Translations under genes and position numbers: made by a program
Assembly: GCF_003581425.1 (NCBI RefSeq)
Contig: NZ_QXTG01000002.1
Span: 744,001 to 808,000, forward strand
Length of the DNA: 64,000 nt
Direction of reading: 5' to 3'
DNA from: Amnibacterium setariae
Lineage (GTDB): Bacteria; Actinomycetota; Actinomycetes; Actinomycetales; Microbacteriaceae
Notes under the pieces: generated by a model
Databases searched by the model: none
What the model was told of the DNA's origin: nothing
Seen by the model: the letters and a program-made list of their open reading frames with translations, nothing else
Part shown: piece by piece, positions 1-64,000 of the stretch
Layout of the letters: every line of letters starts with the position of its first letter
Position numbering within the stretch: position 1 is the stretch's first letter

Positions 1-1
1 C

Positions 2-397
2 AGCGCGATCATCTACCGCAACCTGCTCGTGCCGAACGCCGAGCTCGGCCACATCGACATCGGTCCGCACCGCGACTACGAGAAGTACGCGTCCAACCTG
101 ATCCGCGAGAACAAGGAGCTCAGCTGGAAGCGCTGGGCCGAGCGGCTCCAGACCTACTACGCGACCCTCGAGAAGCTGTTCTCCCCCGACCTCTTCATCG
201 TCGGCGGCGGCGTCAGCAAGCACAGCGACGAGTTCCTGCCCCTCCTCGAGCTCGACACCCCGATCGTCCCGGCGACCCTCCGCAACAACGCCGGCATCCT
301 CGGCGCCGCCTCGCTCGCCGCGCACGGCTCCGGCGACCGGCCGAGCACCGGCGCCGAGCAGCTCGTCCGCGCCGCGAACGAGAACGCACCCGCCTGA
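2..397 (+). CDS. ppgK: Polyphosphate glucokinase, C-terminal part (5' end outside the window)
   Basis: The reading frame is open from the window edge to a TGA at 395-397, giving the last 131 residues of a ROK-family kinase. Motifs typical of actinobacterial polyphosphate/ATP glucokinases are visible: PNAELGHIDIG near the start, then LSWKRWAERLQTYYATLEKL, FSPDLFIVGGGVSK and a final LRNNAGILGAA. The family phosphorylates glucose to glucose 6-phosphate in the cytoplasm using polyphosphate or ATP. The phosphate-binding N-terminal part lies upstream and cannot be checked. The last 20 residues are a variable tail. A -10-like hexamer for the next gene (rnpB) begins only 9 nt after the stop. Confidence 0.9.
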   Translation, partial: SAIIYRNLLVPNAELGHIDIGPHRDYEKYASNLIRENKELSWKRWAERLQTYYATLEKLFSPDLFIVGGGVSKHSDEFLPLLELDTPIVPATLRNNAGILGAASLAAHGSGDRPSTGAEQLVRAANENAPA

Positions 398-417
398 CCG
401 GCCGGTAGGCTCGTCCG

Positions 418-800
418 CGGGAACGGGCCGGCAGACGGTCGCGTCGCCGCTCCGCGAGGAGCGGCGCCGAGGAACGTCCGGGCTCCGCAGAGCAGGGCGG
501 TGGGCAACACCCACCCGGGGAGACCCGAGAGCAAGTGCAACAGAGAGCAGACCGCCTCCGAGGACCTTCGGGGCCTCGGCGGTAAGGGTGAAACGGTGGT
601 GTAAGAGACCACCAGGGGCCCGTGCGAGCGGGCTCGCTGGGTAAACCTCGCCCGGAGCAAGGTCGAACAGGGACCGATTCGGCTGCTCGCCGATGGTCCC
701 GGGTGGACCGCTGGAGGGCCGTGGCAACACGTCCCCGAGACAGATGGCCGTCACCGGCGCCTCGGCGCCGGTACAGAACCCGGCGTATCGCCGGCCCGTT
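418..800 (+). ncRNA. rnpB: RNase P RNA, bacterial type A
   Basis: Conserved type A blocks are present in order: GAGGAACGTCCGGGCTCC near 468-485, CAGGGCGGTGGGCAACACCC near 493-512, AGGGTGAAACGGTGG near 585-599, and ACAGAACCCGGCGTAT near 774-789. The terminal P1 helix closes between GGGCCGG at 425-431 and CCGGCCC at 791-797, which fixes the ends to within a few bases. A -10-like TAGGCT lies at 406-411, putting the transcript start near 418. The RNA is the catalytic subunit that trims 5' leaders of precursor tRNAs. Exact ends are estimates. Confidence 0.95.
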
Positions 801-815
801 CTCCGCAGTGCTCAT

Positions 816-875
816 GGCTGCGCCGCCGCCTCTGCGGCGCAGCTGTGCGCTGCCGCAGCCCTGAACGGGCTGCGG
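816..875 (+). terminator. Two consecutive hairpins after rnpB
   Basis: Two GC-rich stem-loops follow the RNase P RNA. The first has CTGCGCCGC at 818-826 pairing with GCGGCGCAG at 834-842. The second has CCGCAGCCC at 853-861 pairing with GGGCTGCGG at 867-875 around a 5-nt loop. Neither has a T-tract, as is common in high-GC actinobacteria. They are the likely rnpB terminators. From 876 to 1010 I see nothing further. Confidence 0.55.
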
Positions 876-1010
876 GGTCGCGCCGGGTGGTGTCGTCCGT
901 CGACCGGGGTGCGCGGGGTCAGCCGTGCCCGGCCCAGTGCTTCAGCACGGTCGGCCGCGGCTGTGTCCGATGCCGGCTGCGCTCGGCGACTCCTCCGGGC
1001 GGTGCCTTCG

Positions 1011-1649
1011 TCAGCCGAGGAGGGCGATCACCAGGTTGACCGTCGTCGCGATCACCACCGCGCCCAGCAGGTAGGCGATCAGGGACTGACGCAGCACCAT
1101 CCGGCGGATCACGCCGTCGCTGATCGTCGTGTCCGACACCTGATACGTCATGCCGAGCGTGAACGCGACGTAGGCGAAGTCGAGGTACGCCGGCGGCTCC
1201 TGCTGGTTGAAGTCGATCCCGCCCGGCTTCCCCGAGTAGTAGGCCGCGGCGTAGCCGAGCGTGTAGACGGTGTGGATCGTCGTCCAGGAGGCGACGACGC
1301 TCAGCACCCCGAGCACGCCCGCCAGCAGGTCCTGGTGGTGGTTGCTCGCCACCATCAGCAGGGCGACGCCGACGAGGCTCGCGACCGCCGCGATGATGAG
1401 GACGAGGTGGGAGGTGCCCACCGTCGGGTCCTCCCGCGTGGCCCTGCGCCGCGTGGTCGCCGCGTCCATCGGGCCGATCGCGATCCACGTCCACGAGAGG
1501 TAGAGGACCGACCCGACCAGCCACGTCACCACCGGGCCGAACTGCCAGCCGAGCGGCACCGCGGCCAGCACGCCCGCCAGGAGCCCGAGCACGCCGGCGA
1601 CGACGAGCCGGCGGCCCGCCAGCCCGTGGGGGTCGCGGGAGGCGCTCAT
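1011..1649 (-). CDS. DUF1345 family membrane protein
   Basis: Predicted 212-residue integral membrane protein with roughly five hydrophobic segments: near residues 15-35, 38-58, 82-102, 108-132 and 190-211. The conserved stretch PPAYLDFAYVAFTLGMTYQV, followed by SDTTISDGVIRRMVLRQSLI, marks the DUF1345 family, whose function is unknown. The ATG at 1649 is the natural start, immediately before the hydrophobic N-terminal region. It is the last gene of a reverse-strand run after the coiled-coil gene, with only 10 nt between them, so co-transcription is likely. No catalytic residues are apparent. Confidence 0.85.
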   Translation of the reverse strand: MSASRDPHGLAGRRLVVAGVLGLLAGVLAAVPLGWQFGPVVTWLVGSVLYLSWTWIAIGPMDAATTRRRATREDPTVGTSHLVLIIAAVASLVGVALLMVASNHHQDLLAGVLGVLSVVASWTTIHTVYTLGYAAAYYSGKPGGIDFNQQEPPAYLDFAYVAFTLGMTYQVSDTTISDGVIRRMVLRQSLIAYLLGAVVIATTVNLVIALLG

Positions 1650-1659
1650 CGGACCCGCG

Positions 1660-2403
1660 TCAGGCGCGGTCGACGCGGACGAGGATGCAGTTGCTCTCCG
1701 GGTCGAGAACGATCGCGTCGGCGGGCGCGGAACGGACCGCGGCGAGGTCGGCGCCCGTCAGCGCCATGTTGCTGCCCTCGGACACCGCCCCGACCAGCCG
1801 GGCCGCGCCGACGCCGTAGCGCGTCCGCTGGCGGTCGTAGAGCTCCACCAGATCGGCCGGCAGCTCGGCCACCAGCGCTGCGCGGCGCGCCTCCGCGTCC
1901 GCGCGCTGCTCGACGAGCCCGGCGAGGGCGTCGTCCCGGTCGGTGCGCAGCGCGGCGATCCGCTCGTCGACCGCTGCCAGCGCGGTCCCCACCTCGGCCG
2001 CGGCCGCCTCGACGGTCTCGACCTGCTCCATGAGCAGGAGCTCGTCGTCCTCCAGCGCCTCGCGCCGGCGGCGGAGGGACGCGATCTCCTGCTCCAGCCC
2101 GTGCGCGTCCTTCGGCGAGCTCGTGGACGCGAGGCGCTGGTGGTCGCGCGCGAGGCGCTGCTCGACCGTCGTCACGTCGGACTCGACGCGGCCGATTCGC
2201 ACCCGCAGGTCCTCGAGCTCCCCGCGCCGGTCGGCGGCCGTGCGGCGGAGGGCGCTGCGCTGCCCCTCGGCGGCCGTGATGTCACCGGCCTGCTCGAGCC
2301 GACGGCGGTGCTGGGCGACACGGACGAGCTCGTCGTCGATGCGCTGCAGGTCGAGGAGCCGTGCCTGCACGGCTGGGGGCGCGGTGATGCCCGGGACGGT
2401 CAT
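1660..2403 (-). CDS. Coiled-coil protein of the C4 zinc-ribbon family with an eroded zinc ribbon
   Basis: 247 residues. Residues about 10-190 form a long antiparallel coiled coil (heptads rich in Leu, Arg and Glu, including EQEIASLRRRREALEDDELL), as in the bacterial family usually annotated as zinc-ribbon domain-containing protein. The C-terminal region (GAARLVGAVSEGSNMALT to NCILVRV) aligns by eye with that ribbon, but only one cysteine remains where two Cys pairs are usual. Zinc binding is therefore unlikely. The ATG at 2401-2403 overlaps the upstream TGA (ATGA) and has a GGAGGG Shine-Dalgarno, indicating translational coupling to the large membrane protein. Cellular role is not established. 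Confidence 0.85.
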   Translation of the reverse strand: MTVPGITAPPAVQARLLDLQRIDDELVRVAQHRRRLEQAGDITAAEGQRSALRRTAADRRGELEDLRVRIGRVESDVTTVEQRLARDHQRLASTSSPKDAHGLEQEIASLRRRREALEDDELLLMEQVETVEAAAAEVGTALAAVDERIAALRTDRDDALAGLVEQRADAEARRAALVAELPADLVELYDRQRTRYGVGAARLVGAVSEGSNMALTGADLAAVRSAPADAIVLDPESNCILVRVDRA

Positions 2404-5138
2404 CCCTCCACCGTATCGGCGGGACCGGGGGCGGGCCGGGCGACCCCGTGCCCGGACCGGCCCGCGGCGAGGCCGGCGACCGCGCCGAGGACGAGCGCGA
2501 CGAGGAGGCCGACGCCCGGGCCGCCCCGCAGCCCGGCTCCGGTCAGCCCGAGCGCCCCGAGCACCGGGCTGGTGGCACCGGGGACGAGCCCGTCGGACAG
2601 CAGCCAGCCGAGCAGGACCGCGACGCCGAGCACGGCGGCCGCGACCGCGGGCCGGCGGACGCGCGGGCCGACCGCGAGGAGGCCCGCCCAGGCCGCGACC
2701 GGGACGCCGAGGATCCCCGCCACCGCGAGCACCGCGCCCGTGGCGTCGACGCCGGAGGCGAGCACGCCGAGCGCGACGGCCAGGGCGAGCAGGCCCGCCG
2801 CGACCGCGCCGAGGCGGACCGGACGCCCCGCGCCGAGCAGGCGGGCAGCGGAGGCCCCGGCCGAGCGCAGCAGCAGGGCCGGGAGGGTGACGGAGGAGCC
2901 GAGCAGGATCACCAGCATCGGCGCCGCGAGCACGCTCGCGGAGGCGTCGGAGAGCGCGCCCGCGAAGTCGTCGACCGGGTCGCCCCCGCCCGTGAGGCGC
3001 GCGGCGATCAGCGTCGCCGCGCCGAGGAGGAGCGCGCCGCACACCGCGGCGACGACGCCGGCGACCGCGGTGGAGACCGGGTTCGCGAGGTCGGTGCGCC
3101 AGCGGGCGACGTCCGCGCCGCACAGCACGAGGACGAGCCCCACGCCGACGAGGCTCGCGACGCCACCGGCGACCGCGCCGCCGGGCGTCGCGGCGACGGC
3201 CGCGCCGCCGTTCGGCGCGAGCACCAGGGCGACGAGCACGGTGCCGATCGTGCCGAGCACCGCGGCCACGAGGGTCAGCACGGCGGTGGCGCGCAGCGGC
3301 AGGGCCGCGCAGAGCAGGGCGAGCAGCGCGACCGCGGTGCTGCCGAGCAGCGCGGCGTTCGAGGAGCCGAGCCCGAGGGCGCCGGTCCGGTCCGCCCACG
3401 CGCCGGCCACGGCGCCGGCGAGCAGCACCACGGCGGCGGCGGCGCCGATCCGGGCGACCAGCAGCACGACCGCCGCCGCCCGGCCCACGACGGGGCCGAG
3501 GACCGACGACTCCTGCATCGCGGCGTCGTCCGCGACGGACGCGGACCAGACGCCGCTGCGCACGATCGCGGGCACGGCGAGCAGCGCCCCGAGGAGGCCG
3601 ACGGCCGCGGAGCCGGCGCCTCCGCCCGCTGCGGCGACCGCGAAGGCGAGCACGAGGGCGAAGGGCGAGGCGAAGGCGCCGAACCAGCGGCCGACGATCG
3701 CGGCGGCCCCGGTACCGGTCGGCGACGGCGGCACGGTCGGCAGCTGCAGGATCGCGGTGCGGACCCGTTCGATCAGGACCGGCGCGGTGCGCGGTCGCGG
3801 CTCGACCTGCGGGAGGTCGACGGCGCCCGTCGTCGCGGCGCTCACCTGCGGGTGGTCGACCGCGACCTCGTCGATGCCCTCGTCGTCGACGTCGGCGCCC
3901 GGCGAGCGGAACGCCTCGACGGGAGCGGTCGGGAGGGGCGCGGGCTCGAGCGCGGCGAACAGCGCCCCGTCCTGCGGACCCGTGACGAAGGGATCGTGCG
4001 GCCCCGTGGTGAACGCGTCGTACGGGCCCGTCGTGAACCCGTCCTGCTGCCACACGGGCGCGACCTCGTCCGTCTCCGACCAGGCGAGCGCGGTCGGCCG
4101 GGAGACCGGCGCGGTGTCGCCGGGCAGCGCGTCCGGCGGTCCGTCGGCGCGGCGGCGCCCGGACCGGCGCCGCTGCGGCGCCGCGTCCTCGGGGTCCGGC
4201 ACGGGCAGCGCGTGGGCGCCCCGGTGCGTCGCGGGGTCCGCGGGCACGTCCGGTGCGGCGTCGACGGGCTCGGGCTCGGGCTCGACCCGCGGCGCGGCCG
4301 GGAGCGCGGTGCCGCCGGTCTGGACGGGGATCGCGACGGTGGGCAGGTCGGGGTCGCCGCCGGTGGGCACGACCTCGTCGTCCTGCTCCCACGGCGCTCG
4401 CGGGCGGCCGATCGCGCGGAGCGACTGCTCCCACTCCTCGTAGAGGCCGTCGGGCAGCCCGGCGGGGTCGCTGTGCCGGGGCGCGGTCGGCAGCGGGCCG
4501 GTCTGCGGCTCCGGCTCGACGACGGGCGCGGCGTGCCGCGCGTGCGGCGCCGTCGTCGGCAGGACGCCGACGGGGCCGGTGGCGTCGCTGATGATCGCGT
4601 CGAGCAGGCTCGCGGTCGCCTCGGGCAGCACCACCGGCCCGGTCGGCAGCACGCGGTCGAGCGGCTCGACCGGCGGCGCCTCGACCGCGCTGGGCGGCGG
4701 GCGGAAGCCGGAGCGGCGCTTCACGGGCAGGTCGTCGGCGGTCGGCAGCGGCGTCGGCTGCAGCACGGGCTCCGGCGGCTCGCGGCGAGCGGCGGGGCGG
4801 TCCCCGCGGCGGAAGGACTCGGGCGCCGGCTCGCCGCGCAGGTCGGGCGCCGCGCGCCGGATCGCGCGCTCGACCTCGGCCGCGCGGCGCGCGAAGGCGC
4901 TCTCCCGCGCCGCCTCGTCGGGCTCCGCCTCGGGCTGCGGCGCCGCCGTCGCGTCGATGCTCGGCACCGCCAGCGGGACGATCGGAGCCGCGTCCGCGGG
5001 CGCCGGCCGGGGCACCGTCGGGACGCTGCCCGTGGCGTAGCGCTCGAGCTCGGCGGCGAGGACCTCGGCGAGCTCGTCGTCGTCGTGGACGTCCTCACCG
5101 GCCGTCGCGGCACGCGTGTCCGACCGGTCGTCCGCCAT
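2400..5138 (-). CDS. Large protein with disordered LPT-rich N-terminal half and polytopic membrane C-terminal half
   Basis: 912 residues in two halves. Residues 1 to about 485 are hydrophilic, Pro/Glu/Asp-rich and probably disordered, with at least seven LPT motifs (LPTADD, LPTGPV, LPTTAP, PLPTAP, LPTVAI, LPTVPP) and a TTGP/VTGP repeat near residues 370-395. Residues about 495-912 are very rich in Ala, Val, Leu and Gly and contain about ten to twelve hydrophobic segments, as in a transporter or channel. I recognise no family. Start choice: ATG at 5138 lies 7 nt after a -10-like TAGCAT (5146-5151, reverse strand), a leaderless geometry. The stop overlaps the next gene's start. Confidence 0.75.
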   Translation of the reverse strand: MADDRSDTRAATAGEDVHDDDELAEVLAAELERYATGSVPTVPRPAPADAAPIVPLAVPSIDATAAPQPEAEPDEAARESAFARRAAEVERAIRRAAPDLRGEPAPESFRRGDRPAARREPPEPVLQPTPLPTADDLPVKRRSGFRPPPSAVEAPPVEPLDRVLPTGPVVLPEATASLLDAIISDATGPVGVLPTTAPHARHAAPVVEPEPQTGPLPTAPRHSDPAGLPDGLYEEWEQSLRAIGRPRAPWEQDDEVVPTGGDPDLPTVAIPVQTGGTALPAAPRVEPEPEPVDAAPDVPADPATHRGAHALPVPDPEDAAPQRRRSGRRRADGPPDALPGDTAPVSRPTALAWSETDEVAPVWQQDGFTTGPYDAFTTGPHDPFVTGPQDGALFAALEPAPLPTAPVEAFRSPGADVDDEGIDEVAVDHPQVSAATTGAVDLPQVEPRPRTAPVLIERVRTAILQLPTVPPSPTGTGAAAIVGRWFGAFASPFALVLAFAVAAAGGGAGSAAVGLLGALLAVPAIVRSGVWSASVADDAAMQESSVLGPVVGRAAAVVLLVARIGAAAAVVLLAGAVAGAWADRTGALGLGSSNAALLGSTAVALLALLCAALPLRATAVLTLVAAVLGTIGTVLVALVLAPNGGAAVAATPGGAVAGGVASLVGVGLVLVLCGADVARWRTDLANPVSTAVAGVVAAVCGALLLGAATLIAARLTGGGDPVDDFAGALSDASASVLAAPMLVILLGSSVTLPALLLRSAGASAARLLGAGRPVRLGAVAAGLLALAVALGVLASGVDATGAVLAVAGILGVPVAAWAGLLAVGPRVRRPAVAAAVLGVAVLLGWLLSDGLVPGATSPVLGALGLTGAGLRGGPGVGLLVALVLGAVAGLAAGRSGHGVARPAPGPADTVEG

Positions 5139-5209
5139 GCCGACGATGCTAGCGACGGGTCGTCGGCCGCCCCGGTCGCCGCCCGGCGTGTGCGGGCGCG
5201 TCGTGCACC

Positions 5210-5279
5210 GCTCGTGCGACGCGGAGCGGCTCGTGCGACGGCGCGCGCCGTCGCAGCAGCCGCGGGGCGTCGCACGAGC
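5210..5279. repeat. Nested inverted and direct repeats upstream of tRNA-Val
   Basis: The 10-mer CTCGTGCGAC occurs at 5211-5220 and 5230-5239 and its complement GTCGCACGAG at 5269-5278. Between them is a perfect 20-bp palindrome at 5235-5254 (arms GCGACGGCGC / GCGCCGTCGC). Alternative stem-loops are possible. It sits between the start of the 5138 gene and the tRNA-Val 3' end, so it could terminate the tRNA transcript or bind a regulator. No T-tract is present. Confidence 0.6.
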
Positions 5280-5303
5280 GCCGTGCGGCCCGGAGGACCG
5301 CGG

Positions 5304-5376
5304 TGGGCCCTGCCGGGTTCGAACCGACGACATCCACGGTGTAAACGTGGCGCTCTACCAGCTGAGCTAAAGGCCC
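5304..5376 (-). tRNA. tRNA-Val, anticodon TAC
   Basis: Reading the reverse strand, a full cloverleaf forms. Acceptor GGGCCTT pairs with AGGGCCC, the D-arm contains AGCTCAGCTGGTAGAGC, and the anticodon arm CCACG-TTTACAC-CGTGG gives anticodon TAC (valine). The T-arm contains GGTTCGAACC and the discriminator base is A. Total 73 nt. CCA is not encoded; CCG follows. Confidence 0.95.
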
Positions 5377-5414
5377 TGGCGGCGGTCAGCGTAGCGCTGC
5401 GGGTCCGCCGCGAA

Positions 5415-5457
5415 GGAGCGTCGCGCGAGCGGACGCTCCGCCCCCGCGGACTAGCAT
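5415..5457 (+). promoter_or_regulatory. aceE promoter region with upstream hairpin
   Basis: An inverted repeat (GGAGCGTC at 5415-5422 and GACGCTCC at 5432-5439) precedes a -10-like TAGCAT at 5452-5457. The predicted transcript start near 5464 gives a leader of about 34 nt containing AGGAAGTGAG, a possible Shine-Dalgarno, before the GTG at 5498. The inverted repeat occupies the -35 region and may be an operator. Confidence 0.45.
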
Positions 5458-5497
5458 CGGAAGCCGCTCATCCTCGACCAGGAAGTGAGAGCGCACG

Positions 5498-8224
5498 GTG
5501 GCGGTCAACGATCAGAATCCCTACCTCGCAGGCACCCTCGACCGTGATCCGGCCGAGACCGCCGAGTGGGTGGAGTCCCTCGACACCCTCGTCAGCAGGC
5601 TCGGCCACGAGCGCGCCCGCGAGATCATGCTCAGCCTGCTGAGCCGGTCGCAGGAGCTGCACCTCGGCATCCCGATGGTGCCCACGACGGACTACATCAA
5701 CACCATCGCGCCGGAGGACGAGCCCGCCTTCCCCGGCGACGAGGAGATCGAGCGCCGGTACCGCGCGTGGATCCGGTGGAACGCCGCGATCACGGTGCAC
5801 CGCGCGCAGCGCCCCGGCATCGCGGTCGGCGGCCACATCTCCACCTACGCGTCGTCCGCGGCGCTGTACGAGGTCGGCTACAACCACTTCTTCCGCGGCC
5901 CCGACTTCCCGGGCGGCGGCGACCAGGTCTTCTTCCAGGGGCATGCGTCCCCCGGCATGTACGCCCGCGCCTTCCTCGAGGGCCGCCTCTCCGAGCAGGA
6001 CCTCGACGGGTTCCGCCAGGAGAAGTCCCGCGCCCCGCACGGCCTCTCCTCCTACCCGCACCCGCGGCTCATGCCGGACTTCTGGCAGTTCCCGACGGTG
6101 TCGATGGGCATCGGCCCGATCAACGCGATCTACCAGGCGCAGGTCGGCAAGTACCTCACGAACCGCGGCCTCAAGGACGCGTCCGAGAGCCACGTGTGGG
6201 CGTTCCTCGGCGACGGCGAGATGGACGAGGTCGAGAGCCGCGGCCAGCTGCAGGTCGCGGCGAACGAGGGCCTCGACAACCTGACGTTCGTCATCAACTG
6301 CAACCTGCAGCGCCTCGACGGCCCGGTCCGCGGCAACGGCAAGATCATCCAGGAGCTCGAGAGCTTCTTCCGCGGCGCCGGCTGGAACGTCATCAAGGTC
6401 GTGTGGGGCCGCGAGTGGGACGACCTGCTCGCCCGGGACACCGAGGGCGCGCTGCTGCGCCTCATGAACAGCACGCCCGACGGCGACTTCCAGACGTTCA
6501 AGGCGGAGAGCGGCGCGTACGTCCGCGAGAACTTCTTCGGTCGCGACCCGCGCGCCCTGAAGCTCGTCGAGGACTACACCGACGACCAGATCTGGAACCT
6601 GAAGCGCGGCGGCCACGACTACCGCAAGGTCTTCGCCGCGTACCAGGCCGCCCTCGAGCACAAGGGCCAGCCGACGGTCATCCTCGCGAAGACCATCAAG
6701 GGCTACGGCCTCGGGCCGAACTTCGCGGGCCGCAACGCGACCCACCAGATGAAGAAGCTCACGCTCGACAACCTCAAGCAGTTCCGCGACGAGCTCCGCA
6801 TCCCGATCACGGACGCGCAGCTCGAGGAGAACCCCTACCTGCCGCCGTACTACCACCCGGGGCAGGACGACGAGGCCGTGCAGTACCTGCAGGAGCGCCG
6901 CCGCGCCCTCGGCGGGTACGTGCCGCAGCGCCGGGTCGACCACGCGCCGGTGCCGCTGCCCGACGCGAAGGCGTACCAGGTCGTCAAGAAGGGCTCCGGC
7001 ACGCAGCCGGTCGCCACGACGATGGCGTTCGTCCGCCTGCTGAAGGACCTGGTGCGCGCCAAGGACTTCGGCGCCCGCGTCGTGCCGATCATCCCCGACG
7101 AGGCCCGCACGTTCGGCATCGACGCCTTCTTCCCGACGGCGAAGATCTACAACCCGCGCGGCCAGCACTACACGTCGGTCGACCGCGAGCTGCTCCTCGC
7201 CTACAAGGAGAGCCCGCAGGGCCAGATCGTCCACGTCGGCATCAACGAGGCGGGCGCGCTCGCCGCGTTCACCGCCATCGGGACGTCGTACGCGACGCAC
7301 GGCGAGCCGCTCATCCCGGTCTACGTCTTCTACTCGATGTTCGGCTTCCAGCGCACGGGCGACGCCCTGTGGGCGGCCGGCGACCAGATGACGCGCGGCT
7401 TCCTGATCGGCGCCACCGCGGGCCGCACCACGCTGACCGGCGAGGGCCTGCAGCACGCCGACGGGCACTCGCTCGTGCTCGCCGAGACGAACCCGGCCGT
7501 CGTCGCCTACGACCCGGCGTACGGGTACGAGATCGGCCACATCGTGGCCGCGGGCCTCGACCGCATGTACGGCGGCAACCACCCGGACCCGAACGTCATG
7601 TACTACCTGACGGTGTACAACGAGCCGATGCCGCAGCCGGCCGAGCCCGAGGGGCTCGACGTCGACGGCGTCGTCAAGGGCATCTACCGCCTGCACCGCT
7701 CGGAGGCGCAGGGGCCCCGGGTCCAGCTGCTCGCCTCCGGCGTCGGCGTGCCGTGGATCCTCGAGGCGCAGGAGCTGCTCGAGAAGGACTGGGGCGTCTC
7801 CGCGGACGTGTGGAGCGTCACCTCGTGGAGCGAGCTGCGCCGCGACGGCCTCCGCGCCGAGCAGGACGCGTTCCTCGAGCCGAACGCCGACCGGCGCACG
7901 CCGTTCGTGACGCAGCAGCTCGAGGGCACCGAGGGCCCGGTCCTCGCCGTCGGCGACTGGTCGCACGCCGTGCCGGACCAGATCCGCCAGTTCGTGCCGC
8001 GCACCTACATCACGCTCGGCGCCGACGACTTCGGGTTCTCGGACACCCGCGCCGCGGCGCGCCGGTTCTTCCACATCGACGGCCCGTCCGTCGTGGTGCG
8101 GGCGCTCGAGGCGCTCGCCGAGGAGGGCAAGGTCGACCCCTACGCCCCGGCGCAGGCGATCGAGCGCTACAAGCTGCACGACGTGAACGCGGGCACGAGC
8201 GGCGCGGCCGGCGGCGAGAGCTAG
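5498..8224 (+). CDS. aceE: Pyruvate dehydrogenase E1 component, homodimeric type
   Basis: 908 residues, the usual length for the homodimeric E1 that decarboxylates pyruvate with thiamine diphosphate and reductively acetylates the lipoyl group of E2 to feed acetyl-CoA production. The ThDP-binding motif GDGEMDE (near residue 238) runs through to [14 protein letters not shown] (near 266-279). The family markers [20 protein letters not shown] and [17 protein letters not shown] are also present. Start is GTG. The order aceE, PucR-type gene, fabD is conserved in actinobacteria including mycobacteria, and places acetyl-CoA supply directly ahead of fatty acid synthesis. It ends 13 nt before the regulator gene, so the two are probably co-transcribed. 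Confidence 0.97.
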
Positions 8225-8237
8225 CCGGAACCGCGAG

Positions 8238-9512
8238 GTGGCGGCTCGTTCGAAGGCGGAGACGCTCGCGTGGCTCCGTCAGATCGCGGGCGAGCTCGCC
8301 ACCGCGACGCTCAAGCGGCTCGAGGACACCCTCCCGTGGTACCGGGAGATGCCCCCGGGCCGCCGGAGCTCGGTGGGCCTGGTGGCGCAGGCGGGCATCC
8401 GCTCGTTCATCAGCTGGTACGACGACCCCGCGTCCACGCCGTGGATCGCGGCCGACGTGTTCGGCACCGCACCGCGCGAGCTGCTGCGCTCGGTCAGCCT
8501 GCAGCAGACGCTGCAGCTGATCCGCGCGACGGTCGAGGTCGTCGAGGAGCGGATCTCGAGCTCCACCGACCAGTCGCTGCGGGAGCCGATCCTGCTGTAC
8601 TCCCGCGAGATCGCGTTCGCGGCGGCCGACGTCTACGCCCGGGCCGCGGAAGCGCGCGGGCTCTGGGACGCCCGCCTCGAGGCGCTCGTCGTCGACTCGA
8701 TCCTCTCCGGGGAGGCCGACGACGCGCTGCCGAGCCGGATCGCGGCGCTCGGCTGGCACGGCCACGGCGAGGTCGCCGTGCTCGTCGGCACGACGCCGCG
8801 GCTGCTCGACGTCGACCAGCTGCGCCGCACCGCGCGGCACCTCGCCGCCGACGTGCTGATCGGGGTGCAGGGCGCGCGGCTCGTCCTCGTGATCGGCCGG
8901 TCCGAAGCGGTCACGGGTCCGGGCGTGGGCCCCAGGGCCGAGGACCCGCCGCTCGGCGGCCCGCCGGAGCAGCAGCCGCCGGCCCAGCCGCAGGCCGAGG
9001 AGGGCGGCTCGGCGCCGCAGCCGTCCTTCCTCGACATCGCCGAGAGCCTCGAGTCGGGCTTCGGCTCCGGCCCCGTGGTGCTCGGACCGACGGTGCCGGA
9101 CCTCGTCGCCGCGTCCCGCAGCGCCCGCGCGGCGCTCGCGGGCTTCGCGGCGGCGCGCGCGGTGCGGAACGCCCCGCGGCCCATCGCGGCCGACGACCTG
9201 CTGCCCGAGCGCGCGCTCGCCGGCGACCCGCTCGCCCGCACCACGCTCGTGAACCGGATCCACGCCCCGCTCCGCGACCACCACAGCCCGGAGCTGCTCG
9301 CGACCCTCTGGGCCTACCTCGACAACGGGCGATCCCTCGAGGGCACGGCGCGGGAGCTCTACGTGCACCCGAACACCGTCCGGTACCGCCTGAAGCGGAT
9401 CACCGAGCTGCTCGGCTGGGACCCGACGTCGCCGCGGGACGCGTTCGTGCTGCACGCGGCGCTCATCGTCGGCGCGATCAACGAGCCGGTGCAGGTGCGC
9501 CGCAAGCGCTGA
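8238..9512 (+). CDS. fasR: PucR/CdaR-type transcriptional regulator, likely activator of the fab operon (FasR-like)
   Basis: 424 residues. The N-terminal part (about 1-130) is a helical domain starting RSKAETLAWLRQIAGELATA. A central GGDEF-like/CdaR region is interrupted by a Pro/Gln/Gly-rich linker near residues 235-270. The C-terminal helix-turn-helix of PucR type (about 367-415) contains LEGTARELYVHPNTVRYRLKR split by the usual NTVRYRL recognition helix. Streptomyces FasR, encoded at the same position before fabD-fabH-acpP-fabF, activates that operon; equivalence here is inferred from position and domain type. The GTG start has only a weak GAG ahead of it. It is probably co-transcribed with aceE and separated from fabD by 98 nt carrying a promoter. 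Confidence 0.85.
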   Translation: MAARSKAETLAWLRQIAGELATATLKRLEDTLPWYREMPPGRRSSVGLVAQAGIRSFISWYDDPASTPWIAADVFGTAPRELLRSVSLQQTLQLIRATVEVVEERISSSTDQSLREPILLYSREIAFAAADVYARAAEARGLWDARLEALVVDSILSGEADDALPSRIAALGWHGHGEVAVLVGTTPRLLDVDQLRRTARHLAADVLIGVQGARLVLVIGRSEAVTGPGVGPRAEDPPLGGPPEQQPPAQPQAEEGGSAPQPSFLDIAESLESGFGSGPVVLGPTVPDLVAASRSARAALAGFAAARAVRNAPRPIAADDLLPERALAGDPLARTTLVNRIHAPLRDHHSPELLATLWAYLDNGRSLEGTARELYVHPNTVRYRLKRITELLGWDPTSPRDAFVLHAALIVGAINEPVQVRRKR

Positions 9513-9610
9513 ACGACCCGGTCGAGTTGTAGGACCCGCACGACGATCGGCGCGATCCGTTGGCGATGCGCTCAGGATCCTGGGCCGTCGACGGGCCAGA
9601 CTTGGACCTC
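9513..9610 (+). promoter_or_regulatory. fabD promoter region
   Basis: The 98-nt gap holds a -10-like CAGACT at 9597-9602, 8 nt before the fabD GTG, and no clear Shine-Dalgarno, so fabD may be translated leaderless. GAGTTGTAGGACC around 9522-9534 lies where an activator site would be expected, but I cannot show that it is one. The expected FasR-like operator would lie in this gap. Confidence 0.4.
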
Positions 9611-10516
9611 GTGATCGTCGTCGTCGCACCCGGGCAGGGCTCTCAGACGCCCGGCTTCCTCGCTCCGTGGCTCGAGCTCGACGGCGTCCGAGAACGCCTC
9701 GACGCGTTCGGCGACGCCGCGCAGCTCGACCTCGTCTCGCTCGGCACCACCGCCGACGCGGACGCCATCCGCCGCACGGAGGTCGCGCAGCCGCTCATCG
9801 TCGCCGCCGGCCTCGTCGCCGCGGCGGCGCTCGACCGCCCCGTCACCGCGGTCGCGGGCCACTCGGTCGGCGAGGTGACCGCCGCGGTCGTGAGCGGCGT
9901 GCTCGGCGACGCGGACGGAATGCGCCTCGTCGCGACCCGCGGGCGCGCGATGGCCGAGGCCGCCGACGCCGTGCCCACGGGCATGAGCGCCGTGGTCGGC
10001 GGCGACGAGCAGGTCGTGGTGGCCCGGCTCGAGGAGCTGGGGCTCACCCCGGCGAACCGCAACGGCGGCGGCCAGATCGTCGCCGCGGGCGAGCTGCCCG
10101 CCCTCGACGCGCTCCGCACCGAGCCGCCCGCCGGCGCCCGCGTCATCCCGCTCCAGGTCGCCGGCGCGTTCCACACCCGGTACATGGCGCCGGCGGTCGA
10201 GACCCTCCGGGCGTTCGCCGGCGGGCTCTCCCCCACCGACCCGGGCGCCCGGCTCTGGACCAACCGCGACGGCTCGGAGGTCGCCTCCGGCGCCGCCTTC
10301 CTCGACCTGCTCGTGGGGCAGGTCGCCTCGCCGGTACGGTGGGACCGCTGCATGGAGTCGTTCGCGGACGCCGGGATCACCGGGCTCGTCGAGCTGGCCC
10401 CGGCCGGCACCCTCACCGGCCTCGCGAAGCGGGGCCTCAAGGGCGTGCCGACCGTCGCGGTGAAGACGCCGGCGGACCTCGCCGCGGCGCAGGCCCTGCT
10501 GGATGGAGTCGCATGA
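9611..10516 (+). CDS. fabD: Malonyl-CoA:ACP transacylase
   Basis: 301 residues. It transfers malonyl from CoA to acyl carrier protein for fatty acid synthesis. Visible motifs are APGQGSQTPGF at the N-terminus, the nucleophile elbow GHSVGE (Ser near 84), the conserved Arg in ATRGRAMAEA, and the catalytic His in GAFHTRYMAPA (near 187). The GTG at 9611 is preferred because it directly precedes VIVVVAPGQGSQ and sits 8 nt after a -10-like hexamer; an upstream ATG at 9560 would add 17 unlike residues. The stop overlaps the fabH ATG (ATGA), indicating coupled translation in the fab operon. Confidence 0.96.
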   Translation: MIVVVAPGQGSQTPGFLAPWLELDGVRERLDAFGDAAQLDLVSLGTTADADAIRRTEVAQPLIVAAGLVAAAALDRPVTAVAGHSVGEVTAAVVSGVLGDADGMRLVATRGRAMAEAADAVPTGMSAVVGGDEQVVVARLEELGLTPANRNGGGQIVAAGELPALDALRTEPPAGARVIPLQVAGAFHTRYMAPAVETLRAFAGGLSPTDPGARLWTNRDGSEVASGAAFLDLLVGQVASPVRWDRCMESFADAGITGLVELAPAGTLTGLAKRGLKGVPTVAVKTPADLAAAQALLDGVA

Positions 10517-11517
10517 CCGCCTTGAAGCAGTCCGCCGGGCACGCCGGCTCGCGGATCCTCGCCTACGGCGCGGCCCGCGGCGAGAACGTCGTCACGAACG
10601 ACGACATCGTCGGGCCCATCAACTCGTCGGACGAGTGGATCCGCCAGCGCACCGGCCTCGTCGAGCGCCGCCGCGCCGGCGCGGACGTGCAGGCCGTGGA
10701 CCTCGCCGAGCAGGCGGCGAAGGAGGCGATCGAGCGGGCCGGCATCCGACCCGACCAGATCGGCGCCGTGCTCGTCTCCACCATCTCGAACACCGTGCAG
10801 ACGCCGTCGCTGGCGGCGCTGCTGACGGATCGCGTCGGCGCCTCCCCCGCGCCCGCCTACGACATCTCCGCCGCGTGCGCCGGGTTCACCTACGGCGTCG
10901 CCCAGGCCGACTCCTTCATCCGCTCCGGTCTCGCCGAGTACGTGCTCGTCGTCGGCGCCGAGAAGCTCTCCGACTACGCCAAGCCGACGGACCGGACGAT
11001 CTCGTTCCTGCTCGGCGACGGCGCGGGCGCGGCGGTGCTCGGCCCCTCCGACGAGGCCGGCGTCTCCCCGACGGTCTGGGGCTCGGACGGCTCCAAGTGG
11101 GACGTCGTGGGCATGGACAGCACGCTCGGCGCGTACCGCGACGGCGCGGGCGAGGTCGACTGGCCGACGCTGCGGCAGGAGGGCCCCACGGTCTTCCGCT
11201 GGGCGGTCTGGGAGATGGCGAAGGTCGCGCAGCAGGCGATCGACGCGGCCGGGATCACCGCCGACGACCTGGCGGCCTTCATCCCGCACCAGGCCAACAT
11301 CCGCATCATCGACGAGCTCGCGAAGCAGCTGAAGCTGCCCGAGCACGTCCTGATCGCCCGCGACATCGTCACGACCGGCAACACGTCGGCCGCCTCCATC
11401 CCGCTCGCCGCCCACGCGCTCCTCGCCGAGCACCCGGACCTGTCGGGCGGCCTCGCCCTGCAGATCGGCTTCGGCGCGGGCCTCGTGTTCGGCGCGCAGG
11501 TCGTCCGGCTCCCCTGA
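10513..11517 (+). CDS. fabH: 3-oxoacyl-ACP synthase III
   Basis: 334 residues. FabH condenses an acyl-CoA primer with malonyl-ACP to start each fatty acid; in actinobacteria it usually favours branched primers. The catalytic triad is visible: Cys122 in SAACAGFTYG, His259 in IPHQANIRI, and Asn290 in VTTGNTSAASIP. The C-terminal LQIGFGAGLVFGAQ glycine loop is intact. The ATG at 10513 overlaps the fabD stop by 4 nt. It is followed by an 85-nt gap with a promoter-like element before acpP. Confidence 0.97.
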   Translation: MTALKQSAGHAGSRILAYGAARGENVVTNDDIVGPINSSDEWIRQRTGLVERRRAGADVQAVDLAEQAAKEAIERAGIRPDQIGAVLVSTISNTVQTPSLAALLTDRVGASPAPAYDISAACAGFTYGVAQADSFIRSGLAEYVLVVGAEKLSDYAKPTDRTISFLLGDGAGAAVLGPSDEAGVSPTVWGSDGSKWDVVGMDSTLGAYRDGAGEVDWPTLRQEGPTVFRWAVWEMAKVAQQAIDAAGITADDLAAFIPHQANIRIIDELAKQLKLPEHVLIARDIVTTGNTSAASIPLAAHALLAEHPDLSGGLALQIGFGAGLVFGAQVVRLP

Positions 11518-11537
11518 AGCCGCGACGCGCACCCCAA

Positions 11538-11543
11538 TACACT
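11538..11543 (+). promoter_or_regulatory. -10-like element ahead of acpP
   Basis: TACACT at 11538-11543 matches the consensus hexamer seen elsewhere in the window and would start a transcript near 11550. That leaves a leader of about 50 nt with AAGGAGAA before the acpP ATG. A private promoter would fit the high ACP demand relative to the enzymes. Confidence 0.4.
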
Positions 11544-11602
11544 GATCGCCGACCGGTTCCGCGCGCTGCGGAGCCCGTGAGACCAAGGAGAACGACCCCC
11601 AC

Positions 11603-11851
11603 ATGGCTCAGTCCACCGAAGAAGTCCTCGCCGGCCTCGCCGAGCTCATCAGCGACGAGACGGGCATCGCGACCGACACGGTCGAGATGGACAAGTCCTT
11701 CACCGACGACCTCGACATCGACTCCATCTCGATGATGACGATCGTCGTCAACGCGGAGGAGAAGTTCGACGTGAAGATCCCGGACGAAGAGGTCAAGAAC
11801 CTGAAGACCGTGGGCGACGCGGTCAACTTCATCACCGCCGCCCAGTCCTGA
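11603..11851 (+). CDS. acpP: Acyl carrier protein
   Basis: 82 residues, acidic, with the helix-turn motif DLDIDSISMM. Ser41 in the DSI sequence is the 4'-phosphopantetheine attachment site. The protein carries the growing acyl chain between FabD, FabH, FabF and the reductases. The AAGGAGAA Shine-Dalgarno lies about 8 nt before the ATG. The length and the position between fabH and fabF are standard for Microbacteriaceae and streptomycetes. Confidence 0.97.
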   Translation: MAQSTEEVLAGLAELISDETGIATDTVEMDKSFTDDLDIDSISMMTIVVNAEEKFDVKIPDEEVKNLKTVGDAVNFITAAQS

Positions 11852-11880
11852 TCCCGTAGCGGAAGGCTCCACCCAGCTCC

Positions 11881-13122
11881 ATGGCAGCTCCAGACGTCGT
11901 CGTCACCGGCATCGGCGCGTTCTCGCCCCTCGCGGCGAACGCGCAGGACACCTGGACGGCCCTGCTCGCCGGCGAGTCCGGCGCGCGGACCCTCCCCTAC
12001 GCGTGGGCGGAGGAGCTGCAGCTGCCGGTGACGTTCGCCGCGACGACGAAGACGGACCCGACCGAGGTGCTGGACCGCATCGAGGCGAAGCGCCTCGACC
12101 GCGGTGCGCAGCTCGCGCTGCTCGCGGCGCGGGACGCCTGGGCCGATGCCGGCGCCCCGGACGTCGAGCCCGCGCGGCTCGGCGTCGACTGGGCGACCGG
12201 CATCGGCGGCGTCTGGACGCTGCTGTCGGCCTGGGACACGCTGAAGGAGAAGGGGCCGCGGCGCGTGCCGCCGCTCACGGTCCCCATGCTCATGCCGAAC
12301 GCCGCCGCCGCGGCGATCGAGATGGAGTTCACCGCGCGCGCCGGCGCCCGCACCGTGGTGTCGGCGTGCGCGTCCAGCAACGAGGCGATCGGCAACGCCC
12401 TCGACCACCTGCGCCTCGGCTACGCCGACGTGATCATCGCCGGCGGCACGGAGGCGTGCGTGCACCCGCTGCCGCTCGCCGCGTTCGCGCAGATGCAGGC
12501 CCTGTCGAAGCGGAACGACGCCCCGGAGCTCGCTTCCCGGCCCTACGACGCGGGCCGCGACGGCTTCGTGCTCGGCGAGGGCGCGGCCGCGCTCGTGCTC
12601 GAGCGCGAGGACCACGCCCGCGCCCGCGGCGCCCGGATCTACGCCCGCCTGCTCGGCGGCGCGGTGACGAGCGACGCGCACCACATCAGCGCGCCCGACC
12701 CGAGCCCCGACGGCTCCGTGCCGCGCACCATGCGGCTCGCCCTCGAGGACGCCGGCGTCGACGTCGCGGACATCGTGCACATCAACGCCCATGCCACGAG
12801 CACCCCGGTCGGCGACATCGCCGAGTACAAGTCGATGCGGAACGTCTTCGGCGACCGCCTCGACGAGATCGTCGTGAGCGCGACCAAGTCCGCCACCGGG
12901 CACCTGCTCGGGGCGGCCGGCGCCATCGAGGCCGTGTTCACGGTCAAGGCGCTGCAGGAGCGGACCGCTCCCCCGACGATCAACCTGACGGACCCGGACC
13001 CGGAGATCCCGCTCGACGTGGCGACCTCGCCGCGGGCGCTGCCGGAGGGCGACCTCGTCGCCCTCAGCAACTCGTTCGGGTTCGGCGGCCACAACGCGGT
13101 GACGGTCTTCGCGACCGCCTGA
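11881..13122 (+). CDS. fabF: 3-oxoacyl-ACP synthase II
   Basis: 413 residues. This elongating ketosynthase has Cys163 in VVSACASSNEAIG, His304 in NAHATSTPVGD, and His341 in KSATGHLLGAAG, plus the C-terminal glycine-rich NSFGFGGHNA. It condenses malonyl-ACP with acyl-ACP. The sequence at the nucleophile (SACASSN) is slightly unlike the common TACASGN. The ATG at 11881 is 29 nt after acpP. It ends the fab operon; nadE follows after 28 nt and may be read through. Confidence 0.96.
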   Translation: MAAPDVVVTGIGAFSPLAANAQDTWTALLAGESGARTLPYAWAEELQLPVTFAATTKTDPTEVLDRIEAKRLDRGAQLALLAARDAWADAGAPDVEPARLGVDWATGIGGVWTLLSAWDTLKEKGPRRVPPLTVPMLMPNAAAAAIEMEFTARAGARTVVSACASSNEAIGNALDHLRLGYADVIIAGGTEACVHPLPLAAFAQMQALSKRNDAPELASRPYDAGRDGFVLGEGAAALVLEREDHARARGARIYARLLGGAVTSDAHHISAPDPSPDGSVPRTMRLALEDAGVDVADIVHINAHATSTPVGDIAEYKSMRNVFGDRLDEIVVSATKSATGHLLGAAGAIEAVFTVKALQERTAPPTINLTDPDPEIPLDVATSPRALPEGDLVALSNSFGFGGHNAVTVFATA

Positions 13123-13150
13123 CCCGCACCGACGGCTCGAGGAGCGCGCG

Positions 13151-15199
13151 ATGGACTTCCGGTCGATCCACGAGCACGGGTTCGCCCGGATCGCGGCCTG
13201 CACGGGCCTCACGACCGTCGGCGACCCGGCCGCGAACGCCGAGGACATCCTCGAGATGGCGGAGCGCTGCAGCGACGACGCCGTCGACGTCGCGGTCTTC
13301 ACCGAGCTCGCCCTCTCCGGCTACTCCGTCGAGGACCTCGTGCTGCAGGACGCCCTGCTCGACGCGGTGGAGGCGGGCCTCGACCGCATCGTCACCGCGA
13401 GCCGCGACCTGCAGCCCGTGCTCGTCCTCGGCGCCCCGCTGCGGCGCGACGGCCGCGTCTTCAACTGCGCCGTGGTCGTGCACCGCGGCGCGGTCCTCGG
13501 CGTCGTGCCGAAGTCGTACCTGCCGACGTATCGCGAGTTCTACGAACGCCGCCAGCTGACCCCCGGCGACGACCGCCGCGGGCAGCGGATCCGCGTCGTC
13601 GGGGTCGACGCGCCCTTCGGGCCCGACCTGCTGTTCGAGGCGACGGACCTGCCCGGCCTCGTGCTGCACGTCGAGGTCTGCGAGGACATGTGGGTGCCGA
13701 TCCCGCCGAGCGCCGAGGCGGCGCTCGCCGGCGCCACCGTGCTCGCGAACCTGTCGGGCAGCCCGATCACCGTCGGCCGGGCCGACGACCGCCGCCTGCT
13801 CGCGAAGTCGGCCTCGTCCCGCTGCCTCGCCGCCTACGTCTACGCGGCCGCCGGCCGCGGCGAGTCCACGACCGACCTGTCGTGGGACGGCCAGACGATG
13901 ATCTACGAGAACGGCGTCCTCCTCGCCGAGACCGACCGCTTCCCCGACGACGACCGCATCGCGGTCGCGGACGTCGACCTCGACCTGCTGCGCCAGGAGC
14001 GCATGCGGATGGGCACGTTCGACGACAACCGCCGGACGCACGCCGCCCGGGTCGACGCGTTCCGCCGCATCCGCTTCGACCTGCAGCCGGTGCGCACGGA
14101 CATCGGCTTCGAGCGGAGCGTCGCCCGCTTCCCGTTCGTCCCCGCCGACGCGGCCCGCCTCGCGCAGGACTGCTACGAGGCCTACAACATCCAGGTCGCC
14201 GGCCTCGTGCAGCGGCTCGAGGCGATCGGCCGACCCAAGGTCGTCATCGGCGTCTCGGGCGGCCTCGATTCGACCCAGGCCCTCCTCGTCGCCGCGCAGG
14301 CGATGAACCGGACGGGCCGGCCGCGCAGCGACGTGCTCGCCTTCTCGATGCCGGGCTTCGCGACGGGCGAGGAGACGAGCGGCAACGCGAAGGCGCTGAT
14401 GGCGTCCCTCGGCGTCACCGCGGCGGAGATCGACATCCGGCCGACCGCCACGACGATGCTGAAGGAGATGGGCCACCCGTTCGGCTCCGGCGAGCCCGTC
14501 TACGACGTCACGTTCGAGAACGTGCAGGCCGGGCTCCGCACCGACTACCTGTTCCGGATCGCCAACCAGCGCGGCGGCATCGTGCTCGGCACGGGCGACC
14601 TGTCCGAGCTCGCGCTCGGCTGGTCGACCTACGGCGTCGGCGACCAGATGAGCCACTACAACGTCAACGGCGGCATCCCGAAGACGTTCATCCAGCACCT
14701 CATCCGCTGGGTGATCAGCACGGACCAGTTCGACGCCGACGTCGAGGCGACGCTCGGCCGGATCCTCGACACCGAGATCAGCCCCGAGCTCGTGCCCGGC
14801 GAGGAGCTGCAGTCGACGGAGTCGAAGGTCGGCCCGTACGCCCTGCAGGACTTCGCGCTCTTCCACGTGCTGCGCTACGGCTTCCGGCCGGGCCGGATCG
14901 CGTTCCTCGCCTGGCACGCCTGGCGGGACGCGGAGGAGGGCGGCTGGCCCCCGAACTTCCCGGACGAGAAGCGGGTCGCCTACGACCTGCCGACGATCCG
15001 GAGGTGGCTCGAGGTGTTCCTCCGCCGCTACTTCGGCTTCGCGCAGTTCAAGCGCTCCGCGATGCCGAACGGGCCGAAGGTGCTCGCCGGCGGCTCGCTG
15101 TCACCGCGCGGCGACTGGCGCGCCCCCTCCGACGGCTCAGCGACCACGTGGCTCGCCGACCTCGAGCGGTGGGACGCCGAGGGCGCGTTCGACGCCTGA
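13151..15199 (+). CDS. nadE: Glutamine-dependent NAD+ synthetase
   Basis: 682 residues, the two-domain form typical of actinobacteria. The N-terminal nitrilase-type amidase (residues 1 to about 290) has the triad Glu in FTELALSGYS, Lys in VVPKSYLPTYREFYE, and Cys177 in VEVCEDMWVP. The C-terminal synthetase has the ATP-pyrophosphatase loop SGGLDSTQA near 371-379 and the KVGPYALQDF stretch near the end. It amidates deamido-NAD using glutamine and ATP. The ATG at 13151 follows GAGGAGCGCG. It converges with the sugar-acid module, with 10 nt between the stops. Confidence 0.96.
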   Translation: MDFRSIHEHGFARIAACTGLTTVGDPAANAEDILEMAERCSDDAVDVAVFTELALSGYSVEDLVLQDALLDAVEAGLDRIVTASRDLQPVLVLGAPLRRDGRVFNCAVVVHRGAVLGVVPKSYLPTYREFYERRQLTPGDDRRGQRIRVVGVDAPFGPDLLFEATDLPGLVLHVEVCEDMWVPIPPSAEAALAGATVLANLSGSPITVGRADDRRLLAKSASSRCLAAYVYAAAGRGESTTDLSWDGQTMIYENGVLLAETDRFPDDDRIAVADVDLDLLRQERMRMGTFDDNRRTHAARVDAFRRIRFDLQPVRTDIGFERSVARFPFVPADAARLAQDCYEAYNIQVAGLVQRLEAIGRPKVVIGVSGGLDSTQALLVAAQAMNRTGRPRSDVLAFSMPGFATGEETSGNAKALMASLGVTAAEIDIRPTATTMLKEMGHPFGSGEPVYDVTFENVQAGLRTDYLFRIANQRGGIVLGTGDLSELALGWSTYGVGDQMSHYNVNGGIPKTFIQHLIRWVISTDQFDADVEATLGRILDTEISPELVPGEELQSTESKVGPYALQDFALFHVLRYGFRPGRIAFLAWHAWRDAEEGGWPPNFPDEKRVAYDLPTIRRWLEVFLRRYFGFAQFKRSAMPNGPKVLAGGSLSPRGDWRAPSDGSATTWLADLERWDAEGAFDA

Positions 15200-15209
15200 G
15201 CGCCGGGGG

Positions 15210-16370
15210 CTACCGCTCCCCGAAGCCGTCGAGCACGTTGCCGCGCAGGTACTCGAGGTCCAGCTCGATCCCGAGGCCGGGCGCGGAGCCGAGCCGGAGG
15301 CGGCCGCCGGTGTTGTCGAGCGGCGCGGTGAGGAACCGGTCGTAGGAGCCGAGGTCGTACGCGCTCGTCTCGATCCGGTAGAAGTTCGGGACGGTGAGCA
15401 TGACCTGCGCGCCGGCGACGAGGTTGATCGGTCCGCTCGCGTCGTGCGGCGTCATGGGGACGTAGTACGTCTCGGCCAGCGTCGAGATCTTCTTGAGCTC
15501 GGAGATGCCGCCGGTCCACGTCACGTCGGGCATGGCGTACTCCGTGAGCCCCTCGTGGAGGATCTCCGCGAAGTCCCACCGGGTGTGCAGCCGCTCCCCC
15601 ACCGCGATCGGCACCGACACCTGCTCCTTGACCTGGCGGAGCGCGTGCCGGCTCTCCGGCGGCACCGGTTCCTCGAACCAGTCGATCGATCCCGCGGCCT
15701 GGAGCGCGGCGCACATCCGGATCGCGGTCGGCACGTCGAAGCGGGCGTGCGCGTCGATCAGCAGGTCCACGTCCGGCCCGACGACCTCGCGGACGACGGC
15801 GGTCAGCTCCACCGCGATCCGCTCCCCCTCCGCGCTCATCCGCCCGTCGAGGTAGCGGTCGTTCGCCGGCGACGCCCCGTCGAGGTGCGGGAACGGGTCG
15901 ATCTTGATCGCGTCGTGGCCGGAGGCGAGGATCGCGCCCAGCTCCTGCTCGATCCCGTCGCGGCTCGTGAAGGCCGACTGGTCCGGGTGGGTGTAGATCG
16001 CGACGTCGTCGCGCACCCGGCCCCCGAGCAGGTCCGCGACGGGCACCCCGAGCACCTTGCCGCGGATGTCCCAGAGGGCGATGTCGATCGCGCTCGTCAC
16101 GAGCGTGCCGGCGCCGCGGCTGCCCATGTAGGTGAAGGCCCGGAAGACCTTGTGCCAGGTGTCCTCGATGCGCGCCGGGTCGTCGCCGATGACGAGGTCG
16201 TTCAGCTGGCGGACCATCGCGGCGATCCCGCGGTCGGCCGTGCGCGTCGTCGTCGTGATCTCGCCCCAGCCGGACACCCCCTCGTCCGTCCGCACCTCGA
16301 CGAAGAGGTACTCGCCCCAGAAGGTGCCGGGCGCCCGCACCAGCCACGGCACGACGCGCGTGATCCTCAT
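15210..16370 (-). CDS. Enolase-superfamily enzyme (mandelate racemase/muconate lactonizing subgroup), likely sugar-acid dehydratase
   Basis: 386 residues. N-terminal capping domain, then a TIM-barrel with metal-ligand motifs: DLLIDAHARFD (first Asp), DWFEEPVPPE (Glu), and IAVGERLHTRWDF (Glu). Upstream, HDAIKIDPFPH supplies the Lys-x-Asp of the barrel base set, and MTPHDASGPIN carries the candidate catalytic His. Such enzymes abstract a proton next to a carboxylate; many dehydrate aldonic or uronic acids. The substrate cannot be set from sequence. Its ATG overlaps the upstream RraA-type gene stop (ATGA), so the two form one translationally coupled operon. Confidence 0.88.
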   Translation of the reverse strand: MRITRVVPWLVRAPGTFWGEYLFVEVRTDEGVSGWGEITTTTRTADRGIAAMVRQLNDLVIGDDPARIEDTWHKVFRAFTYMGSRGAGTLVTSAIDIALWDIRGKVLGVPVADLLGGRVRDDVAIYTHPDQSAFTSRDGIEQELGAILASGHDAIKIDPFPHLDGASPANDRYLDGRMSAEGERIAVELTAVVREVVGPDVDLLIDAHARFDVPTAIRMCAALQAAGSIDWFEEPVPPESRHALRQVKEQVSVPIAVGERLHTRWDFAEILHEGLTEYAMPDVTWTGGISELKKISTLAETYYVPMTPHDASGPINLVAGAQVMLTVPNFYRIETSAYDLGSYDRFLTAPLDNTGGRLRLGSAPGLGIELDLEYLRGNVLDGFGER

Positions 16371-17209
16371 CGCCGCTCCTCCCGCTGCTCGGCCCGCTGC
16401 GCCCCCTGCTGCTGCTCCGCGCGGCTCCGGCGCCACGCCTCGTACTCCGGGCGCGCCGCCTCGGTCAGCGGGTAGTACCGCCGCAGGTCGCCGCCCGCGG
16501 CCAGCCGGGTGCGCGAGAACTCCTCCCACTCGAGGTGCTCCTCGGCCCGCTCCGCGACGGCCTCCGCGAGGGCGATCGGCACGACCACCGCGCCGTCGTC
16601 GTCCGCGACGACGACGTCGCCCGGCACCACCGTCGTGCCGCCGCACGCCACGGGCACGTTCACGGCGTGCGGCATGAGCGCGGTCTGCGAATGGAAATTC
16701 GGCGTCGTGCCGCGGAGCCACAGCCCGATGCCGAGCCGGCTCGCGCTGCCGAAGTCGCGGATGCAGCCGTCGACCACCACGCCCACGCCGCCCTGCGCGG
16801 CGAAGTAGGTGAGCATCATCTCGCCGAAGATCCCGCTCTCGAGGTCGCCCCTGGCGTCGACGACCACGACGTCGCCCGGCCGCGCGTGGTAGAGCACGTG
16901 GCGGTGCAGCGAGCGCTCCGGGTCCGCGTACTCGTCGGCCAGCGCGAGGTCCTCCCGCTTCGGGAGGCACTGCAGCGTCAGCGCCGGCCCGGCGACCGTC
17001 GCTCCGGGCGTGCGGGGCACCGGCCCGGTGATCGCGGCGCTCCGCACGCCGAGCCGGTTCAGCTCCCCGCTGATCGTCGCCGTGCCGATGGCGCGGAGCC
17101 GCGCGACGACGCCGGGGTCCGGCCGGGTGATGCCCGGCGTGCTGATCCCCGGGGAGGTCTCCGCCGCGCCGGCCCGGCGTGCGCTGGTCCCGATCGCCTC
17201 GTCCGGCAT
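16367..17209 (-). CDS. RraA-like / 4-hydroxy-4-methyl-2-oxoglutarate aldolase family protein
   Basis: 280 residues. The RraA fold is marked by RPGDVVVVDARGDLESGIFG and GVGVVVDGCIRDFGS. The Arg-Asp pair in CIRD corresponds to the residues that bind substrate and metal in HMG/CHA aldolases, so an aldolase rather than the RNase E-inhibitor role is likely; actinobacteria often carry such genes in sugar-acid pathways. Extra residues occur at both ends: a Pro/Gly/Thr-rich head and a Gln/Glu/Arg tail. ATG at 17209 follows GAGGAGG. With the downstream dehydratase it would convert a sugar acid to a 2-keto-3-deoxy intermediate and cleave it; this is inference. Confidence 0.8.
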   Translation of the reverse strand: MPDEAIGTSARRAGAAETSPGISTPGITRPDPGVVARLRAIGTATISGELNRLGVRSAAITGPVPRTPGATVAGPALTLQCLPKREDLALADEYADPERSLHRHVLYHARPGDVVVVDARGDLESGIFGEMMLTYFAAQGGVGVVVDGCIRDFGSASRLGIGLWLRGTTPNFHSQTALMPHAVNVPVACGGTTVVPGDVVVADDDGAVVVPIALAEAVAERAEEHLEWEEFSRTRLAAGGDLRRYYPLTEAARPEYEAWRRSRAEQQQGAQRAEQREERR

Positions 17210-17273
17210 GCGGCCTCCTCGCCGACGTGCGGGGCGCGCTCGCCGGTCCGGCGCGCATCCCCTGCCCGGATCG

Positions 17274-17300
17274 ACGATAGGCGGCGCGACCGCGTCGCGC
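17274..17300 (-). promoter_or_regulatory. Promoter and palindromic candidate operator of the sugar-acid operon
   Basis: On the reverse strand a -10-like TATCGT (17274-17279) lies 65 nt before the aldolase ATG. Directly upstream, GCGCGAC / GTCGCGC (17284-17290 and 17294-17300) form a 7-bp inverted repeat with a 3-nt centre covering the -10 to -35 spacer. GCGAAAC is repeated just beyond. This layout suits control by a substrate-responsive repressor, which is not encoded nearby. Confidence 0.45.
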
Positions 17301-17374
17301 GAAACTGGCGCGACCACGAGCGAAACACGGCGTGCGTCACCGCCGGGCGATCGTCCGGCCGCGCCCGGGAAGGG

Positions 17375-17416
17375 GAAGAGCCCCCGTACCGGTACCCATC
17401 CGGACGGGGGCTCTTC
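17375..17416. terminator. Strong intergenic hairpin
   Basis: GAAGAGCCCCCGT (17375-17387) pairs perfectly with ACGGGGGCTCTTC (17404-17416) around a 16-nt loop, a 13-bp stem. It lies in the 368-nt space between two reverse-strand genes and would stop transcription coming from the DUF3145 gene before the sugar-acid operon. A short pyrimidine run follows on the reverse strand. Confidence 0.65.
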
Positions 17417-17522
17417 TGCCGCGCGATGCTGAGGTTCGAGGGCCGCTACCCATACAGCCCGAACACTGAGAAGTCGCACCTGCGGACGTCTAGAAGGTAC
17501 TGAATCGGAGGCCGATCAGCGG

Positions 17523-17575
17523 GGGTGACACGCCGATGAATTACATCTTCGTCATTCGATCGTGGCGTGTCGCCC
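17523..17575 (-). terminator. Hairpin immediately after the DUF3145 gene
   Basis: GGGTGACACGCC (17523-17534) pairs with GGCGTGTCGCCC (17564-17575) with one mismatch, around an unusually AT-rich 29-nt loop. It begins 2 nt after the DUF3145 stop on the reverse strand. A terminator or 3'-end stabilising structure is likely. Between this and 17417 I see no gene. Confidence 0.5.
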
Positions 17576-17577
17576 GA

Positions 17578-18084
17578 TCAGACGGCGGAGCGGTGCAGCC
17601 AGGTGACGGACGAGGAGCCGATGGCGTGCCGGAAGGGCTCCAGCTCGTCGTCCCAGGCCTGCCCGAGCGCGAGCCGGAGCTCGCGGTGCAGCTCGATCGC
17701 GCTGGTGCCGGCGGCGTCCATCGCGGCGCGGATCCGGTCCTCCGGCACGACGATGTTACCCGCCGCGTCGGTCTGCGCGTGGAAGATCCCGAGGTCGGGC
17801 GTGTGCAGCCAGCGGCTGCCGTCCACGCCGTCTCGCGGGTCCTCGGTGACCTCGAAGCGCAGGTGCTCCCACCCGCGCAGCTTCGAAGCGATCGCGGCGC
17901 CCGTTCCCGGTGCGCCCTCCCAGTAGAAATCGGTGCGCTGCGCACCGCGCAGCACGGGCTGATCCGTCCACTCGAAGCTCACGGGTCGACCGATCGCATG
18001 ACCGGCCGCCCACTCGACGTGGGGGCAGAGTGCTCGCGGTGACGAGTGCACGTACAGCACGCCACGGGCGACTGAAGTGGCCAT
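17578..18084 (-). CDS. DUF3145 family protein
   Basis: 168 residues, matching the actinobacteria-restricted DUF3145 family in length and sequence: VARGVLYVHSSPRALCPHVE at the start, TDFYWEGAPGTGAAIASKLR, and a C-terminal LRLALGQAWDDELEPFRHA. Function is unknown. It is a soluble cytoplasmic protein with no signal peptide or membrane segment. ATG at 18084 follows a GGAGGACG Shine-Dalgarno. The 201 nt upstream are the least GC-rich stretch of this neighbourhood and include TAATTT near 18162-18167 on the reverse strand, a possible promoter element. It appears to be monocistronic. Confidence 0.9.
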   Translation of the reverse strand: MATSVARGVLYVHSSPRALCPHVEWAAGHAIGRPVSFEWTDQPVLRGAQRTDFYWEGAPGTGAAIASKLRGWEHLRFEVTEDPRDGVDGSRWLHTPDLGIFHAQTDAAGNIVVPEDRIRAAMDAAGTSAIELHRELRLALGQAWDDELEPFRHAIGSSSVTWLHRSAV

Positions 18085-18285
18085 GTTTCGTCCTCCGTTC
18101 GAACAGATGCGTCTTCCCCAACGGATCTGTGGTGAACGGGAACCCCGATGCCACCTCTATGAAATTAGCGCGGGCCTATTCGGCACCCGGGAAGTATGCC
18201 GGACGACACGCCGGGAACTCAACCGGATCGGTTCGGCCTCGGCGCGCCGCGGGGCGCCCCCAGTTCTCGGGACGCCCCGCGGAGC

Positions 18286-19236
18286 TCACGGCAGCAGCGC
18301 GAGCTTGCCTCCCGGATGCCCCTCGGCGAGGAGCGCGAGGGCCTCGGAGGCCTGCTCCAGCGGGTACGTCCGGGCCATCGGGACCACCAGCTCGCCCCGC
18401 GCGGCGCGCGCGATGAGGTCGCCTCGAACGCTGTCGCGGAACGCCGCGCTCTCCGGGTCGCGGCCTCCCACTGCGCGGAAGCCCTCGCGCTGCGCGCGGG
18501 CGTGCGCCGCGATCGTGACGATGCGTTCCCTCGCCGCGAGGGCCAGGGACACGTCGACCGCCTCGTCGGTGCCGACGCAGTCGAGCGCGGCGTCGATCCC
18601 GTCGGGCGCGAGCGCGCGGACGCGGTCCTCGAGGCCGTCGCCGTAGGTCACCGGCTCGCCGCCGAAGCGGCGCACCTCGTCCGCGCGCCGCTCGCTCGCG
18701 GTGCCGATCACGCGCATGCCGCGCGCGACGGCGAGCTGCACGACCATCAGGCCGACCGCACCGGAGGCGCCGTGCACGAGCAGCACGTCCCCCTCGCGTG
18801 CGGCGACGACGCGCAGCATGTCCTCCGCGGTGCTGCCGGCGAGCAGGAGGTTCGCGGCCTCCGGGAAGCCGAGGCCCGCGGGCTTCGCGAACACGTCCTT
18901 CGCGGGCACGGTGAGCATCGACGCGTAGCCGCCCTGCACGCGGAACGCGAGGACCTCGTCGCCGACGGCGCCGCCGCCCGAGGCGAGCTCGGTGTCGGCA
19001 CCGAGCGCGGTGACGACGCCCGCCACCTCGTACCCGGGGCGGAGCGGCAGGTCGGCGGGGTCCTTCGAGTAGCCCCCGGCCACCTGCTTGTAGTCGGCCG
19101 GGTTCACCCCGGCGGCACGGACCTCGATGGTCACCTGCCCGGGGCCCGCCTGCGTGAGCGGGACCTCGACGGTCTCGAGCACCTCGGGCCCGCCGTAGCG
19201 GGGCGCGATCACCTGTCGTGCGGTCGTGTTCGTCAT
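18286..19236 (-). CDS. Zinc-independent MDR-family NADP-dependent oxidoreductase (quinone reductase-like)
   Basis: 316 residues. GroES-like N-terminal domain (RYGGPEVLETVEVP, then AAGVNPADYK) and Rossmann domain with nucleotide loop VHGASGAVGLMVVQLA near residues 153-168. The zinc-binding cysteines of alcohol dehydrogenases are absent, so it belongs to the quinone oxidoreductase/NADP reductase branch of the medium-chain superfamily. It probably reduces an alkenal or quinone; the substrate is unknown. The C-terminal YPLEQASEALALLAEGHPGG is typical. It is separated from neighbours by about 47 and 201 nt and looks monocistronic. Confidence 0.88.
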   Translation of the reverse strand: MTNTTARQVIAPRYGGPEVLETVEVPLTQAGPGQVTIEVRAAGVNPADYKQVAGGYSKDPADLPLRPGYEVAGVVTALGADTELASGGGAVGDEVLAFRVQGGYASMLTVPAKDVFAKPAGLGFPEAANLLLAGSTAEDMLRVVAAREGDVLLVHGASGAVGLMVVQLAVARGMRVIGTASERRADEVRRFGGEPVTYGDGLEDRVRALAPDGIDAALDCVGTDEAVDVSLALAARERIVTIAAHARAQREGFRAVGGRDPESAAFRDSVRGDLIARAARGELVVPMARTYPLEQASEALALLAEGHPGGKLALLP

Positions 19237-19283
19237 GCCTCGATTCGACGCCGTCCGGCTGGGGACGGCGCTCAGTTCCAGCC

Positions 19284-20927
19284 CTAGGCCTCGGAGTAGC
19301 GGTCCACGACGGCGACGTCGAGGGGGAAGTCGATCGGGAAGTCGGCGAAGAGCAGCCGGCCGGCCGCCGCGGCGGAGGCGGCGACCGCCTCCGCCACCCG
19401 GTCCGCCAGGGCGGCCGGCGCGTGGACGATGACCTCGTCGTGCAGGAAGTAGACGAGGTGCGGCCGTGCGGTGATCGGCCCGTCGCCGAGCGCCCAGAGG
19501 CGGCCGCGCAGGTCCGCGAGCCAGCACAGCGCCCACTCGGCGGCGGTGCCCTGCACGACGAAGTTGCGGGTGAAGCGGCCGCGGTCCCGCGCCACCGCCC
19601 GGGCGCGCTGGAGCACCCGCTCGTCAGCGTCGAAGGCGGCGGCGTCCCGGTCGAGCGCGCGCTGGCGGTCCGAGACCGGCGGGGTCGAGCGGCCGAGGAG
19701 GGTCGACACGGTCCCGCCGCGCTCCCCCTCCCGTGCGGCCTGCTCGACGAGCGCGAGCGCCCGCGGGAACCGCTGCGCGAGCCGCGGGACGAGTCGGCCG
19801 CCCTCGCCGCCGGTCGCGCCGTAGAGAGCGCCGAGCATCCCGACCTTGGCGCTCTGCCGCGTGGCGACGGCGCCGCTCGCGACGATGCCGGCGTACAGGT
19901 CGCGGCCCCGGCCGGCGTCGGCCATGGCACGGTCGTGCGCGAGGCCGGCGAGCACGCGCGGCTCGAGCTGGGCGGCATCGGCGACGACGAGCTTCCAGCC
20001 GGGGTCGGCCGCGACGGCCGAGCGGATCTGCTTCGGCAGCTGGAGCGCGCCGCCGCCCCGGGCCGCCCAGCGCCCGGTCACGACGCCGCCGACCAGGTAC
20101 TCCGGGTGGAACCGCTCGTCGCGGATCCACGCGTCCAGCCACGCCCAGCCGTTGGCGGCGTGGAGCCGGGCGAGCTTCTTGTACTCGAGCAGCGGCGCGA
20201 CGGCGGGATGGTCGACGGCGCGGAGGTCGGCGGCCCGCGTGCTGTCGACCTGGATGCCGGCCGCCCGGAGGGCGCGCACGAGCTCGACGGGCGAGTCCGG
20301 GTTGAGGGTCGGCGCCGCGAGCGCGGCCCGGACGTCCGCGAGCAGGCGCTCGAGCGCCTCGGGGCGCCGGTCGGAGGGCACGCGGGGCCCGAGCACCTCC
20401 GCGAGGATGCGCTCGTGCTCCTCCCGCCGCCACGGGAGCCCGGCGAAGCGCATCTCGGCGGCGGCGAGCGCTCCGGCGGACTCCGCGGTGAGGAGCAGCC
20501 GGAGGGCCCCGGGACGGGTCGAGGAGGCGATCTCGTCGGCCTGACGGCGGTGCTCGGCGACGGGGTCGAGGTCGGCGGCGAGGTCGAGGGGCAGCGCGCC
20601 GTCGTCCGCGAGCGCGAGGTCGTCCCAGCCGTCGGCGGGGAGGCCGGCGACGGCGCCCCGCGTCCCCGCCGCGCGGCGGAGCAGGGCGCGGCCGAGCCGC
20701 AGGTCCCACGCGCGTGCGACGCGGACGCCGGCCGCGAGCAGGAGCGGGTACACGTCGGCCGTGTCCCACGCCCAGCGGGGCGAGTCGACCTCGAGCCGCG
20801 CGACCTCGGCGGCGAGGGCCTCGCGGGTGACGTCCTCCACGGCGCCGTCGCGCACGAGCGCGTAGCCGTCGGCGGTGCGGCGCACGACGATCAGGCGCTC
20901 GTGCGCCGCACCGGTCCGCTGCTCCAC
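19284..20927 (-). CDS. Family A DNA polymerase with degenerate N-terminal domain
   Basis: 547 residues, much shorter than DNA polymerase I. All three polymerase motifs are visible: motif A in KLVVADAAQLEPRVLAGLAHD (Asp near 316, split by AAQLE in place of SQIE), motif B in RQSAKVGMLGALYGATGG, and motif C in YFLHDEVIVH (near 497). The first about 190 residues replace the 3'-5' exonuclease without a clear DEDD set, and no 5' nuclease is present. Such proteins occur in actinobacteria beside a normal PolA; role unproven, possibly repair. The GTG at 20927 is 7 nt after a -10-like TAGCGT (20935-20940); an in-frame GTG at 20948 lies within that promoter. Confidence 0.85.
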   Translation of the reverse strand: MEQRTGAAHERLIVVRRTADGYALVRDGAVEDVTREALAAEVARLEVDSPRWAWDTADVYPLLLAAGVRVARAWDLRLGRALLRRAAGTRGAVAGLPADGWDDLALADDGALPLDLAADLDPVAEHRRQADEIASSTRPGALRLLLTAESAGALAAAEMRFAGLPWRREEHERILAEVLGPRVPSDRRPEALERLLADVRAALAAPTLNPDSPVELVRALRAAGIQVDSTRAADLRAVDHPAVAPLLEYKKLARLHAANGWAWLDAWIRDERFHPEYLVGGVVTGRWAARGGGALQLPKQIRSAVAADPGWKLVVADAAQLEPRVLAGLAHDRAMADAGRGRDLYAGIVASGAVATRQSAKVGMLGALYGATGGEGGRLVPRLAQRFPRALALVEQAAREGERGGTVSTLLGRSTPPVSDRQRALDRDAAAFDADERVLQRARAVARDRGRFTRNFVVQGTAAEWALCWLADLRGRLWALGDGPITARPHLVYFLHDEVIVHAPAALADRVAEAVAASAAAAGRLLFADFPIDFPLDVAVVDRYSEA

Positions 20928-20975
20928 GGGGGGAACGCTAGAACACACCTCCGACGCGGCCTCCGCGCCGCAGCG

Positions 20976-21815
20976 TCACTCGTGCAGGAGCGACCCGTCC
21001 TTGCCGAGGACCTGCTTCTCGCCGGCCTCGATGCGGAACGGGAAGCGGTTCTGCTTCGGCGGCATCGGGCAGTTGAAGTTGTACGAGAACGCGCACGGCG
21101 GCAGGACCGCGTAGTTGAAGTCGAGCGTGATCGAGCCGTCCGGGTTCGGCGCGATGAAGAGGAAGCGGCCGACGCCGTAGGTGTCGACGTCGCTCGTCTC
21201 GTCGGCGAAGACCAGCTGGAGGCGACGCCCGTCCTTGAACGCCGCGAGCCGGTGCTCCTGGCCCTGGATCGTCACCGCGATGTCACCGGGCACCGGCAGC
21301 TCGCGCGTCGCGCCGTCGTCCTTGACGTGCGAGAACCCGACCGTCGTCCCTGCCGGGTTCGGCGTGAACGTGCCGGTGACGACCCACTCGTCGTCGTACG
21401 GGAAGGTGCTGATCGAGCCGAACTCCTCGATCGCCTCCGACTTCGCGTCCCACACGCGCAGGGCGTACTGCCCGTCCTCGCCCCGGATGACGGTGCCCGT
21501 GGTGTGGTCGTCGAACACGATCGAGGACGGCTGCGGGTCGTCCTTGCCGCGGACCACGACCGTGCCGTCGACCGGCTCGCCGTCGACCACGATGCCGTCC
21601 GCCGCGGTCGCCGTCACGAGCAGGCCGGACTCGCCGGCCTCGCGCGGCGCCCAGGTGCCGGGCACGCCCCAGATCGTCTGCTCCTCGCCGACCCACTGCG
21701 TGTTCGTCAGCGCGAGGAAGCCCTGCGCGGTCTGCACCGCCTGCTCGCGGGCGGCGTGGAACCGCTCCGCTCGCTCGGCGGCGGAGGGGGCGGGTGCGGT
21801 GGCGGTGTCGGTCAC
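20976..21815 (-). CDS. DUF1684 family protein
   Basis: 279 residues. The family hallmark is at the C-terminus: TLDFNYAVLPPCAFSYNFNC followed by PMPPKQNRFPFRIEAGEK. The middle is beta-rich (DGQYALRVWDAKS, GRRLQLVFADETS) and begins with a helical region. DUF1684 proteins occur in bacteria and archaea without a defined function. No signal peptide, so it is probably cytosolic. The GTG at 21815 has GAGGAAGGA about 6 nt upstream and is preferred. Upstream of it lies 199 nt that contain a degenerate copy of an intergenic repeat. Confidence 0.88.
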   Translation of the reverse strand: MTDTATAPAPSAAERAERFHAAREQAVQTAQGFLALTNTQWVGEEQTIWGVPGTWAPREAGESGLLVTATAADGIVVDGEPVDGTVVVRGKDDPQPSSIVFDDHTTGTVIRGEDGQYALRVWDAKSEAIEEFGSISTFPYDDEWVVTGTFTPNPAGTTVGFSHVKDDGATRELPVPGDIAVTIQGQEHRLAAFKDGRRLQLVFADETSDVDTYGVGRFLFIAPNPDGSITLDFNYAVLPPCAFSYNFNCPMPPKQNRFPFRIEAGEKQVLGKDGSLLHE

Positions 21816-21943
21816 GGGGGTCCTTCCTCGGGGCGTTCGTGGGGTCGCAACGTACCGGGCGGCTCGGACCTTCCCGAGCGCCGCAGGTGATGTCGAAGCG
21901 TGATCTCGAGTCCCTCGCCCGGGAACACCGGACGTGGGGCCCA

Positions 21944-21970
21944 TCGCTGCGCTCGCACCTCGATCAGCGG
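21944..21970. repeat. Intergenic repeat, degenerate copy A
   Basis: TCGCTGCGCTCGCACCTCGA followed by TCAGCGG matches the right part of two fuller copies at 34005 and 34086. A GATCTCGAG upstream near 21902-21910 could be the displaced left arm. REP-like imperfect inverted repeats of this sequence type are familiar from Microbacteriaceae intergenic regions. Nothing else is seen in 21816-22014. Confidence 0.55.
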
Positions 21971-22014
21971 AGGGAGCGTGCCGGCGAGGCGGGAGTCGGG
22001 GGGACGAGGCCCGG

Positions 22015-23928
22015 TCAGCGCTCGAGGGGCAGGACGGGGACGCCGGGCGGGGTGAAGCCGAGCACCTGGCCGTAGAAGGACAGGGCGGCCTCCCGGGACG
22101 AGACCTGCGCCTCGCGGCCGCGGAAGCCGTGCCCCTCCCCCGGGTACTCGATGAGCGCGTGCGGGATGCCGCGCGCCGCGAGCGCGTCGCGGAAGCGCCG
22201 GGACTGCGCGGGCGGCACGACGCGGTCGTCGAGGCCCTGCAGCAGCAGGACGGGCGCGGAGAGCCCGTCGACGTGGTTGATCGGCGCGCGCTCGCGGTAG
22301 ACGTCGGCGGCCTCCGGGTACGGCCCGATCAGCCGGTCGGTGTACCGCGCCTCGAAGTCGTGCGTGTCGGAGGCGATCGTCACCGCGTCCGCGACGCCGT
22401 AGCGGGAGACCCCGGCGGCGAACACGTCCGTCCGGGTGAGCGCGGCGAGCACGGTCCAGCCGCCGGCGGAGCCGCCCTCGATCGCGAGGCGGCGGCCGTC
22501 CGCGATGCCGCGCTCCGCGAGCCCGCGGACGACCGTCACGACGTCCGCGACGTCGACCACGCCCCACTGCCCGTCGAGCCGCTCGCGGTAGGCGCGGCCG
22601 TACCCGGTGGAGCCGCCGTAGTCGACGTCCACGACGCCGATCCCCCGGCTCGTGTAGTAGGCGTAGGCCGGGTAGGTGCGCACCCCGGCCTGCGCGGTCG
22701 GTCCCCCGTGCGCGAAGGCGACGAACGGCGGCAGCTCCCCCTCCGGCGCGACGAAGCCGGGGTTCCGGGGCCGGTAGACGACCGCGTGGACGCCGTCGAC
22801 CTCGACGAGCTCCGCCTCCGGGAAGACCTCGAGCGGCAGGCCGTCGACGCCGCTGCGGACCAGCTCGAACGCGCCGTCCGCGACGTCGAGGGCCCACAGC
22901 GACTCGGGATCGCGCGCCGACTGGTCCACGAGCAGCGCCCGGCCGTCGCGCAGGTCCTCCCAGGAGGTGCGGGAGCGGTCGTCGCGGAGCACCGTCGTGC
23001 TCCCGTCCTCGGGGTCGAGCAGCAGCTGCCGGTCGCTGCCGAGGGTCGAGGTGAGCAGGATCCGCCCGTCGGGCAGCGGGAGGTACCAGCGGGTGCCGAG
23101 CACCCACAGCGGCCCGCCGGTCTCCCGGTCAGCGGCGAGCAGCGGCTCCGGCTCGCCGCCGGCCGGGTCGACGCGGTGGAGGTTCCACCAGCCGCTGCGG
23201 TCCGAGATGACGGCGAGGCGCCCGTCGGGCAGCCACTCGGGCTGCAGGACGGACTCGGCCGGGCCGCCGAGGAGCGTGCGCCAGGCGGCGACGCGACCGT
23301 CGACGAGGTCGCCGACGCGCAGCTCGGTGCCGTCCCAGGGCATGTTCGGGTGGTCCCAGGCGATCCACGCGATCCGGGAGCCGTCCGGACTGATCCGCGG
23401 CTGCGCGAGGAAGCGCGAGCCGCCCACCACGCCGAGGACCGCGGCGGGGTCGGCGGCGCCCGAGCCGTCGAGCGGCACGAGGACGAGGTCGCGCTCGACG
23501 TCGGACGGCCCGTCGCCGGTGTGCACCTCCCGCACGGCGAGGACGGCGCCGTCCGCGGGCACGAGGCCGCCGTAGGCGACGCCGGGCCGCTCGGGCGTCA
23601 GCGGGACGGGATCGAGGCCGGGTCCGTCGAGGCGGTGGAGGCGGCCGTCGCCGAACGCGGAGAACACGACCGTCGCGCCGACGGCCGTCCAGGCGCCCCC
23701 GCCGTACTCGTGCACGGCGCTGCGGACGTTCCAGGGTGCCGGCAGCACCGTCTCGACGCCGTCGGCGGTCCTGCGGCGCAGCGCCGTGCGCCGCTCCTCC
23801 GCGACCGGCTCGGCCCACCAGACCTCGTCGCCGACGAAGCGCGCCGAGTCGGGCGCGTGGCTGCCCGCGGCGACGGACTCGGCGTCGAGCGGCGAGCGCC
23901 ACTCGCCGTGGGGCGCGGTGGTGACCAT
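22015..23928 (-). CDS. S9 family prolyl oligopeptidase/dipeptidyl aminopeptidase
   Basis: 637 residues. N-terminal beta-propeller (about 1-370, with DRSGWWNLHRVDPAGGE and SPDGSRIAW repeats) and C-terminal alpha/beta hydrolase. Catalytic triad: Ser in IEGGSAGGWTVLAAL (near 487), Asp in LQGLDDRVVPP (near 566), and His in PGEGHGFRG (near 600). It cleaves short peptides in the cytoplasm; no signal peptide is present. The ATG at 23928 lies 7 nt after a -10-like TAGCGT (23936-23941), again leaderless geometry. It is divergent from the SOS-box gene, their promoters being only about 40 nt apart. Confidence 0.93.
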   Translation of the reverse strand: MVTTAPHGEWRSPLDAESVAAGSHAPDSARFVGDEVWWAEPVAEERRTALRRRTADGVETVLPAPWNVRSAVHEYGGGAWTAVGATVVFSAFGDGRLHRLDGPGLDPVPLTPERPGVAYGGLVPADGAVLAVREVHTGDGPSDVERDLVLVPLDGSGAADPAAVLGVVGGSRFLAQPRISPDGSRIAWIAWDHPNMPWDGTELRVGDLVDGRVAAWRTLLGGPAESVLQPEWLPDGRLAVISDRSGWWNLHRVDPAGGEPEPLLAADRETGGPLWVLGTRWYLPLPDGRILLTSTLGSDRQLLLDPEDGSTTVLRDDRSRTSWEDLRDGRALLVDQSARDPESLWALDVADGAFELVRSGVDGLPLEVFPEAELVEVDGVHAVVYRPRNPGFVAPEGELPPFVAFAHGGPTAQAGVRTYPAYAYYTSRGIGVVDVDYGGSTGYGRAYRERLDGQWGVVDVADVVTVVRGLAERGIADGRRLAIEGGSAGGWTVLAALTRTDVFAAGVSRYGVADAVTIASDTHDFEARYTDRLIGPYPEAADVYRERAPINHVDGLSAPVLLLQGLDDRVVPPAQSRRFRDALAARGIPHALIEYPGEGHGFRGREAQVSSREAALSFYGQVLGFTPPGVPVLPLER

Positions 23929-23978
23929 GCCCGACACGCTAGGGCGTGTCCGTCTTGCCGGTTCCCGGCCGGAGGGCG

Positions 23979-24007
23979 TACCGTGCGATTCTCGAACACG
24001 TGTTCGA
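23979..24007 (+). promoter_or_regulatory. LexA (SOS) box at a promoter
   Basis: TCGAACACGTGTTCGA at 23992-24007 is a perfect 16-bp palindrome fitting the actinobacterial LexA consensus TCGAAC-N4-GTTCGA. A -10-like TACCGT at 23979-23984 places the transcript start at about 23991, so the box covers the start site, a classic repressor position. AGGAGGTGC and the ATG of the next gene follow. Confidence 0.88.
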
Positions 24008-24022
24008 CTCCAGGAGGTGCGC

Positions 24023-24289
24023 ATGGCCGTCGCGATCGGATCGCCGCAGGACGCCGACCTCGTCACGGGCAGCTCCGGCCGGCCGCGCCTGCTGCGCTGG
24101 CACGCGCGGACCTACCGCGTGACGGACGCGCCGACGCCGCTCGAGGACGCGCTCGCCTCGATGACCACCCACCCCCTCCCCGTGCACGGCTGGCGGTTCC
24201 AGGGCACGTGCACGCACGACGGCGAGACGCTCGTGTTCGACGTGGTCGCGCTCGGCGCCGGGTGGCGGGTCCTCAAGACCTACGCCTGA
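24023..24289 (+). CDS. Small SOS-regulated protein of unknown function
   Basis: 88 residues, soluble, with no recognised family. Sequence features are RPRLLRWHARTYRVTDAPTP, SMTTHPLPVHGWRFQGTC and VVALGAGWRVLKTYA, a compact alpha/beta pattern rich in aromatic residues and histidine. ATG at 24023 has a strong AGGAGG 5 nt upstream. The perfect LexA box 16 nt before the start codon strongly suggests induction by DNA damage. It is monocistronic on the forward strand, followed by about 95 nt and a separate promoter. Possible roles include modulation of repair, a division inhibitor, or a companion to translesion enzymes; none is shown. Confidence 0.82.
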   Translation: MAVAIGSPQDADLVTGSSGRPRLLRWHARTYRVTDAPTPLEDALASMTTHPLPVHGWRFQGTCTHDGETLVFDVVALGAGWRVLKTYA

Positions 24290-24383
24290 CCTCGGCCTGA
24301 CCTCGGCCTGACCGTCCCGGGCGGGGCGAGCCGGCCTCCGCGCGCCGCCCGGCCGCGACCGGGCGCGCGCCTACCCTGTGCGG

Positions 24384-25505
24384 ATGCGGTCGGGGCGGCG
24401 GAGGGCGTCGGTCGCCGTGCTCGTCCTCGGGCTGGCCGTGCTCGGCGTGAACCTGGGCCCGACGGCGGCCCGGGCGGACGACCCGACGTGGGCCGAGGTG
24501 CAGGCGGCCAAGAACGACGTGAAGACGAAGGCCCGCGAGGTGCAGCGCATCCAGGCGGCGCTCGACGGGCTCGAGGACGAGGCCGCGCGGCTCGGCACGA
24601 TCGCCCTGCAGAAGGCCGCCCTGGCCACTGCTGCGCAGAACCGGCTCCAAGCGGCGCAGCGCGTCACCGAGCGGCTCGAGGACCAGACCCGTGCCGCCGC
24701 GAAGCGGGCGACGGCGGCGCGCCGCACCGCGGCGACGGTCGCCACGCAGCTGTACCGCGGCGGCGACCCGGGCCTCTCCGTCTGGTTGTCCGGCCGCGGC
24801 TCCGGCTCCCTGCTCTACCGGCTGGGCGCGCTCTCGCAGATCGGCGACGCCTCGTCCGCGCTGCTCGGCCAGGCCGAGGTCGACCAGCGGGAGGCGGAGG
24901 CGCTCGGCGACCAGGCCGCCGCGCAGGCCGCGATCCGCGACGGGCTGGCGAAGCAGGCGCGGTCGGCGGCGGTCGCGGCGAAGGCCGCGGAGCAGGCGGC
25001 CGAGCAGCAGGTCGCGCGCACGCAGGCGCGACGCGCGACGCTGCAGAAGCAGCTCGCATCGCTGCAGGCGAGGTCGAGCTCGCTGCAGGCCTCCTACGCC
25101 GCCGCGCAGGCGGCGAAGGCCGCGGCGGCGCGCGCCGGCGCGACGAGCGGCGGCACCGGGCTCGGCGGGATCGCCGCCGGGCCGGGATCGTTGACGCCCG
25201 CCGCCGCGCAGGCGTACGCGGCCTCCCGCCTCGGCGCCTACGGCTGGGGCAGCGGCCAGATGCCGTGCCTCACCCGGCTCTGGAACATCGAGTCGGGCTG
25301 GCGCTGGAACGCCTACAACGCCTCGTCGGGCGCCTACGGGATCCCCCAGTCGCTGCCGGGCTCGAAGATGGCGACGGCGGGCGGCGACTGGACCACGAGC
25401 TCGCGCACGCAGATCGAGTGGGGCCTCGGCTACATCCGGGCGCGGTACTCGACGCCGTGCGGCGCGCTGAACTTCGAGACGAGCCACGTCCCGTACTGGT
25501 ACTGA
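24384..25505 (+). CDS. Secreted coiled-coil protein with C-terminal transglycosylase-like domain
   Basis: 373 residues. An N-terminal signal peptide (residues 1-32, cleavage near AARADDP) is followed by a long coiled coil (about 35-255) of the PcsB/NlpC-associated type, then a Gly/Ala linker and a lysozyme-like domain (about 285-373) with CLTRLWNIESGWRWNAYNAS and SGAYGIPQSLPG. The Glu in NIESGW is the likely catalytic residue. This suggests a cell-wall lytic transglycosylase acting during growth or division. The ATG at 24384 is 6 nt after TACCCT (24372-24377), indicating a leaderless transcript. The next gene converges, with 24 nt between the stops. Confidence 0.88.
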   Translation: MRSGRRRASVAVLVLGLAVLGVNLGPTAARADDPTWAEVQAAKNDVKTKAREVQRIQAALDGLEDEAARLGTIALQKAALATAAQNRLQAAQRVTERLEDQTRAAAKRATAARRTAATVATQLYRGGDPGLSVWLSGRGSGSLLYRLGALSQIGDASSALLGQAEVDQREAEALGDQAAAQAAIRDGLAKQARSAAVAAKAAEQAAEQQVARTQARRATLQKQLASLQARSSSLQASYAAAQAAKAAAARAGATSGGTGLGGIAAGPGSLTPAAAQAYAASRLGAYGWGSGQMPCLTRLWNIESGWRWNAYNASSGAYGIPQSLPGSKMATAGGDWTTSSRTQIEWGLGYIRARYSTPCGALNFETSHVPYWY

Positions 25506-25529
25506 TCGGCGCGACCGCCGGGTCGGGCG

Positions 25530-26030
25530 TCAGTCCGCGAGGGCGTGGTAGCCGCTGCGGTAGTAGACGAGCGGCGAGGCCGCGTCGAGGCCCGGCGCCT
25601 CGAGGGCGCGGACGCGGCCGACCACGATCACGTGGTCGCCGCCGTCGTGGACCGCGTCGATGTCGCACTCGACGTGCGCGAGGGCGCCGTCCAGCAGCGG
25701 GTTGCCGAGCGCGCCGGGCCGCCAGCCCTGGCCGGCGAACTTGTCGGCGCCGCTGACGGCGAACCGGTTGCTCACCTCCTGCTGGTCGGCGGCGAGCACG
25801 TTGACGGCGAACCGGCCGGTCGCGGCGATGCGGGGCCAGGTCGTCGAGGACCGGGCGGTGCTCAGCAGCACGAGCGGCGGGTCGAGGGAGAGGGAGGAGA
25901 ACGACTGGCAGGTGAGCCCTGCGGGCCCGTCGGGCGTCGCACCCGTCACGACGACGACGCCGGTCGCGAATCGGGCGAGGACCTGCCGGAACGCGGCCTC
26001 GTCGAACGTCTCGGTCGGGGGGATCGCCAC
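25530..26030 (-). CDS. Flavin reductase family protein
   Basis: 166 residues. The split-barrel flavin-binding domain of the HpaC/NtaB type is marked by FATGVVVVTGATPDGPAGLT, SFSSLSLDPPLVLLS, FAVNVLAADQQEVSNRFA and VIVVGRVRALE. Such proteins reduce FMN or FAD with NAD(P)H for a partner monooxygenase, but no monooxygenase is encoded nearby, so it may serve a distant system. GTG at 26030 sits 6 nt after TAGGCT (26037-26042), a leaderless arrangement without a Shine-Dalgarno. It lies downstream of an rpf gene's stop only on the opposite reading order, so its transcription is separate. Confidence 0.9.
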   Translation of the reverse strand: MAIPPTETFDEAAFRQVLARFATGVVVVTGATPDGPAGLTCQSFSSLSLDPPLVLLSTARSSTTWPRIAATGRFAVNVLAADQQEVSNRFAVSGADKFAGQGWRPGALGNPLLDGALAHVECDIDAVHDGGDHVIVVGRVRALEAPGLDAASPLVYYRSGYHALAD

Positions 26031-26073
26031 CGGAAGAGCCTAGGAGCCCTTCCGGTGGCGATGACTCCGCGTG

Positions 26074-26769
26074 TCAGGCGGGGAGCTGCAGCTTCTGGCC
26101 GACGTAGATCAGGTCGGGGTTCGCGACCTTCTGGTTCGCGGCCCACAGGCGGGTCCAGCCGCCCTTCACGTGGAGCTTCTTCGCGATCTTCGACAGCGAG
26201 TCGCCCGACTTGACGGCGTACGTCTTGCCCGAGGTCTTCACGGGCGCCGGACGCGACGGGGCCGCGACGGCCTTCGGGGCCTTCGCGACGCTCTCCGTGT
26301 TGCCGGAGACCGACGCGTGGTAGCTCCGCGTCGAGGACGACGACGAGTGCGACGACGACGAGGACGAGCGCGGCGAGGACGACGCGTGCGACGAGCCGCT
26401 CGAGGACGAGCCGGCGGAGCTCGACGAGCCGGTCGCGCCGGCCTTCACCGAGCAGACCGGCCAGGCGCCCCAGCCCTGCCCCGCGAGCACCTTCTCGGCG
26501 ATCGCGATCTGGGTGGACTTGCTGGCGTTCGCCGGGTTGCCCGAGCCGCCGTAGCCGTGCCAGGTGGCGAGGCTGAACTGCAGGCCGCCGTAGTAGCCGT
26601 TGCCCGTGTTGATGTGCCAGTTGCCGCCGGACTCGCAGGCGGCGACGCGGTCCCACACGCTGGTGGGTGCGGCCTGCGCGGGTGCTGCGCCGAGGGCCAG
26701 GCCCGCGGTCGCGAGGCCCGCGACGGCGATGCCGGAGAGGACGGCACGGGTGTTGGTCAGGATCTTCAT
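26074..26769 (-). CDS. Resuscitation-promoting factor-type transglycosylase with LysM domain (Ser-rich linker)
   Basis: 231 residues. Signal peptide (1-34, ending AQAAP), Rpf catalytic domain (about 36-108: [47 protein letters not shown]) with the catalytic Glu in ACESGGNW and the two Cys that form the Rpf disulfide. A Ser-dominated linker follows (about 112-160), then a C-terminal LysM domain ([18 protein letters not shown], then [19 protein letters not shown]). Rpf enzymes hydrolyse peptidoglycan and promote exit from dormancy. ATG at 26769 has GGAG 9 nt upstream. The long structured leader is shared with the neighbouring rpf gene. Confidence 0.94.
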
Positions 26770-26774
26770 CGGTA

Positions 26775-26965
26775 CGTGCTCCGTCGGGACCGCCTGCGCT
26801 CGTCCCATCCCTGGGATTCGGCGCGCCGCTGCCCACCCTGGTGTCGCGAAAGAGATGTCGAGCGGTGCGGTCTGGGGGCAGCGCGAGGCGTGGCCGCACC
26901 GGGCAGTAGCCCGAGGAGGAATTCGGTCACGGCGGTTCCTGGTCGCCGGCTCCCCCGAGGGCGCG
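26775..26965 (-). ncRNA. Structured 5' leader of the first rpf gene, candidate c-di-AMP riboswitch
   Basis: About 190 nt of leader share blocks with the leader of the second rpf gene: AGGAACCGCCG, GCGGCCACGCC, GCGCTGCCCCCA, GGGTGGGCAGCGGCG and GGAGCACGTACC, with diverged spacers. Conservation in blocks with changing loops suggests RNA structure. c-di-AMP (ydaO-yuaA) riboswitches are known to precede rpf genes in actinobacteria, and the CGAATCC and GGACGAGCGCAGGC stretches resemble that class. The assignment is inference; the paired conservation is seen directly. Confidence 0.55.
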
Positions 26966-26968
26966 ACG

Positions 26969-26993
26969 AGATTGCCACGGTTCTCCAGGGCAC
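26969..26993 (-). promoter_or_regulatory. Conserved promoter of the first rpf gene
   Basis: On the reverse strand this 25-nt block starts GTGCCCTGGA and ends TGGCAATCT; the same block occurs at 27836-27860 before the second rpf gene (GTGCCCATGG ... TGGCACTCT). CAATCT/CACTCT fits a -10 with a shared TGG extension, and the upstream GTGCCC-TGGA may be a -35 or activator site common to both genes. Confidence 0.55.
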
Positions 26994-27031
26994 TCCGCAC
27001 GCGCGGCTCAGTCTTCCGGCCTACGGAAACC

Positions 27032-27832
<801 letters not shown>

Positions 27833-27835
27833 GTG

Positions 27836-27860
27836 AGAGTGCCATCAGTTCCATGGGCAC
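27836..27860 (-). promoter_or_regulatory. Conserved promoter of the second rpf gene
   Basis: Counterpart of 26969-26993. Reverse-strand block beginning GTGCCCATGGAACTGA and ending TGGCACTCT; about 18 of 25 positions agree between the two copies, while flanking DNA differs. It contains the -10-like CACTCT directly upstream of the structured leader. Confidence 0.55.
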
Positions 27861-27947
27861 GTCAAAGCCCGATCGCGCCTGCTTCCGCGTGCCGGAAGCG
27901 GGCTCCGGGGCCTTCCGCGGGACCGGGCCCGGTGCGACCCTGACCCC

Positions 27948-28271
27948 GTGGCCGACGATCCCGAGCTCGCGGAGCGGGTCCGCGCCCTGCTCAGGGCGGT
28001 GCCCGACGTGGTCGAGCGGCGCATGTTCGGCAGCCTCGGGTTCCTGGTCGGCGGTGTGCTCCGCGTCGGCGTCGGGCGCCACGCGGACCACGTGATGCTC
28101 GCGCGCGTGCCGCGCTCGGCCGAGGCGGCTGCGCTGGTCGAGCCGGGGGTCGGCCGCGCGATCATGCGCGGCCGGCCGGTGCGCGGGTGGCTCTTCCTGC
28201 AGGACGAGGCGGTCGCCTCCGACGACGCGCTGGCCCGCCGGGTGCGCCTCGCGCTCGACGCGGAGGCGTGA
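27948..28271 (+). CDS. TfoX/Sxy N-terminal domain protein
   Basis: 107 residues. The TfoX N-terminal domain is recognised from LAERVRALLRAVPDVVERRM, FGSLGFLVGGVLRVGVGR, and the final RPVRGWLFLQDEAVASDDAL. The C-terminal helix-hairpin-helix half of full-length TfoX is absent, as is usual in actinobacteria, where these single-domain proteins have no proven link to competence. GTG at 27948 lies 6 nt after GACCCT (27936-27941), a leaderless geometry. It is probably followed by independent transcription of the dehydrogenase 28 nt downstream, although read-through is possible. Confidence 0.88.
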   Translation: MADDPELAERVRALLRAVPDVVERRMFGSLGFLVGGVLRVGVGRHADHVMLARVPRSAEAAALVEPGVGRAIMRGRPVRGWLFLQDEAVASDDALARRVRLALDAEA

Positions 28272-28299
28272 ACCCAGGTCCGTCGGCGAGCATGCCGCG

Positions 28300-29193
28300 A
28301 TGGTCTCCCCCGCGTCCCTGCCCGTGCCCGACCTGACCGGTCGCACCTTCGTCGTCACCGGCGCCGACAGCGGCATCGGCTTCGAGGCGGCGAAGCGGTT
28401 CGCCGCGGCGGGCGCGCGCGTCGTGCTGGCCTGCCGGAACCGGGAGAAGGCGGAGGACGCCGCCTCCCGCATCGACGGCGAGACGGTCGTGCGCCTGCTC
28501 GATACGAGCTCGCTGGAATCCGTGCGGGCGTTCGCCGCCGCGACGCCCGAGCGCGTCGACGTGCTCGTGAACAACGCCGGCGTCATGGCCTCCGACGAGA
28601 CGCGGACCGTCGACGGCTTCGAGCTGCAGCTCGCCACGAACTACCTCGGCGGCTTCGCGCTGACCGCGCTGCTGCTCCCCCGGCTGGGCGACCGCGTCGT
28701 GATGACGTCGAGCCTCGCCCACTGGGGCGGTCGGATCGTGCTCGACGACCTGAACCGCACCCGCCGGCGCTACTCGCGCTGGGCGGCGTACGCCGACTCG
28801 AAGCTCGCGGACCTGATGTTCGCCTTCGACCTGCAGGCCCGCTTCTCCGCGGCGCGCTCGCCGCTCCGCGCGATGGCGGCCCACCCGGGCATGGCGGGCA
28901 CGTCCCTCACCCGGGACCTGCACGTGCCCGCGCCGGTCGACGCGGTCTCCGAGGCGATCCTGCACGTCATCGGGCAGTCCGCGGCCGAGGGCGCCCTCCC
29001 GACCGTCTACGCGGCCACCGCGCCGGACCTCGCGGGCGGCACGTTCGTCGGGCCGAACGGGCTCGGCGGCCTGCGGGGCGCGCCGATCGCGGCGGCGTCG
29101 AGCCGGACGTCGCGGAACCGCGAGCTGCAGCGCCTCCTCACGGCCGAGTCGGAGCGGCTCACGGGCACTCGCATCGAGGTCCCCGCCGCCTGA
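28300..29193 (+). CDS. Short-chain dehydrogenase/reductase (retinol dehydrogenase-like)
   Basis: 297 residues. Rossmann cofactor motif VVTGADSGIGFEAAKRFA (near 19-36), NNAGVM (near 91), and active-site YADSK (near 167-171) with a Ser in VVMTSSLAHWGG. The pattern resembles retinol dehydrogenase/WW-domain oxidoreductase-like SDRs, which use NADP(H). The C-terminal part (TAPDLAGGTFVGPNGLGGLRG) is typical of that group. The substrate is unknown. ATG at 28300 is preceded by no convincing Shine-Dalgarno. A strong hairpin follows the stop, so the unit ends here. Confidence 0.9.
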   Translation: MVSPASLPVPDLTGRTFVVTGADSGIGFEAAKRFAAAGARVVLACRNREKAEDAASRIDGETVVRLLDTSSLESVRAFAAATPERVDVLVNNAGVMASDETRTVDGFELQLATNYLGGFALTALLLPRLGDRVVMTSSLAHWGGRIVLDDLNRTRRRYSRWAAYADSKLADLMFAFDLQARFSAARSPLRAMAAHPGMAGTSLTRDLHVPAPVDAVSEAILHVIGQSAAEGALPTVYAATAPDLAGGTFVGPNGLGGLRGAPIAAASSRTSRNRELQRLLTAESERLTGTRIEVPAA

Positions 29194-29201
29194 ACGAGCG
29201 A

Positions 29202-29233
29202 CGCCCCGCCCTCCCGGGTGGGAGGACGGGGCG
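29202..29233 (+). terminator. Hairpin terminator after the dehydrogenase
   Basis: CGCCCCGCCCTCCC (29202-29215) pairs with GGGAGGACGGGGCG (29220-29233) with a single mismatch and a 4-nt loop. It starts 9 nt after the stop codon. No T-tract follows. The 153 nt from 29234 to 29386 hold only the promoter of the next gene. Confidence 0.7.
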
Positions 29234-29386
29234 CCCGTCATGAGGAGTCCGCTCTACTCGTCCGGGCTCCGGATCCGCGGTCCATCGTTCATGTCCTCAC
29301 GGTGCGCCGAGAAACCTGAGTTCCGGGTGTGGATCTCGAGGTCCGCCGCGCCCGCCGCCCTCAGGGGCACGACCTACAGTCGGAGG

Positions 29387-30082
29387 GTGCCCGAGGACGC
29401 CGAGCTCGCGCTGCTGCGGGACGCGTGGTTGACCGCGCAGGACGGCGAGACCGGCACCCGCTACGCGGAGGCGCTCGGGTCCGCCGGCGACGTCGAGGCG
29501 GCGCTCGCCGTCTGCCGCGAGGTCGAGGACCTCGGCTACTTCGCCGGCTGGTACACGGAGGCCTGGCTCGAGCACGACCGGGGCGACACCGTGCGCGCGA
29601 TCGCGCTGATGCGCGAGGTCGCCGCCCTGCTCGACGACGACGAGGACCGGCGCTACCCGCTCGCCGTCGCGGCGCACTGGCGGTGGGACGAGGACGGCGA
29701 CCTGACCGCCGAGGCCGACCTGCGGGCCGGTCTCGAGGCGTACCCGACCGCCGCCGCCGACCTCGCGCACCTGCTGATGGCGACCGACCGGCGGGAGGAA
29801 GGCGTCCGCGTGCTCGCCGACGGCGTGAAGGCGGGCTGGGTCGAGTGCATGCTGCCGCTCGCGAACATCCTCAGCGAGGGCGGCGAGAAGGCGGCCGCGG
29901 AGGACCTGTACCGGCGGGCCTACGAGCGGGGCGACGCCTACTCGGCCTGGAACCTCGCGATCCTGCTCTGGGAGACCGACCGCGGCACCGAGGCGCGGGA
30001 GTGGGTGTGGAAGGCGGCGGAGGGCGGCGACGACCTGGCGATCGCCTACCTCGCGGACGTGGACCCGCAGGACGCCGAGTAG
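29387..30082 (+). CDS. Tetratricopeptide/Sel1-like repeat protein
   Basis: 231 residues, all helical, acidic. Repeated helix pairs of about 36 residues carry TPR/Sel1-like spacing of small and aromatic residues: ALAVCREVEDLGYFAGWYTE, DLAHLLMATDRREEGVRVLA, NILSEGGEKAAAEDLYRRAY, and NLAILLWETDRGTEAREWVW. These proteins usually mediate protein contacts; no enzymatic motif is visible. GTG at 29387 lies 6 nt after TACAGT (29375-29380), so the start is set by leaderless geometry rather than by the longer frame that opens at 29240. A perfect palindrome follows after 32 nt. Confidence 0.75.
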   Translation: MPEDAELALLRDAWLTAQDGETGTRYAEALGSAGDVEAALAVCREVEDLGYFAGWYTEAWLEHDRGDTVRAIALMREVAALLDDDEDRRYPLAVAAHWRWDEDGDLTAEADLRAGLEAYPTAAADLAHLLMATDRREEGVRVLADGVKAGWVECMLPLANILSEGGEKAAAEDLYRRAYERGDAYSAWNLAILLWETDRGTEAREWVWKAAEGGDDLAIAYLADVDPQDAE

Positions 30083-30114
30083 TTCCGGGCACCGAGCGGT
30101 CGCCCGCCCAGCGC

Positions 30115-30136
30115 GCTGCCACCCCGGGGTGGCAGC
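30115..30136. promoter_or_regulatory. Perfect 22-bp palindrome overlapping a -10-like element
   Basis: Arms GCTGCCACCCC (30115-30125) and GGGGTGGCAGC (30126-30136) are exact complements. The right arm overlaps CAGCGT (30133-30138), the -10-like hexamer 6 nt upstream of the lipoprotein ATG. It could be an operator for that gene or a terminator for the preceding one; the missing loop argues for protein binding. Confidence 0.5.
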
Positions 30137-30144
30137 GTGCGGGC

Positions 30145-30852
30145 ATGAGGGGCGCGCGCCGGATCCTGCTGATCGCGACGCTGACCGCGGCGGTGACCGC
30201 CGGCGTCGCAGGATGCACGGCCGCACCGGACGGGACCGTCACGACGACCGTCACCGCGACCGCGTCCTCGGCGGTGCCCTCCTCCGCCGCCCCAGCCAGC
30301 GCGTCCGTCCCGACGGCCGCCGGCTCGAGCGGACCGACGGCGTCGGGCGGGCCGCGCGCCGACCCGGATGCGCCCGCCGGGCAGTGCTCCGACGCGGATC
30401 TCGCCGTCTCGGTGCAGGCCGACCCCGAGGGCGGCGCGGCCGGGCACGACGACTCGTTCGTCGTGTTCCGCAACACGGGGTCCGCCTCCTGCCGGCTCGA
30501 GGGCTTCCCGGGGCTCAGCGTCGTCGGGCACGGGAACGGCACGCAGCTCGGGCGCCCCGCGAGCCGGCCCGACGGTGCGGCGACGCCGCTCGTCGTCCTG
30601 CGGCCGGGCGGCACCGCGGTCGCCGAGACGGTCTACTCCGTGGTCGACGCGAAGGGCGGCGTGTACGACGAGGGCGGTGGGAAGGACCCGAGGTGCCGTG
30701 CGGAGCGCGGCGACGGCTACCGCGTGTACCCGCCGCACTCGACGCGCGCCTTCTTCGTCCGCGCCGCGGTGTACGCCTGCACCACGGGCATCGACTGGAT
30801 CAGCGTGCAGCCCGTCAGGGACCACGTCACCGGGTTCACGCCGCGAACCTGA
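30145..30852 (+). CDS. Secreted lipoprotein with DUF4232 domain
   Basis: 235 residues. Type II signal peptide with lipobox VAGC (Cys at about 24), then a Thr/Ser/Ala/Pro-rich tether (about 25-78) and a DUF4232 beta-domain (about 85-233) containing CSDADLAVSVQADPEGGAAG, FRNTGSASCRLEGFPGLSVV and a second Cys pair, PRC and YACTTG. DUF4232 is widespread in extracellular actinobacterial proteins; its role is unknown. ATG at 30145 is 6 nt after a -10-like CAGCGT embedded in a palindrome. Its stop codon abuts the stop of the convergent gene with no base between them. Confidence 0.85.
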   Translation: MRGARRILLIATLTAAVTAGVAGCTAAPDGTVTTTVTATASSAVPSSAAPASASVPTAAGSSGPTASGGPRADPDAPAGQCSDADLAVSVQADPEGGAAGHDDSFVVFRNTGSASCRLEGFPGLSVVGHGNGTQLGRPASRPDGAATPLVVLRPGGTAVAETVYSVVDAKGGVYDEGGGKDPRCRAERGDGYRVYPPHSTRAFFVRAAVYACTTGIDWISVQPVRDHVTGFTPRT

Positions 30853-31245
30853 TCAGGACGAGAACTCGCCCCGCAGCTCCCCCGCCGCGTCGACGGTGAG
30901 CACCGCCCGGTCCTTCGGCCAGTTCGTCAGCCGGACGGCGAGCACGATCAGCCAGAACCCGCCCGTGATCAGGACGAGCGCGATGTTGAGGAGGAAGTTC
31001 ACGCGCTGCCGCTTCGCCACGACGGCCCGGGTGCCGGTGTTGTACTCGACCGCGTAGCCGTGCTCGACGTAGCGGGCGACCGCCCGCTCGAGGATCGCGC
31101 TCCGCTCGGCGTCGGACAGCTGCCCGCCGCGGGCGACGCCGCCGGGATCGACGAAGTGGTCGGTCCAGCGGGCGCCGTCCCACCAGCGCCGACGGCCGGA
31201 CGCGTCGCTGTAGAAGCCGGGCGGCGGCGCGGTCGGGTCGGTCAT
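30853..31245 (-). CDS. DUF2510 domain membrane protein
   Basis: 130 residues. The N-terminal DUF2510 motif is clear: PPGFYSDASGRRRWWDGARW followed by TDHF. A charged middle (about 40-80) precedes one membrane segment (about 83-105, NIALVLITGGFWLIVLAVRL). DUF2510 is a short Trp-rich module common at the cytoplasmic ends of actinobacterial membrane proteins. Function is unknown. ATG at 31245 lies 6 nt after TAGGGT (31252-31257), again without a Shine-Dalgarno. Confidence 0.85.
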   Translation of the reverse strand: MTDPTAPPPGFYSDASGRRRWWDGARWTDHFVDPGGVARGGQLSDAERSAILERAVARYVEHGYAVEYNTGTRAVVAKRQRVNFLLNIALVLITGGFWLIVLAVRLTNWPKDRAVLTVDAAGELRGEFSS

Positions 31246-31312
31246 GCTCGGACCCTAGCCGCGGCGGCCGCGGTTCCCGGCCCTGCGCGCCCGGTCGCGG
31301 CACGATGACGGG

Positions 31313-31549
31313 ATGTCGTGGTCGTCGCCCGAGGAGCGCGAGCGCCGACTGCGCCGCGCCCGTCTCGCCAACCGGATCGCGATCGGCGCCTTCGCCGTCG
31401 CGCTCGTCGCGCTCGTCGTGCTGCTGGTCCTCGACGGCCCGTCGCCGATGCTGCTGCTCGCCGGTCTCCTCGTCGTCGTCTCGACGGTCCGCACCGCCCT
31501 CCGCCTCCGCGCGATCGGCCGGGCGCTCGCGGTACCGCCGGAGGGCTGA
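31313..31549 (+). CDS. Small two-helix membrane protein
   Basis: 78 residues: a basic N-terminal helix (SPEERERRLRRARLANR), two adjacent membrane segments (about 22-42 and 46-64), and a short tail. No family recognised. ATG at 31313 is 6 nt after CACGAT (31301-31306), which supports it as a genuine gene. It converges with the DMT transporter gene, with 3 nt between the stops. Confidence 0.7.
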   Translation: MSWSSPEERERRLRRARLANRIAIGAFAVALVALVVLLVLDGPSPMLLLAGLLVVVSTVRTALRLRAIGRALAVPPEG

Positions 31550-31552
31550 GCC

Positions 31553-32455
31553 TCAGCGCCGCGGCACCGGACGGTGCCGCGCGAGCAGCACGACGCCCGC
31601 GACCGCGACCGCGCCGGTGAGCGCGAAGACCCCGGGCGCCCAGGCGGGCGCCTGCGCCGCCTCCCCGAGCACGACGACCCCGAGCGTGACGCCCACCACG
31701 GGGTCGACGACCGTGAGGCCGGCGACGACGAGGGACGCGGGCCCGGACGCGTAGGCCGTCTGCACGAGCACGGCGCCGAGCCCGCCCGCGAGTCCCATCC
31801 CGATCACGCAGACCGCGGACGACCAGTCGGCGGCCGTGAAGCCGGTGCCGGTCGCCCAGATCGTGTGCAGGCGGTCGAGCACCACCTTCGTGAGGCTGCC
31901 GACGAAGCCGAAGAGCACGCCGGCGCCGAGCACGAGGGCGATCGGCGGAAGGCGGGTCCGCAGCAGCAGCACGACCGGCAGGGCGACGACGAGGACGACG
32001 GCGAGCACGGCGAGGACCGCGACCAGCTGCGTCTCCTGCACGGGGCGGGACGTCGTGGTCGCCGCCGCGACCGCGACGAAGAGCCCGATGCCGACGACGC
32101 AGAGGGCGACCGCGACGACGAGCGCCCGCTCGGGCCGGCGACCGCGGGCCCGCGCGTCGAGCAGGGTCGAGAGGACCAGCGCGGCCGCACCGAGCGGCTG
32201 GATCACCGTGAGGGGCGCGAGGAACAGGCTGAGCAGCTGGAACGGGATCGCGAGCGCGAGCAGTCCCGTGCCCATGAGCCAGACCGGACGGCGCAGGAGC
32301 GCGAGCAGCGCCCGCAGCCGCGGCACCGCCTCCCCCGCCGTGCCGGCACGGACGCCGCGGTGCTGCAGCTCCGCCCCGGCGGCGAGCAGCAGCGACCCGA
32401 CGAGCGCGACGGGGATCCCGAGCGCCTGCAGCGGGGTCAGCGTGCCGACGTGCAG
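31553..32455 (-). CDS. DMT-superfamily (EamA/NIPA-like) transporter, paralogue 1, probable CTG start
   Basis: 300 residues with about nine or ten membrane segments. IQPLGAAALVLSTLLDARAR, FGFVGSLTKVVLDRL, and SLVVAGLTVVDPVVGVTLG match the paralogue at 36714-37649 position by position. No ATG/GTG/TTG precedes the first membrane helix; the first GTG (32326) would delete it. In frame upstream, LGIPVALVGSLLLAAGAELQ aligns with VGIPIALVGAVFLSFGAQFQ of the paralogue, and a CTG at 32455 has a GGGAGG Shine-Dalgarno 5 nt before it. I therefore place the start there. Substrate unknown; DMT proteins export metabolites, while NIPA-like members move Mg2+. Confidence 0.75.
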   Translation of the reverse strand: MHVGTLTPLQALGIPVALVGSLLLAAGAELQHRGVRAGTAGEAVPRLRALLALLRRPVWLMGTGLLALAIPFQLLSLFLAPLTVIQPLGAAALVLSTLLDARARGRRPERALVVAVALCVVGIGLFVAVAAATTTSRPVQETQLVAVLAVLAVVLVVALPVVLLLRTRLPPIALVLGAGVLFGFVGSLTKVVLDRLHTIWATGTGFTAADWSSAVCVIGMGLAGGLGAVLVQTAYASGPASLVVAGLTVVDPVVGVTLGVVVLGEAAQAPAWAPGVFALTGAVAVAGVVLLARHRPVPRR

Positions 32456-32522
32456 ATGCGCCTCCCGGGTCTCGTCCGGCCCCTCGACCGGTGCGTCGCA
32501 GGCAGTCTGCCGGGTCGCGCGG

Positions 32523-32711
32523 TCAGTCGATGCGACGCCGCTCGCGGCGGAAGCGCGGGACGGCGACGGCCAGCATCGCGATCGATCCGGCGGTCAGCAG
32601 GACGCCCACGCCGAGCAGGTGCCCGAGGCCGAGCAGCGCCCCCGCGACCAGGTCGAGCGCGCCGACGGCGATGAGCATCCCGTACCGCGCGGGATCGCGC
32701 CGACCGACCAC
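32523..32711 (-). CDS. Small membrane protein
   Basis: 62 residues with two hydrophobic segments (about 11-29 and 33-52) and a basic tail ending RFRRERRRID. GTG at 32711 lies 7 nt after TAGGGT (32719-32724); the longer frame up to 32765 would run through that promoter. It ends 67 nt before the DMT transporter start and may be co-transcribed with it. No family recognised. Confidence 0.65.
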   Translation of the reverse strand: MVGRRDPARYGMLIAVGALDLVAGALLGLGHLLGVGVLLTAGSIAMLAVAVPRFRRERRRID

Positions 32712-32751
32712 GGCTCGCACCCTACGTCCGCCTGCGAGGAGGAGGTGGGCG

Positions 32752-32934
32752 CTACCGGACGCCACGGGCGCGGTACAGACCGACCCCGACGACCCCGCAG
32801 GCGAGGATCACCAGGACGCCGGATGCGGGGCTGAAGCCGCCGTCCGGCTGCCGGAGGGCCACCGCGACCGCGAGCAGCACGCCGACGACGGCCAGGTACG
32901 GCACGAGTGCGACTAGGCGCGGGCTGCGCTTCAC
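32752..32934 (-). CDS. Small membrane protein
   Basis: 60 residues with two hydrophobic segments (about 8-27 and 37-54) separated by RQPDGGFSPAS. GTG at 32934 is 6 nt after TACCGT (32941-32946). It precedes another small two-helix protein gene with its own promoter 41 nt downstream. No family recognised. Confidence 0.65.
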   Translation of the reverse strand: MKRSPRLVALVPYLAVVGVLLAVAVALRQPDGGFSPASGVLVILACGVVGVGLYRARGVR

Positions 32935-32979
32935 GGCGCCACGGTAGCGGGCGGCCGATCCGGACCGCGCAGCCGTTCG

Positions 32980-33053
32980 TAGGGCGGACGGGACTTGAAC
33001 CCGTGACCGATGGATTATGAGTCCACTGCTCTGACCGGCTGAGCTACCGCCCC
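32980..33053 (-). tRNA. tRNA with anticodon CAT, probably tRNA-Ile2
   Basis: Cloverleaf on the reverse strand: acceptor GGGGCGG with CCGCCCT (G-U at 1-72), D-arm GCTCAGCCGGTCAGAGC, anticodon arm GTGGA-CTCATAA-TCCAT, T-arm CGGGTTCAAGTCCCG, discriminator A, no CCA. The CAT anticodon fits elongator Met or lysidine-modified Ile2. AGAGCAG before the anticodon stem and GGTTCAAGTCC after it resemble known Ile2 more than Met. Not an initiator, since no mismatch C1-A72. Confidence 0.85.
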
Positions 33054-33135
33054 GCCGTCACGATAGCCGTCGCCTCCGCCGCCGACCCGCCCACGCCGGG
33101 TCGGCGTCGAGATCCGGCGGCCTATGGTCTGGACG

Positions 33136-33927
33136 GTGACCGACCAGACGTTCCCGGTGCCCGGCGCCGAGCTGTCCTACGAGGTGCACGAGGGGGCCGG
33201 GCCGACCGTCGTGCAGCTGCACGGGCTCTCCTCCTCCAGGGCCGGCGAGGCCGCCGCGGGATTCTTCGACTGGTCCCCGGTCGCCGCCGCCGGACGCCGC
33301 CTGGTCCGGTACGACGCGCGCGGGCACGGCCGCTCGACCGGCCGCGCGGAGCCCGCCGACTACGCGTGGTCCCACCTCGCGGAGGACCTCCTCGCCCTGC
33401 TCGACGCGGTCGCGCCGACGGAGGCGGTCGACGCGATCGGGGTGTCGATGGGCGTCGGCACGCTGCTGCACGCGGCGGTGATCGCGCCGCAGCGCTTCCG
33501 GCGACTCGTGCTCGTGATCCCGCCGACCGCGTGGGCGACGCGGACCGCGCAGGGCGACGCGTACCGGCAGATGGCGGACCTCGCCGAGCAGCACGGGGTC
33601 GATGCGCTCCTGCGCGCCATGAGCGCCTACCCGCCGCTGCCGATCCTCGCCGAGGGCGGGTGGACCACCGCGCCGGCGCCGGACATCGCGGCGGACCTCG
33701 TCCCCACCGTGTTCCGCGGCGCCGCCGCCACCGACTTCCCCGCGCCCGAGGCCGTCGCGTCGATCCGGCAGCCGGTGCTGCTGAAGCCGTGGGTCGGCGA
33801 CCCCGGCCACCCGGTCTCGACGTCGGAGCGGCTGGAGGAGCTGCTGCCCGACGCGCTGCTCGAGCCGATGGCCCGGCCGGACGACATCCGCGCCCTCGGC
33901 GGCCGCATCGCCGACTTCCTCCGCTGA
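33136..33927 (+). CDS. Alpha/beta-hydrolase fold protein
   Basis: 263 residues. Hydrolase-fold landmarks: VVQLHGLSSSR (oxyanion region), RRLVRYDARGHGRST, and the nucleophile elbow GVSMGVG (Ser near 106). The usual late catalytic His is not obvious: the last His is in WVGDPGHPVSTSERLEE, and the region where it is expected reads ARPDDIRALGG. It may be a divergent or catalytically impaired member. GTG at 33136 is 7 nt after TATGGT (33123-33128); an ATG at 33124 lies inside that hexamer and is rejected. Substrate unknown. Confidence 0.82.
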   Translation: MTDQTFPVPGAELSYEVHEGAGPTVVQLHGLSSSRAGEAAAGFFDWSPVAAAGRRLVRYDARGHGRSTGRAEPADYAWSHLAEDLLALLDAVAPTEAVDAIGVSMGVGTLLHAAVIAPQRFRRLVLVIPPTAWATRTAQGDAYRQMADLAEQHGVDALLRAMSAYPPLPILAEGGWTTAPAPDIAADLVPTVFRGAAATDFPAPEAVASIRQPVLLKPWVGDPGHPVSTSERLEELLPDALLEPMARPDDIRALGGRIADFLR

Positions 33928-33936
33928 GGCGCGGGC

Positions 33937-33985
33937 TCGCCACTTCCGGCAGGCGACACCCCGCCCGGGGTGCCGAAAGCGGCGA
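33937..33985. repeat. Intergenic inverted repeat, TTCCGGCA family
   Basis: TCGCCACTTCCGGCA (33937-33951) pairs with TGCCGAAAGCGGCGA (33971-33985) with two mismatches, and an inner CACCCC/GGGGTG stem nests inside. It starts 10 nt after the hydrolase stop and may terminate it. The TTCCGGCA core recurs at 59767-59858. Confidence 0.6.
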
Positions 33986-34004
33986 GTGTGCGCGTCGGGG
34001 AGGT

Positions 34005-34042
34005 GGTCTCGAGGCTCGCTGCGATCGCACCTCGATCGGCGG
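34005..34042. repeat. Intergenic REP-like repeat, copy B
   Basis: Begins GGTCTCGAGGCTCGCTGCGA and continues TCGCACCTCGATCGGCGG: an imperfect stem between GGTCTCGAGG and CCTCGATC. It agrees with copy C at 34086 at nearly every position and with the shorter copy at 21944. The two full copies lie 43 nt apart in the same orientation. Confidence 0.7.
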
Positions 34043-34085
34043 GGGCGGGTGGAGGAGCTCGACGGCGGGCGCGTGAGGTGGGTGC

Positions 34086-34122
34086 GGTCTCGAGGCTCGC
34101 TGCGCTCGCACCTCGACCAGCG
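34086..34122. repeat. Intergenic REP-like repeat, copy C
   Basis: Begins GGTCTCGAGGCTCGCTGCGC and continues TCGCACCTCGACCAGCG, with arms GGTC(T)CGAGG and CCTCGACC. A run of nine G follows at 34122-34130. With copy B it fills the 235-nt gap between the hydrolase gene and the end of the GH3 gene. Confidence 0.7.
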
Positions 34123-34162
34123 GGGGGGGGCGAGGGCGGGGCGGGGCGGGGCACGGCGAAGC

Positions 34163-35335
34163 TCAGTCGGCCAGGCGGAGGCGGGCCGCCACCACGCGCT
34201 CCGCGGCCGCCGTCAGCTGCGCCGAGAACGCCGGGTCGTCGGCCGCCTCCTGCACGAGGGCGCCGTGCATCGCCCCGAGATCCCCCGGCTGGATGTCGAG
34301 CAGGAGGTCGCCGCCCGCCCGGACGAACTTCACCGCGCGCTGCGCCGGCGTCCACGCTCTCACCGCCGCCGCTCCCCCGACGTCGTCCGACATCACGACG
34401 CCGTCGAAGCCGAGCCGGTCGCGCAGCAGCCGCTGGACGATCCGCGACGAGAACAGCGCGGGCGTGCCGGGGTCGATCCGGGCGTACTCGGCGCTCGACA
34501 CCATCACGAACGTCGTCCCCGCGTCGATCCCGGCGGTGAAGGCGGCGATCCGGAGCGAGTCGGCCGTCGTCTCCCGGTCCACGACGTGCGCCGCGGTGTC
34601 CGTGTTCGCCGTCACGCAGCCGAGGCCCGGGAAGTGCTTCACCGCGGTGTCCACGCCGGCCGCGCGCATGCCCGCGACGAACGCGGCGACGTGCCGCCCG
34701 GCCGTCGATGGGTCGGAGGAGAACTGCCGCCGCAGTGCGGCGATCGGCGGGTTGTTCCCGACCGTGTCGGCGCACGGCACGTCGGCGACGGGCGCGAGGT
34801 CGAGCCGGACGTCGGCGGCCGCGAGCTGCCGGCCCCAGCGCTCCGCGTCGGCCCGGGTCGCGTCCGCCGAACCAGCGCCCTGCCGCACGGCGCTCGGGAT
34901 CGCGGAGAAGCCGGGCCCGCTCAGCACCTGGACGGTGCCGCCCTCCTGGTCGGTCGCCGTGATCAGCGGCAGCCCGGTCGGCGCGGCCGCGCGCACCGGC
35001 CCGAACGCCGCCGCGACGGCCTCCGTGCCCGCGGCGCTGCGCCCGCGGACCATCACGCCGGCCAGGTGGTACCGGCCGACGGCGCCCGCGAGGCCCGGCA
35101 GCTGCGGCACGGTGCCCGCGGTCATCAGCACCTGCCCGGCCCGCTCCTCGGCCGACATCCCGGCGACGAGGGCGGCGGCGCGCTGCTCGAGGGTCGGCGT
35201 GGGCGTGACGCTCGGCGTCGGGCGCGGCGCGGTCACCGTCACGGTCACCACCGGCGCCGGGTGGGCCGGACCCGCGCAGCCGCTCAGCGCGACGCCGAGC
35301 GCCGCGACGAGCGGCAGGACCAGCGCGCGCCTCAA
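34163..35335 (-). CDS. Glycoside hydrolase family 3 lipoprotein (NagZ-like beta-N-acetylglucosaminidase)
   Basis: 390 residues. Lipoprotein signal with lipobox LSGC (near 17), a Thr/Pro/Val tether, then the GH3 N-terminal barrel (about 45-385): GQVLMTAG, ATDQEGGTVQVLSGPGF, DLAPVADVP, AVKHFPGLG (near 234) and the nucleophile motif VVMSDDVGG (Asp near 317). The KH-FPG-G plus H-x-N/D loop pattern suits NagZ-type enzymes that release N-acetylglucosamine from muropeptides, here at the outer membrane face. The start is TTG at 35335, whose TTGA overlaps the glycosyltransferase stop, indicating translational coupling; no stronger start exists before the signal peptide. Confidence 0.85.
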   Translation of the reverse strand: MRRALVLPLVAALGVALSGCAGPAHPAPVVTVTVTAPRPTPSVTPTPTLEQRAAALVAGMSAEERAGQVLMTAGTVPQLPGLAGAVGRYHLAGVMVRGRSAAGTEAVAAAFGPVRAAAPTGLPLITATDQEGGTVQVLSGPGFSAIPSAVRQGAGSADATRADAERWGRQLAAADVRLDLAPVADVPCADTVGNNPPIAALRRQFSSDPSTAGRHVAAFVAGMRAAGVDTAVKHFPGLGCVTANTDTAAHVVDRETTADSLRIAAFTAGIDAGTTFVMVSSAEYARIDPGTPALFSSRIVQRLLRDRLGFDGVVMSDDVGGAAAVRAWTPAQRAVKFVRAGGDLLLDIQPGDLGAMHGALVQEAADDPAFSAQLTAAAERVVAARLRLAD

Positions 35336-36612
35336 TCCGAGATCGCGCTCCGGGCCCGCCGTGCGAGCGAGCGGAACTGCTCCCGCACCTTCGCGGGCAG
35401 CGGCGGCACCTCCGTCACCGGATCGGTGACCTCCTCGCCGCGGTAGAGCCGCTCGAAGATGGTGATCGTCGTGTCGATGTCGTGCGGCTCGAGCAGGCGG
35501 AGGGACGCGCGCTGCATCACCTCGTACTCGTCGTGCGGCATGCGCAGCACCCGCTCGAGGCGCTCCGCGAGCGCTGCGACGTCGCGGGGCGGGAACAGGT
35601 AGCCGTTCTCGCCGTCGCGGACGAGGTGCGGCAGCGCCATCGCGTCGGCGGCGACGACGGGCAGCCCGCTCGCCATCCCCTCCATGGTCGCGATCGACTG
35701 CAGCTCCGCCGTCGACGGCATCGCGAAGACGGTGGCGCGGGACAGGATGGCCCGCAGGTCCTCGTCGCTGACCCGGCCCGGGAAGTGGACGCGGTCCGCG
35801 ATGCCGAGGCGCTGCGCCTGCTGCTCCAGCGCCTTGCGGATGTCGCCCTCGCCGACGAGGTCGAGGTGCGCGTCGAGCTCGCGCGGGATGCGGGCGACCG
35901 CCTCCACGAGGTCGGGCAGCATCTTCTCGCCCGTGATCCGGCCGACGAAGACGATGCGGTTGCCGGTCTTCTCCTCGAAGTCGGGCGTGTAGTCGCTCAT
36001 GCGGATGCCGCAGGAGATCGCGTGCACGTGCTGCAGGCCCGTGCGGGACTCGAGGTAGGCGGCGGCCCGCTTCGTCGGCGTCGTCAGCGCGGCGGCCTTC
36101 CGGTAGAGCCGGGTGCAGTCCTTCCACGCGAGCCAGGTGATGAGCGGCCAGGTGGACTTCGGGAAGGGCGTGTGCTCGATCAGGTTCTCGGGCATGAAGT
36201 GGTTCGTCGCCACCACCCGGATCCCGCGCTTGTGCGACTCGGTCGTGAGGCCGCGGCCGATCAGCATGTGCGACTGCATGTGCGCGACGTCGGGCCGGAC
36301 CTGGTCGATGACCTTCGCCGCGTTGTGGTGGATGCGCCACGGGTAGACGGCGCGGAGCCAGTCGTGCAGCGGCCAGCGGAAGCTGTTGAGCCGGTGCACC
36401 GTGAGCATCTGCCCGAGGTGCTCCTCGCGGTACGCGCCCTGCTTCTCGCCGTGGCTCTGGGCGAGGATGTGCACGTCGTGGCCGCGGGACGCGATGCCGG
36501 CGGCGAGGCGGACCGAGAAGCTCGCGGCGCCGTTCACGTCGGGCGCGAACGTGTCGCCGCCCATGAGGACGGTCAGCCGCGGCTTGGCGGCGTCCTCCGT
36601 CGAGTCGCTGAT
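35332..36612 (-). CDS. GT4 family glycosyltransferase with probable ATC start
   Basis: 426 residues with the proposed start. GT-B fold: N-terminal MGGDTFAPDVNGAASFSVRL with ASRGHDVHIL, linker, and C-terminal donor domain (FVGRITGEKMLPDLVEAV, LVGEGDIRK, MPSTAELQSIATMEGMASGL) with the EX7E motif. The first ATG (36564) lies after RLTVL, the normal first strand, and has no Shine-Dalgarno. Upstream, GGAGGAG lies 6 nt before an in-frame ATC at 36612, and a -10-like TAGCGT (36667-36672) plus a hairpin leader precede it. It probably adds a sugar to a lipid or wall precursor; coupled to the GH3 lipoprotein. Confidence 0.85.
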   Translation of the reverse strand: MSDSTEDAAKPRLTVLMGGDTFAPDVNGAASFSVRLAAGIASRGHDVHILAQSHGEKQGAYREEHLGQMLTVHRLNSFRWPLHDWLRAVYPWRIHHNAAKVIDQVRPDVAHMQSHMLIGRGLTTESHKRGIRVVATNHFMPENLIEHTPFPKSTWPLITWLAWKDCTRLYRKAAALTTPTKRAAAYLESRTGLQHVHAISCGIRMSDYTPDFEEKTGNRIVFVGRITGEKMLPDLVEAVARIPRELDAHLDLVGEGDIRKALEQQAQRLGIADRVHFPGRVSDEDLRAILSRATVFAMPSTAELQSIATMEGMASGLPVVAADAMALPHLVRDGENGYLFPPRDVAALAERLERVLRMPHDEYEVMQRASLRLLEPHDIDTTITIFERLYRGEEVTDPVTEVPPLPAKVREQFRSLARRARSAISD

Positions 36613-36713
36613 GGCGTTCTCCTCCGGGGGATGGTGCCCCGTACACGGGGGGCCTGGGCGTTTGCGACGCTAGCGCATGGCCGCGGAGGGGGCGGTCGCG
36701 GCCGCGGCGCGCC

Positions 36714-37649
36714 TCATCGGGACCTCGCGGCCTCCCGGTCGGCCACCTCGGGGTGGTGCCGCGACAGCTGGAACACCCCGAACACCGCGATGGCGCCCGA
36801 GACGAGGAAGGCCGGGCCGGCCCACCAGGGCGCGTTCTGCGCCTCCCCGAGCACGAGCACGCCGATGCCGACGGCGACGATCGGGTCGACGACCGTGAGG
36901 CCTGCGATCACGAGATCGGGCGGCCCGACGGCGTAGGCGGTCTGCACGAGGTAGAGCCCCGCCGCGCCGGCGGCGAGCAGCCCCACGCCGCACAGCACCG
37001 TGAACCAGTCGAACTGGCCCGCGATCAGGCGGTTGATGACGGTCTTCGCCATCGTCGCGACGAAGCCGTAGAGGATGCCGGCCCCGACGATGTAGGCGAC
37101 GGGGGTCATCCGCGCCCGGTAGATCGCATAGAGCGTGCCGAGCACGACGAGCACCACCGCGAGCAGCACGAGGATCGTGCGGAGGTCGTCGTCGGAGATC
37201 GCGCTGTCGGTCGCGCTCGGCGCGGCGATCGAGACGAAGATCGCGACGCCCCCGACGCAGAGGACGATCGCGCGGACCACCTTGCGGCTCAGGTGGATGT
37301 GGTTCATCCGCGCGTTGAGGATCGCGGTCACCACGAGCGCGATCGCGCCGATCGGCTGCACGACGATCAGGGCGGCGAAGCGGAGGCTCGTCAGCTGGAG
37401 CACGATCGCGAGCCCGAGCATCACGGTGCCCATCAGCCAGGACCGGGTGCGGATCAGGCGCAGCAGCTCCGAGCCGCCGAGCTCCGTGCCGGCGGTCGCG
37501 CGCCGCGCCTCCACCTGCTTCACCCCGCGCGACTGGAACTGCGCGCCGAAGCTCAGGAACACGGCGCCGACCAGGGCGATCGGGATGCCGACCGCCTGCG
37601 CCGTGTTGAGCACCTGGGGGCCGAGGTGCAGTTCGAGGACGGGCGGCAC
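36714..37649 (-). CDS. DMT-superfamily (EamA/NIPA-like) transporter, paralogue 2
   Basis: 311 residues with about nine or ten membrane segments. Key stretches: VGIPIALVGAVFLSFGAQFQ, IVVQPIGAIALVVTAILNAR, YGFVATMAKTVINRLI, and PDLVIAGLTVVDPIVAVGIG followed by VLVLGEAQNAPWW. It is a paralogue of 31553-32455. The substrate is not set by sequence; the VVQPIGA pattern occurs in NIPA-type magnesium transporters and actinobacterial DMT exporters. GTG at 37649 is 6 nt after TAGGGT (37656-37661). Between its stop and the glycosyltransferase promoter is about 40 nt. Confidence 0.85.
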   Translation of the reverse strand: MPPVLELHLGPQVLNTAQAVGIPIALVGAVFLSFGAQFQSRGVKQVEARRATAGTELGGSELLRLIRTRSWLMGTVMLGLAIVLQLTSLRFAALIVVQPIGAIALVVTAILNARMNHIHLSRKVVRAIVLCVGGVAIFVSIAAPSATDSAISDDDLRTILVLLAVVLVVLGTLYAIYRARMTPVAYIVGAGILYGFVATMAKTVINRLIAGQFDWFTVLCGVGLLAAGAAGLYLVQTAYAVGPPDLVIAGLTVVDPIVAVGIGVLVLGEAQNAPWWAGPAFLVSGAIAVFGVFQLSRHHPEVADREAARSR

Positions 37650-37737
37650 GGCGGCACCCTAGCGGGCGGGGCGGGAGCAGCGACGGCGCTACGCTGATGA
37701 GGCGCCTGTTTCGCGAGTGACCCGGAGGTTCGACAGG

Positions 37738-38304
37738 GTGAGCGTGCTGCCGATCCGGATCACCGGCGACCCCGTGCTGCACACGCCGGCCGCGCCGGTC
37801 GTGACGTTCGACGACGAGCTGCGGACGCTCGTCGCCGACATGTTCGAGACGATGGACGCGGCGCCCGGCGTCGGCCTCGCCGGCCCGCAGGTCGGGGTGC
37901 CCCTGCGGCTCTTCGTCTACTCCTACGAGCACGACCCCGACGGGCCGCAGCGCGGCGTCGCGATCAACCCGACGCTCTGGATCACCCCGACGCCCGTCGG
38001 CGAGGCCGACGAGGACGCCGAGAGCGAGGGCTGCCTCTCCGTGCCCGGCGAGCGCTTCCCCCTCCGCCGCTCCCCGCGGGCGCGGCTCGAGGCCGTGGAC
38101 CTCGACGGGAAGCCCTTCACCCTCGACGCCCGCGGCTGGTTCGCGCGCATCCTGCAGCACGAGACGGACCACCTCGACGGCGTGCTCTACGTCGACCGCC
38201 TCGACTTCCTGCACCAGCGCCGCGCGAAGAAGGCGATCAGCGGCAACCGGTGGGGGCGGCCCGGCAACAGCTGGACGCCGGGGGTCGACGACCTGGAGGC
38301 GTGA
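37738..38304 (+). CDS. def: Peptide deformylase
   Basis: 188 residues. The three deformylase motifs are present: GVGLAGPQVG (motif 1, with Gly for the usual Ala), EGCLSVPG (motif 2, metal Cys), and QHETDHLDG (motif 3, HExxH). It removes the formyl group from nascent protein N-termini using a divalent metal. GTG at 37738 has GGAGG at 37724-37728 with a 9-nt spacer; an upstream GTG at 37717 lies before this site and is rejected. A -10-like TACGCT at 37690-37695 gives a leader of about 36 nt. The acetyltransferase gene follows after 2 nt. Confidence 0.95.
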   Translation: MSVLPIRITGDPVLHTPAAPVVTFDDELRTLVADMFETMDAAPGVGLAGPQVGVPLRLFVYSYEHDPDGPQRGVAINPTLWITPTPVGEADEDAESEGCLSVPGERFPLRRSPRARLEAVDLDGKPFTLDARGWFARILQHETDHLDGVLYVDRLDFLHQRRAKKAISGNRWGRPGNSWTPGVDDLEA

Positions 38305-38306
38305 CC

Positions 38307-38579
38307 ATGGAGTTCGAGCACGAGGCGGACCGCCGCCGGTACCTCGGTCGCATCGACGGCGAGGTCGTCTGCTCGCTCGACTACGCCGACGACGGCGCGG
38401 TCGTCTCGATGACCCGCACCTTCACCGGGCCGCCGTACCGCGGCCGCGGCTACGCGGCGCAGATCACCGAGCACGCCGTCGACGAGGCGGAGCGGGCCGG
38501 CCGCCGGGTCCGGCCGATGTGCTGGTACGTCGCGCAGTGGTTCGACGAGCACCCGGAGCGCGCGGGCCTGCTCGCGTAG
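38307..38579 (+). CDS. Small GNAT-type N-acetyltransferase (YjdJ/COG2388-like)
   Basis: 90 residues, the size of the minimal GNAT proteins. The acetyl-CoA loop is GPPYRGRGYAAQITEHAVDE, and MCWYVAQWFDEHPE is the diagnostic C-terminal stretch of the family. The N-terminal strand pair (DRRRYLGRIDGEVVCSLDYA) is typical. The substrate is unknown. ATG at 38307 is 2 nt after the def stop, so the two are translated from one message. Confidence 0.9.
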   Translation: MEFEHEADRRRYLGRIDGEVVCSLDYADDGAVVSMTRTFTGPPYRGRGYAAQITEHAVDEAERAGRRVRPMCWYVAQWFDEHPERAGLLA

Positions 38580-38585
38580 GCGTTC

Positions 38586-38640
38586 CTTCCCACATCCGGG
38601 GATGTGGGCGTGCGGGCGCCGGTTCCCCGGACGTGGGAAG
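38586..38640. terminator. Bidirectional terminator between convergent genes
   Basis: CTTCCCACATCCGGGG (38586-38601) pairs with CCCCGGACGTGGGAAG (38625-38640) with one mismatch. A nested alternative hairpin CCCACATCC/GGATGTGGG lies inside. AAAGAAAG follows, giving a T-rich tail on the reverse strand. It separates the acetyltransferase gene from the convergent response regulator. Confidence 0.7.
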
Positions 38641-38656
38641 AAAGAAGCGGATCGGG

Positions 38657-39073
38657 CTAGGGAGCGACGCGGCGGAGGGCGGCCGCCGCGCGGATCGCGG
38701 CGAGCAGGTCGTCGGGCGGCGCGTCCTTGTAGAGCAGCGCGTCGGCGCCCGCCTCCCGGCCGGGACCCGCGTGCCGGTCGAGGTCCGTCGCCGTCACGAG
38801 CACGACGCGCGTCACGGGCGCGCCCTGGGTCAGCCGGATCCGCGCGTCGGAGCCGATCGTCTCCGTGACCTGCACGCCGCCGAGGCGCGGCATCCGCACG
38901 TCGACGACCGCGACGTCGACGGGAACGCGGCGCAGCACCGCGAGCGCCTGCACGCCGTCGGGCGCCTCCGCGACGACCTGCAGGTCGGGCTGCGCGTCGA
39001 CGACGAGGCGCCAGCCCTCCCGCTGCAGCGGGTCGGCGTCCGCGAGCAGCACGCGGATGGGCTCAGCGCTCAC
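38657..39073 (-). CDS. Receiver-only response regulator
   Basis: 138 residues, a receiver domain and nothing else. Acidic pair in VLLADADPLQ, phosphoacceptor Asp in VAVVDVRMPRLGG (near 56), Thr in VVLVTATDLD, and Lys in DALLYKDAPP. Regulators paired with this kinase type normally carry a LuxR-type DNA-binding domain, which is absent; the stop is followed by a terminator. It may act by protein contact or as a phosphate sink. GTG at 39073 overlaps the kinase stop (GTGA), so the pair is translated together. Confidence 0.85.
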   Translation of the reverse strand: MSAEPIRVLLADADPLQREGWRLVVDAQPDLQVVAEAPDGVQALAVLRRVPVDVAVVDVRMPRLGGVQVTETIGSDARIRLTQGAPVTRVVLVTATDLDRHAGPGREAGADALLYKDAPPDDLLAAIRAAAALRRVAP

Positions 39074-39963
39074 CGGTGCGACAGGTCGACGCCGTGCACC
39101 CCGTTGTGGAACCGGATGGAGGGGAAGGTCGCGCTGATCGAGAACCCGACGCCGGGCGTCTCCGAGGCCGTCAGCGTGCCGCCGAACAGCTCCGTGCGGG
39201 CCCGCATCTCCTGGATGCCCGGGCCGGTCAGCTCCTGGGTCAGCGACCGGAGGTCCTCCTCGACCCCGTAGGACAGCTCCGCGGCGGCCTCGTCCGCCGA
39301 CAGCCCGCGGCGAAGCACCGCGTTGCGGAACCCGTCGTCGTCGACCTTCACCGCGAGCCCGGACGCGGTCCACGTGAAGGCCACGCGCACCTCCGTGCCG
39401 TCCCCGCCGTACTTCAGCGAGTTCGACAGCGCCTCCTGCAGGATCCGGTAGACGGCGAGCTCGGCACCGGCGTTCAGGTCGTAGGGCTCGCCGTGCTCCT
39501 CGACGAGCACGCTGAGGCCCGCGTTCCGCATCGTCGTGAACAGCTCCCGCGTCGACCTCAGCCGCGGCTGCGGCCCGGCCTCCGCCTCGCTCTCGCGCAC
39601 GAGCGTCATGACGCGGCGCATGTCGGCGAGCGTCTCCCGGCCGGTCTCGGCGATCGTCTGCGCCGCGCGGACGGCCGCGGTCGGGTCGGTCGCGCCGGCG
39701 TACCGGGCGCCGTCGGCCTGCGCGACCATCGCGGAGACGCGGTGGACGGCGACGTCGTGCAGCTCGCGGATGATCCGGAGGCGCCCGCTCTGGTCGGCGA
39801 CGGAGACCTGGAGCCGCGCGGTGTAGCGGTCGTCCTCGGCCGCCTCGCGCCGCTCGGCGCGGAGCCGCCGCGCGGTGACGAGCAGCAGCACGAGCAGCAC
39901 GATCGCGACGACGAGCAGGCCGCCGCTGACGGCGAGCCAGACGGGCTGCGGGAGGCTCGGCAT
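39070..39963 (-). CDS. Sensor histidine kinase, HisKA_3/NarL type
   Basis: 297 residues. One N-terminal membrane helix (about 8-30) and no extracytoplasmic domain, so the signal is probably sensed in or near the membrane. Dimerisation helix with phosphoacceptor His in IIRELHDVAVHRVSAMV (near 70). ATPase domain with N-box ILQEALSNSLKYGGDG, the DDDG of a G1-like box, and GPGIQEMRARTELFGGTL. ATG at 39963 lies 8 nt after TAGACT (39972-39977). It is divergent from helR, with 167 nt between, so the promoters face away from each other. Confidence 0.9.
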   Translation of the reverse strand: MPSLPQPVWLAVSGGLLVVAIVLLVLLLVTARRLRAERREAAEDDRYTARLQVSVADQSGRLRIIRELHDVAVHRVSAMVAQADGARYAGATDPTAAVRAAQTIAETGRETLADMRRVMTLVRESEAEAGPQPRLRSTRELFTTMRNAGLSVLVEEHGEPYDLNAGAELAVYRILQEALSNSLKYGGDGTEVRVAFTWTASGLAVKVDDDGFRNAVLRRGLSADEAAAELSYGVEEDLRSLTQELTGPGIQEMRARTELFGGTLTASETPGVGFSISATFPSIRFHNGVHGVDLSHR

Positions 39964-40051
39964 GGGAGCCGAGTCTATGGACGGTGCCGCCGGATGCCGC
40001 GGAGGCGCGGGCGCCGCGCTCCCCTCCTTCCACAACTATCGCCGCACCCCC

Positions 40052-40066
40052 GTCTTGCGGCAAGAC
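40052..40066 (+). promoter_or_regulatory. Rifamycin-associated element (RAE)-like palindrome upstream of helR
   Basis: GTCTTGCGGCAAGAC is an inverted repeat with 6-bp arms and a 3-nt centre, flanked by C-runs (CCCC on the left, CCCCC on the right). The core CTTGCGGCAAG matches the RAE described upstream of rifamycin-inactivating and helR genes in actinobacteria. It lies 64 nt before the helR ATG. Element identity rests on my memory of the consensus core. Confidence 0.75.
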
Positions 40067-40130
40067 CCCCCTCCCGCGGCAGCATGCCGAGCCCGTCGCG
40101 CGCGGTGCGCGACGGGCGGAGGGGACGGCG

Positions 40131-42260
40131 ATGACGGAGCGGTTCTTCGAGCTCGCGGAACGGGCGGCGCACAAGGGCGCGCCGCGGCTGATCGGCGGGG
40201 ACGAGCGGGCGTTCGCCCGCATCGCGGCGACGCTCGCGGCGGAGGTCGACCGCACCCGGCGGGCGCTGGACGAGGCCCGCCGCGTCCGGGCGTCGTGGGG
40301 GCAGGCGGCGGTGCAGCGGGACGCGGAGGTGCGCCGGTTGGAGGCTCACCTCCGCGTGCTGCGGCGGGTGCGCGCCGACCTCGCGCTCGGCCGGATGGAC
40401 GTCGCAGGAATCGGCAGCAGGACGTGGATCGGCCGCATCGGGCTCGCGGACGAGGACGGCGAGCGGGTGCTCGTCGACTGGCGCACGCCCGCCGCGACCG
40501 CCTTCTTCGCGGCGACGCCGGCGACGCCGCTCGGGCTCGCCCGGCGCCGCCGCTACCGGTGGGCCCACGGGCGCGTGATCGACTACTGGGACGAGGCCCT
40601 CGATCCGGGCGTCGACGCCGACGACCTCGTGCTGGAGGCGGACTCCGCGTTCCTCCGCAGCCTCGGCGAGCACCGCTCGGGCCGGATGCGCGACGTGCTG
40701 GCCACGATCCAGGCCGACCAGGACGCGATCGTCCGCGCCGACGCGCACGGCGCGCTCGTCGTCGACGGCGGACCGGGCACCGGCAAGACCGTCGTCGCGC
40801 TGCACCGCGCGGCGTACCTGCTCGCGGCCGAGGAGCGGATCCGGGAGGGCGGGCTGCTGTTCGTCGGGCCGCACGAGCCGTACCTCGCGTACGTGGCCGA
40901 CGTGCTGCCGGGGCTCGGCGAGGAGGGCGTCGTCACCTGCACCCTCCGCGACCTCGTGCCGGAGGGCGCCGGGGCTCAGCCGGAGACCGACCGGGCGGTC
41001 GCCGCTCTGAAGGCGTCGCCGCGCATGCTCGACGCGGTCCGCCGCGCCGTCGCCGCATGGGAGCGCCCGCCCGAGGAGCCCCTCGAGGTCGGCACGCCCT
41101 GGGGCGGGGCGGTGGCGGACGCCGCGGCCTGGGCGGAGGCGTTCGCCGCCGCCGACCCGGCGTCGACCCACGACGACGCGCGGGACGAGGTCTGGGCGGC
41201 GCTCCTCGAGGTGCTCGCCGAGCAGATCGACGAGGAGGAGGCGCGGCCGGAGGCGGTGCGCCGGGCGCTCGCCCGCGACGAGGCGCTCCGGAGCGCGTTC
41301 GGCCGCGCCTGGCCCGTGCTCGACCCCGCGGGGCTCGTCGCGGACCTCTGGTCGCACCCCGCGCTGCTGCGGCGGTGCGCGCCGTGGCTGGCCGAGGACG
41401 ACGTCCTCCGGCTGCAGCGAACGGATCCGCGGGCGTGGACCGAGTCGGACCTGGCGATCCTCGACGCGATGCGGGCGCTGACGGGCGAGCCGGAGGCGGT
41501 CCGCCAGCGGCGCCGGCGCGAGGCCGCGGTCGCCGCGGAGCGGGCGGGTCGGAACCGCGTCGTCGACGAGCTGATCGCCGGCGACGACGGCGAGGGGCTC
41601 GTCGCCCTACTGCGCGGCGCCGACGCCCAGCGCTCGCTCCTCGACGAGGCGGCCCTGCCCGCGCCGACCCCGGACGCGCTGCGGGGCCCCTTCGCGCACG
41701 TCGTCGTCGACGAGGCGCAGGAGCTCACGCCGATGCAGTGGGCGGCGGTGCTGCGTCGCTGCCCGAGCGGCAGCCTCACGGTCGTCGGCGATCGCGCGCA
41801 GGCCCGCGCCGGCTTCGCCGAGTCGTGGGAGGAGCGGCTGCGGACCGTCGGGGTCCGCTCCGTGCGGCGACGGACGCTCGGCGTGAACTATCGGACGCCG
41901 GAGGAGGTGATGGCCGAGGCCGAGCCGGTGATCCGCGCGGCGCTGCCCGACGCGGCCGTGCCGGTGGCGGTCCGCACCTCCGGGGTGCCGGTGCACCACG
42001 GCTCCCCCGACGAGCTCGCGGCCGTGCTGACGGCGTGGCTCGAGCGGGAGCAGGAGGGGGTCGCGTGCGTGATCGGCGCACCGAGCCCGGTGGCCGATCC
42101 GCGGGTGCGGGCGCTCGACCCCGTCGCCGCGAAGGGGCTCGAGTTCGACCTCGTCGTCCTCGTGGACCCGGCAGGGTTCGGCGGCGGCGTGCGCGGCGCG
42201 GTCGATCGGTACGTCGCGATGACCCGGGCGACGGAGCGCCTCGTCGTGCTCGGCAGGTGA
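40131..42260 (+). CDS. helR: RNA polymerase recycling motor ATPase HelR (UvrD/HelD-like)
   Basis: 709 residues. An N-terminal coiled coil (about 1-90) precedes WIGRIGLADEDGERVLVDWR, a family signature of HelD/HelR. Helicase motifs follow: Walker A GGPGTGKTVVALHRAAYLL (near 212), DEAQELTPMQW (near 525), VVGDRAQARAG, a split 1A/1B insertion, and a final VAMTRATERLVVLG. HelR-type proteins enter the RNA polymerase channel, release stalled enzyme and, in Streptomyces, displace rifamycin. ATG at 40131 follows GGAGGGG. The RAE-like palindrome upstream fits rifamycin-induced expression. Function in drug tolerance is inferred from the family. Confidence 0.9.
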   Translation: MTERFFELAERAAHKGAPRLIGGDERAFARIAATLAAEVDRTRRALDEARRVRASWGQAAVQRDAEVRRLEAHLRVLRRVRADLALGRMDVAGIGSRTWIGRIGLADEDGERVLVDWRTPAATAFFAATPATPLGLARRRRYRWAHGRVIDYWDEALDPGVDADDLVLEADSAFLRSLGEHRSGRMRDVLATIQADQDAIVRADAHGALVVDGGPGTGKTVVALHRAAYLLAAEERIREGGLLFVGPHEPYLAYVADVLPGLGEEGVVTCTLRDLVPEGAGAQPETDRAVAALKASPRMLDAVRRAVAAWERPPEEPLEVGTPWGGAVADAAAWAEAFAAADPASTHDDARDEVWAALLEVLAEQIDEEEARPEAVRRALARDEALRSAFGRAWPVLDPAGLVADLWSHPALLRRCAPWLAEDDVLRLQRTDPRAWTESDLAILDAMRALTGEPEAVRQRRRREAAVAAERAGRNRVVDELIAGDDGEGLVALLRGADAQRSLLDEAALPAPTPDALRGPFAHVVVDEAQELTPMQWAAVLRRCPSGSLTVVGDRAQARAGFAESWEERLRTVGVRSVRRRTLGVNYRTPEEVMAEAEPVIRAALPDAAVPVAVRTSGVPVHHGSPDELAAVLTAWLEREQEGVACVIGAPSPVADPRVRALDPVAAKGLEFDLVVLVDPAGFGGGVRGAVDRYVAMTRATERLVVLGR

Positions 42261-42358
42261 GGCCGAAGGGCGCGCCGGGGCGCCCGCCGCCTGGTCGCGA
42301 CCTGCACCCCGCGGGCGCCCGCCTCCCCGTGGCGGTCCGCGTGCTGCACGATGAGCGG

Positions 42359-43024
42359 GTGACCGCGCACCGCCCGCCGCTCCTCGTCGTCGAGGACGAC
42401 CCGCGGATCGGCCCGATGGTCGTCGCCATGCTCGCCGGCGACTACGACCCCCTGCTGACCGCGAGCGCCGCGACCGCGCTCCGTCTGGCGGAGGAGCGGG
42501 ACTTCGCCGCCGTCGTGCTCGACCGCCGCCTGCCCGACGGCGACGGCCTCGACGTCGTGCGGCGGCTCCGGGCGCGGGGAGACGGGGTGCCGATCATCCT
42601 GCTCACCGCGCTCGGGTCCATCGAGGACCGGGTCGGCGGGCTCGACGCGGGCGCGGACGACTACCTCGTGAAGCCGTTCGCCTCCGCCGAGCTCCTCGCG
42701 CGGCTGCGCGCGATCACGCGCGAGCACTCGGACCGCGACAGCGCCCTGATGATCGGCGACTGGGAGTTCCGGCCGGCGACGCGCATCATCAACTCCCCCT
42801 ACGCCGGCCGGATCGTGCTGAGCCGCTCGGAGGCGGAGCTGCTGCACCTCCTCGCCCGCCACCCCGACCAGACGCTCTCGCGCGAGCGGATCCTGCGCGA
42901 GGTGTTCTCCCCCGAGGACACGCCGGGGACGGTGGACACCTACGTCCACCACCTCCGGCGCAAGACGGACCGCGACATCGTCACGACCGTGCGCGGGCTC
43001 GGCTACCGCGTGGGCGCGCCCTGA
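42359..43024 (+). CDS. OmpR/PhoB-type response regulator (orphan)
   Basis: 221 residues. Receiver domain (about 5-120): acidic pair in LLVVEDDPRIG, phosphoacceptor Asp in AAVVLDRRLPDGDG (near 53), LLTAL and YLVKPF. Winged helix (about 130-220): LSRSEAELLHLLARHPDQTL, VDTYVHHLRRKTD, and VRGLGYRV. No kinase gene is adjacent, so its partner is elsewhere. GTG at 42359 lies 6 nt after CACGAT (42347-42352). Tandem 11-bp direct repeats lie 76 nt downstream of its stop, ahead of the esterase/MprF operon, which it may control. Confidence 0.92.
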   Translation: MTAHRPPLLVVEDDPRIGPMVVAMLAGDYDPLLTASAATALRLAEERDFAAVVLDRRLPDGDGLDVVRRLRARGDGVPIILLTALGSIEDRVGGLDAGADDYLVKPFASAELLARLRAITREHSDRDSALMIGDWEFRPATRIINSPYAGRIVLSRSEAELLHLLARHPDQTLSRERILREVFSPEDTPGTVDTYVHHLRRKTDRDIVTTVRGLGYRVGAP

Positions 43025-43099
43025 CCCGCGCCCCTCGAGCCGTCCAGGAGCTCCCTATGAGCCGACCATGAGAACTGATGCCGCGCGGGTCGACGCCCG

Positions 43100-43120
43100 T
43101 TCCTGACGGGTTTCTGACGG
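43100..43120 (+). promoter_or_regulatory. Tandem 11-bp direct repeats, candidate OmpR-family binding site
   Basis: TTCCTGACGG (43100-43109) and TTTCTGACGG (43111-43120) recur with an 11-bp period, the spacing recognised by PhoB/OmpR-type dimers on one DNA face. They sit 34 nt before the esterase ATG and directly after an orphan OmpR-type regulator gene. Binding is inferred. Confidence 0.55.
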
Positions 43121-43153
43121 TTCCGGCCGAAGCATCGGCATCCGGAGGTCCTC

Positions 43154-44452
43154 ATGCCCAGCTGGTTGTCGTCGGTGCCGATCGAGACGATGCGCACCCT
43201 CGCGATCGTCTACGCGATCGCGGTCGTGCTGCTGATCGCGCTCGTGCTGCCGTTCGGCGTCGTCGCCCGCCGCCGCGCCCGCTGGTACGCCGCCCTCGGA
43301 CTCGCCGCCCTGGCCGGCGCGGGCATCGGGTGGGGGCTCGTCTGGCTGCTCGGCGACGTCGACGACCTCTTCGGCGTGCAGCTGACGACCGTCGTGCACC
43401 TCGCCGGCGCCGGCCTGTTCGCCGGGCTCGCGGTCGCCGTCGTGAACCTCGTGCGCACCCGCTGGTGGCGGAAGGCGATCGCGGTCGTCGCGATCCCGGC
43501 GGTCCTGCTCGGCGCCGGCGTGATGATCAACGAGGACTTCGCCTACTACCCGACGCTCGGCGACGTGGTCGGGGACACCGGCGTCGGCGCGCTCGTCGCC
43601 GGGAGCATCCGCGCCTCCGCCGAGCCGCTCTCCCGGTGGCGCCCGCCCGCCGACATGCCGACCGAGGGCTCCCTCGGCACGGTCCGCATCCCCGGCACGG
43701 TCTCGCACTTCGCGGCCCGCGACGCGTGGGTGTGGCTGCCGCCCGCCGCCCTCGTGAAGGACCCGCCGCGCCTCCCGGTCGTCGTCGGGCTCTCCGGCCA
43801 GCCCGGGCAGCCGTCGGACCTCTTCCTCGCCGGGCACCTCGACACGGCGCTCGACGCGGTCGCCCGCGCCCACCACGGCGTCGCCCCGATCCTCGTCGTG
43901 CCCGACCAGCTCGGCTCCCCGTCGAGCAACCCGATGTGCGTCAACTCGCGGCTCGGGAACGTGCGGACCTACCTGACGGTCGACGTGCGGCACTGGATCC
44001 TCGCCCACGAGCCGGTGTCCGTGAACCGCCGCGACTGGACGATCGCGGGCTTCTCCGAGGGCGGCACGTGCGCCATCCAGCTCGGCGCCGGGTACCCGGC
44101 GATGTTCGGCGGGATCGTCGACGTCTCGGGCGAGCTGGCGCCGCGGAACGGCACGGTCGCGCAGACGATCGCGCGAGGGTTCCACCACTCGAAGGCCGCC
44201 TACCGCGCCGCCGCGCCGCTCCACCTGCTCGCCACGCACCGGTACCCCCGGACGACCGCGGCCTTCGCCGTGGGCGGGGACGACCAGCGGTACCGTCCGA
44301 TCATGGTGCGGATGTCCGCCGCCGCGGCCGCCGCCGGCATGACGGTGCAGCGCTGGGCGGTGCCCGGCACCGCGCACGACTGGCACACCGCCTCCCAGGG
44401 CCTCGCCTGGGGCATCGGTCGGCTCGTACCGCTGTGGGGGCTGCCGAGGTGA
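43154..44452 (+). CDS. Membrane-anchored esterase (alpha/beta-hydrolase), candidate aminoacyl-lipid hydrolase
   Basis: 432 residues. Three or four membrane helices (about 12-35, 43-66, 78-98 and 104-122) carry an extracellular esterase domain (about 150-425). DAWVWLPPAALVKDPPRLPV begins the domain; the nucleophile elbow is TIAGFSEGGTCA (Ser near 299), and the likely catalytic His is in PGTAHDWHTASQG. GTGA overlap couples it to the MprF-like gene. Pairing of a membrane hydrolase with an aminoacyl-lipid synthase is known in Corynebacterium and enterococci, where the hydrolase removes the amino acid; that role here is inference. ATG at 43154 follows GGAGGTCCTC. Confidence 0.83.
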   Translation: MPSWLSSVPIETMRTLAIVYAIAVVLLIALVLPFGVVARRRARWYAALGLAALAGAGIGWGLVWLLGDVDDLFGVQLTTVVHLAGAGLFAGLAVAVVNLVRTRWWRKAIAVVAIPAVLLGAGVMINEDFAYYPTLGDVVGDTGVGALVAGSIRASAEPLSRWRPPADMPTEGSLGTVRIPGTVSHFAARDAWVWLPPAALVKDPPRLPVVVGLSGQPGQPSDLFLAGHLDTALDAVARAHHGVAPILVVPDQLGSPSSNPMCVNSRLGNVRTYLTVDVRHWILAHEPVSVNRRDWTIAGFSEGGTCAIQLGAGYPAMFGGIVDVSGELAPRNGTVAQTIARGFHHSKAAYRAAAPLHLLATHRYPRTTAAFAVGGDDQRYRPIMVRMSAAAAAAGMTVQRWAVPGTAHDWHTASQGLAWGIGRLVPLWGLPR

Positions 44453-46905
44453 CGCGGGCGATCCGCCGCCGGGCCGTCTCCGTCGGCTTCGCGGCGCTCC
44501 TCCTCGTGCTCGCCGTCGCGACGCGGTCCCTGCTCGGGCCCTCGCCCGCGCTGCGCGAGACCGTTGGCACCGGCCTCGACCGCGTCGTCGTCGGCCACGA
44601 CCTGCTGTCCTTCCTCACCGCGGTGCTCTTCGCGCCCGACCCGGCCGCGCTCGTCGTCGCGATCGTCGCGATCGTCGTCGTGATGGGCTCCGCCGAGCTG
44701 CTGCTCGGCCACCGGCGCACGCTGCTCGTCGCGGTCGCCTCCTCCGTGCTCGGCATCGCGATCGGCATCGGCCTGCAGGCCGCAGGCATCCTCGTGCGCG
44801 GCGTCTGGACGCAGGCGCCGCTCGACACGATCGTGCTCGACCCGCTGATCCCGGTCGCCGGCACGGCGATGGCGGCGAGCGCCTTCGCCGGTCCCCTCTG
44901 GCGACGGCGCATCCGCGTGCTCGGCGCCACCGGGCTGATCGTCGTGCTGCTCTACTCCGGGTCGCCCTCGGACGCGGACCGGCTCGCGGCCGGCGCGGTC
45001 GGCCTCGTCCTCGGAGAGCTGCTCGCGCGCCGCCTCCCCCGGTTCCGCTGGCGCCGCAGCAGCCACCACGAGGTCCGCAGCCTGCTGTCGGCCGTCGTCG
45101 GCGTCACCGCCGCCGGGCCCGTCGTCGCGATCCTGTCGCGGTCCGGCTACGGTCCCCTGCGCCCGCTCGGGCTGCTCTTCCGCGACTCGCTGCCGGGCGC
45201 CGGCTTCCTCGCCGACCCCTGCGACCGCATCCCCGACCGCGTCGTCTGCTCGCAGCACATCCTGCTCGCGCACGCGAACGGTCCGGGCGTCGCGGTGATG
45301 CCGGTGCTCGTGCTCGCCGCCCTCCTCGCCGCCGCGTGGGGCATGTGGCACGGCCGCCGGGCCTCCGCCGTGCTGGCGATCGCGCTCGACGCCGTCATCG
45401 CGGGGCTGACCGCCTTCTTCTTCGGCGTGCTGCCGGCGCTCCGCGACCCGGCGTCGCTGCTCAGCACCGCGGTCGGCACGGCGCCGACGCTGCAGACCGC
45501 CCTCGCCGCGCTCGTCCCCGCCGCCGTCGCGGTCGTCGTCGCGATCAACATCCGGCACTTCGACGTCGCGCCGCGGCGCCGCACCGCGCTGCTGATCGGC
45601 GCCGCCGCGCTGGTCGCGCTCCTCGCCGGCGCGACCGCGTACGTGGCGACGGCCGCGCTGCTGCCCGGCGAGTTCCGCCCCCGCGGCAGCGCCGCGCGGG
45701 CGCTCGCGGACCTGCCCGAGCGCTACGTGCCGATCGGCTTCCTCCACGAGCGGCACCTCGGCCTCGTGCCGATCGGCCAGCCCGCGCACCTCGTGCACGA
45801 CTGGATCGGCGCGCTGCTCTGGGCGGTCGTGCTCGTCGGCGCGCTCGTGCTCCGCTTCGACCTCGCGGACACGTCGGTCGCGGACGGGCGACGGCTGCGG
45901 GCCCTGCTGCGGACCGGGGCCGGCGGCTCCATCTCCTACATGGCGACCTGGACCTCGAACCGCACCTGGTTCTCCCCGGACGGTCGGCACGCGGTCGCCC
46001 ACCGCGAGGTCGGCGGCATCGCCCTCGCGCTCGGCGAACCGGTCGGGCCGGCGGAGGGTCGGGAGGAGGCAGCGCGCGGGTTCGCCGTGGACTGCGACGA
46101 CCGCGGGCTCACGCCGGTCTTCTACGCCGCCTCCCCCGCCTTCGTCCGGCGCCTGTCCGACCAGCGGCGCTGGGCGAGCGTCACCGTGGGCGAGGACACC
46201 GTGGTCGACGTGCGCACCTTCGCCATGACGGGCAAGCGCTGGCAGGACGTGCGCACCTCGATCAATCGGGCCCACCGGAACGGCGTCTCGACGTTCTGGA
46301 CGACCTGGGAGGGCTGCTCCGCGGCGCAGCGCGCGCAGATCACGTCGATCTCGGAGGACTGGGTCGCCGACCGCGGGCTGCCGGAGCTCGGCTTCACGCT
46401 GGGCGGCCTCGACGAGCTGCAGGACCCGGACGTCGCGCTGATGCTCGCGCTCGACGAGCAGGGCCGCGTGCTGGCCGCGACGAGCTGGCTGCCGACGTGG
46501 CGCGACGGCGAGCTCGTCGGCTGGACGCTCGACTTCATGCGCCGCAGCGCGGACACGATGAACGGGCTGATGGAGTTCGTCATCGCGACGGTGCTGCAGC
46601 TCGCCCAGGAGCGCGGCCTCGAGTGGGTCAGCCTCTCCGCCTCCCCCCTGTCGATCCCGGAGGAGCAGGCGGACGACGGCGCCCTCGAGCGGCTGCTCGG
46701 CGTGCTCGCGCGCGTGCTCGAGCCGGCGTACGGGTTCTCGTCGCTTGCGGCGTTCAAGAACAAGTTCCAGCCCGCGCTCGCCCCGATCGTGCTCGCCTAC
46801 CCGGACTCCCTCGCGCTGCCGGCGACGGGCGTCGCGCTGACCCGGGCCTACCTGCCGCACCTCACGCCGCGCGCCGCGCTGCGCCTCGTCTCCGCCTTCC
46901 GCTGA
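44449..46905 (+). CDS. MprF-like aminoacyl-tRNA:lipid aminoacyltransferase (DUF2156)
   Basis: 818 residues. N-terminal half (about 1-485) is a flippase-like membrane region with about twelve hydrophobic segments; C-terminal half (about 500-818) is the DUF2156 transferase with GGSISYMATWTSNRTWFSPD, GREEAARGFAVDCDDRGLTP, FAMTGKRWQDVRTSINRAHR, and NGLMEFVIATVLQLAQERGL before SLSASPL. MprF-type enzymes transfer an amino acid from aminoacyl-tRNA to phosphatidylglycerol or diacylglycerol, lowering surface charge and antibiotic binding. GTG at 44449 overlaps the esterase stop. The amino acid used cannot be read from sequence. Confidence 0.92.
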   Translation: MTRAIRRRAVSVGFAALLLVLAVATRSLLGPSPALRETVGTGLDRVVVGHDLLSFLTAVLFAPDPAALVVAIVAIVVVMGSAELLLGHRRTLLVAVASSVLGIAIGIGLQAAGILVRGVWTQAPLDTIVLDPLIPVAGTAMAASAFAGPLWRRRIRVLGATGLIVVLLYSGSPSDADRLAAGAVGLVLGELLARRLPRFRWRRSSHHEVRSLLSAVVGVTAAGPVVAILSRSGYGPLRPLGLLFRDSLPGAGFLADPCDRIPDRVVCSQHILLAHANGPGVAVMPVLVLAALLAAAWGMWHGRRASAVLAIALDAVIAGLTAFFFGVLPALRDPASLLSTAVGTAPTLQTALAALVPAAVAVVVAINIRHFDVAPRRRTALLIGAAALVALLAGATAYVATAALLPGEFRPRGSAARALADLPERYVPIGFLHERHLGLVPIGQPAHLVHDWIGALLWAVVLVGALVLRFDLADTSVADGRRLRALLRTGAGGSISYMATWTSNRTWFSPDGRHAVAHREVGGIALALGEPVGPAEGREEAARGFAVDCDDRGLTPVFYAASPAFVRRLSDQRRWASVTVGEDTVVDVRTFAMTGKRWQDVRTSINRAHRNGVSTFWTTWEGCSAAQRAQITSISEDWVADRGLPELGFTLGGLDELQDPDVALMLALDEQGRVLAATSWLPTWRDGELVGWTLDFMRRSADTMNGLMEFVIATVLQLAQERGLEWVSLSASPLSIPEEQADDGALERLLGVLARVLEPAYGFSSLAAFKNKFQPALAPIVLAYPDSLALPATGVALTRAYLPHLTPRAALRLVSAFR

Positions 46906-46975
46906 CGTGCACCGGGGATGACCGCCGCCGCTGACGACCGGGCGGGTCGCACGGTCCCGGTCTGACACTGAGCCG

Positions 46976-47635
46976 GTGCGGTTCCGAGGGATGACGCGGC
47001 GCGGGGCGCTGCTGGCCGGTGCGACGTCGATCGCGGCGATCGGCGGCGCGGGCGTCGTGAGCCGCGAGCTGTTCGTGCTCGGCGACTCATGGGCCGCGGG
47101 CCTGTACGCGGACCCTGCCGCGGCACTCGGGCAGATCGCCTCCGCGCGGCTCGGCTGGGACGCCGCGGTGGACGCGGTGTCGGGCACGGGCTACGTCAAC
47201 GGGGCGGCGACGAAGGCGGCCTACCCCGACCGGGCCCGCGCGCTGCCGCTCGACGTGCGGGCGACGATCGCGGTCGTGCAGGGCGGCAGCAACGACAAGG
47301 CCTCCACCGCCCGGGACGTCGCCGACGGCGCGCACGAGACGCTCGCCGTGCTCCGGGAGCGGCTGCCCGCGGCGCGGCTCGTCCTGCTCGGGCCGGGGCC
47401 GGACCCGCTGCCCGTCACGGCGGACCAGCGCGCCGTCGACCGGGTGCTGCACCGCGTCGCCGGCCAGGAGGGCGTGCCGTACGTCTCGATCCTGCGGCAG
47501 CGGTGGATCGCGCCCGAGCGCGCCGACCTCCTCCTCGACCCGGGCACCCACCACCCGACCGTCGTCGGCCAGGCCTATCTCGGCCACCGGCTCGCGGCCG
47601 CGCTCCGCCGGCTGTACCCGCGGCTGACCGCCTGA
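46976..47635 (+). CDS. SGNH/GDSL hydrolase, exported
   Basis: 219 residues. N-terminal export signal with a twin-arginine look (MTRRGALLAGATSIAAIGG). Block I FVLGDSWAAGLY (Ser nucleophile near 40), block III VVQGGSNDK, and block V LDPGTHHPTVVGQAYLGHRL with the catalytic His. Likely an extracellular carbohydrate or lipid esterase. GTG at 46976 lies 6 nt after GACACT (46964-46969), leaderless. It follows the MprF operon after 70 nt and converges with a small membrane-protein gene. Confidence 0.88.
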   Translation: MRFRGMTRRGALLAGATSIAAIGGAGVVSRELFVLGDSWAAGLYADPAAALGQIASARLGWDAAVDAVSGTGYVNGAATKAAYPDRARALPLDVRATIAVVQGGSNDKASTARDVADGAHETLAVLRERLPAARLVLLGPGPDPLPVTADQRAVDRVLHRVAGQEGVPYVSILRQRWIAPERADLLLDPGTHHPTVVGQAYLGHRLAAALRRLYPRLTA

Positions 47636-47642
47636 CGCGGGG

Positions 47643-48068
47643 TCAGCGCAGCCGGCGCGCGCGGGCGAGCGCCGCGCCGAAGACCGCGTGCGCGACCGCC
47701 ATCGTGATCGCCCGGCCCCGGAGGTCGCGGTGCGCGGGCGGCAGCACGCCCGCCGCGGGTACCCAGCCCTCGTAGCTCAGGACCCAGACGAGCAGGCCGA
47801 ACGGGACGCCGCGGGTCAGCGCCCGGCTCGCCCGGCGGCGCACGAGCACGGCGAAGACCGCGCCCGCGCCGGCGCCGTAGGCCGCGTGCGCGACGAGGGC
47901 GACCCGGTCGGCCGCGGCGTCGTCGAGCGAGGGCAGCGCCCGATCGACGAGCATCCGCGGCGGCTGCCCCTGCATGATCCCCGCCCGCTCGGCCGCGACC
48001 AGCACGCCGGTCATCGCCGCGGTGCCGGCGAGTCCGGCCGCAGCCCCGACCAGTGCGCGCGCGAGCAT
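47643..48068 (-). CDS. Hypothetical four-helix membrane protein
   Basis: 141 residues with about four hydrophobic segments (about 5-25, 58-78, 90-106 and 119-137). Stretches LVDRALPSLDDAAADRVALV, AHAAYGAGAGAVFAVLVRRR and GLLVWVLSYEGWVPAAGVLP resemble a family of small actinobacterial membrane proteins (possibly DUF6789-like; low certainty). ATG at 48068 is 6 nt after CAGGAT (48075-48080). No function proposed. Confidence 0.7.
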   Translation of the reverse strand: MLARALVGAAAGLAGTAAMTGVLVAAERAGIMQGQPPRMLVDRALPSLDDAAADRVALVAHAAYGAGAGAVFAVLVRRRASRALTRGVPFGLLVWVLSYEGWVPAAGVLPPAHRDLRGRAITMAVAHAVFGAALARARRLR

Positions 48069-48139
48069 GCCGCCATCCTGCGCCGAGCGGTTGCGAGCGC
48101 CCCGCGCGGACGGTCCCGGTCCGCGCGCCCCGATCGTCC

Positions 48140-49255
48140 CTACCGCCGCACGGTCGAGTCGAGCACGCGCAGCAGCGGCGCGACGGCCGGCAGCACCTCG
48201 GCCACCCGCCCGTCCCCGGGGCGGACCTCGAGCGCGCCGCCGTCGGTGACGGCCCACAGCACGGGCGAGCCGGCGGCGTCGTCGACGCGGTAGACCCGCG
48301 CGCCCGCCACGTCGTCGAGGCGACGGGCGCCGGCGTCCGCGAGCGCGGCCTCGACCGCCGCTTCCGCGCCCCGGAAGGCGTGGACCTCGACCTCGAAGGG
48401 GGTCTCGGAGTCGGTGTCCGCCTCGCCGATGCAGTTCGCCGCGGTGATCCGCCGGATCGCCGCGCCCTGGCCGGGCGTGACCATGTCGCCGTTGCCGTCC
48501 GAGATCGTGAGGCCCGGGCGCCCGAGCGCGTCGGCGAGGTCGGCGCTGCGGGCCAGCGCGGCGCACGGGACCGGCGCCCACCAGCCGGCGGCGTCGAGCG
48601 GCGTGCTCGCCTCCGCGGCGGGGAGGGCGCGCAGGACCGTGATCAGGCGCGTCCTCGCGGCGCGGCTCTGCGTCTCGGTGCCGCCGGTCCGGCCGGTGAC
48701 CGTGCCCGTGATCCAGCGGCCGCCGCTGCGGGTGTCGACGGTGCAGGTGTGCTGGAGGTCCGCGCCGTCGTTCTCGCCGTAGCAGCGGTCGTCGGCCTTC
48801 GAGGGCTCCGGCCGCTGCGCGACCGGCAGGACGGTCAGCACGACGCCGACGGCGTCGACGCCGGAGCGGTCGCCGCTCCAGGCGCAGTGCAGACCGCCGA
48901 CCGCCGGCACCGCGAGCGCCTCGGCGGAGTCGAGCGGCGACGGCGCGGGCCGGAGGGAGAGCGGCGCCCCGACGATCCCGGTCGCCTGCCGGGAGGTCAG
49001 GATCGCGGCGCAGTCGCCGCCGAACGGGAGGACGGCGGGCGCGCTGCTGCGGGTCTGCGAGGCGACGCCGAGACCGATCGCGATCGCGACGATCGTGACG
49101 GCGGCGACCCCGAAGGCGAGCACCGGCTGCCACACCGGGCGTCGACGGGGCCGGGTCCGCGGGTCGGCGGCGGGCGACGCCGCGTCGCCGCGGACCTCGC
49201 CGAGGAGGGCCGTGCGGAGCGCCTCGCTGAAGCGGGGCCCGAGCCGGTCGTCCAT
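48140..49255 (-). CDS. Membrane protein paired with an ECF sigma factor, candidate anti-sigma/sensor
   Basis: 371 residues. A short cytoplasmic N-terminus (1-40, GPRFSEALRTALLGEVRG), one membrane helix (about 45-66), and an extracellular part with two DUF3558-like modules containing paired Cys (GGDCAAILTSRQATGIVGAP and APVPCAALARSADLADALGR). The ATG overlaps the sigma factor stop (TGATG), so they are co-translated. This layout suits a membrane partner that restrains the sigma factor, but no zinc anti-sigma (HxxxCxxC) motif is present, so anti-sigma activity is only inferred. Confidence 0.72.
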   Translation of the reverse strand: MDDRLGPRFSEALRTALLGEVRGDAASPAADPRTRPRRRPVWQPVLAFGVAAVTIVAIAIGLGVASQTRSSAPAVLPFGGDCAAILTSRQATGIVGAPLSLRPAPSPLDSAEALAVPAVGGLHCAWSGDRSGVDAVGVVLTVLPVAQRPEPSKADDRCYGENDGADLQHTCTVDTRSGGRWITGTVTGRTGGTETQSRAARTRLITVLRALPAAEASTPLDAAGWWAPVPCAALARSADLADALGRPGLTISDGNGDMVTPGQGAAIRRITAANCIGEADTDSETPFEVEVHAFRGAEAAVEAALADAGARRLDDVAGARVYRVDDAAGSPVLWAVTDGGALEVRPGDGRVAEVLPAVAPLLRVLDSTVRR

Positions 49256-49812
49256 CAGCGACCTCCTTCGTTCTCGATGTGCGCGCGCACACGGCGGCGG
49301 ATGCGGGTGAGGCGGGTCCGCGCCGCCTCGTGCCGGATGCCGATCGCCTCCGCCGCCCGCGCGGTCGTCCAGCCCTCGACCGCGGTCAGGACCAGCAGGG
49401 CGGCGTCGTCGCCGGACAGCCCGGCGATGGCGCGGTGCAGCCGGGCCGACTCCGCGTCGCGGTCGATCCGGTCGCCGGCGGTCGCGGCGGGGTCGACGCC
49501 GACGTCGTCGCGCGGGAACCCGGCGAGCATCGCCCGGTAGCGCCGCGTGCCCCGCCGCGCGTTCCGGCAGAGGTTCGTCGCCGTGACGAGCAGCCAGGGC
49601 AGCACGGAGCCGTCGACCACCCGGACCGCGTCGCGTCGGCGCCAGAGCTCGAAGAACGCGGCCGCCGTGACGTCCTCCGCCTCCGACCGGTGCTCCACGA
49701 GGCGCAGCGCGTGCCGGAAGACCCGGTCGCGGTGCCGGTCGAACAGCGCGCCGAAGGCCCGTTCGTCGTGGGAGCACGCGGCGGACCACAGCGCGGTCTC
49801 GTCATCGGTCAC
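49255..49812 (-). CDS. ECF-type RNA polymerase sigma factor
   Basis: 185 residues. Sigma region 2 (about 10-75: FGALFDRHRDRVFRHALRLV, then EDVTAAAFFELWRRRDAVR) and region 4 (about 120-175: LSGDDAALLVLTAVEGWTTA, ARAAEAIGIRHEAARTRLTR). The family directs RNA polymerase to stress or envelope regulons. GTG at 49812 is 7 nt after GATCGT (49820-49825), and a 12-bp palindrome lies right behind that hexamer. It is divergent from the SPFH gene. The membrane protein downstream is translationally coupled. Confidence 0.9.
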   Translation of the reverse strand: MTDDETALWSAACSHDERAFGALFDRHRDRVFRHALRLVEHRSEAEDVTAAAFFELWRRRDAVRVVDGSVLPWLLVTATNLCRNARRGTRRYRAMLAGFPRDDVGVDPAATAGDRIDRDAESARLHRAIAGLSGDDAALLVLTAVEGWTTARAAEAIGIRHEAARTRLTRIRRRVRAHIENEGGR

Positions 49813-49824
49813 AGGCAGCACGAT

Positions 49825-49836
49825 CGGACATGTCCG
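49825..49836. promoter_or_regulatory. Palindrome at the ECF sigma promoter
   Basis: CGGACATGTCCG is a perfect 12-bp palindrome abutting the -10-like hexamer on the reverse strand, within the 128-nt divergent region between sigma and SPFH genes. Its placement in the -10/-35 spacer suggests an operator. A related CCGGATGTG occurs just upstream. Confidence 0.4.
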
Positions 49837-49940
49837 GTCGGCCGGATGTGTGACAGGGCCGCGGCGACCCGGACGCGTCGCCGCCCTCCCTTCCCGGGGC
49901 CGCCAGCGCGACACGCCGTGCGGATCGACATACTGGCTGC

Positions 49941-51335
49941 ATGATCCCCGGTTTCGGTACCGCCCTCGTCGTCGTCGCGGTCGTCGTGGTGGTGCTGCTG
50001 ATCCTCCTGATCACCCTGCTGCGCGGCATCAAGGTCGCGAAGCCGGACGAGGCGATCATCGTGACCTCGCGGCAGCGCGGCGCCCGGACGGGCTCGGAGG
50101 AGGACGAGAACGCCGGCCAGCGGGTCGTCTTCGGCTCGCGGGTGTTCGTGAAGCCGATCGTCGAGGCCTACTTCAAGCTGAGCCTCCGCAGCCGGCAGCT
50201 CAACGTGCAGGCCACCGCGCAGACGCGGGACGCCATCACGATCCGGGTGAACGCGGTCGCGGTGGTCAAGGTCGGCGGCTCCGAGCAGATGGTCCGGGCC
50301 GCCGCGCAGCGCTTCCTGAATCAGCAGGACCAGATCGAGTCCTCCACCGAGGAGGTGCTGTCCGGCTCCGTCCGCTCCATCGTCGGCCAGCTGACGGTCA
50401 CGGAGATCATCACGAACCGGCAGGCGCTGCAGGGCCAGGTGCTCGAGGCGGTGCGGGAGTCCCTCGACGTCCAGGGCCTGCAGATCGACACCCTGCAGAT
50501 CAAGGAGATCGACGACGACAACGGCTACATCCGCGACCTCGGCCGCGCCGAGGCCGCGCGCGTGAAGCAGGTCGCGGAGATCGCCGAGTCGGTGGCGCGG
50601 CAGGCCTCCGAGGAGGCGCGCATCGGCGCGGACCAGGCCGTCGCGGAGCAGCAGCGGAAGCTCGACCTCCGCCGCGCGGAGATCCGCAAGGAGACCGACC
50701 GGGCCGGTGCGGAGGCCGCGGCGGCCGCGCCGCTCGCCGAGGCGATCGCGCAGCAGGAGGTCGTCGCCCAGCAGGAGCTGACCGCCGGCAAGCGCGTCGG
50801 CCTGCGCAAGCAGGAGCTCGAGGCGGAGGTCCGCGCGGTCGCGGACGCCGACGCGTACGCGGTGTCGACCCGCGCGCAGGCGGAGGCGAAGGCCGAGCGG
50901 GACCGCCGCATCGCGGCCGCCGAGGCCGTCCGCGCGGAGGGCGAGGCGGAGGCCGAGCGCATCCGGGCGACCGGTGCGGCGCAGGCGGAGTCGAGCCGCG
51001 CGCAGGCCGAGGCGCTGCAGGAGCGCGCCGCGGCGCTGCTGCAGCAGCAGCTGATCGAGCAGCTGCCCGCGATCGTGCGCGCGGCGGCCGAGCCGCTGTC
51101 CGGCATCGGGGCCATGACGATCATCGCCTCCGACGGCGACCCGACGGGGCCGCTCGGCCAGAGCGTCGCCGGTCAGCTCGCGACGTCCACGAAGCTCATC
51201 AAGGACCTCGTCGGCATCGACATCGCCGAGATCGTGAACGGCCGGGCCGCGGGCGCCGCAGCCGGCGAGGCCGCGGGCGCCCAGCTCGCGAAGCGCCGCT
51301 CCCCCGCCGCCGAGACCGACGGCGTCGGCCTCTAG
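49941..51335 (+). CDS. SPFH/flotillin-like membrane protein
   Basis: 464 residues. One N-terminal membrane helix (about 6-28), an SPFH/Band 7 domain (about 30-210: AKPDEAIIVTSRQRGART, RDAITIRVNAVAVVKVGG, RSIVGQLTVTEIITNR), then a long Ala/Glu coiled coil (about 210-375) and a C-terminal region (ATSTKLIKDLVGIDIAEIVN). Flotillins organise membrane microdomains and envelope stress responses. ATG at 49941 lies 6 nt after CATACT (49929-49934), so it may be leaderless. Divergent from the ECF sigma gene, it could belong to the same stress response. Confidence 0.93.
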   Translation: MIPGFGTALVVVAVVVVVLLILLITLLRGIKVAKPDEAIIVTSRQRGARTGSEEDENAGQRVVFGSRVFVKPIVEAYFKLSLRSRQLNVQATAQTRDAITIRVNAVAVVKVGGSEQMVRAAAQRFLNQQDQIESSTEEVLSGSVRSIVGQLTVTEIITNRQALQGQVLEAVRESLDVQGLQIDTLQIKEIDDDNGYIRDLGRAEAARVKQVAEIAESVARQASEEARIGADQAVAEQQRKLDLRRAEIRKETDRAGAEAAAAAPLAEAIAQQEVVAQQELTAGKRVGLRKQELEAEVRAVADADAYAVSTRAQAEAKAERDRRIAAAEAVRAEGEAEAERIRATGAAQAESSRAQAEALQERAAALLQQQLIEQLPAIVRAAAEPLSGIGAMTIIASDGDPTGPLGQSVAGQLATSTKLIKDLVGIDIAEIVNGRAAGAAAGEAAGAQLAKRRSPAAETDGVGL

Positions 51336-51410
51336 CGGCGGACGACGCCGGCCGGGCCGCGGGGCGCCGAGCGGGGCGGCGGACCGCCGCGCCCATACCA
51401 TTGCCGCGGA

Positions 51411-54400
51411 ATGGCTTCGTGGACGGCGTTCGTCGCGCGACGAGGGGCGCGGCAGCACCGGTCCCTCGTCCTGCTCGTGCTGCTCGTCCAGATCGCGGCG
51501 GTCGCGCTCGCGGCCGCCTTCCCCGCCCTGCTCGCCGAGGCGGAGCAGAGCGGGGTGCGGCGCAGCCTGACGACGACCGACGGCACCGCCGTCACGATCA
51601 TCGCCGACCGCCCGACCGGCTCGGTCCAGCGGACCGTCCGCGGTGCGGTGCGGGCCGTCGACCGGCTGCTCGGCGACGCGGCGCGCTCGAGCGCCCCCGC
51701 GGTGTCGAGCTCATCCGTGCTCGGCGAGGGCGCCGGACCGCGTGCGCGGGTTCACCCGTACCTGGGCGAGGTCCCCGCGGGGTCGATCAGGATCACCTCC
51801 GGCGCCTGGCCCGCCGCCCCCTCCGACGACGACGCCGTCCCCGTCGCCGTCCCGCGGGCGGGAGCCGCGGCCCTCGGCGCCTCGATCGGCTCCACGATCC
51901 CGCTCGAGCTGCAGGGCGTGACCGTCCGGGCGCGGGTCGCGGCGCTCTACGACGCCGTCGACCGCGACGGCACGACGTGGTCCGCCGACCTGCTGAGCGG
52001 CGCCGGCGAGGACCCGGCGCACGTCGATCCGAGGAAGCCCTACGGGGCCCTGATCGACGTGGTCGGCCCGCTCGTCGCCGCGCCCGGCGCCCTCGACCGG
52101 ACCGGGGTGCGACCGAGCCGCGTGACCTCCTCGTTCACGCCCGACTTCGCCCGCACCACGGTGCCCGGGCTCGAGTCGCTCGCCGAGCGGATGCGCTCGA
52201 TCGACCAGATCGTCGCCGTCGACGCCGGCAGCGCGGCCGAGAGCGCCACCGCGCAGACGCGGGTGGACGACGCGGTCGCCGGCGTGCTCGCCCAGCTGCG
52301 CATCACCCGCACCGTCGCCGCGGTCGCCGGGCTGCTCCTCGTCGTGCTGGCCGTGGCGGTGCTGGCGCAGGCCGCGCTGCTGCTGGACGCCGCGCGCACC
52401 GACGAGCGCGCGCTGCTCGCGGCGCGCGGCGCGACCCGTGCGCAGCTCGTCGGGCTCGCCGCCTGGGAGGCCGTGGCCGGAGCGGTCGTCGCGCTCGTGC
52501 TCGGCGTCCCGCTCGGCGCGCTGCTCGCGTGCGCGGTGCGCGGGGCGCCGGCCCTGCCGGTCGCCGGCTCGTGGACCGCCGGGGCCGCGATCGCGCTCGT
52601 GGCCGTCACCGTGCGGCTGCTGCCGCGGCTGCGCCCCGCGGAGCGCGCACCGGGGCGGCGTCCTCGCGCCTCCGGTCTCCTGCGGACGGGCGCGGACCTC
52701 GTGCTCGTCGTGCTCGCCGCCGTGCTCGGCTGGCAGCTGGTCGTGCGGCGGGTCGATCCGACGGCCGGGGTCGACCCGGTCGTCGTCGCCGCCCCCGCTG
52801 CGCTCGTGCTCGCCGGCGCCCTCGTCGCCCTCCGGCTGATCCCGCTCGCCGGCCGCCTCGGCGAGCTCCTCGCGGCTCGGGCGCGCGGGGCGGCGACCGG
52901 CCTGGCGGGCTGGGAGGTGAGCAGGCGGTCCGCCCGCGCCGCCGCCGCGGTGCTGCTCGTCGTGCTGGCGGTCTCGAGCGCCGCGTTCGGCGCGATCAGC
53001 GAGGCGACCTGGGTCCGCTCGCAGACCGACCAGGCCGCGCTCGCCGTCGGCGCCCCGGTCCGGGTGCCCGCCGACCCGGCGGCCGCCGCCGCGCAGGGCG
53101 CGCTGCTCGCCGCCGACGGGTCCGGGCCGCCGCAGCCGTCGCTCCGCCGCCCCGCGGACGTCGCGGCCGCCGGCCAGACCGGGGCCGACGCCACCGAGCC
53201 GCTCACGGACGCGACCGTGCTGGGCCTCACCCCCGCAGCGCGCGCGATGCTCGACCGGGGACGCCTCCGCGAGGCCGGCGGCGCGGCGATCGCGCGGCTG
53301 CGCGACCGCGGCGCCGCGACGACGGGCGTCGCGCTGCCGGCGCGTGCGGGCACGCTGCGCGCCGTCGTCCGCGCGGGCGACGCCGCCTCGCCGATCCCGG
53401 GAGCGGTCGTCGAGGTCCGAGCCGTGCTCGACGGCCCGGACGACCTCCTCACGACCGCGCCGCTCGGCACCGTGCCCGTGGACGGCCGGGACCACGCGCT
53501 CCGCGGGCGCACGCCGGCGGCCGGGCTCCGCCTCGTCGGGCTGCAGCTCCACCTGCTCGTCGCGGACCCGACCCGGTACCGCGGCAACGACCCCGGTCTC
53601 CTCCGCCTCCGCGTGCTGCGGGTCGACGCCGGCGGCGCGGTGCTGCGCATCCCCTCCGGCTGGACCGCGATCACGGCGACGGGCGACGCGGACCGGGGCT
53701 ACGACCTCCCCCTCGACGCCGATCTGCTGCAGAACCCGGTGACCGCGGCCGTCGTCGGCTGGAAGCCGGTGCAGGGCGTCCGCAGCGTGTGGACGCGGAG
53801 CCTCGCCGCCCCGACGCAGGCGACCCCGGGCGGGCGCTACGCGCTGGTGCTCGCCGGCGTGCTCGTGCCCTGCGAGGTCGTCGGCGTCGTCCCCCGCGCG
53901 GCCGGCAGCGGCGCCGCCCCCGCGAGCGCCCCGGACGCGTCCGTCGCGGTCGTCGACCAGCGGACCCTGACGCAGTTCCTGGTCCAGTCCGGCGACGCGG
54001 AGCCGCTGACCGACCAGTGGTGGGTGGACGTCCCGCCCGCGCAGGCGTCCGCCTACCTCGCGGCGCACCGCCGGTCCGGCGGCGCCGGCGCGGACGGAGC
54101 CGTTCCGCTGGCGGAGCGGCTCACGGAGGGGCCGCTCCGGGTGGCGACGACGCAGGCGCTGCACCTGCTGCTGCTCGGCGCCGCCGCGCTCGGCCTGGTG
54201 GGCCTCGGCGTGGACGTCGTCGCCTCGCTCGCCGCCCGGCGGCGCGAGATGGCGCAGCTGCGCGCGATCGGGCTGCGACGGAGCGCGCTCGAGCGCCTCC
54301 TCGCCCTGGAGACGACGACCCGCGTCGCGTTCGGCGCGCTGCTCGGGACCGCGCTCGGCGTCCTGCTCGGTTCGCTCGCCGCTCCCGCACTGGTGGTCGG

Positions 54401-54569
54401 ACCCGACGGGGGCCGCCCGGTGCCGTCCCCGGTCGTCGTCGTGCCGGTCCTCGCGCTCGCGGGCTCGGCCGCGGGCGCGGTCGTCGCCGCGGCGCTCATC
54501 GCGCTCGCCGTCGTCCGGACGTACCGCGGCCTCGACCCGGCCCGCATCCTGCGGGAGGGCGACGGATGA
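51411..54569 (+). CDS. ABC transporter permease, FtsX/MacB type
   Basis: 1052 residues. N-terminal membrane helix (about 17-38), extracellular domain (about 40-290), a first FtsX block of helices (about 300-500), a second extracellular domain (about 540-900), and a last FtsX block (about 905-1045: TTQALHLLLLGAAALGLVGL, AAAALIALAVVRTYRGLDPA). Such permeases act mechanically on the wall or extrude lipids, peptides or lipoproteins rather than small solutes. ATG at 51411 is 9 nt after TACCAT (51396-51401). First gene of a four-gene operon with ATGA overlaps. Confidence 0.9.
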   Translation: MASWTAFVARRGARQHRSLVLLVLLVQIAAVALAAAFPALLAEAEQSGVRRSLTTTDGTAVTIIADRPTGSVQRTVRGAVRAVDRLLGDAARSSAPAVSSSSVLGEGAGPRARVHPYLGEVPAGSIRITSGAWPAAPSDDDAVPVAVPRAGAAALGASIGSTIPLELQGVTVRARVAALYDAVDRDGTTWSADLLSGAGEDPAHVDPRKPYGALIDVVGPLVAAPGALDRTGVRPSRVTSSFTPDFARTTVPGLESLAERMRSIDQIVAVDAGSAAESATAQTRVDDAVAGVLAQLRITRTVAAVAGLLLVVLAVAVLAQAALLLDAARTDERALLAARGATRAQLVGLAAWEAVAGAVVALVLGVPLGALLACAVRGAPALPVAGSWTAGAAIALVAVTVRLLPRLRPAERAPGRRPRASGLLRTGADLVLVVLAAVLGWQLVVRRVDPTAGVDPVVVAAPAALVLAGALVALRLIPLAGRLGELLAARARGAATGLAGWEVSRRSARAAAAVLLVVLAVSSAAFGAISEATWVRSQTDQAALAVGAPVRVPADPAAAAAQGALLAADGSGPPQPSLRRPADVAAAGQTGADATEPLTDATVLGLTPAARAMLDRGRLREAGGAAIARLRDRGAATTGVALPARAGTLRAVVRAGDAASPIPGAVVEVRAVLDGPDDLLTTAPLGTVPVDGRDHALRGRTPAAGLRLVGLQLHLLVADPTRYRGNDPGLLRLRVLRVDAGGAVLRIPSGWTAITATGDADRGYDLPLDADLLQNPVTAAVVGWKPVQGVRSVWTRSLAAPTQATPGGRYALVLAGVLVPCEVVGVVPRAAGSGAAPASAPDASVAVVDQRTLTQFLVQSGDAEPLTDQWWVDVPPAQASAYLAAHRRSGGAGADGAVPLAERLTEGPLRVATTQALHLLLLGAAALGLVGLGVDVVASLAARRREMAQLRAIGLRRSALERLLALETTTRVAFGALLGTALGVLLGSLAAPALVVGPDGGRPVPSPVVVVPVLALAGSAAGAVVAAALIALAVVRTYRGLDPARILREGDG

Positions 54570-57223
54570 CGGCGCCCCGGTTCGCGCTGCTCCTGCAGCG
54601 GCGGCTGTCGCGACGCGACACCCCGCTGCTGCTCGTCCTCGCGCTGCTCACGGCGCTCGCCCTGGTCGCCGCGCTCGCCGGACCGCGCCTCCTCGCCGAC
54701 GAGCTCGATCGCGCCGTCCGCCACGCCGTCGCGGCCGAGGGCGAGGACGCCGACCTGGTCGTCCGCACCGCGGTCGGCGTGACCACCCCGGGCGGTCCGG
54801 CCCTCGTGTCGCCGGAGCGGGTCGACCAGCGGGAGGAGGCGCTGCGGCGCCTGCTGCCGCCGGCGCTGCGGCGGGTGACCGCCGCGCCCGTCACGGCGGT
54901 GGTCGGCCCCGACCTGCGCCTCACCCCCGGCGACACCGTCCCGGCGCTGCGGAACGGACCCGTCGGCGTGCGGATCGCCCTGCTCCCCCGCGCCGACGCG
55001 ATCCGTCTCCGCTCCGGTGCGCTCCCCGACGACCGCGCGGGGTCGCGGACCGTCGACGTCGTGCTCTCGCAGGCGGCCGCCGACGCGACCTCCCTCCGGA
55101 CCGGCAGCGTCGTGGACGTGCCGCCCTCGAGCGACGGCGCCGCCCTGCGGCTGCGGGTGACCGGGATCGTCGACCGGGCCGCCGGAACCGGGCCGTCGCC
55201 GTGGACCGACTTCGGCCCGCTCTGGACGCCGCGGAAGAACCGCAACGGCACCGCCGCACCGCTGCAGATCACGGTGCTCACCGACGCGGACGGGATCGGC
55301 CGGGCGACGGAGGCGCTGGGGCCGTTCCCCGCCCTCCTGCGCTCCCGGCTCCTGCCGGACCGGTTGACCGCCGCGGTCGCGCAGCAGGCGGCCCGCTCCG
55401 TCACGGGCCTGCAGGCCCGCCCGGACGTGCTGCAGGTCGACGGCGGCGAGCAGCTCGCCGTCCGGTCGTCCCTGCCCGACGTCGTCGCGCAGGCCGGGCG
55501 CGAGGCCGGGTCGGCGCGGGCGCAGTTCCTGCTGCTCTCCGCCGGGGTGCTGGGGACCGCGGCCGTCGCGCTCGTGCTGCTCGGCGGCCTCGTCGCCGCC
55601 CGCCGCCGCGGCGCCGTCGAGCTGCAGCGCGCCCGGGGCGCCACCGCTGCGGCGATCGCCGTGCCCGCCCTCGCGGAGTCCGCGGCGGTCGTCCTCGCGG
55701 CGGCCGTCGCCGCCGCGCTCGTGGCCGGGCCGGCGGCCCCGCCCGGCGCGGTCGCGATCGCCCTGGTCGCCCTGCTCGCGACGCCCCTCCAGCTGGCGCT
55801 CGCCGCCCGACGGGGCGCGGTGCGTCGCGTGCCCGCGAACCGCTCCGACCGGGCGCGGCTGGTGCGCCTGCGCCGGAGCCGGCGGCTGGCGGCGGAGGCG
55901 GGCCTCGTCGCGCTGGCCGTCGTGGCGCTGGCGGTGCTCGACGCCGGCGGCGGGCTGAGCGGTGCCCGGGCGAACCCGCTCCTGCTCGTCGCGCCGCTGG
56001 TCGTCGCGGCCGCCGCGACCGTGCTCGTGCTCCGCCTCGTCCCCGTCGCGACCCGCGGCCCGGCGCGGCTCACGCGGCGGTCCCGCGGCCTCGCCGGGGT
56101 CCTCGTCGCGGCCCGCGCAGGCCGCGCCGGCGCGCTGCTCCCGGTGCTCGCGCTCAGCATCGCCACGGGTCTCGCGCTGAACGACGGCCTGCTCGCCGCG
56201 TCGGTCGCCTCCGGCCAGGAGGCGGCCGCCTGGGACCGGGTCGGGGCCGACGCCCGCGTCCGCGGCGCCGTGGACGTCGCGCCGGTGCGGGCGAGCGCGG
56301 GCGTGCGGGCCGCCTCCGCCGTCGCCGAGCTGCGCGGGACGAGCGTCGACCTCGCCACGACGAGCACGATCGTGACGCTGCTCGCGGTCGACGCCGACTA
56401 CCCCGCGGTCGCCGCGGCACCGCCCGGCGCCCCGGCGGGACCGGCCCGGACGCTGCGGCGCCTGACCGAGCGCGGCGGCGCCCTCCCGGTCGTCGTCGAC
56501 GAGACGGTCGCGCGGAGCATGGTGGGCCGCACCCTGCGGCTGCAGCTGGACTCCGGCGAGGTGGAGGCGCGCGCCGTCGGCACCGTGCCGGACGGACCGA
56601 GCGGGTGGTCGCGCGGGCCGTACGTCTTCGTGGACCTCGACGCCCTCCGCGCCCGCGCCCCGGCGATCCGGACCACCGCAGCGCTCGTGGACGGACCGGG
56701 CGCGGCCGCGGCGCTGCAGCGCGCCGGGGCGCCCGCACGGGACGTCCTCACCCGCACGGCATGGCTGCAGGCCCGGCGCGACGCGCCGCTGGTGGCCGGC
56801 ACCCGGACGGCGACCGTCCTGGCCGCCGCGCTGCTCGCGCTGCTCGCCGCCTTCGCCTCGGCGGCCGCGGTGCTGGCGGGCGCACCCGACCGGCGGCGGA
56901 CGCTCGGCCTGCTCCGGACCCTCGGGACGCGGCGGACGGCCGGCTGGTGGCTGCTGCTCGCCGACCTGCTGCCGCTGGTGGTCGGCGGCATCGCCGGCGG
57001 CGCGGTGGTCGGGATCGTCTGCGCCGCCGTCGTCGACCCGGCGCTGGCGCTCGCCGCGCTGACCGGTGGACGGGCGGACCCGCCGATCGTGCTCTCGGGC
57101 CCGGTCCTCGCGACCGTGCTCGCCGGCCTCGTCGCCGTCCTGGCGGTCGCGGTCGGGACGGAGGCCGTGTCCTGGCGGCGCGACCGGTTCACCGAGGTGC
57201 TCAGAGTGGGAGGACGCGGATGA
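54566..57223 (+). CDS. ABC transporter permease, FtsX/MacB type, second subunit
   Basis: 885 residues. Same design as the preceding gene: N-terminal helix (about 20-40), extracellular domain (about 45-310), central FtsX helices (about 320-520), extracellular domain (about 545-735), and a final block (about 740-875) with RRRTLGLLRTLGTRRTAGWW, the FtsX coupling region. ATG at 54566 overlaps the previous stop (ATGA). Two large non-identical permeases suggest a heterodimeric transporter with the two ATPases that follow. Confidence 0.9.
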   Translation: MTAPRFALLLQRRLSRRDTPLLLVLALLTALALVAALAGPRLLADELDRAVRHAVAAEGEDADLVVRTAVGVTTPGGPALVSPERVDQREEALRRLLPPALRRVTAAPVTAVVGPDLRLTPGDTVPALRNGPVGVRIALLPRADAIRLRSGALPDDRAGSRTVDVVLSQAAADATSLRTGSVVDVPPSSDGAALRLRVTGIVDRAAGTGPSPWTDFGPLWTPRKNRNGTAAPLQITVLTDADGIGRATEALGPFPALLRSRLLPDRLTAAVAQQAARSVTGLQARPDVLQVDGGEQLAVRSSLPDVVAQAGREAGSARAQFLLLSAGVLGTAAVALVLLGGLVAARRRGAVELQRARGATAAAIAVPALAESAAVVLAAAVAAALVAGPAAPPGAVAIALVALLATPLQLALAARRGAVRRVPANRSDRARLVRLRRSRRLAAEAGLVALAVVALAVLDAGGGLSGARANPLLLVAPLVVAAAATVLVLRLVPVATRGPARLTRRSRGLAGVLVAARAGRAGALLPVLALSIATGLALNDGLLAASVASGQEAAAWDRVGADARVRGAVDVAPVRASAGVRAASAVAELRGTSVDLATTSTIVTLLAVDADYPAVAAAPPGAPAGPARTLRRLTERGGALPVVVDETVARSMVGRTLRLQLDSGEVEARAVGTVPDGPSGWSRGPYVFVDLDALRARAPAIRTTAALVDGPGAAAALQRAGAPARDVLTRTAWLQARRDAPLVAGTRTATVLAAALLALLAAFASAAAVLAGAPDRRRTLGLLRTLGTRRTAGWWLLLADLLPLVVGGIAGGAVVGIVCAAVVDPALALAALTGGRADPPIVLSGPVLATVLAGLVAVLAVAVGTEAVSWRRDRFTEVLRVGGRG

Positions 57224-58119
57224 CCGCGCCGGAGTACGGCGCCGAGGCGCTGATCGTGTGCGACAGCCTGGTGCGGATCTACCAGACCGACGACGTCGAG
57301 GTGCAGGCGCTGCAGGGCCTCGACCTGCTCGTCGACGAGGGCGAGCTGGTCGCGATCGTCGGTGCGTCCGGGTCCGGCAAGTCGACGCTGCTCGGCGTCC
57401 TGTCCGGGCTCGACGCGCCGACCGCCGGGCGGGCCCGCGTGGCCGACTGGGACCTGCTCGCGATGACGCCGAAGCAGCGGCTGCGCTACCGCCGCAGCAC
57501 GGTCGGGTTCGTGTGGCAGCAGACCGCGCGCAACCTGCTGCCCTTCCTCACCGCGGTCGAGAACGTCGAGCTGCCGATGGCCTTCGTCGGCGCGCGTCGG
57601 AGCGACCGGAGGCGGCGGGCGCTGGAGCTGCTCGACTCCCTCGGGCTCGCTGACCGCGCCGATCGGCGGCCCGCCGAGCTGTCCGGCGGCGAGCAGCAGC
57701 GGGTGGCGATCGCGACCGCGCTGGCGAACGGCCCGAAGGTGCTGTTCGCCGACGAGCCGACCGGCGAGCTCGACCGGGCGACCGGCGACGAGGTGTTCGC
57801 CGCGCTCCGCGAGGCGAACACGGCCCTCGGCACGACGGTCGTGATCGTCACGCACGACGCCGGCGTCTCCTCGCAGGTCCGCCGGACGGTGTCGATCCGT
57901 GACGGCCGCACGTCGACCGAGGTCCTGCGCCGCGACGCCGGCGGGCCCGCGCAGGAGTTCGCGCTGATCGACCGCGTCGGCCGCATGCAGGTGCCCGCGG
58001 CCTACCGGCGGGCGCTCGGCCTGCACGAGCGCGTCCGGCTGGAGCTCGAGGCGGACCACCTCGGCGTCTGGCCGGACGACCACGGCGCCGACGACGACCA
58101 CGAGGAGGAGCGGCGATGA
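57220..58119 (+). CDS. ABC transporter ATPase with C-terminal AbrB-like domain
   Basis: 299 residues. MacB/LolD-type ATPase (1 to about 235): Walker A VGASGSGKSTLLG, Q-loop VWQQTARNLLPF, signature LSGGEQQRVAIA, Walker B VLFADEPTGELD, and H-loop IVTHDAG. After it, residues about 246-288 read IDRVGRMQVPAAYRRALGLH then RVRLELEADHLGVWP, which resembles the swapped-hairpin AbrB/MazE fold, normally a DNA-binding or dimerisation module. An Asp/Glu/His tail ends the protein. ATG at 57220 and stop both overlap neighbours by 4 nt. Confidence 0.9.
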   Translation: MTAPEYGAEALIVCDSLVRIYQTDDVEVQALQGLDLLVDEGELVAIVGASGSGKSTLLGVLSGLDAPTAGRARVADWDLLAMTPKQRLRYRRSTVGFVWQQTARNLLPFLTAVENVELPMAFVGARRSDRRRRALELLDSLGLADRADRRPAELSGGEQQRVAIATALANGPKVLFADEPTGELDRATGDEVFAALREANTALGTTVVIVTHDAGVSSQVRRTVSIRDGRTSTEVLRRDAGGPAQEFALIDRVGRMQVPAAYRRALGLHERVRLELEADHLGVWPDDHGADDDHEEERR

Positions 58120-58793
58120 GCGTGATCGAGGCGGCCGGTGTGAGCCGCACCTTCCGCTCGCCGTCCGGCGAGGTGCACGCGCTGCGGGACGTCGGATTCG
58201 AGATCCGGGCCGGGGAGTTCGTCGCCCTGATCGGGCGGTCCGGCTCGGGCAAGACCACCCTCCTGAACTGCCTCGGCGGGCTCGACCGGCCGACCGCCGG
58301 GCGGATCGTCATCGCGGGCCGGGACCTCGCGGGGCTGGACGACGACGGGCGGACCGACCTCCGCCGCGACACCGTCGCCTTCGTGTTCCAGACGTTCGGG
58401 CTCGTGCCCGTGCTCTCCGCGGAGGAGAACGTCGAGCTGCCCCTCCGGCTGCGCCGCACGCCCGCGCCGCAGCGCCGCGCACGGGTCGCGGAGATGCTCG
58501 AGCTGGTCGGGCTCGCCGGCCACGGCCGGCAGCGGCCGGGCGAGCTCTCCGGCGGCCAGCAGCAGCGCGTCGCGATCGCCCGCGCGCTCGCCGGCGCGCC
58601 CGCGGTGCTGATCGCGGACGAGCCGACCGGGCAGCTCGACGCGGAGACCGGCGCGCAGATCCTCGGCCTCCTCCGCGACCTGTCGCGGTCGACCGGGATG
58701 ACGATGCTCGTCTCCACGCACGACCCGAGCGTCCGCGACCGGGCGGACCGGGTGCTCGTGCTGCAGGACGGACGCCTGCTGCCCGAGGGGTGA
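58116..58793 (+). CDS. ABC transporter ATPase, MacB/LolD type
   Basis: 225 residues, a complete nucleotide-binding domain: Walker A IGRSGSGKTTLLN, Q-loop VFQTFGLVPVLSAEENV, signature LSGGQQQRVAIARAL, Walker B VLIADEPTGQLD, and H-loop VSTHDP. It lacks the C-terminal domain of its partner. ATG at 58116 overlaps the previous stop. Last gene of the operon; the convergent dehydrogenase ends 30 nt later. Confidence 0.95.
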   Translation: MSVIEAAGVSRTFRSPSGEVHALRDVGFEIRAGEFVALIGRSGSGKTTLLNCLGGLDRPTAGRIVIAGRDLAGLDDDGRTDLRRDTVAFVFQTFGLVPVLSAEENVELPLRLRRTPAPQRRARVAEMLELVGLAGHGRQRPGELSGGQQQRVAIARALAGAPAVLIADEPTGQLDAETGAQILGLLRDLSRSTGMTMLVSTHDPSVRDRADRVLVLQDGRLLPEG

Positions 58794-58823
58794 GCCCGCG
58801 GCCCGAGGACCGCGGGCTCGCGC

Positions 58824-59711
58824 TCAGAAGACGGGCATCCCGCCGGCGACCGCGATCGTCGAGCCGGTCTGGTAGCTCGACTCGGGGCTCACGAGGTGCA
58901 CGTAGGCCGCGGCCAGCTCGGCGGGCTGACCGGGGCGCCCCATCGGCGAGTCCTCGCCGAACGACGAGACCGTCTCGGCGTCGTCCGACCCGGGCTGCAG
59001 CGGCGTCCACACGGGGCCCGGCGCGACCGAGTTCACCCGGATGCCCTTCGGGGCCAGCTGCTGGGCGACGGCCTGGGTGAAGAGCTTGATGGCGCCCTTG
59101 GAGACCGCGTAGTCGATCTTGTCGGGCGACGGCGACGACGCCTGCGTCGACCCCGTCGTGACGATGGTCGATCCCGGCTCCAGGTGCGGCACCGCGGCCT
59201 TCGTCAGCCAGAAGAGCGAGTAGATGTTCGTCTTGAACGTCGAGTCGATCGCCGCGGTCTCGAGGGTCAGGATGTCGTCGTTGCTGTCCATCCGGCCGGC
59301 GACCATGACGAGGGTGTCGAGGCCGCCGAGCTCGTCGACCGCCTTCTGCACGAGGTCCTTGCAGTACTGCTCGTCGCTGATGTCGCCGGGGAAGAGCACC
59401 GCGCGGCGCCCCTCGCCCTCGAGTAGGTCGCGCACCGCCTCCGCGTCCTCCTGCTCGTCGGGGAGGTAGGAGAGCACCAGGTCGGCGCCCTCGCGGGACA
59501 GGCCGATCGCGGCGGCGCGGCCGATGCCGGAGTCGGCGCCGGTGACGATGCCGCGGTAGCCCTTCAGCCGCTCCGTGCCGACGTAGCTCTGCTCGCCGTG
59601 GTCCGGGCGGGGGTCCATCTTCCAGGCGGCGCCCGGCAGGGACTGCTCCTGCTTCGGGAACGGCGGCGCCGGGTAGAGCGACCTCGGGTCGTGCTTGTCG
59701 TACTGGCTCAT
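58824..59711 (-). CDS. SDR family oxidoreductase, general-stress type
   Basis: 295 residues. A 45-residue N-terminal extension (FPKQEQSLPGAAWKMDPRPD, then HGEQSYVGTERLKGY) identifies the subgroup with Bacillus general stress protein 39 and E. coli YghA. Rossmann motif VTGADSGIGRAAAIGLSREG (near 56-75), VMVAGRMD in place of the NNAG motif, and active site YAVSKGA (near 203). Uses NAD(P)H; substrate unknown. ATG at 59711. No Shine-Dalgarno of note. Upstream 220 nt contain inverted repeats. Confidence 0.92.
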   Translation of the reverse strand: MSQYDKHDPRSLYPAPPFPKQEQSLPGAAWKMDPRPDHGEQSYVGTERLKGYRGIVTGADSGIGRAAAIGLSREGADLVLSYLPDEQEDAEAVRDLLEGEGRRAVLFPGDISDEQYCKDLVQKAVDELGGLDTLVMVAGRMDSNDDILTLETAAIDSTFKTNIYSLFWLTKAAVPHLEPGSTIVTTGSTQASSPSPDKIDYAVSKGAIKLFTQAVAQQLAPKGIRVNSVAPGPVWTPLQPGSDDAETVSSFGEDSPMGRPGQPAELAAAYVHLVSPESSYQTGSTIAVAGGMPVF

Positions 59712-59766
59712 GCGCCGATCCTGCTCCCCGCCGTCTGAGCGCCCGCGGCCGGGCGCCCGTCCGCAA

Positions 59767-59858
59767 CCGGTCGCTTCCGGCAGGCCTCGCGGGTTCCCGC
59801 AGCCGTTCCGGCCCGATACGGGCTGCCGGAACCGACCGGGTGCTGCCGGAACCGACGG
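59767..59858. repeat. Intergenic inverted repeats, TTCCGGCA family
   Basis: CCGGTCGCTTCCGGCA (59767-59782) is the inverse of TGCCGGAACCGACCGG (59824-59839) with one mismatch, and TGCCGGAACCGACGG recurs at 59844-59858. TTCCCGCAGCCGTTCCGGCC lies between. The core matches the inverted repeat at 33937-33985. Together with the downstream promoter it fills 59712-59931. Confidence 0.6.
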
Positions 59859-59931
59859 ACCGACCGACCCGAGCGCTCGGTGCGATCCGTACGCCGCGGA
59901 TCGGCTCGGACCCCGCCCGTAGGGTGAGGCG

Positions 59932-60369
59932 ATGGTGAGCGTGAGTCACGAGACCCCCGACGAGACCCGGACCCGGCTGCGGGGCGTGCTCGGCCTCGCC
60001 GAGATGGTCGTGCTCCCGGGCACCTGGTCGTTCTTCGAGTCGCCGAGGGATCGGCCGCCGGTCCTCGACGAGGACCTCCTCGCCGTCGTCCGCGACGAGA
60101 CCAGCTGGAGCGTGCTCCGGCCCGCCGACGAGGACGGCGAGGACGGGCGCGAGCGCTTCGGCGTCTTCTCGTTCCACTTCCCCGACGGGGTCGACAACAG
60201 CGGCTTCGTCGGCTGGCTCGCGAGTGCGCTCAAGGAGGAGCTCGGCACCGGGGTCTTCGTCGTCTGCGGCAGCAACGGCGACCGGGGCGGCGTGTACGAC
60301 TACTGGGGCTGCCCGCGCGAGCTGCTCGACGACGCGGTGAGCGCCGTGCACCGGCTCGCGATCGCCTGA
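59932..60369 (+). CDS. Hypothetical protein (possibly DUF6196-like)
   Basis: 145 residues, acidic, soluble. Stretches LRGVLGLAEMVVLPGTWSFF, WSVLRPADEDGEDGRERFGV, FSFHFPDGVDNSGFVGWLAS, and GSNGDRGGVYDYWGCPRELL suggest one compact domain conserved among actinobacteria; I think of DUF6196 but cannot confirm. ATG at 59932 is 6 nt after TAGGGT (59920-59925), leaderless. It converges with a secreted-protein gene. Confidence 0.72.
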   Translation: MVSVSHETPDETRTRLRGVLGLAEMVVLPGTWSFFESPRDRPPVLDEDLLAVVRDETSWSVLRPADEDGEDGRERFGVFSFHFPDGVDNSGFVGWLASALKEELGTGVFVVCGSNGDRGGVYDYWGCPRELLDDAVSAVHRLAIA

Positions 60370-60400
60370 CGACGGAGGCGCGTCCTCCCCGGGTCCCCGG

Positions 60401-61459
60401 TCAGCGGCCCACGAGCGTCCGGGGCCGGCCGGCCGGGTCGCTGACGGCGACCAGGTGCCGCTGCGTCGAGGTCGCGACGACCAGCTTCCCGAACGCCGTC
60501 ACCGGCTCCTGGAACCGCGAGTAGCGGCGCGTCGAGACGGTCAGCCTCCCGGAGGTCGTCCGCTGCTCCAGGCGACCGGGTCGGCACCCGTGCGTGCTCG
60601 TGACGTCGACCCAGGCGATCGCGGAGGTGCGGACGGCCGGGCGGATCGCGCACGCGTCCTTCGAGACGGTCGACCCGGAGCCGCCGAGCGGGATCACCCG
60701 GGCGACGGCGTCCTCGTCCATGCCGGTGATGCAGTGCACCAGGGTGCGCGAGCTGCTGCCGCAGCCGATCGGGGCGCCGATCGTCGGCGCCGTGCCCTTC
60801 GCCGGGTACACCCGCTCGAAGACGCCGGGCTCGGACCACCGCATGAGCTGCAGCGTCCCCGCGGCCGCGGTGTCGCCGCCGTCGGTCGGGTCGGAGATCA
60901 GCAGCCCGGACGGGGAGGCGCCCGCGGTGAAGGTCTCGCCGTCGGGTCGCGGGACGCCGAGGTCGACCGTCCGGCCGTCGGTCGTGACGCGCCGCAGCGC
61001 GTACGCCTGGCGCCCGTCGGTGCCGCCCTCGACCGCCGTCTCGATGATCCAGCCGTTCGGCGCCGGCGCGATGATCGAGGAGCCCTCGGGCAGGCTCCAT
61101 CGGCCCGAGGTGCCCCGCTCGGGTCGGATCCACAGCACGTCCGTGACGCCGTCCTGCGGCACGACGACCTCCTTGCGGAACAGCGGCTCGTCCCCGACGA
61201 GGCAGGCGTCGTACCCCTTCGGCACCGTGGTCCGGTGCTTCCGGGCGTCGAGGACGTACCGGCTGCCGGAGGAGCCGTCGAAGGCCTTCGCGGTCCGCTT
61301 CGCCGCGTCGAGCAGGTGCGAGCCCGACCCCTGGAGCGCGAAATACCTCGTGACCGTCTTCGGTGCGGCGCTCGGCGCCGCGACCGCCAACGCGCCCGCG
61401 CCCGCCGCGAGCGCGAGCGCAGCAGTCGTCGCCAGCAGCGCGATCCGAAGCCGTCGCAC
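60401..61459 (-). CDS. Secreted hypothetical protein
   Basis: 352 residues. Signal peptide (1-31, RRLRIALLATTAALALAAGA to AVAAPSA). The mature part is beta-rich and looks propeller-like, with repeated short strands (GRWSLPEGSSIIAPAPNGWI, SGLLISDPTDGGDTAAAGTL, SAIAWVDVTSTHGCRPGRLE, LVAVSDPAGRPRTL) and two or three Cys pairs. No family recognised. GTG at 61459 has GAGGGG 6 nt upstream. Nothing nearby suggests a partner. The 178 nt from 61460 to 61637 hold no gene I can support. Confidence 0.72.
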   Translation of the reverse strand: MRRLRIALLATTAALALAAGAGALAVAAPSAAPKTVTRYFALQGSGSHLLDAAKRTAKAFDGSSGSRYVLDARKHRTTVPKGYDACLVGDEPLFRKEVVVPQDGVTDVLWIRPERGTSGRWSLPEGSSIIAPAPNGWIIETAVEGGTDGRQAYALRRVTTDGRTVDLGVPRPDGETFTAGASPSGLLISDPTDGGDTAAAGTLQLMRWSEPGVFERVYPAKGTAPTIGAPIGCGSSSRTLVHCITGMDEDAVARVIPLGGSGSTVSKDACAIRPAVRTSAIAWVDVTSTHGCRPGRLEQRTTSGRLTVSTRRYSRFQEPVTAFGKLVVATSTQRHLVAVSDPAGRPRTLVGR

Positions 61460-61637
61460 GACGATCCCCTCCCCCACCGACCCGCCGCACCGCGGATCGT
61501 GAGGGGGCGACGCCAGGTCGCTGCACCGCGCGGCACAAGGACGTGCCCCGGCCGCCCAGGGCACGCGGGCCGCGGTCCGACGAGGACGATCCGCCGCTGC
61601 GAGGCGCAGATGGACGAGGTCCGGGAGGAACGAGAAC

Positions 61638-61674
61638 GGCCCGGTCGACCAGGGGTTCCCTGGCCGACCGGGCC
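61638..61674 (-). terminator. Terminator of tRNA-Asn
   Basis: GGCCCGGTCGACCAGG (61638-61653) pairs with CCTGGCCGACCGGGCC (61659-61674) with a single mismatch and a 5-nt loop. It begins 6 nt after the tRNA 3' end on the reverse strand and is followed there by a T/C-rich stretch (GTTCTCGTTCC). Confidence 0.8.
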
Positions 61675-61679
61675 CTCGG

Positions 61680-61752
61680 CTCCCCGACTTGGACTCGAAC
61701 CAAGAACCTGCCGGTTAACAGCCGGCTGCTCTGCCAATTGAGCTATCGAGGA
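61680..61752 (-). tRNA. tRNA-Asn, anticodon GTT
   Basis: Reverse-strand cloverleaf of 73 nt: acceptor TCCTCGA with TCGGGGA, D-arm AGCTCAATTGGCAGAGC, anticodon arm GCCGG-CTGTTAA-CCGGC with anticodon GTT, T-arm TTGGTTCGAGTCCAA, and discriminator G, as expected for asparagine. CCA is not encoded. Confidence 0.96.
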
Positions 61753-61833
61753 TCAGCGGTGGCGACCACCGCGGCCCGTCGAGTGTAGCCCAACCGGCGG
61801 CCGCCGTTCGGACGTCGGCGCGCGGGCGGGGTG

Positions 61834-62616
61834 TCAGTTCAGGGCGCGCGTCCCCGGCGGCAGGACCCCGCCGCCCACGACGTCGGCCGCCGCGTCCTGC
61901 AGCGCGGTCAGCGCGACGCGCTGCGTGAAGGGGCCGGTCGAGACGCGGGCGACGCCGAGCGACTCGAGCTCGCGGGCGGGCAGCGCGACGCCCGGCGGGC
62001 TGATGACGGTCAGCCTCCGCTCGCCCAGCGCGGCGGCCACGCGGCGGATCTCGTCGCGGTCGACCAGGCCGGGCACGAAGACCACCGGGGCGCCGGCCTC
62101 GAGGAACGCCCGGCCCCGGCGGATCGCCTCGTCGAGCACCGCCGCGCGGTCGGCACCCTGCTCGGCGCGGAGCACGGCGTCGGTCCGCGCGTTCAGGACG
62201 AAGTCGATCCCCGCGCTGCGGCCGGCGTCGAGCACCGCGCGCACGGCGGCGACCGCGTCGTCGAGCGGGCGCATCGCGTCCTCCAGGTTGCCGCCGACGG
62301 CGCCGACCGCGATGGCCTTCGCCGCGGTCGCGCCGGGGTCCCCGTAGCCGGCCTCGAAGTCCATCGACACGGGCAGGTCCACGGCTTCGACGATCCTGCG
62401 GACCATGTCGAGGTGCAGCTCGAGCGGGATGTTCTCGCCGTCCGGGTAGCCGAAGGTCGCGGCGATCGAGTGGCTCGCGGTCGCGAGCGCCCGCACGCCG
62501 GGGACGGCGCTCACGACCCGCGCCGAGACGACGTCCCAGACGTTCGGCAGCACGAGGATCTCGGGGGCGGTGTGGAGGTCGAGCAGCGCGTCGGCGCGCT
62601 CCGCGAGGTCGGTCAT
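61834..62616 (-). CDS. Isocitrate lyase/PEP mutase family protein
   Basis: 260 residues. TIM-barrel of the PEP mutase/isocitrate lyase superfamily: VLPNVWDVVSARVV, ALATASHSIAATFGYPDGE, metal site LPVSMDFEAGYGDPG, and NLEDAM, then FVLNARTDAVL. The KKCGH or cysteine loop of true isocitrate and methylisocitrate lyases is absent, so it is one of the many short members with uncertain reaction, perhaps an oxaloacetate hydrolase or phosphonate enzyme. ATG at 62616 lies 7 nt after TACCGT (62624-62629). Confidence 0.9.
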   Translation of the reverse strand: MTDLAERADALLDLHTAPEILVLPNVWDVVSARVVSAVPGVRALATASHSIAATFGYPDGENIPLELHLDMVRRIVEAVDLPVSMDFEAGYGDPGATAAKAIAVGAVGGNLEDAMRPLDDAVAAVRAVLDAGRSAGIDFVLNARTDAVLRAEQGADRAAVLDEAIRRGRAFLEAGAPVVFVPGLVDRDEIRRVAAALGERRLTVISPPGVALPARELESLGVARVSTGPFTQRVALTALQDAAADVVGGGVLPPGTRALN

Positions 62617-62666
62617 GCGCAGCACGGTAGGGCGCGACCCGGTGGCGCCGCCTGGGATCGCGGACC

Positions 62667-63299
62667 TCAGCCGGTGCGCAGCCGCCCGGACTCGACATGG
62701 AGGACGACGTCCGCTCGCGCGGCGAGCGCCCGGTCGTGCGTGGCGACGACGAGCGCCGTGCCGCGCGCCGGCAGCGCGAACAGGAGGTCGGCGACGTGCT
62801 CGCGGTTCTCGGCGTCGAGCGCGGCGGTCGGCTCGTCCGCGAGCAGCAGGTCGGGCTCGGTGACGAGCGCGCGGGCCACGGCGACCCGCTGCTGCTGCCC
62901 GCCGGACAGCGCCTCGACGAGGTGGTCGGCGACGGCGTCGAGGCCGACCCCGGCGAGCGCCGCCGTCGCGCGTCGGCGCACCTCGGCGCGGGCGAGCCGC
63001 GGCCGCTCGGGCGCCTGCAGCGGGACCGCCGCGTTCTCCTCCGCGGTCAGCAGGCTGACGAGGCCGTGCCCCTGCAGCACGAGCCCGATCCGCTCCTCCG
63101 GCAGCTCGCGCACGACGCGGCCGCGGTCCGGGCGCGCGAGGCCGCCGAGCAGCTCGAGCAGCGTCGACTTGCCGGATCCGGAGGGCCCGACGAGCGCGAC
63201 CGACCGGCCGGCCCCGATCGCGAGGTCGACGTCCTGCAGCACGTCGCGCCCCGCGCGGCGGACCGAGACGCCCTGGAGCTCGACCAGCGGCCCCGTCAC
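62667..63299 (-). CDS. ABC transporter ATPase
   Basis: 210 residues: Walker A VGPSGSGKSTLLE, Q-loop VLQGHGLVSLLTAEENA, signature LSGGQQQRVAVARAL, Walker B LLLADEPTAALD, and H-loop VATHDR. MacB/LolD-type exporter ATPase. GTG at 63299 overlaps the stop of the upstream ATPase gene (GTGA). It is the terminal gene of a reverse-strand operon entering from beyond the window. Confidence 0.94.
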   Translation of the reverse strand: MTGPLVELQGVSVRRAGRDVLQDVDLAIGAGRSVALVGPSGSGKSTLLELLGGLARPDRGRVVRELPEERIGLVLQGHGLVSLLTAEENAAVPLQAPERPRLARAEVRRRATAALAGVGLDAVADHLVEALSGGQQQRVAVARALVTEPDLLLADEPTAALDAENREHVADLLFALPARGTALVVATHDRALAARADVVLHVESGRLRTG

Positions 63300-63991
63300 G
63301 GTCGCACCACCCGTCCGCCCTCGAGCGTGACCACGCCGCCGATCCGGTCGGCGACGACCTGGTCGTGCGTGATCGCGATCAGCGTCGCACCGGACTCCGA
63401 CGCCACCCGGTCGAGCAGGTCGAGCACGTCGTCGCGGGACCGGGCGTCGAGCGCGCTCGTCGGCTCGTCGACGAGCAGCACGGCCGGGTCGAGCGCGAGC
63501 CCGGCCGCGATCGCGACCCGCTGCCGCTCGCCGCCGGACAGCCGGTCGACGCGGTCGTGCGCGAGAGCGGCGAGGCCGAGGGCCGACAGCAGCTCGAGCG
63601 GATCGCGCAGCGCACCCCGACGACGGGCGCGACGGCCGGCCGGGCGCTGCGCGAAGCGGATGTTGTCGACGGGGGTGCCGTAGGGCAGCAGGTTGCGGCG
63701 CGGGTCCTGGACCACCACGGCGAGCGCCCGACGCCGGAGCGCCGCGACCTCCCGCTCCCGCATCGCGGTGAGGTCGGCCTCCCCCACGAGCACCCGACCG
63801 TGGGTCGGGCGCTGGAGGCCGGCGAGCACGGTCAGCACGGTGGACTTGCCGGAGCCGGACGGCCCGACGACCGTGCAGCGCGCGCCGGCGGCGACGTCGA
63901 ACGAGACGTTTTCGAGCGCGCGGACCCGCTCGCCGTCGGCGTCGTAGTCGTGGGTGAGGTGGCGGACCTGCACCGGCAGCCCCGCGCTCAC
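63296..63991 (-). CDS. ABC transporter ATPase
   Basis: 231 residues: Walker A VGPSGSGKSTVLT, Q-loop VVQDPRRNLLPYGTPVDNI, signature LSGGERQRVAIAAGL, Walker B VLLVDEPTSALD, and H-loop AITHDQ. The GTG at 63991 is preceded by GGCGGAG and probably overlaps a gene outside the window, most likely the permease of the same system. Two consecutive ATPase genes repeat the arrangement seen at 57220-58793. Confidence 0.92.
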   Translation of the reverse strand: MSAGLPVQVRHLTHDYDADGERVRALENVSFDVAAGARCTVVGPSGSGKSTVLTVLAGLQRPTHGRVLVGEADLTAMREREVAALRRRALAVVVQDPRRNLLPYGTPVDNIRFAQRPAGRRARRRGALRDPLELLSALGLAALAHDRVDRLSGGERQRVAIAAGLALDPAVLLVDEPTSALDARSRDDVLDLLDRVASESGATLIAITHDQVVADRIGGVVTLEGGRVVRP

Positions 63992-64000
63992 TCCTCCGCC

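Follow-up and report, generated by a model that had tools for sequence, protein, structure and literature searches.

Comparison of sites aligned on their shared core suggests that the rifamycin-associated element (RAE) is the centre of a mirror-symmetric unit, lying in the middle of two back-to-back promoters. This two-sided anatomy is new here; the sequence comparison shows it together with its spacing and conservation, and ties it to five rifamycin-resistance gene families. We give roughly even odds (about 0.5) to the reading that, taken as a whole, rifamycin control at these sites works by RNA polymerase switching between the two opposed promoters. The window, by which we mean the entire 64,000-nucleotide stretch of Amnibacterium setariae DNA that was analysed, holds an RAE before a helR gene (Table 1). 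RAEs are reportedly found before helR, arr, rox, rgt and rph in Actinobacteria; the element is the subject of work by Spanogiannopoulos (2014), Surette (2022) and Hurst-Hess (2022) that is cited in PMC10719064, PMC12802891 and PMC8655204. HelR with an RAE is a known kind of pair, and the suggestion that the window would contribute another lineage carrying it has lost its novelty, since such lineages are already in print according to the available portion of PMC8655204.

The available portions of PMC10719064 and PMC12802891 describe the RAE as a 19-bp palindrome that overlaps the -35 region of a gene-proximal promoter, present the sensing factor as hypothetical, and leave open what senses rifamycins at the element. 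The units described here share with that RAE the palindromic core, the kinds of downstream gene and the gene-proximal promoter whose -35 overlaps the element, whereas the published account, as far as those portions go, has two sense promoters and a hypothetical factor and no mirror-image leftward promoter. We found no description of a leftward promoter at the RAE in the literature that we could cover, a coverage incomplete enough that this is no proof of absence; the main text of PMC13246000, in its available part, yielded neither RAE nor HelR. The presence of a second promoter in the mirror position makes the open question of rifamycin sensing at the RAE directly testable.

The original prediction would have fallen if the palindrome were not conserved upstream of orthologous helR genes. 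The outcome favoured the prediction: a core with at most one mismatch preceded 95 of 105 homology-selected helR-family genes and none of 25 other HelD genes, and the best matches upstream of the latter carried two mismatches and occurred at two of the genes. In a first sample of 98 other genomes, helR relatives with 54-63% identity were present in 13, namely 6 of the 53 genomes that represent other genera of the family and 7 of 39 from elsewhere in the order. None of the six congeneric genomes had one, and no other helR-clade gene was seen in them. Upstream of these 13 relatives the core was exact in ten cases, carried one mismatch in two and was missing in one. A HelD paralogue that is ~40% identical, of which the window's genome has a copy at C1:1467960, showed no core with one mismatch or fewer at any of 16 loci. 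The larger set was drawn by protein homology alone from 396 genomes of the order, 106 of which exceeded the HelR cut-off; the 105 upstream regions read include one match below the cut-off (G398), one incomplete stretch (L236) and several genomes already among the first 13. They comprised 91 exact cores, four with one mismatch, two with two (one of which lies inside the gene), three with three, and five upstream regions with none. At seven helR genes (L173, L174, L176, L179, L207, L208 and L213, with L179 being the same gene as L012), the RAE core is replaced by a central TCATGAG sequence, perhaps another operator at the RAE position judging from its placement, and a block resembling the leftward promoter is retained.

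We aligned the sites on the core, taking its first base as position 0, and examined both flanks of the 95 helR sites. The gene-side promoter has the consensus TTGCSG-19-CAGAAT, with CAGAAT at positions 26-31, and the A at 27 (-11) and the T at 31 (-7) were present together in 92 of the 95. On the opposite strand, a leftward TANNNT occupied positions -16 to -21 in 89 sites, compared with three or fewer at each of 35 other offsets between -45 and -10. Both hexamers start 21 nt from the dyad centre and 19 bp from the TTGCSG inside the core, and 86 of the 95 homology-selected sites possessed the two together. Within the leftward -10, T at -12, A at -11 and T at -7 reached frequencies of 0.94, 0.99 and 1.00, respectively; its geometry predicts a leftward +1 at core position -28, where G has a frequency of 0.80 and is followed by a second G at 0.77.

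Several other accounts of this anatomy were considered and rejected. A sense promoter on the left-hand TATA was discarded, as no sense-direction TANNNT was conserved upstream (no offset above 6 of the 95 helR sites). An RNA hairpin formed by the RAE was discarded as well, as the arms from -1 to -5 paired no more often than shuffled partners did (Watson-Crick pairs at 35 sites vs. 33.1 at -1, and at 69 vs. 69.6 at -5). Pairing did exceed that of shuffles at -7/+7 (39 vs. 25.6, sd 4.1) and slightly at -6/+6 (53 vs. 46.2, sd 3.8), so a longer imperfect palindrome may exist in some lineages. We infer that the unit is not a MerR-type promoter, given that its dyad coincides with the -35 instead of occupying the spacer, and no Rfam family matched at the four loci tested.

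The 17-mer GGNCTTGCSGCAAGNCC, sought in one genome per species, gave at least 80 loci with 81 sites, whose orientation was taken from the downstream ORF, independently of their flanks. Among the matches listed, 56 distinct sites preceded ORFs of five clusters, namely HelR, FAD monooxygenases, Arr, Rgt-type glycosyltransferases and Rph. Of the 23 monooxygenases in these matches, 13 were tested: seven exceeded the rifampin-monooxygenase cut-off, three exceeded that of PRK06834, one was truncated and two had no match at E 1e-130. In the same matches, all five Arr proteins exceeded the PF12120 cut-off and all three Rph proteins exceeded theirs, while the four Rgt-type proteins all matched NF000354 at scores below its cut-off. 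The RAE-linked FAD monooxygenases at L046:1132-2664 and L051:3379-4917, which lack an NCBIfam match at E 1e-130, possibly represent a different rifamycin-modifying branch.

Together with the window and 12 relatives, these 56 scan sites make up 69 distinct sites, held as 70 entries because L089 was entered in both orientations; its mis-oriented copy was kept in the hairpin and T-tail statistics given below and dropped from the following count. Before HelR, Rox-type, Arr, Rgt-type and Rph genes, 65 of the 69 distinct sites (matches listed plus relatives) had both -10 hexamers. The exceptions were L040, whose right hexamer is off by one base, L015, which deviates on the left, L107 from Bradyrhizobium, with the hexamers TATATC and TAGAAC that both end in C, and the window itself. 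Another 25 scan hits among the matches listed were unassigned. Six of them, all in actinomycete records, had both -10s; the locus ends before the gene in five of these, and the downstream ORF of the sixth (L054) belongs to no cluster. Both -10s were lacking in the other 19 hits, none of which came from a record labelled as class Actinomycetes.

We also searched the class for exact occurrences of the two-sided pattern A(3N)TA(12N)GG-N-CTTGCSGCAAG-N-CC(13N)A(3N)T, which was present in 171 of 394 genomes; the reversed pattern, used as a control, gave none among the matches listed. The 30 loci among the matches listed, which are not a random draw, comprised 23 HelR, three monooxygenase/Rox, two Rgt and two Rph loci and no unassigned ones, so that all 30 precede rifamycin-resistance-type families and the pattern serves as a sharp finder of them. 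Viral contigs did not contain the exact pattern. Outside Actinomycetota, a full unit stands before a monooxygenase in two MAG records labelled Gemmatimonadaceae (L066:6145 and L068), and a near-unit does so in Bradyrhizobium macuxiense (L107:3595). In Pseudonocardia xinjiangensis (L089:2665) the RAE lies between an Rgt-type gene on its right and an oppositely oriented helR ~219 nt to its left, an arrangement in which each promoter might drive a gene, and Rhodococcus oryzae (L057, sites 2186 and 5960) carries one RAE unit before helR and, 3.8 kb away, another before a monooxygenase gene.

Table 1. Features of the helR locus, in window coordinates
Feature	Position	Strand	Basis
15-bp inverted repeat GTCTTGCGGCAAGAC	40052-40066	.	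sequence
RAE core CTTGCGGCAAG, dyad	40054..40064	+	sequence; conserved before orthologues
Overlapping -35 hexamers within core	TTGCGG rightward 40055-40060; TTGCCG leftward 40063-40058		sequence
Predicted rightward -10 of helR, CAGCAT (consensus CAGAAT)	40080..40085	+	core position +26..+31
Leftward -10 remnant, TAGTTG instead of TANNNT (T at -7 missing)	40033..40038	-	hexamer read
RAE left outer arm, C-rich; relatives GGGG	40046..40051	.	comparison of sites
11-bp G+C-rich inverted repeat, predicted helR leader	40091..40117	+	sequence
helR, 709-aa class II HelD-type RNA polymerase recycling ATPase	40131..42260	+	profile match, phmmer

The original prediction placed a 15-bp inverted repeat 64 nt before a gene with HelD/HelR signatures, and both parts were borne out: 64 nt separate the repeat from the ATG at 40131, and the encoded protein is HelR by a curated model, scoring 1020.4 bits against NCBIfam NF041254 (motor_HelR, cut-off 750) with residues 6-707 aligned to positions 1-705 of the 706-position model. 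The window protein resembles Mycobacterium smegmatis HelD (class II; 6yxu and others), aligning over residues 32-708 with chain H of 6yxu in a phmmer comparison (E 9.6e-92), but it fits the HelR model far better than the HelD_MYCSM model, from which it obtained 365 bits against a cut-off of 1051. We conclude that the window gene is a genuine HelR. A program-listed ORF with a GTG start spans 39984..42260 (758 aa); the 709-aa frame is likelier to be the gene because GGAGGGG precedes its ATG and the HelR profile match starts at its residue 6. The Walker-type nucleotide motif GPGTGKT and the DEAQ motif VVVDEAQ are present both in the translation and in the alignment with 6yxu. The stretch ahead of VVVDEAQ, the putative place of the primary-channel (PCh) loop near the rifamycin pocket, could be aligned to M. 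smegmatis HelD with short gaps. By homology, the protein would bind RNA polymerase, push rifamycin and stalled nucleic acid off it and be released by ATP.

The claim that the window's palindrome has the same core as the RAE was confirmed, with one qualification. The core CTTGCSGCAAG does lie before a rifamycin-resistance gene, but the copy pairs over 15 bp only, compared with the published 19-bp palindrome, because its left outer arm is C-rich where relatives carry GGG. The core alone is within chance: allowing one mismatch, the window contains two matches, which are the two strands of a single site (0.51 expected, with 10 of 100 shuffles reaching two), and the 3.48-Mb genome contains one exact match vs. 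two for the reversed control. Its location and conservation exceed chance, because the genome scan proposed with the original prediction put the sole exact copy directly before helR and because cores precede helR-family genes. On the right-hand side, the predicted -10 is 19 bp from TTGCGG and sets the predicted helR start at ~40092, at or near which the 11-bp leader repeat begins. Folded from 40092, the leader hairpin gave -22.3 kcal/mol with a z of only -1.35, and 19 of 200 shuffles equalled it, so it is not significant.

The window does not hold the full two-sided unit, as the left hexamer does not fit TANNNT and the right one passes, and the complete pattern had no match in the window's own genome. 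The core retains all 11 bases, and the right promoter is largely kept. Judged from these bases, the copy is an atypical, partly decayed RAE, and we read it as a half-decayed unit, possibly following horizontal acquisition; as a natural variant, it combines a broken left side with an intact core and a mostly retained right side. Since the outer left arm and the leftward -10 are missing and the genome gave no match, a rifamycin response is not to be assumed for this copy, and with the left half decayed we predict that the window helR is less tightly controlled or no longer rifamycin-responsive. Decay may even have left the palindrome a functionless remnant, with helR expressed from the right-hand promoter only. 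We consider this a real possibility, if one short of an even chance: the loss of the arm and of the leftward -10, in a genome that has no two-sided match, is what such a remnant would look like, yet every base of the core has been kept and the helR gene is full length.

Many of the predicted leftward starts open into a perfect terminator-like hairpin followed by a run of T, an example of which is L045 (GGCAGGGAGTtccgACTCCTTGCC-ttttctttt; fold -17.3 kcal/mol, z -4.4). Across the matches listed and the relatives, the mean hairpin score was 16.0 vs. 11.4 in control windows (p 8e-8), and the next 8 nt contained 2.9 T on average vs. 1.2 (p 9e-11; n 69 and 188 in both comparisons). A hairpin anchored at +1 was detected at 37 of the 95 homology-selected helR sites, compared with 6.4% of shuffles, and at 30 of the 56 pattern-selected entries among the matches listed, compared with 5.1% of shuffles. 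It was absent from 58 of the 95 helR sites and from all five Arr sites among the matches listed. In a wider scan of the helR set, the 5' end of the hairpin peaked weakly at the predicted start, with seven sites at -28. The predicted leftward hairpin is common in these sequences, not obligatory.

In the mechanism that we propose, the rightward promoter, TTGCSG-19-CAGAAT, would feed the resistance gene, and the leftward promoter, TTGCSG-19-TANNNT with its predicted GG start, would often run into the terminator-like hairpin. The -35 hexamers share bases within the dyad, so an RAE would accommodate one polymerase at a time. Both halves would be transcribed. When the drug is absent, the leftward promoter would hold polymerase and the gene would be kept low; the leftward promoter is the nearer of the two to the -10 consensus, having T at -12. 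Rifamycin stops RNA at 2-3 nt. In its presence, polymerase would turn to the rightward promoter instead; RNA polymerase, the drug's own target, would then itself be the sensor. We propose that such a toggle gives induction only if drug-free early leftward complexes outlast drug-bound ones.

With its leftward promoter near-invariant, the RAE may work by polymerase moving between two positions, in place of the hypothetical factor or alongside it. The lack of a linked regulator, the spread over five gene families and more than one phylum label, and the precedent of Bacillus subtilis suggest a pure polymerase switch. Among the 25 largest clusters listed, no linked gene recurred in three or more of 55 loci apart from the resistance gene and overlapping frames. 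Polymerase-based rifampicin sensing by two promoters is described for the helD/pps alarm of B. subtilis in the available portion of PMC12802891, where two opposed sigmaA-type promoters lie before a HelD gene, the opposing promoter is apparently the stronger, and no dedicated drug receptor is needed. The B. subtilis promoters are convergent, with starts 39 bp apart, whereas the RAE pair is divergent with -35s overlapping in the palindrome, and the same portion treats the RAE genes of actinobacteria as distinct from the B. subtilis system. The 95 helR sites do not show the convergent arrangement: the region upstream of their leftward start lacks a conserved sense promoter. In its most complete form, the RAE would be a transcription-factor-free sensor in which the leftward start makes a tiny self-terminating hairpin RNA and drug-poisoned polymerase throws the switch; we regard this as rather unlikely. 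If true, the RAE would match the B. subtilis alarm with divergent in place of convergent promoters, and pieces of it would extend beyond Actinomycetota, to the two Gemmatimonadaceae MAG records and the Bradyrhizobium near-unit.

Several observations count against a toggle of either form. Under simple mutual exclusion, a leftward polymerase arrested by rifamycin should block the gene more, and in B. subtilis, where the promoters converge, bringing them too close abolished induction (PMC12802891, available portion). The hairpin is missing from the majority of helR sites and from the Arr sites and has its weak peak at the predicted start, and seven of the 105 helR upstream regions keep much of the left block with another palindrome in place of the RAE. 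The M. smegmatis sense start P1 reported in the available portion of PMC10719064 is not predicted by the unit. Finally, the outer arms GGGG/CCCC, conserved without covariation from -1 to -5, extend further than a pair of overlapping -35 hexamers requires and fit a DNA-binding dimer.

This last point bears on the reading that the RAE is bound, over its two -35 regions, by a dimeric transcription factor that responds to rifamycin and controls both opposed promoters; the leftward promoter would then serve as another output or be a by-product that a terminator shuts off. We hold this to be plausible, at a probability somewhat under one half. A dimer would account for the ~20-bp palindrome whose arms are conserved outside the -35 (GGG at -4 to -2 in 87 of the 95 helR sites, and C at positions 13 and 14 at 0.98 and 1.00), for a dyad centre that is G (0.64) or C (0.36) on either strand, as expected of symmetric binding, and for the different palindrome at the same place in the seven TCATGAG upstream regions; a factor binding the RAE is also what the available portions of PMC10719064 and PMC12802891 propose. 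Yet the 55 loci have no linked regulator among the 25 largest clusters listed, and none of the genes identified behind RAEs in the matches listed is a regulator, so there is no autoregulated factor in this sample. A by-product promoter, moreover, should decay, and the leftward -10 is kept about as often as that of the gene (89 vs. 92 of 95). It is very improbable that the conserved left block instead belongs to the sense leader as a DNA or RNA feature, such as the upstream sense promoter P1, with no leftward promoter at all: a review has P1 of M. smegmatis starting ~20 bp ahead of the RAE, near the predicted leftward start (PMC10719064, available portion), but sense-direction TANNNT motifs keep no fixed offset (6 of 95 sites at most), conservation drops about where the predicted leftward start lies, and the -12, -11 and -7 bases and GG start of a leftward promoter are conserved as given above.

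The absence of a drug-modifying gene from the window, which had also been claimed, is true of the listed neighbours examined but does not extend to the genome, which has an Arr-type homologue (rifampin ADP-ribosyltransferase) on the minus strand at C1:1356834-1357123 (L286). It exceeds the PF12120 cut-off, with the match split over two reading frames, and no RAE core with two mismatches or fewer was present within the stretch read around it. Two further matches in the genome were not counted as resistance genes: a weak one for monooxygenase (326 bits of 800) and one for Rph that is spurious (22 bits of 999). The neighbours of helR are a divergent HisKA_3-type sensor kinase with a response regulator (38657-39963, minus strand) and an OmpR-type response regulator (42317-43021, plus strand). 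The kinase gene may have a leaderless promoter of its own, as TAGACT lies right before its ATG.
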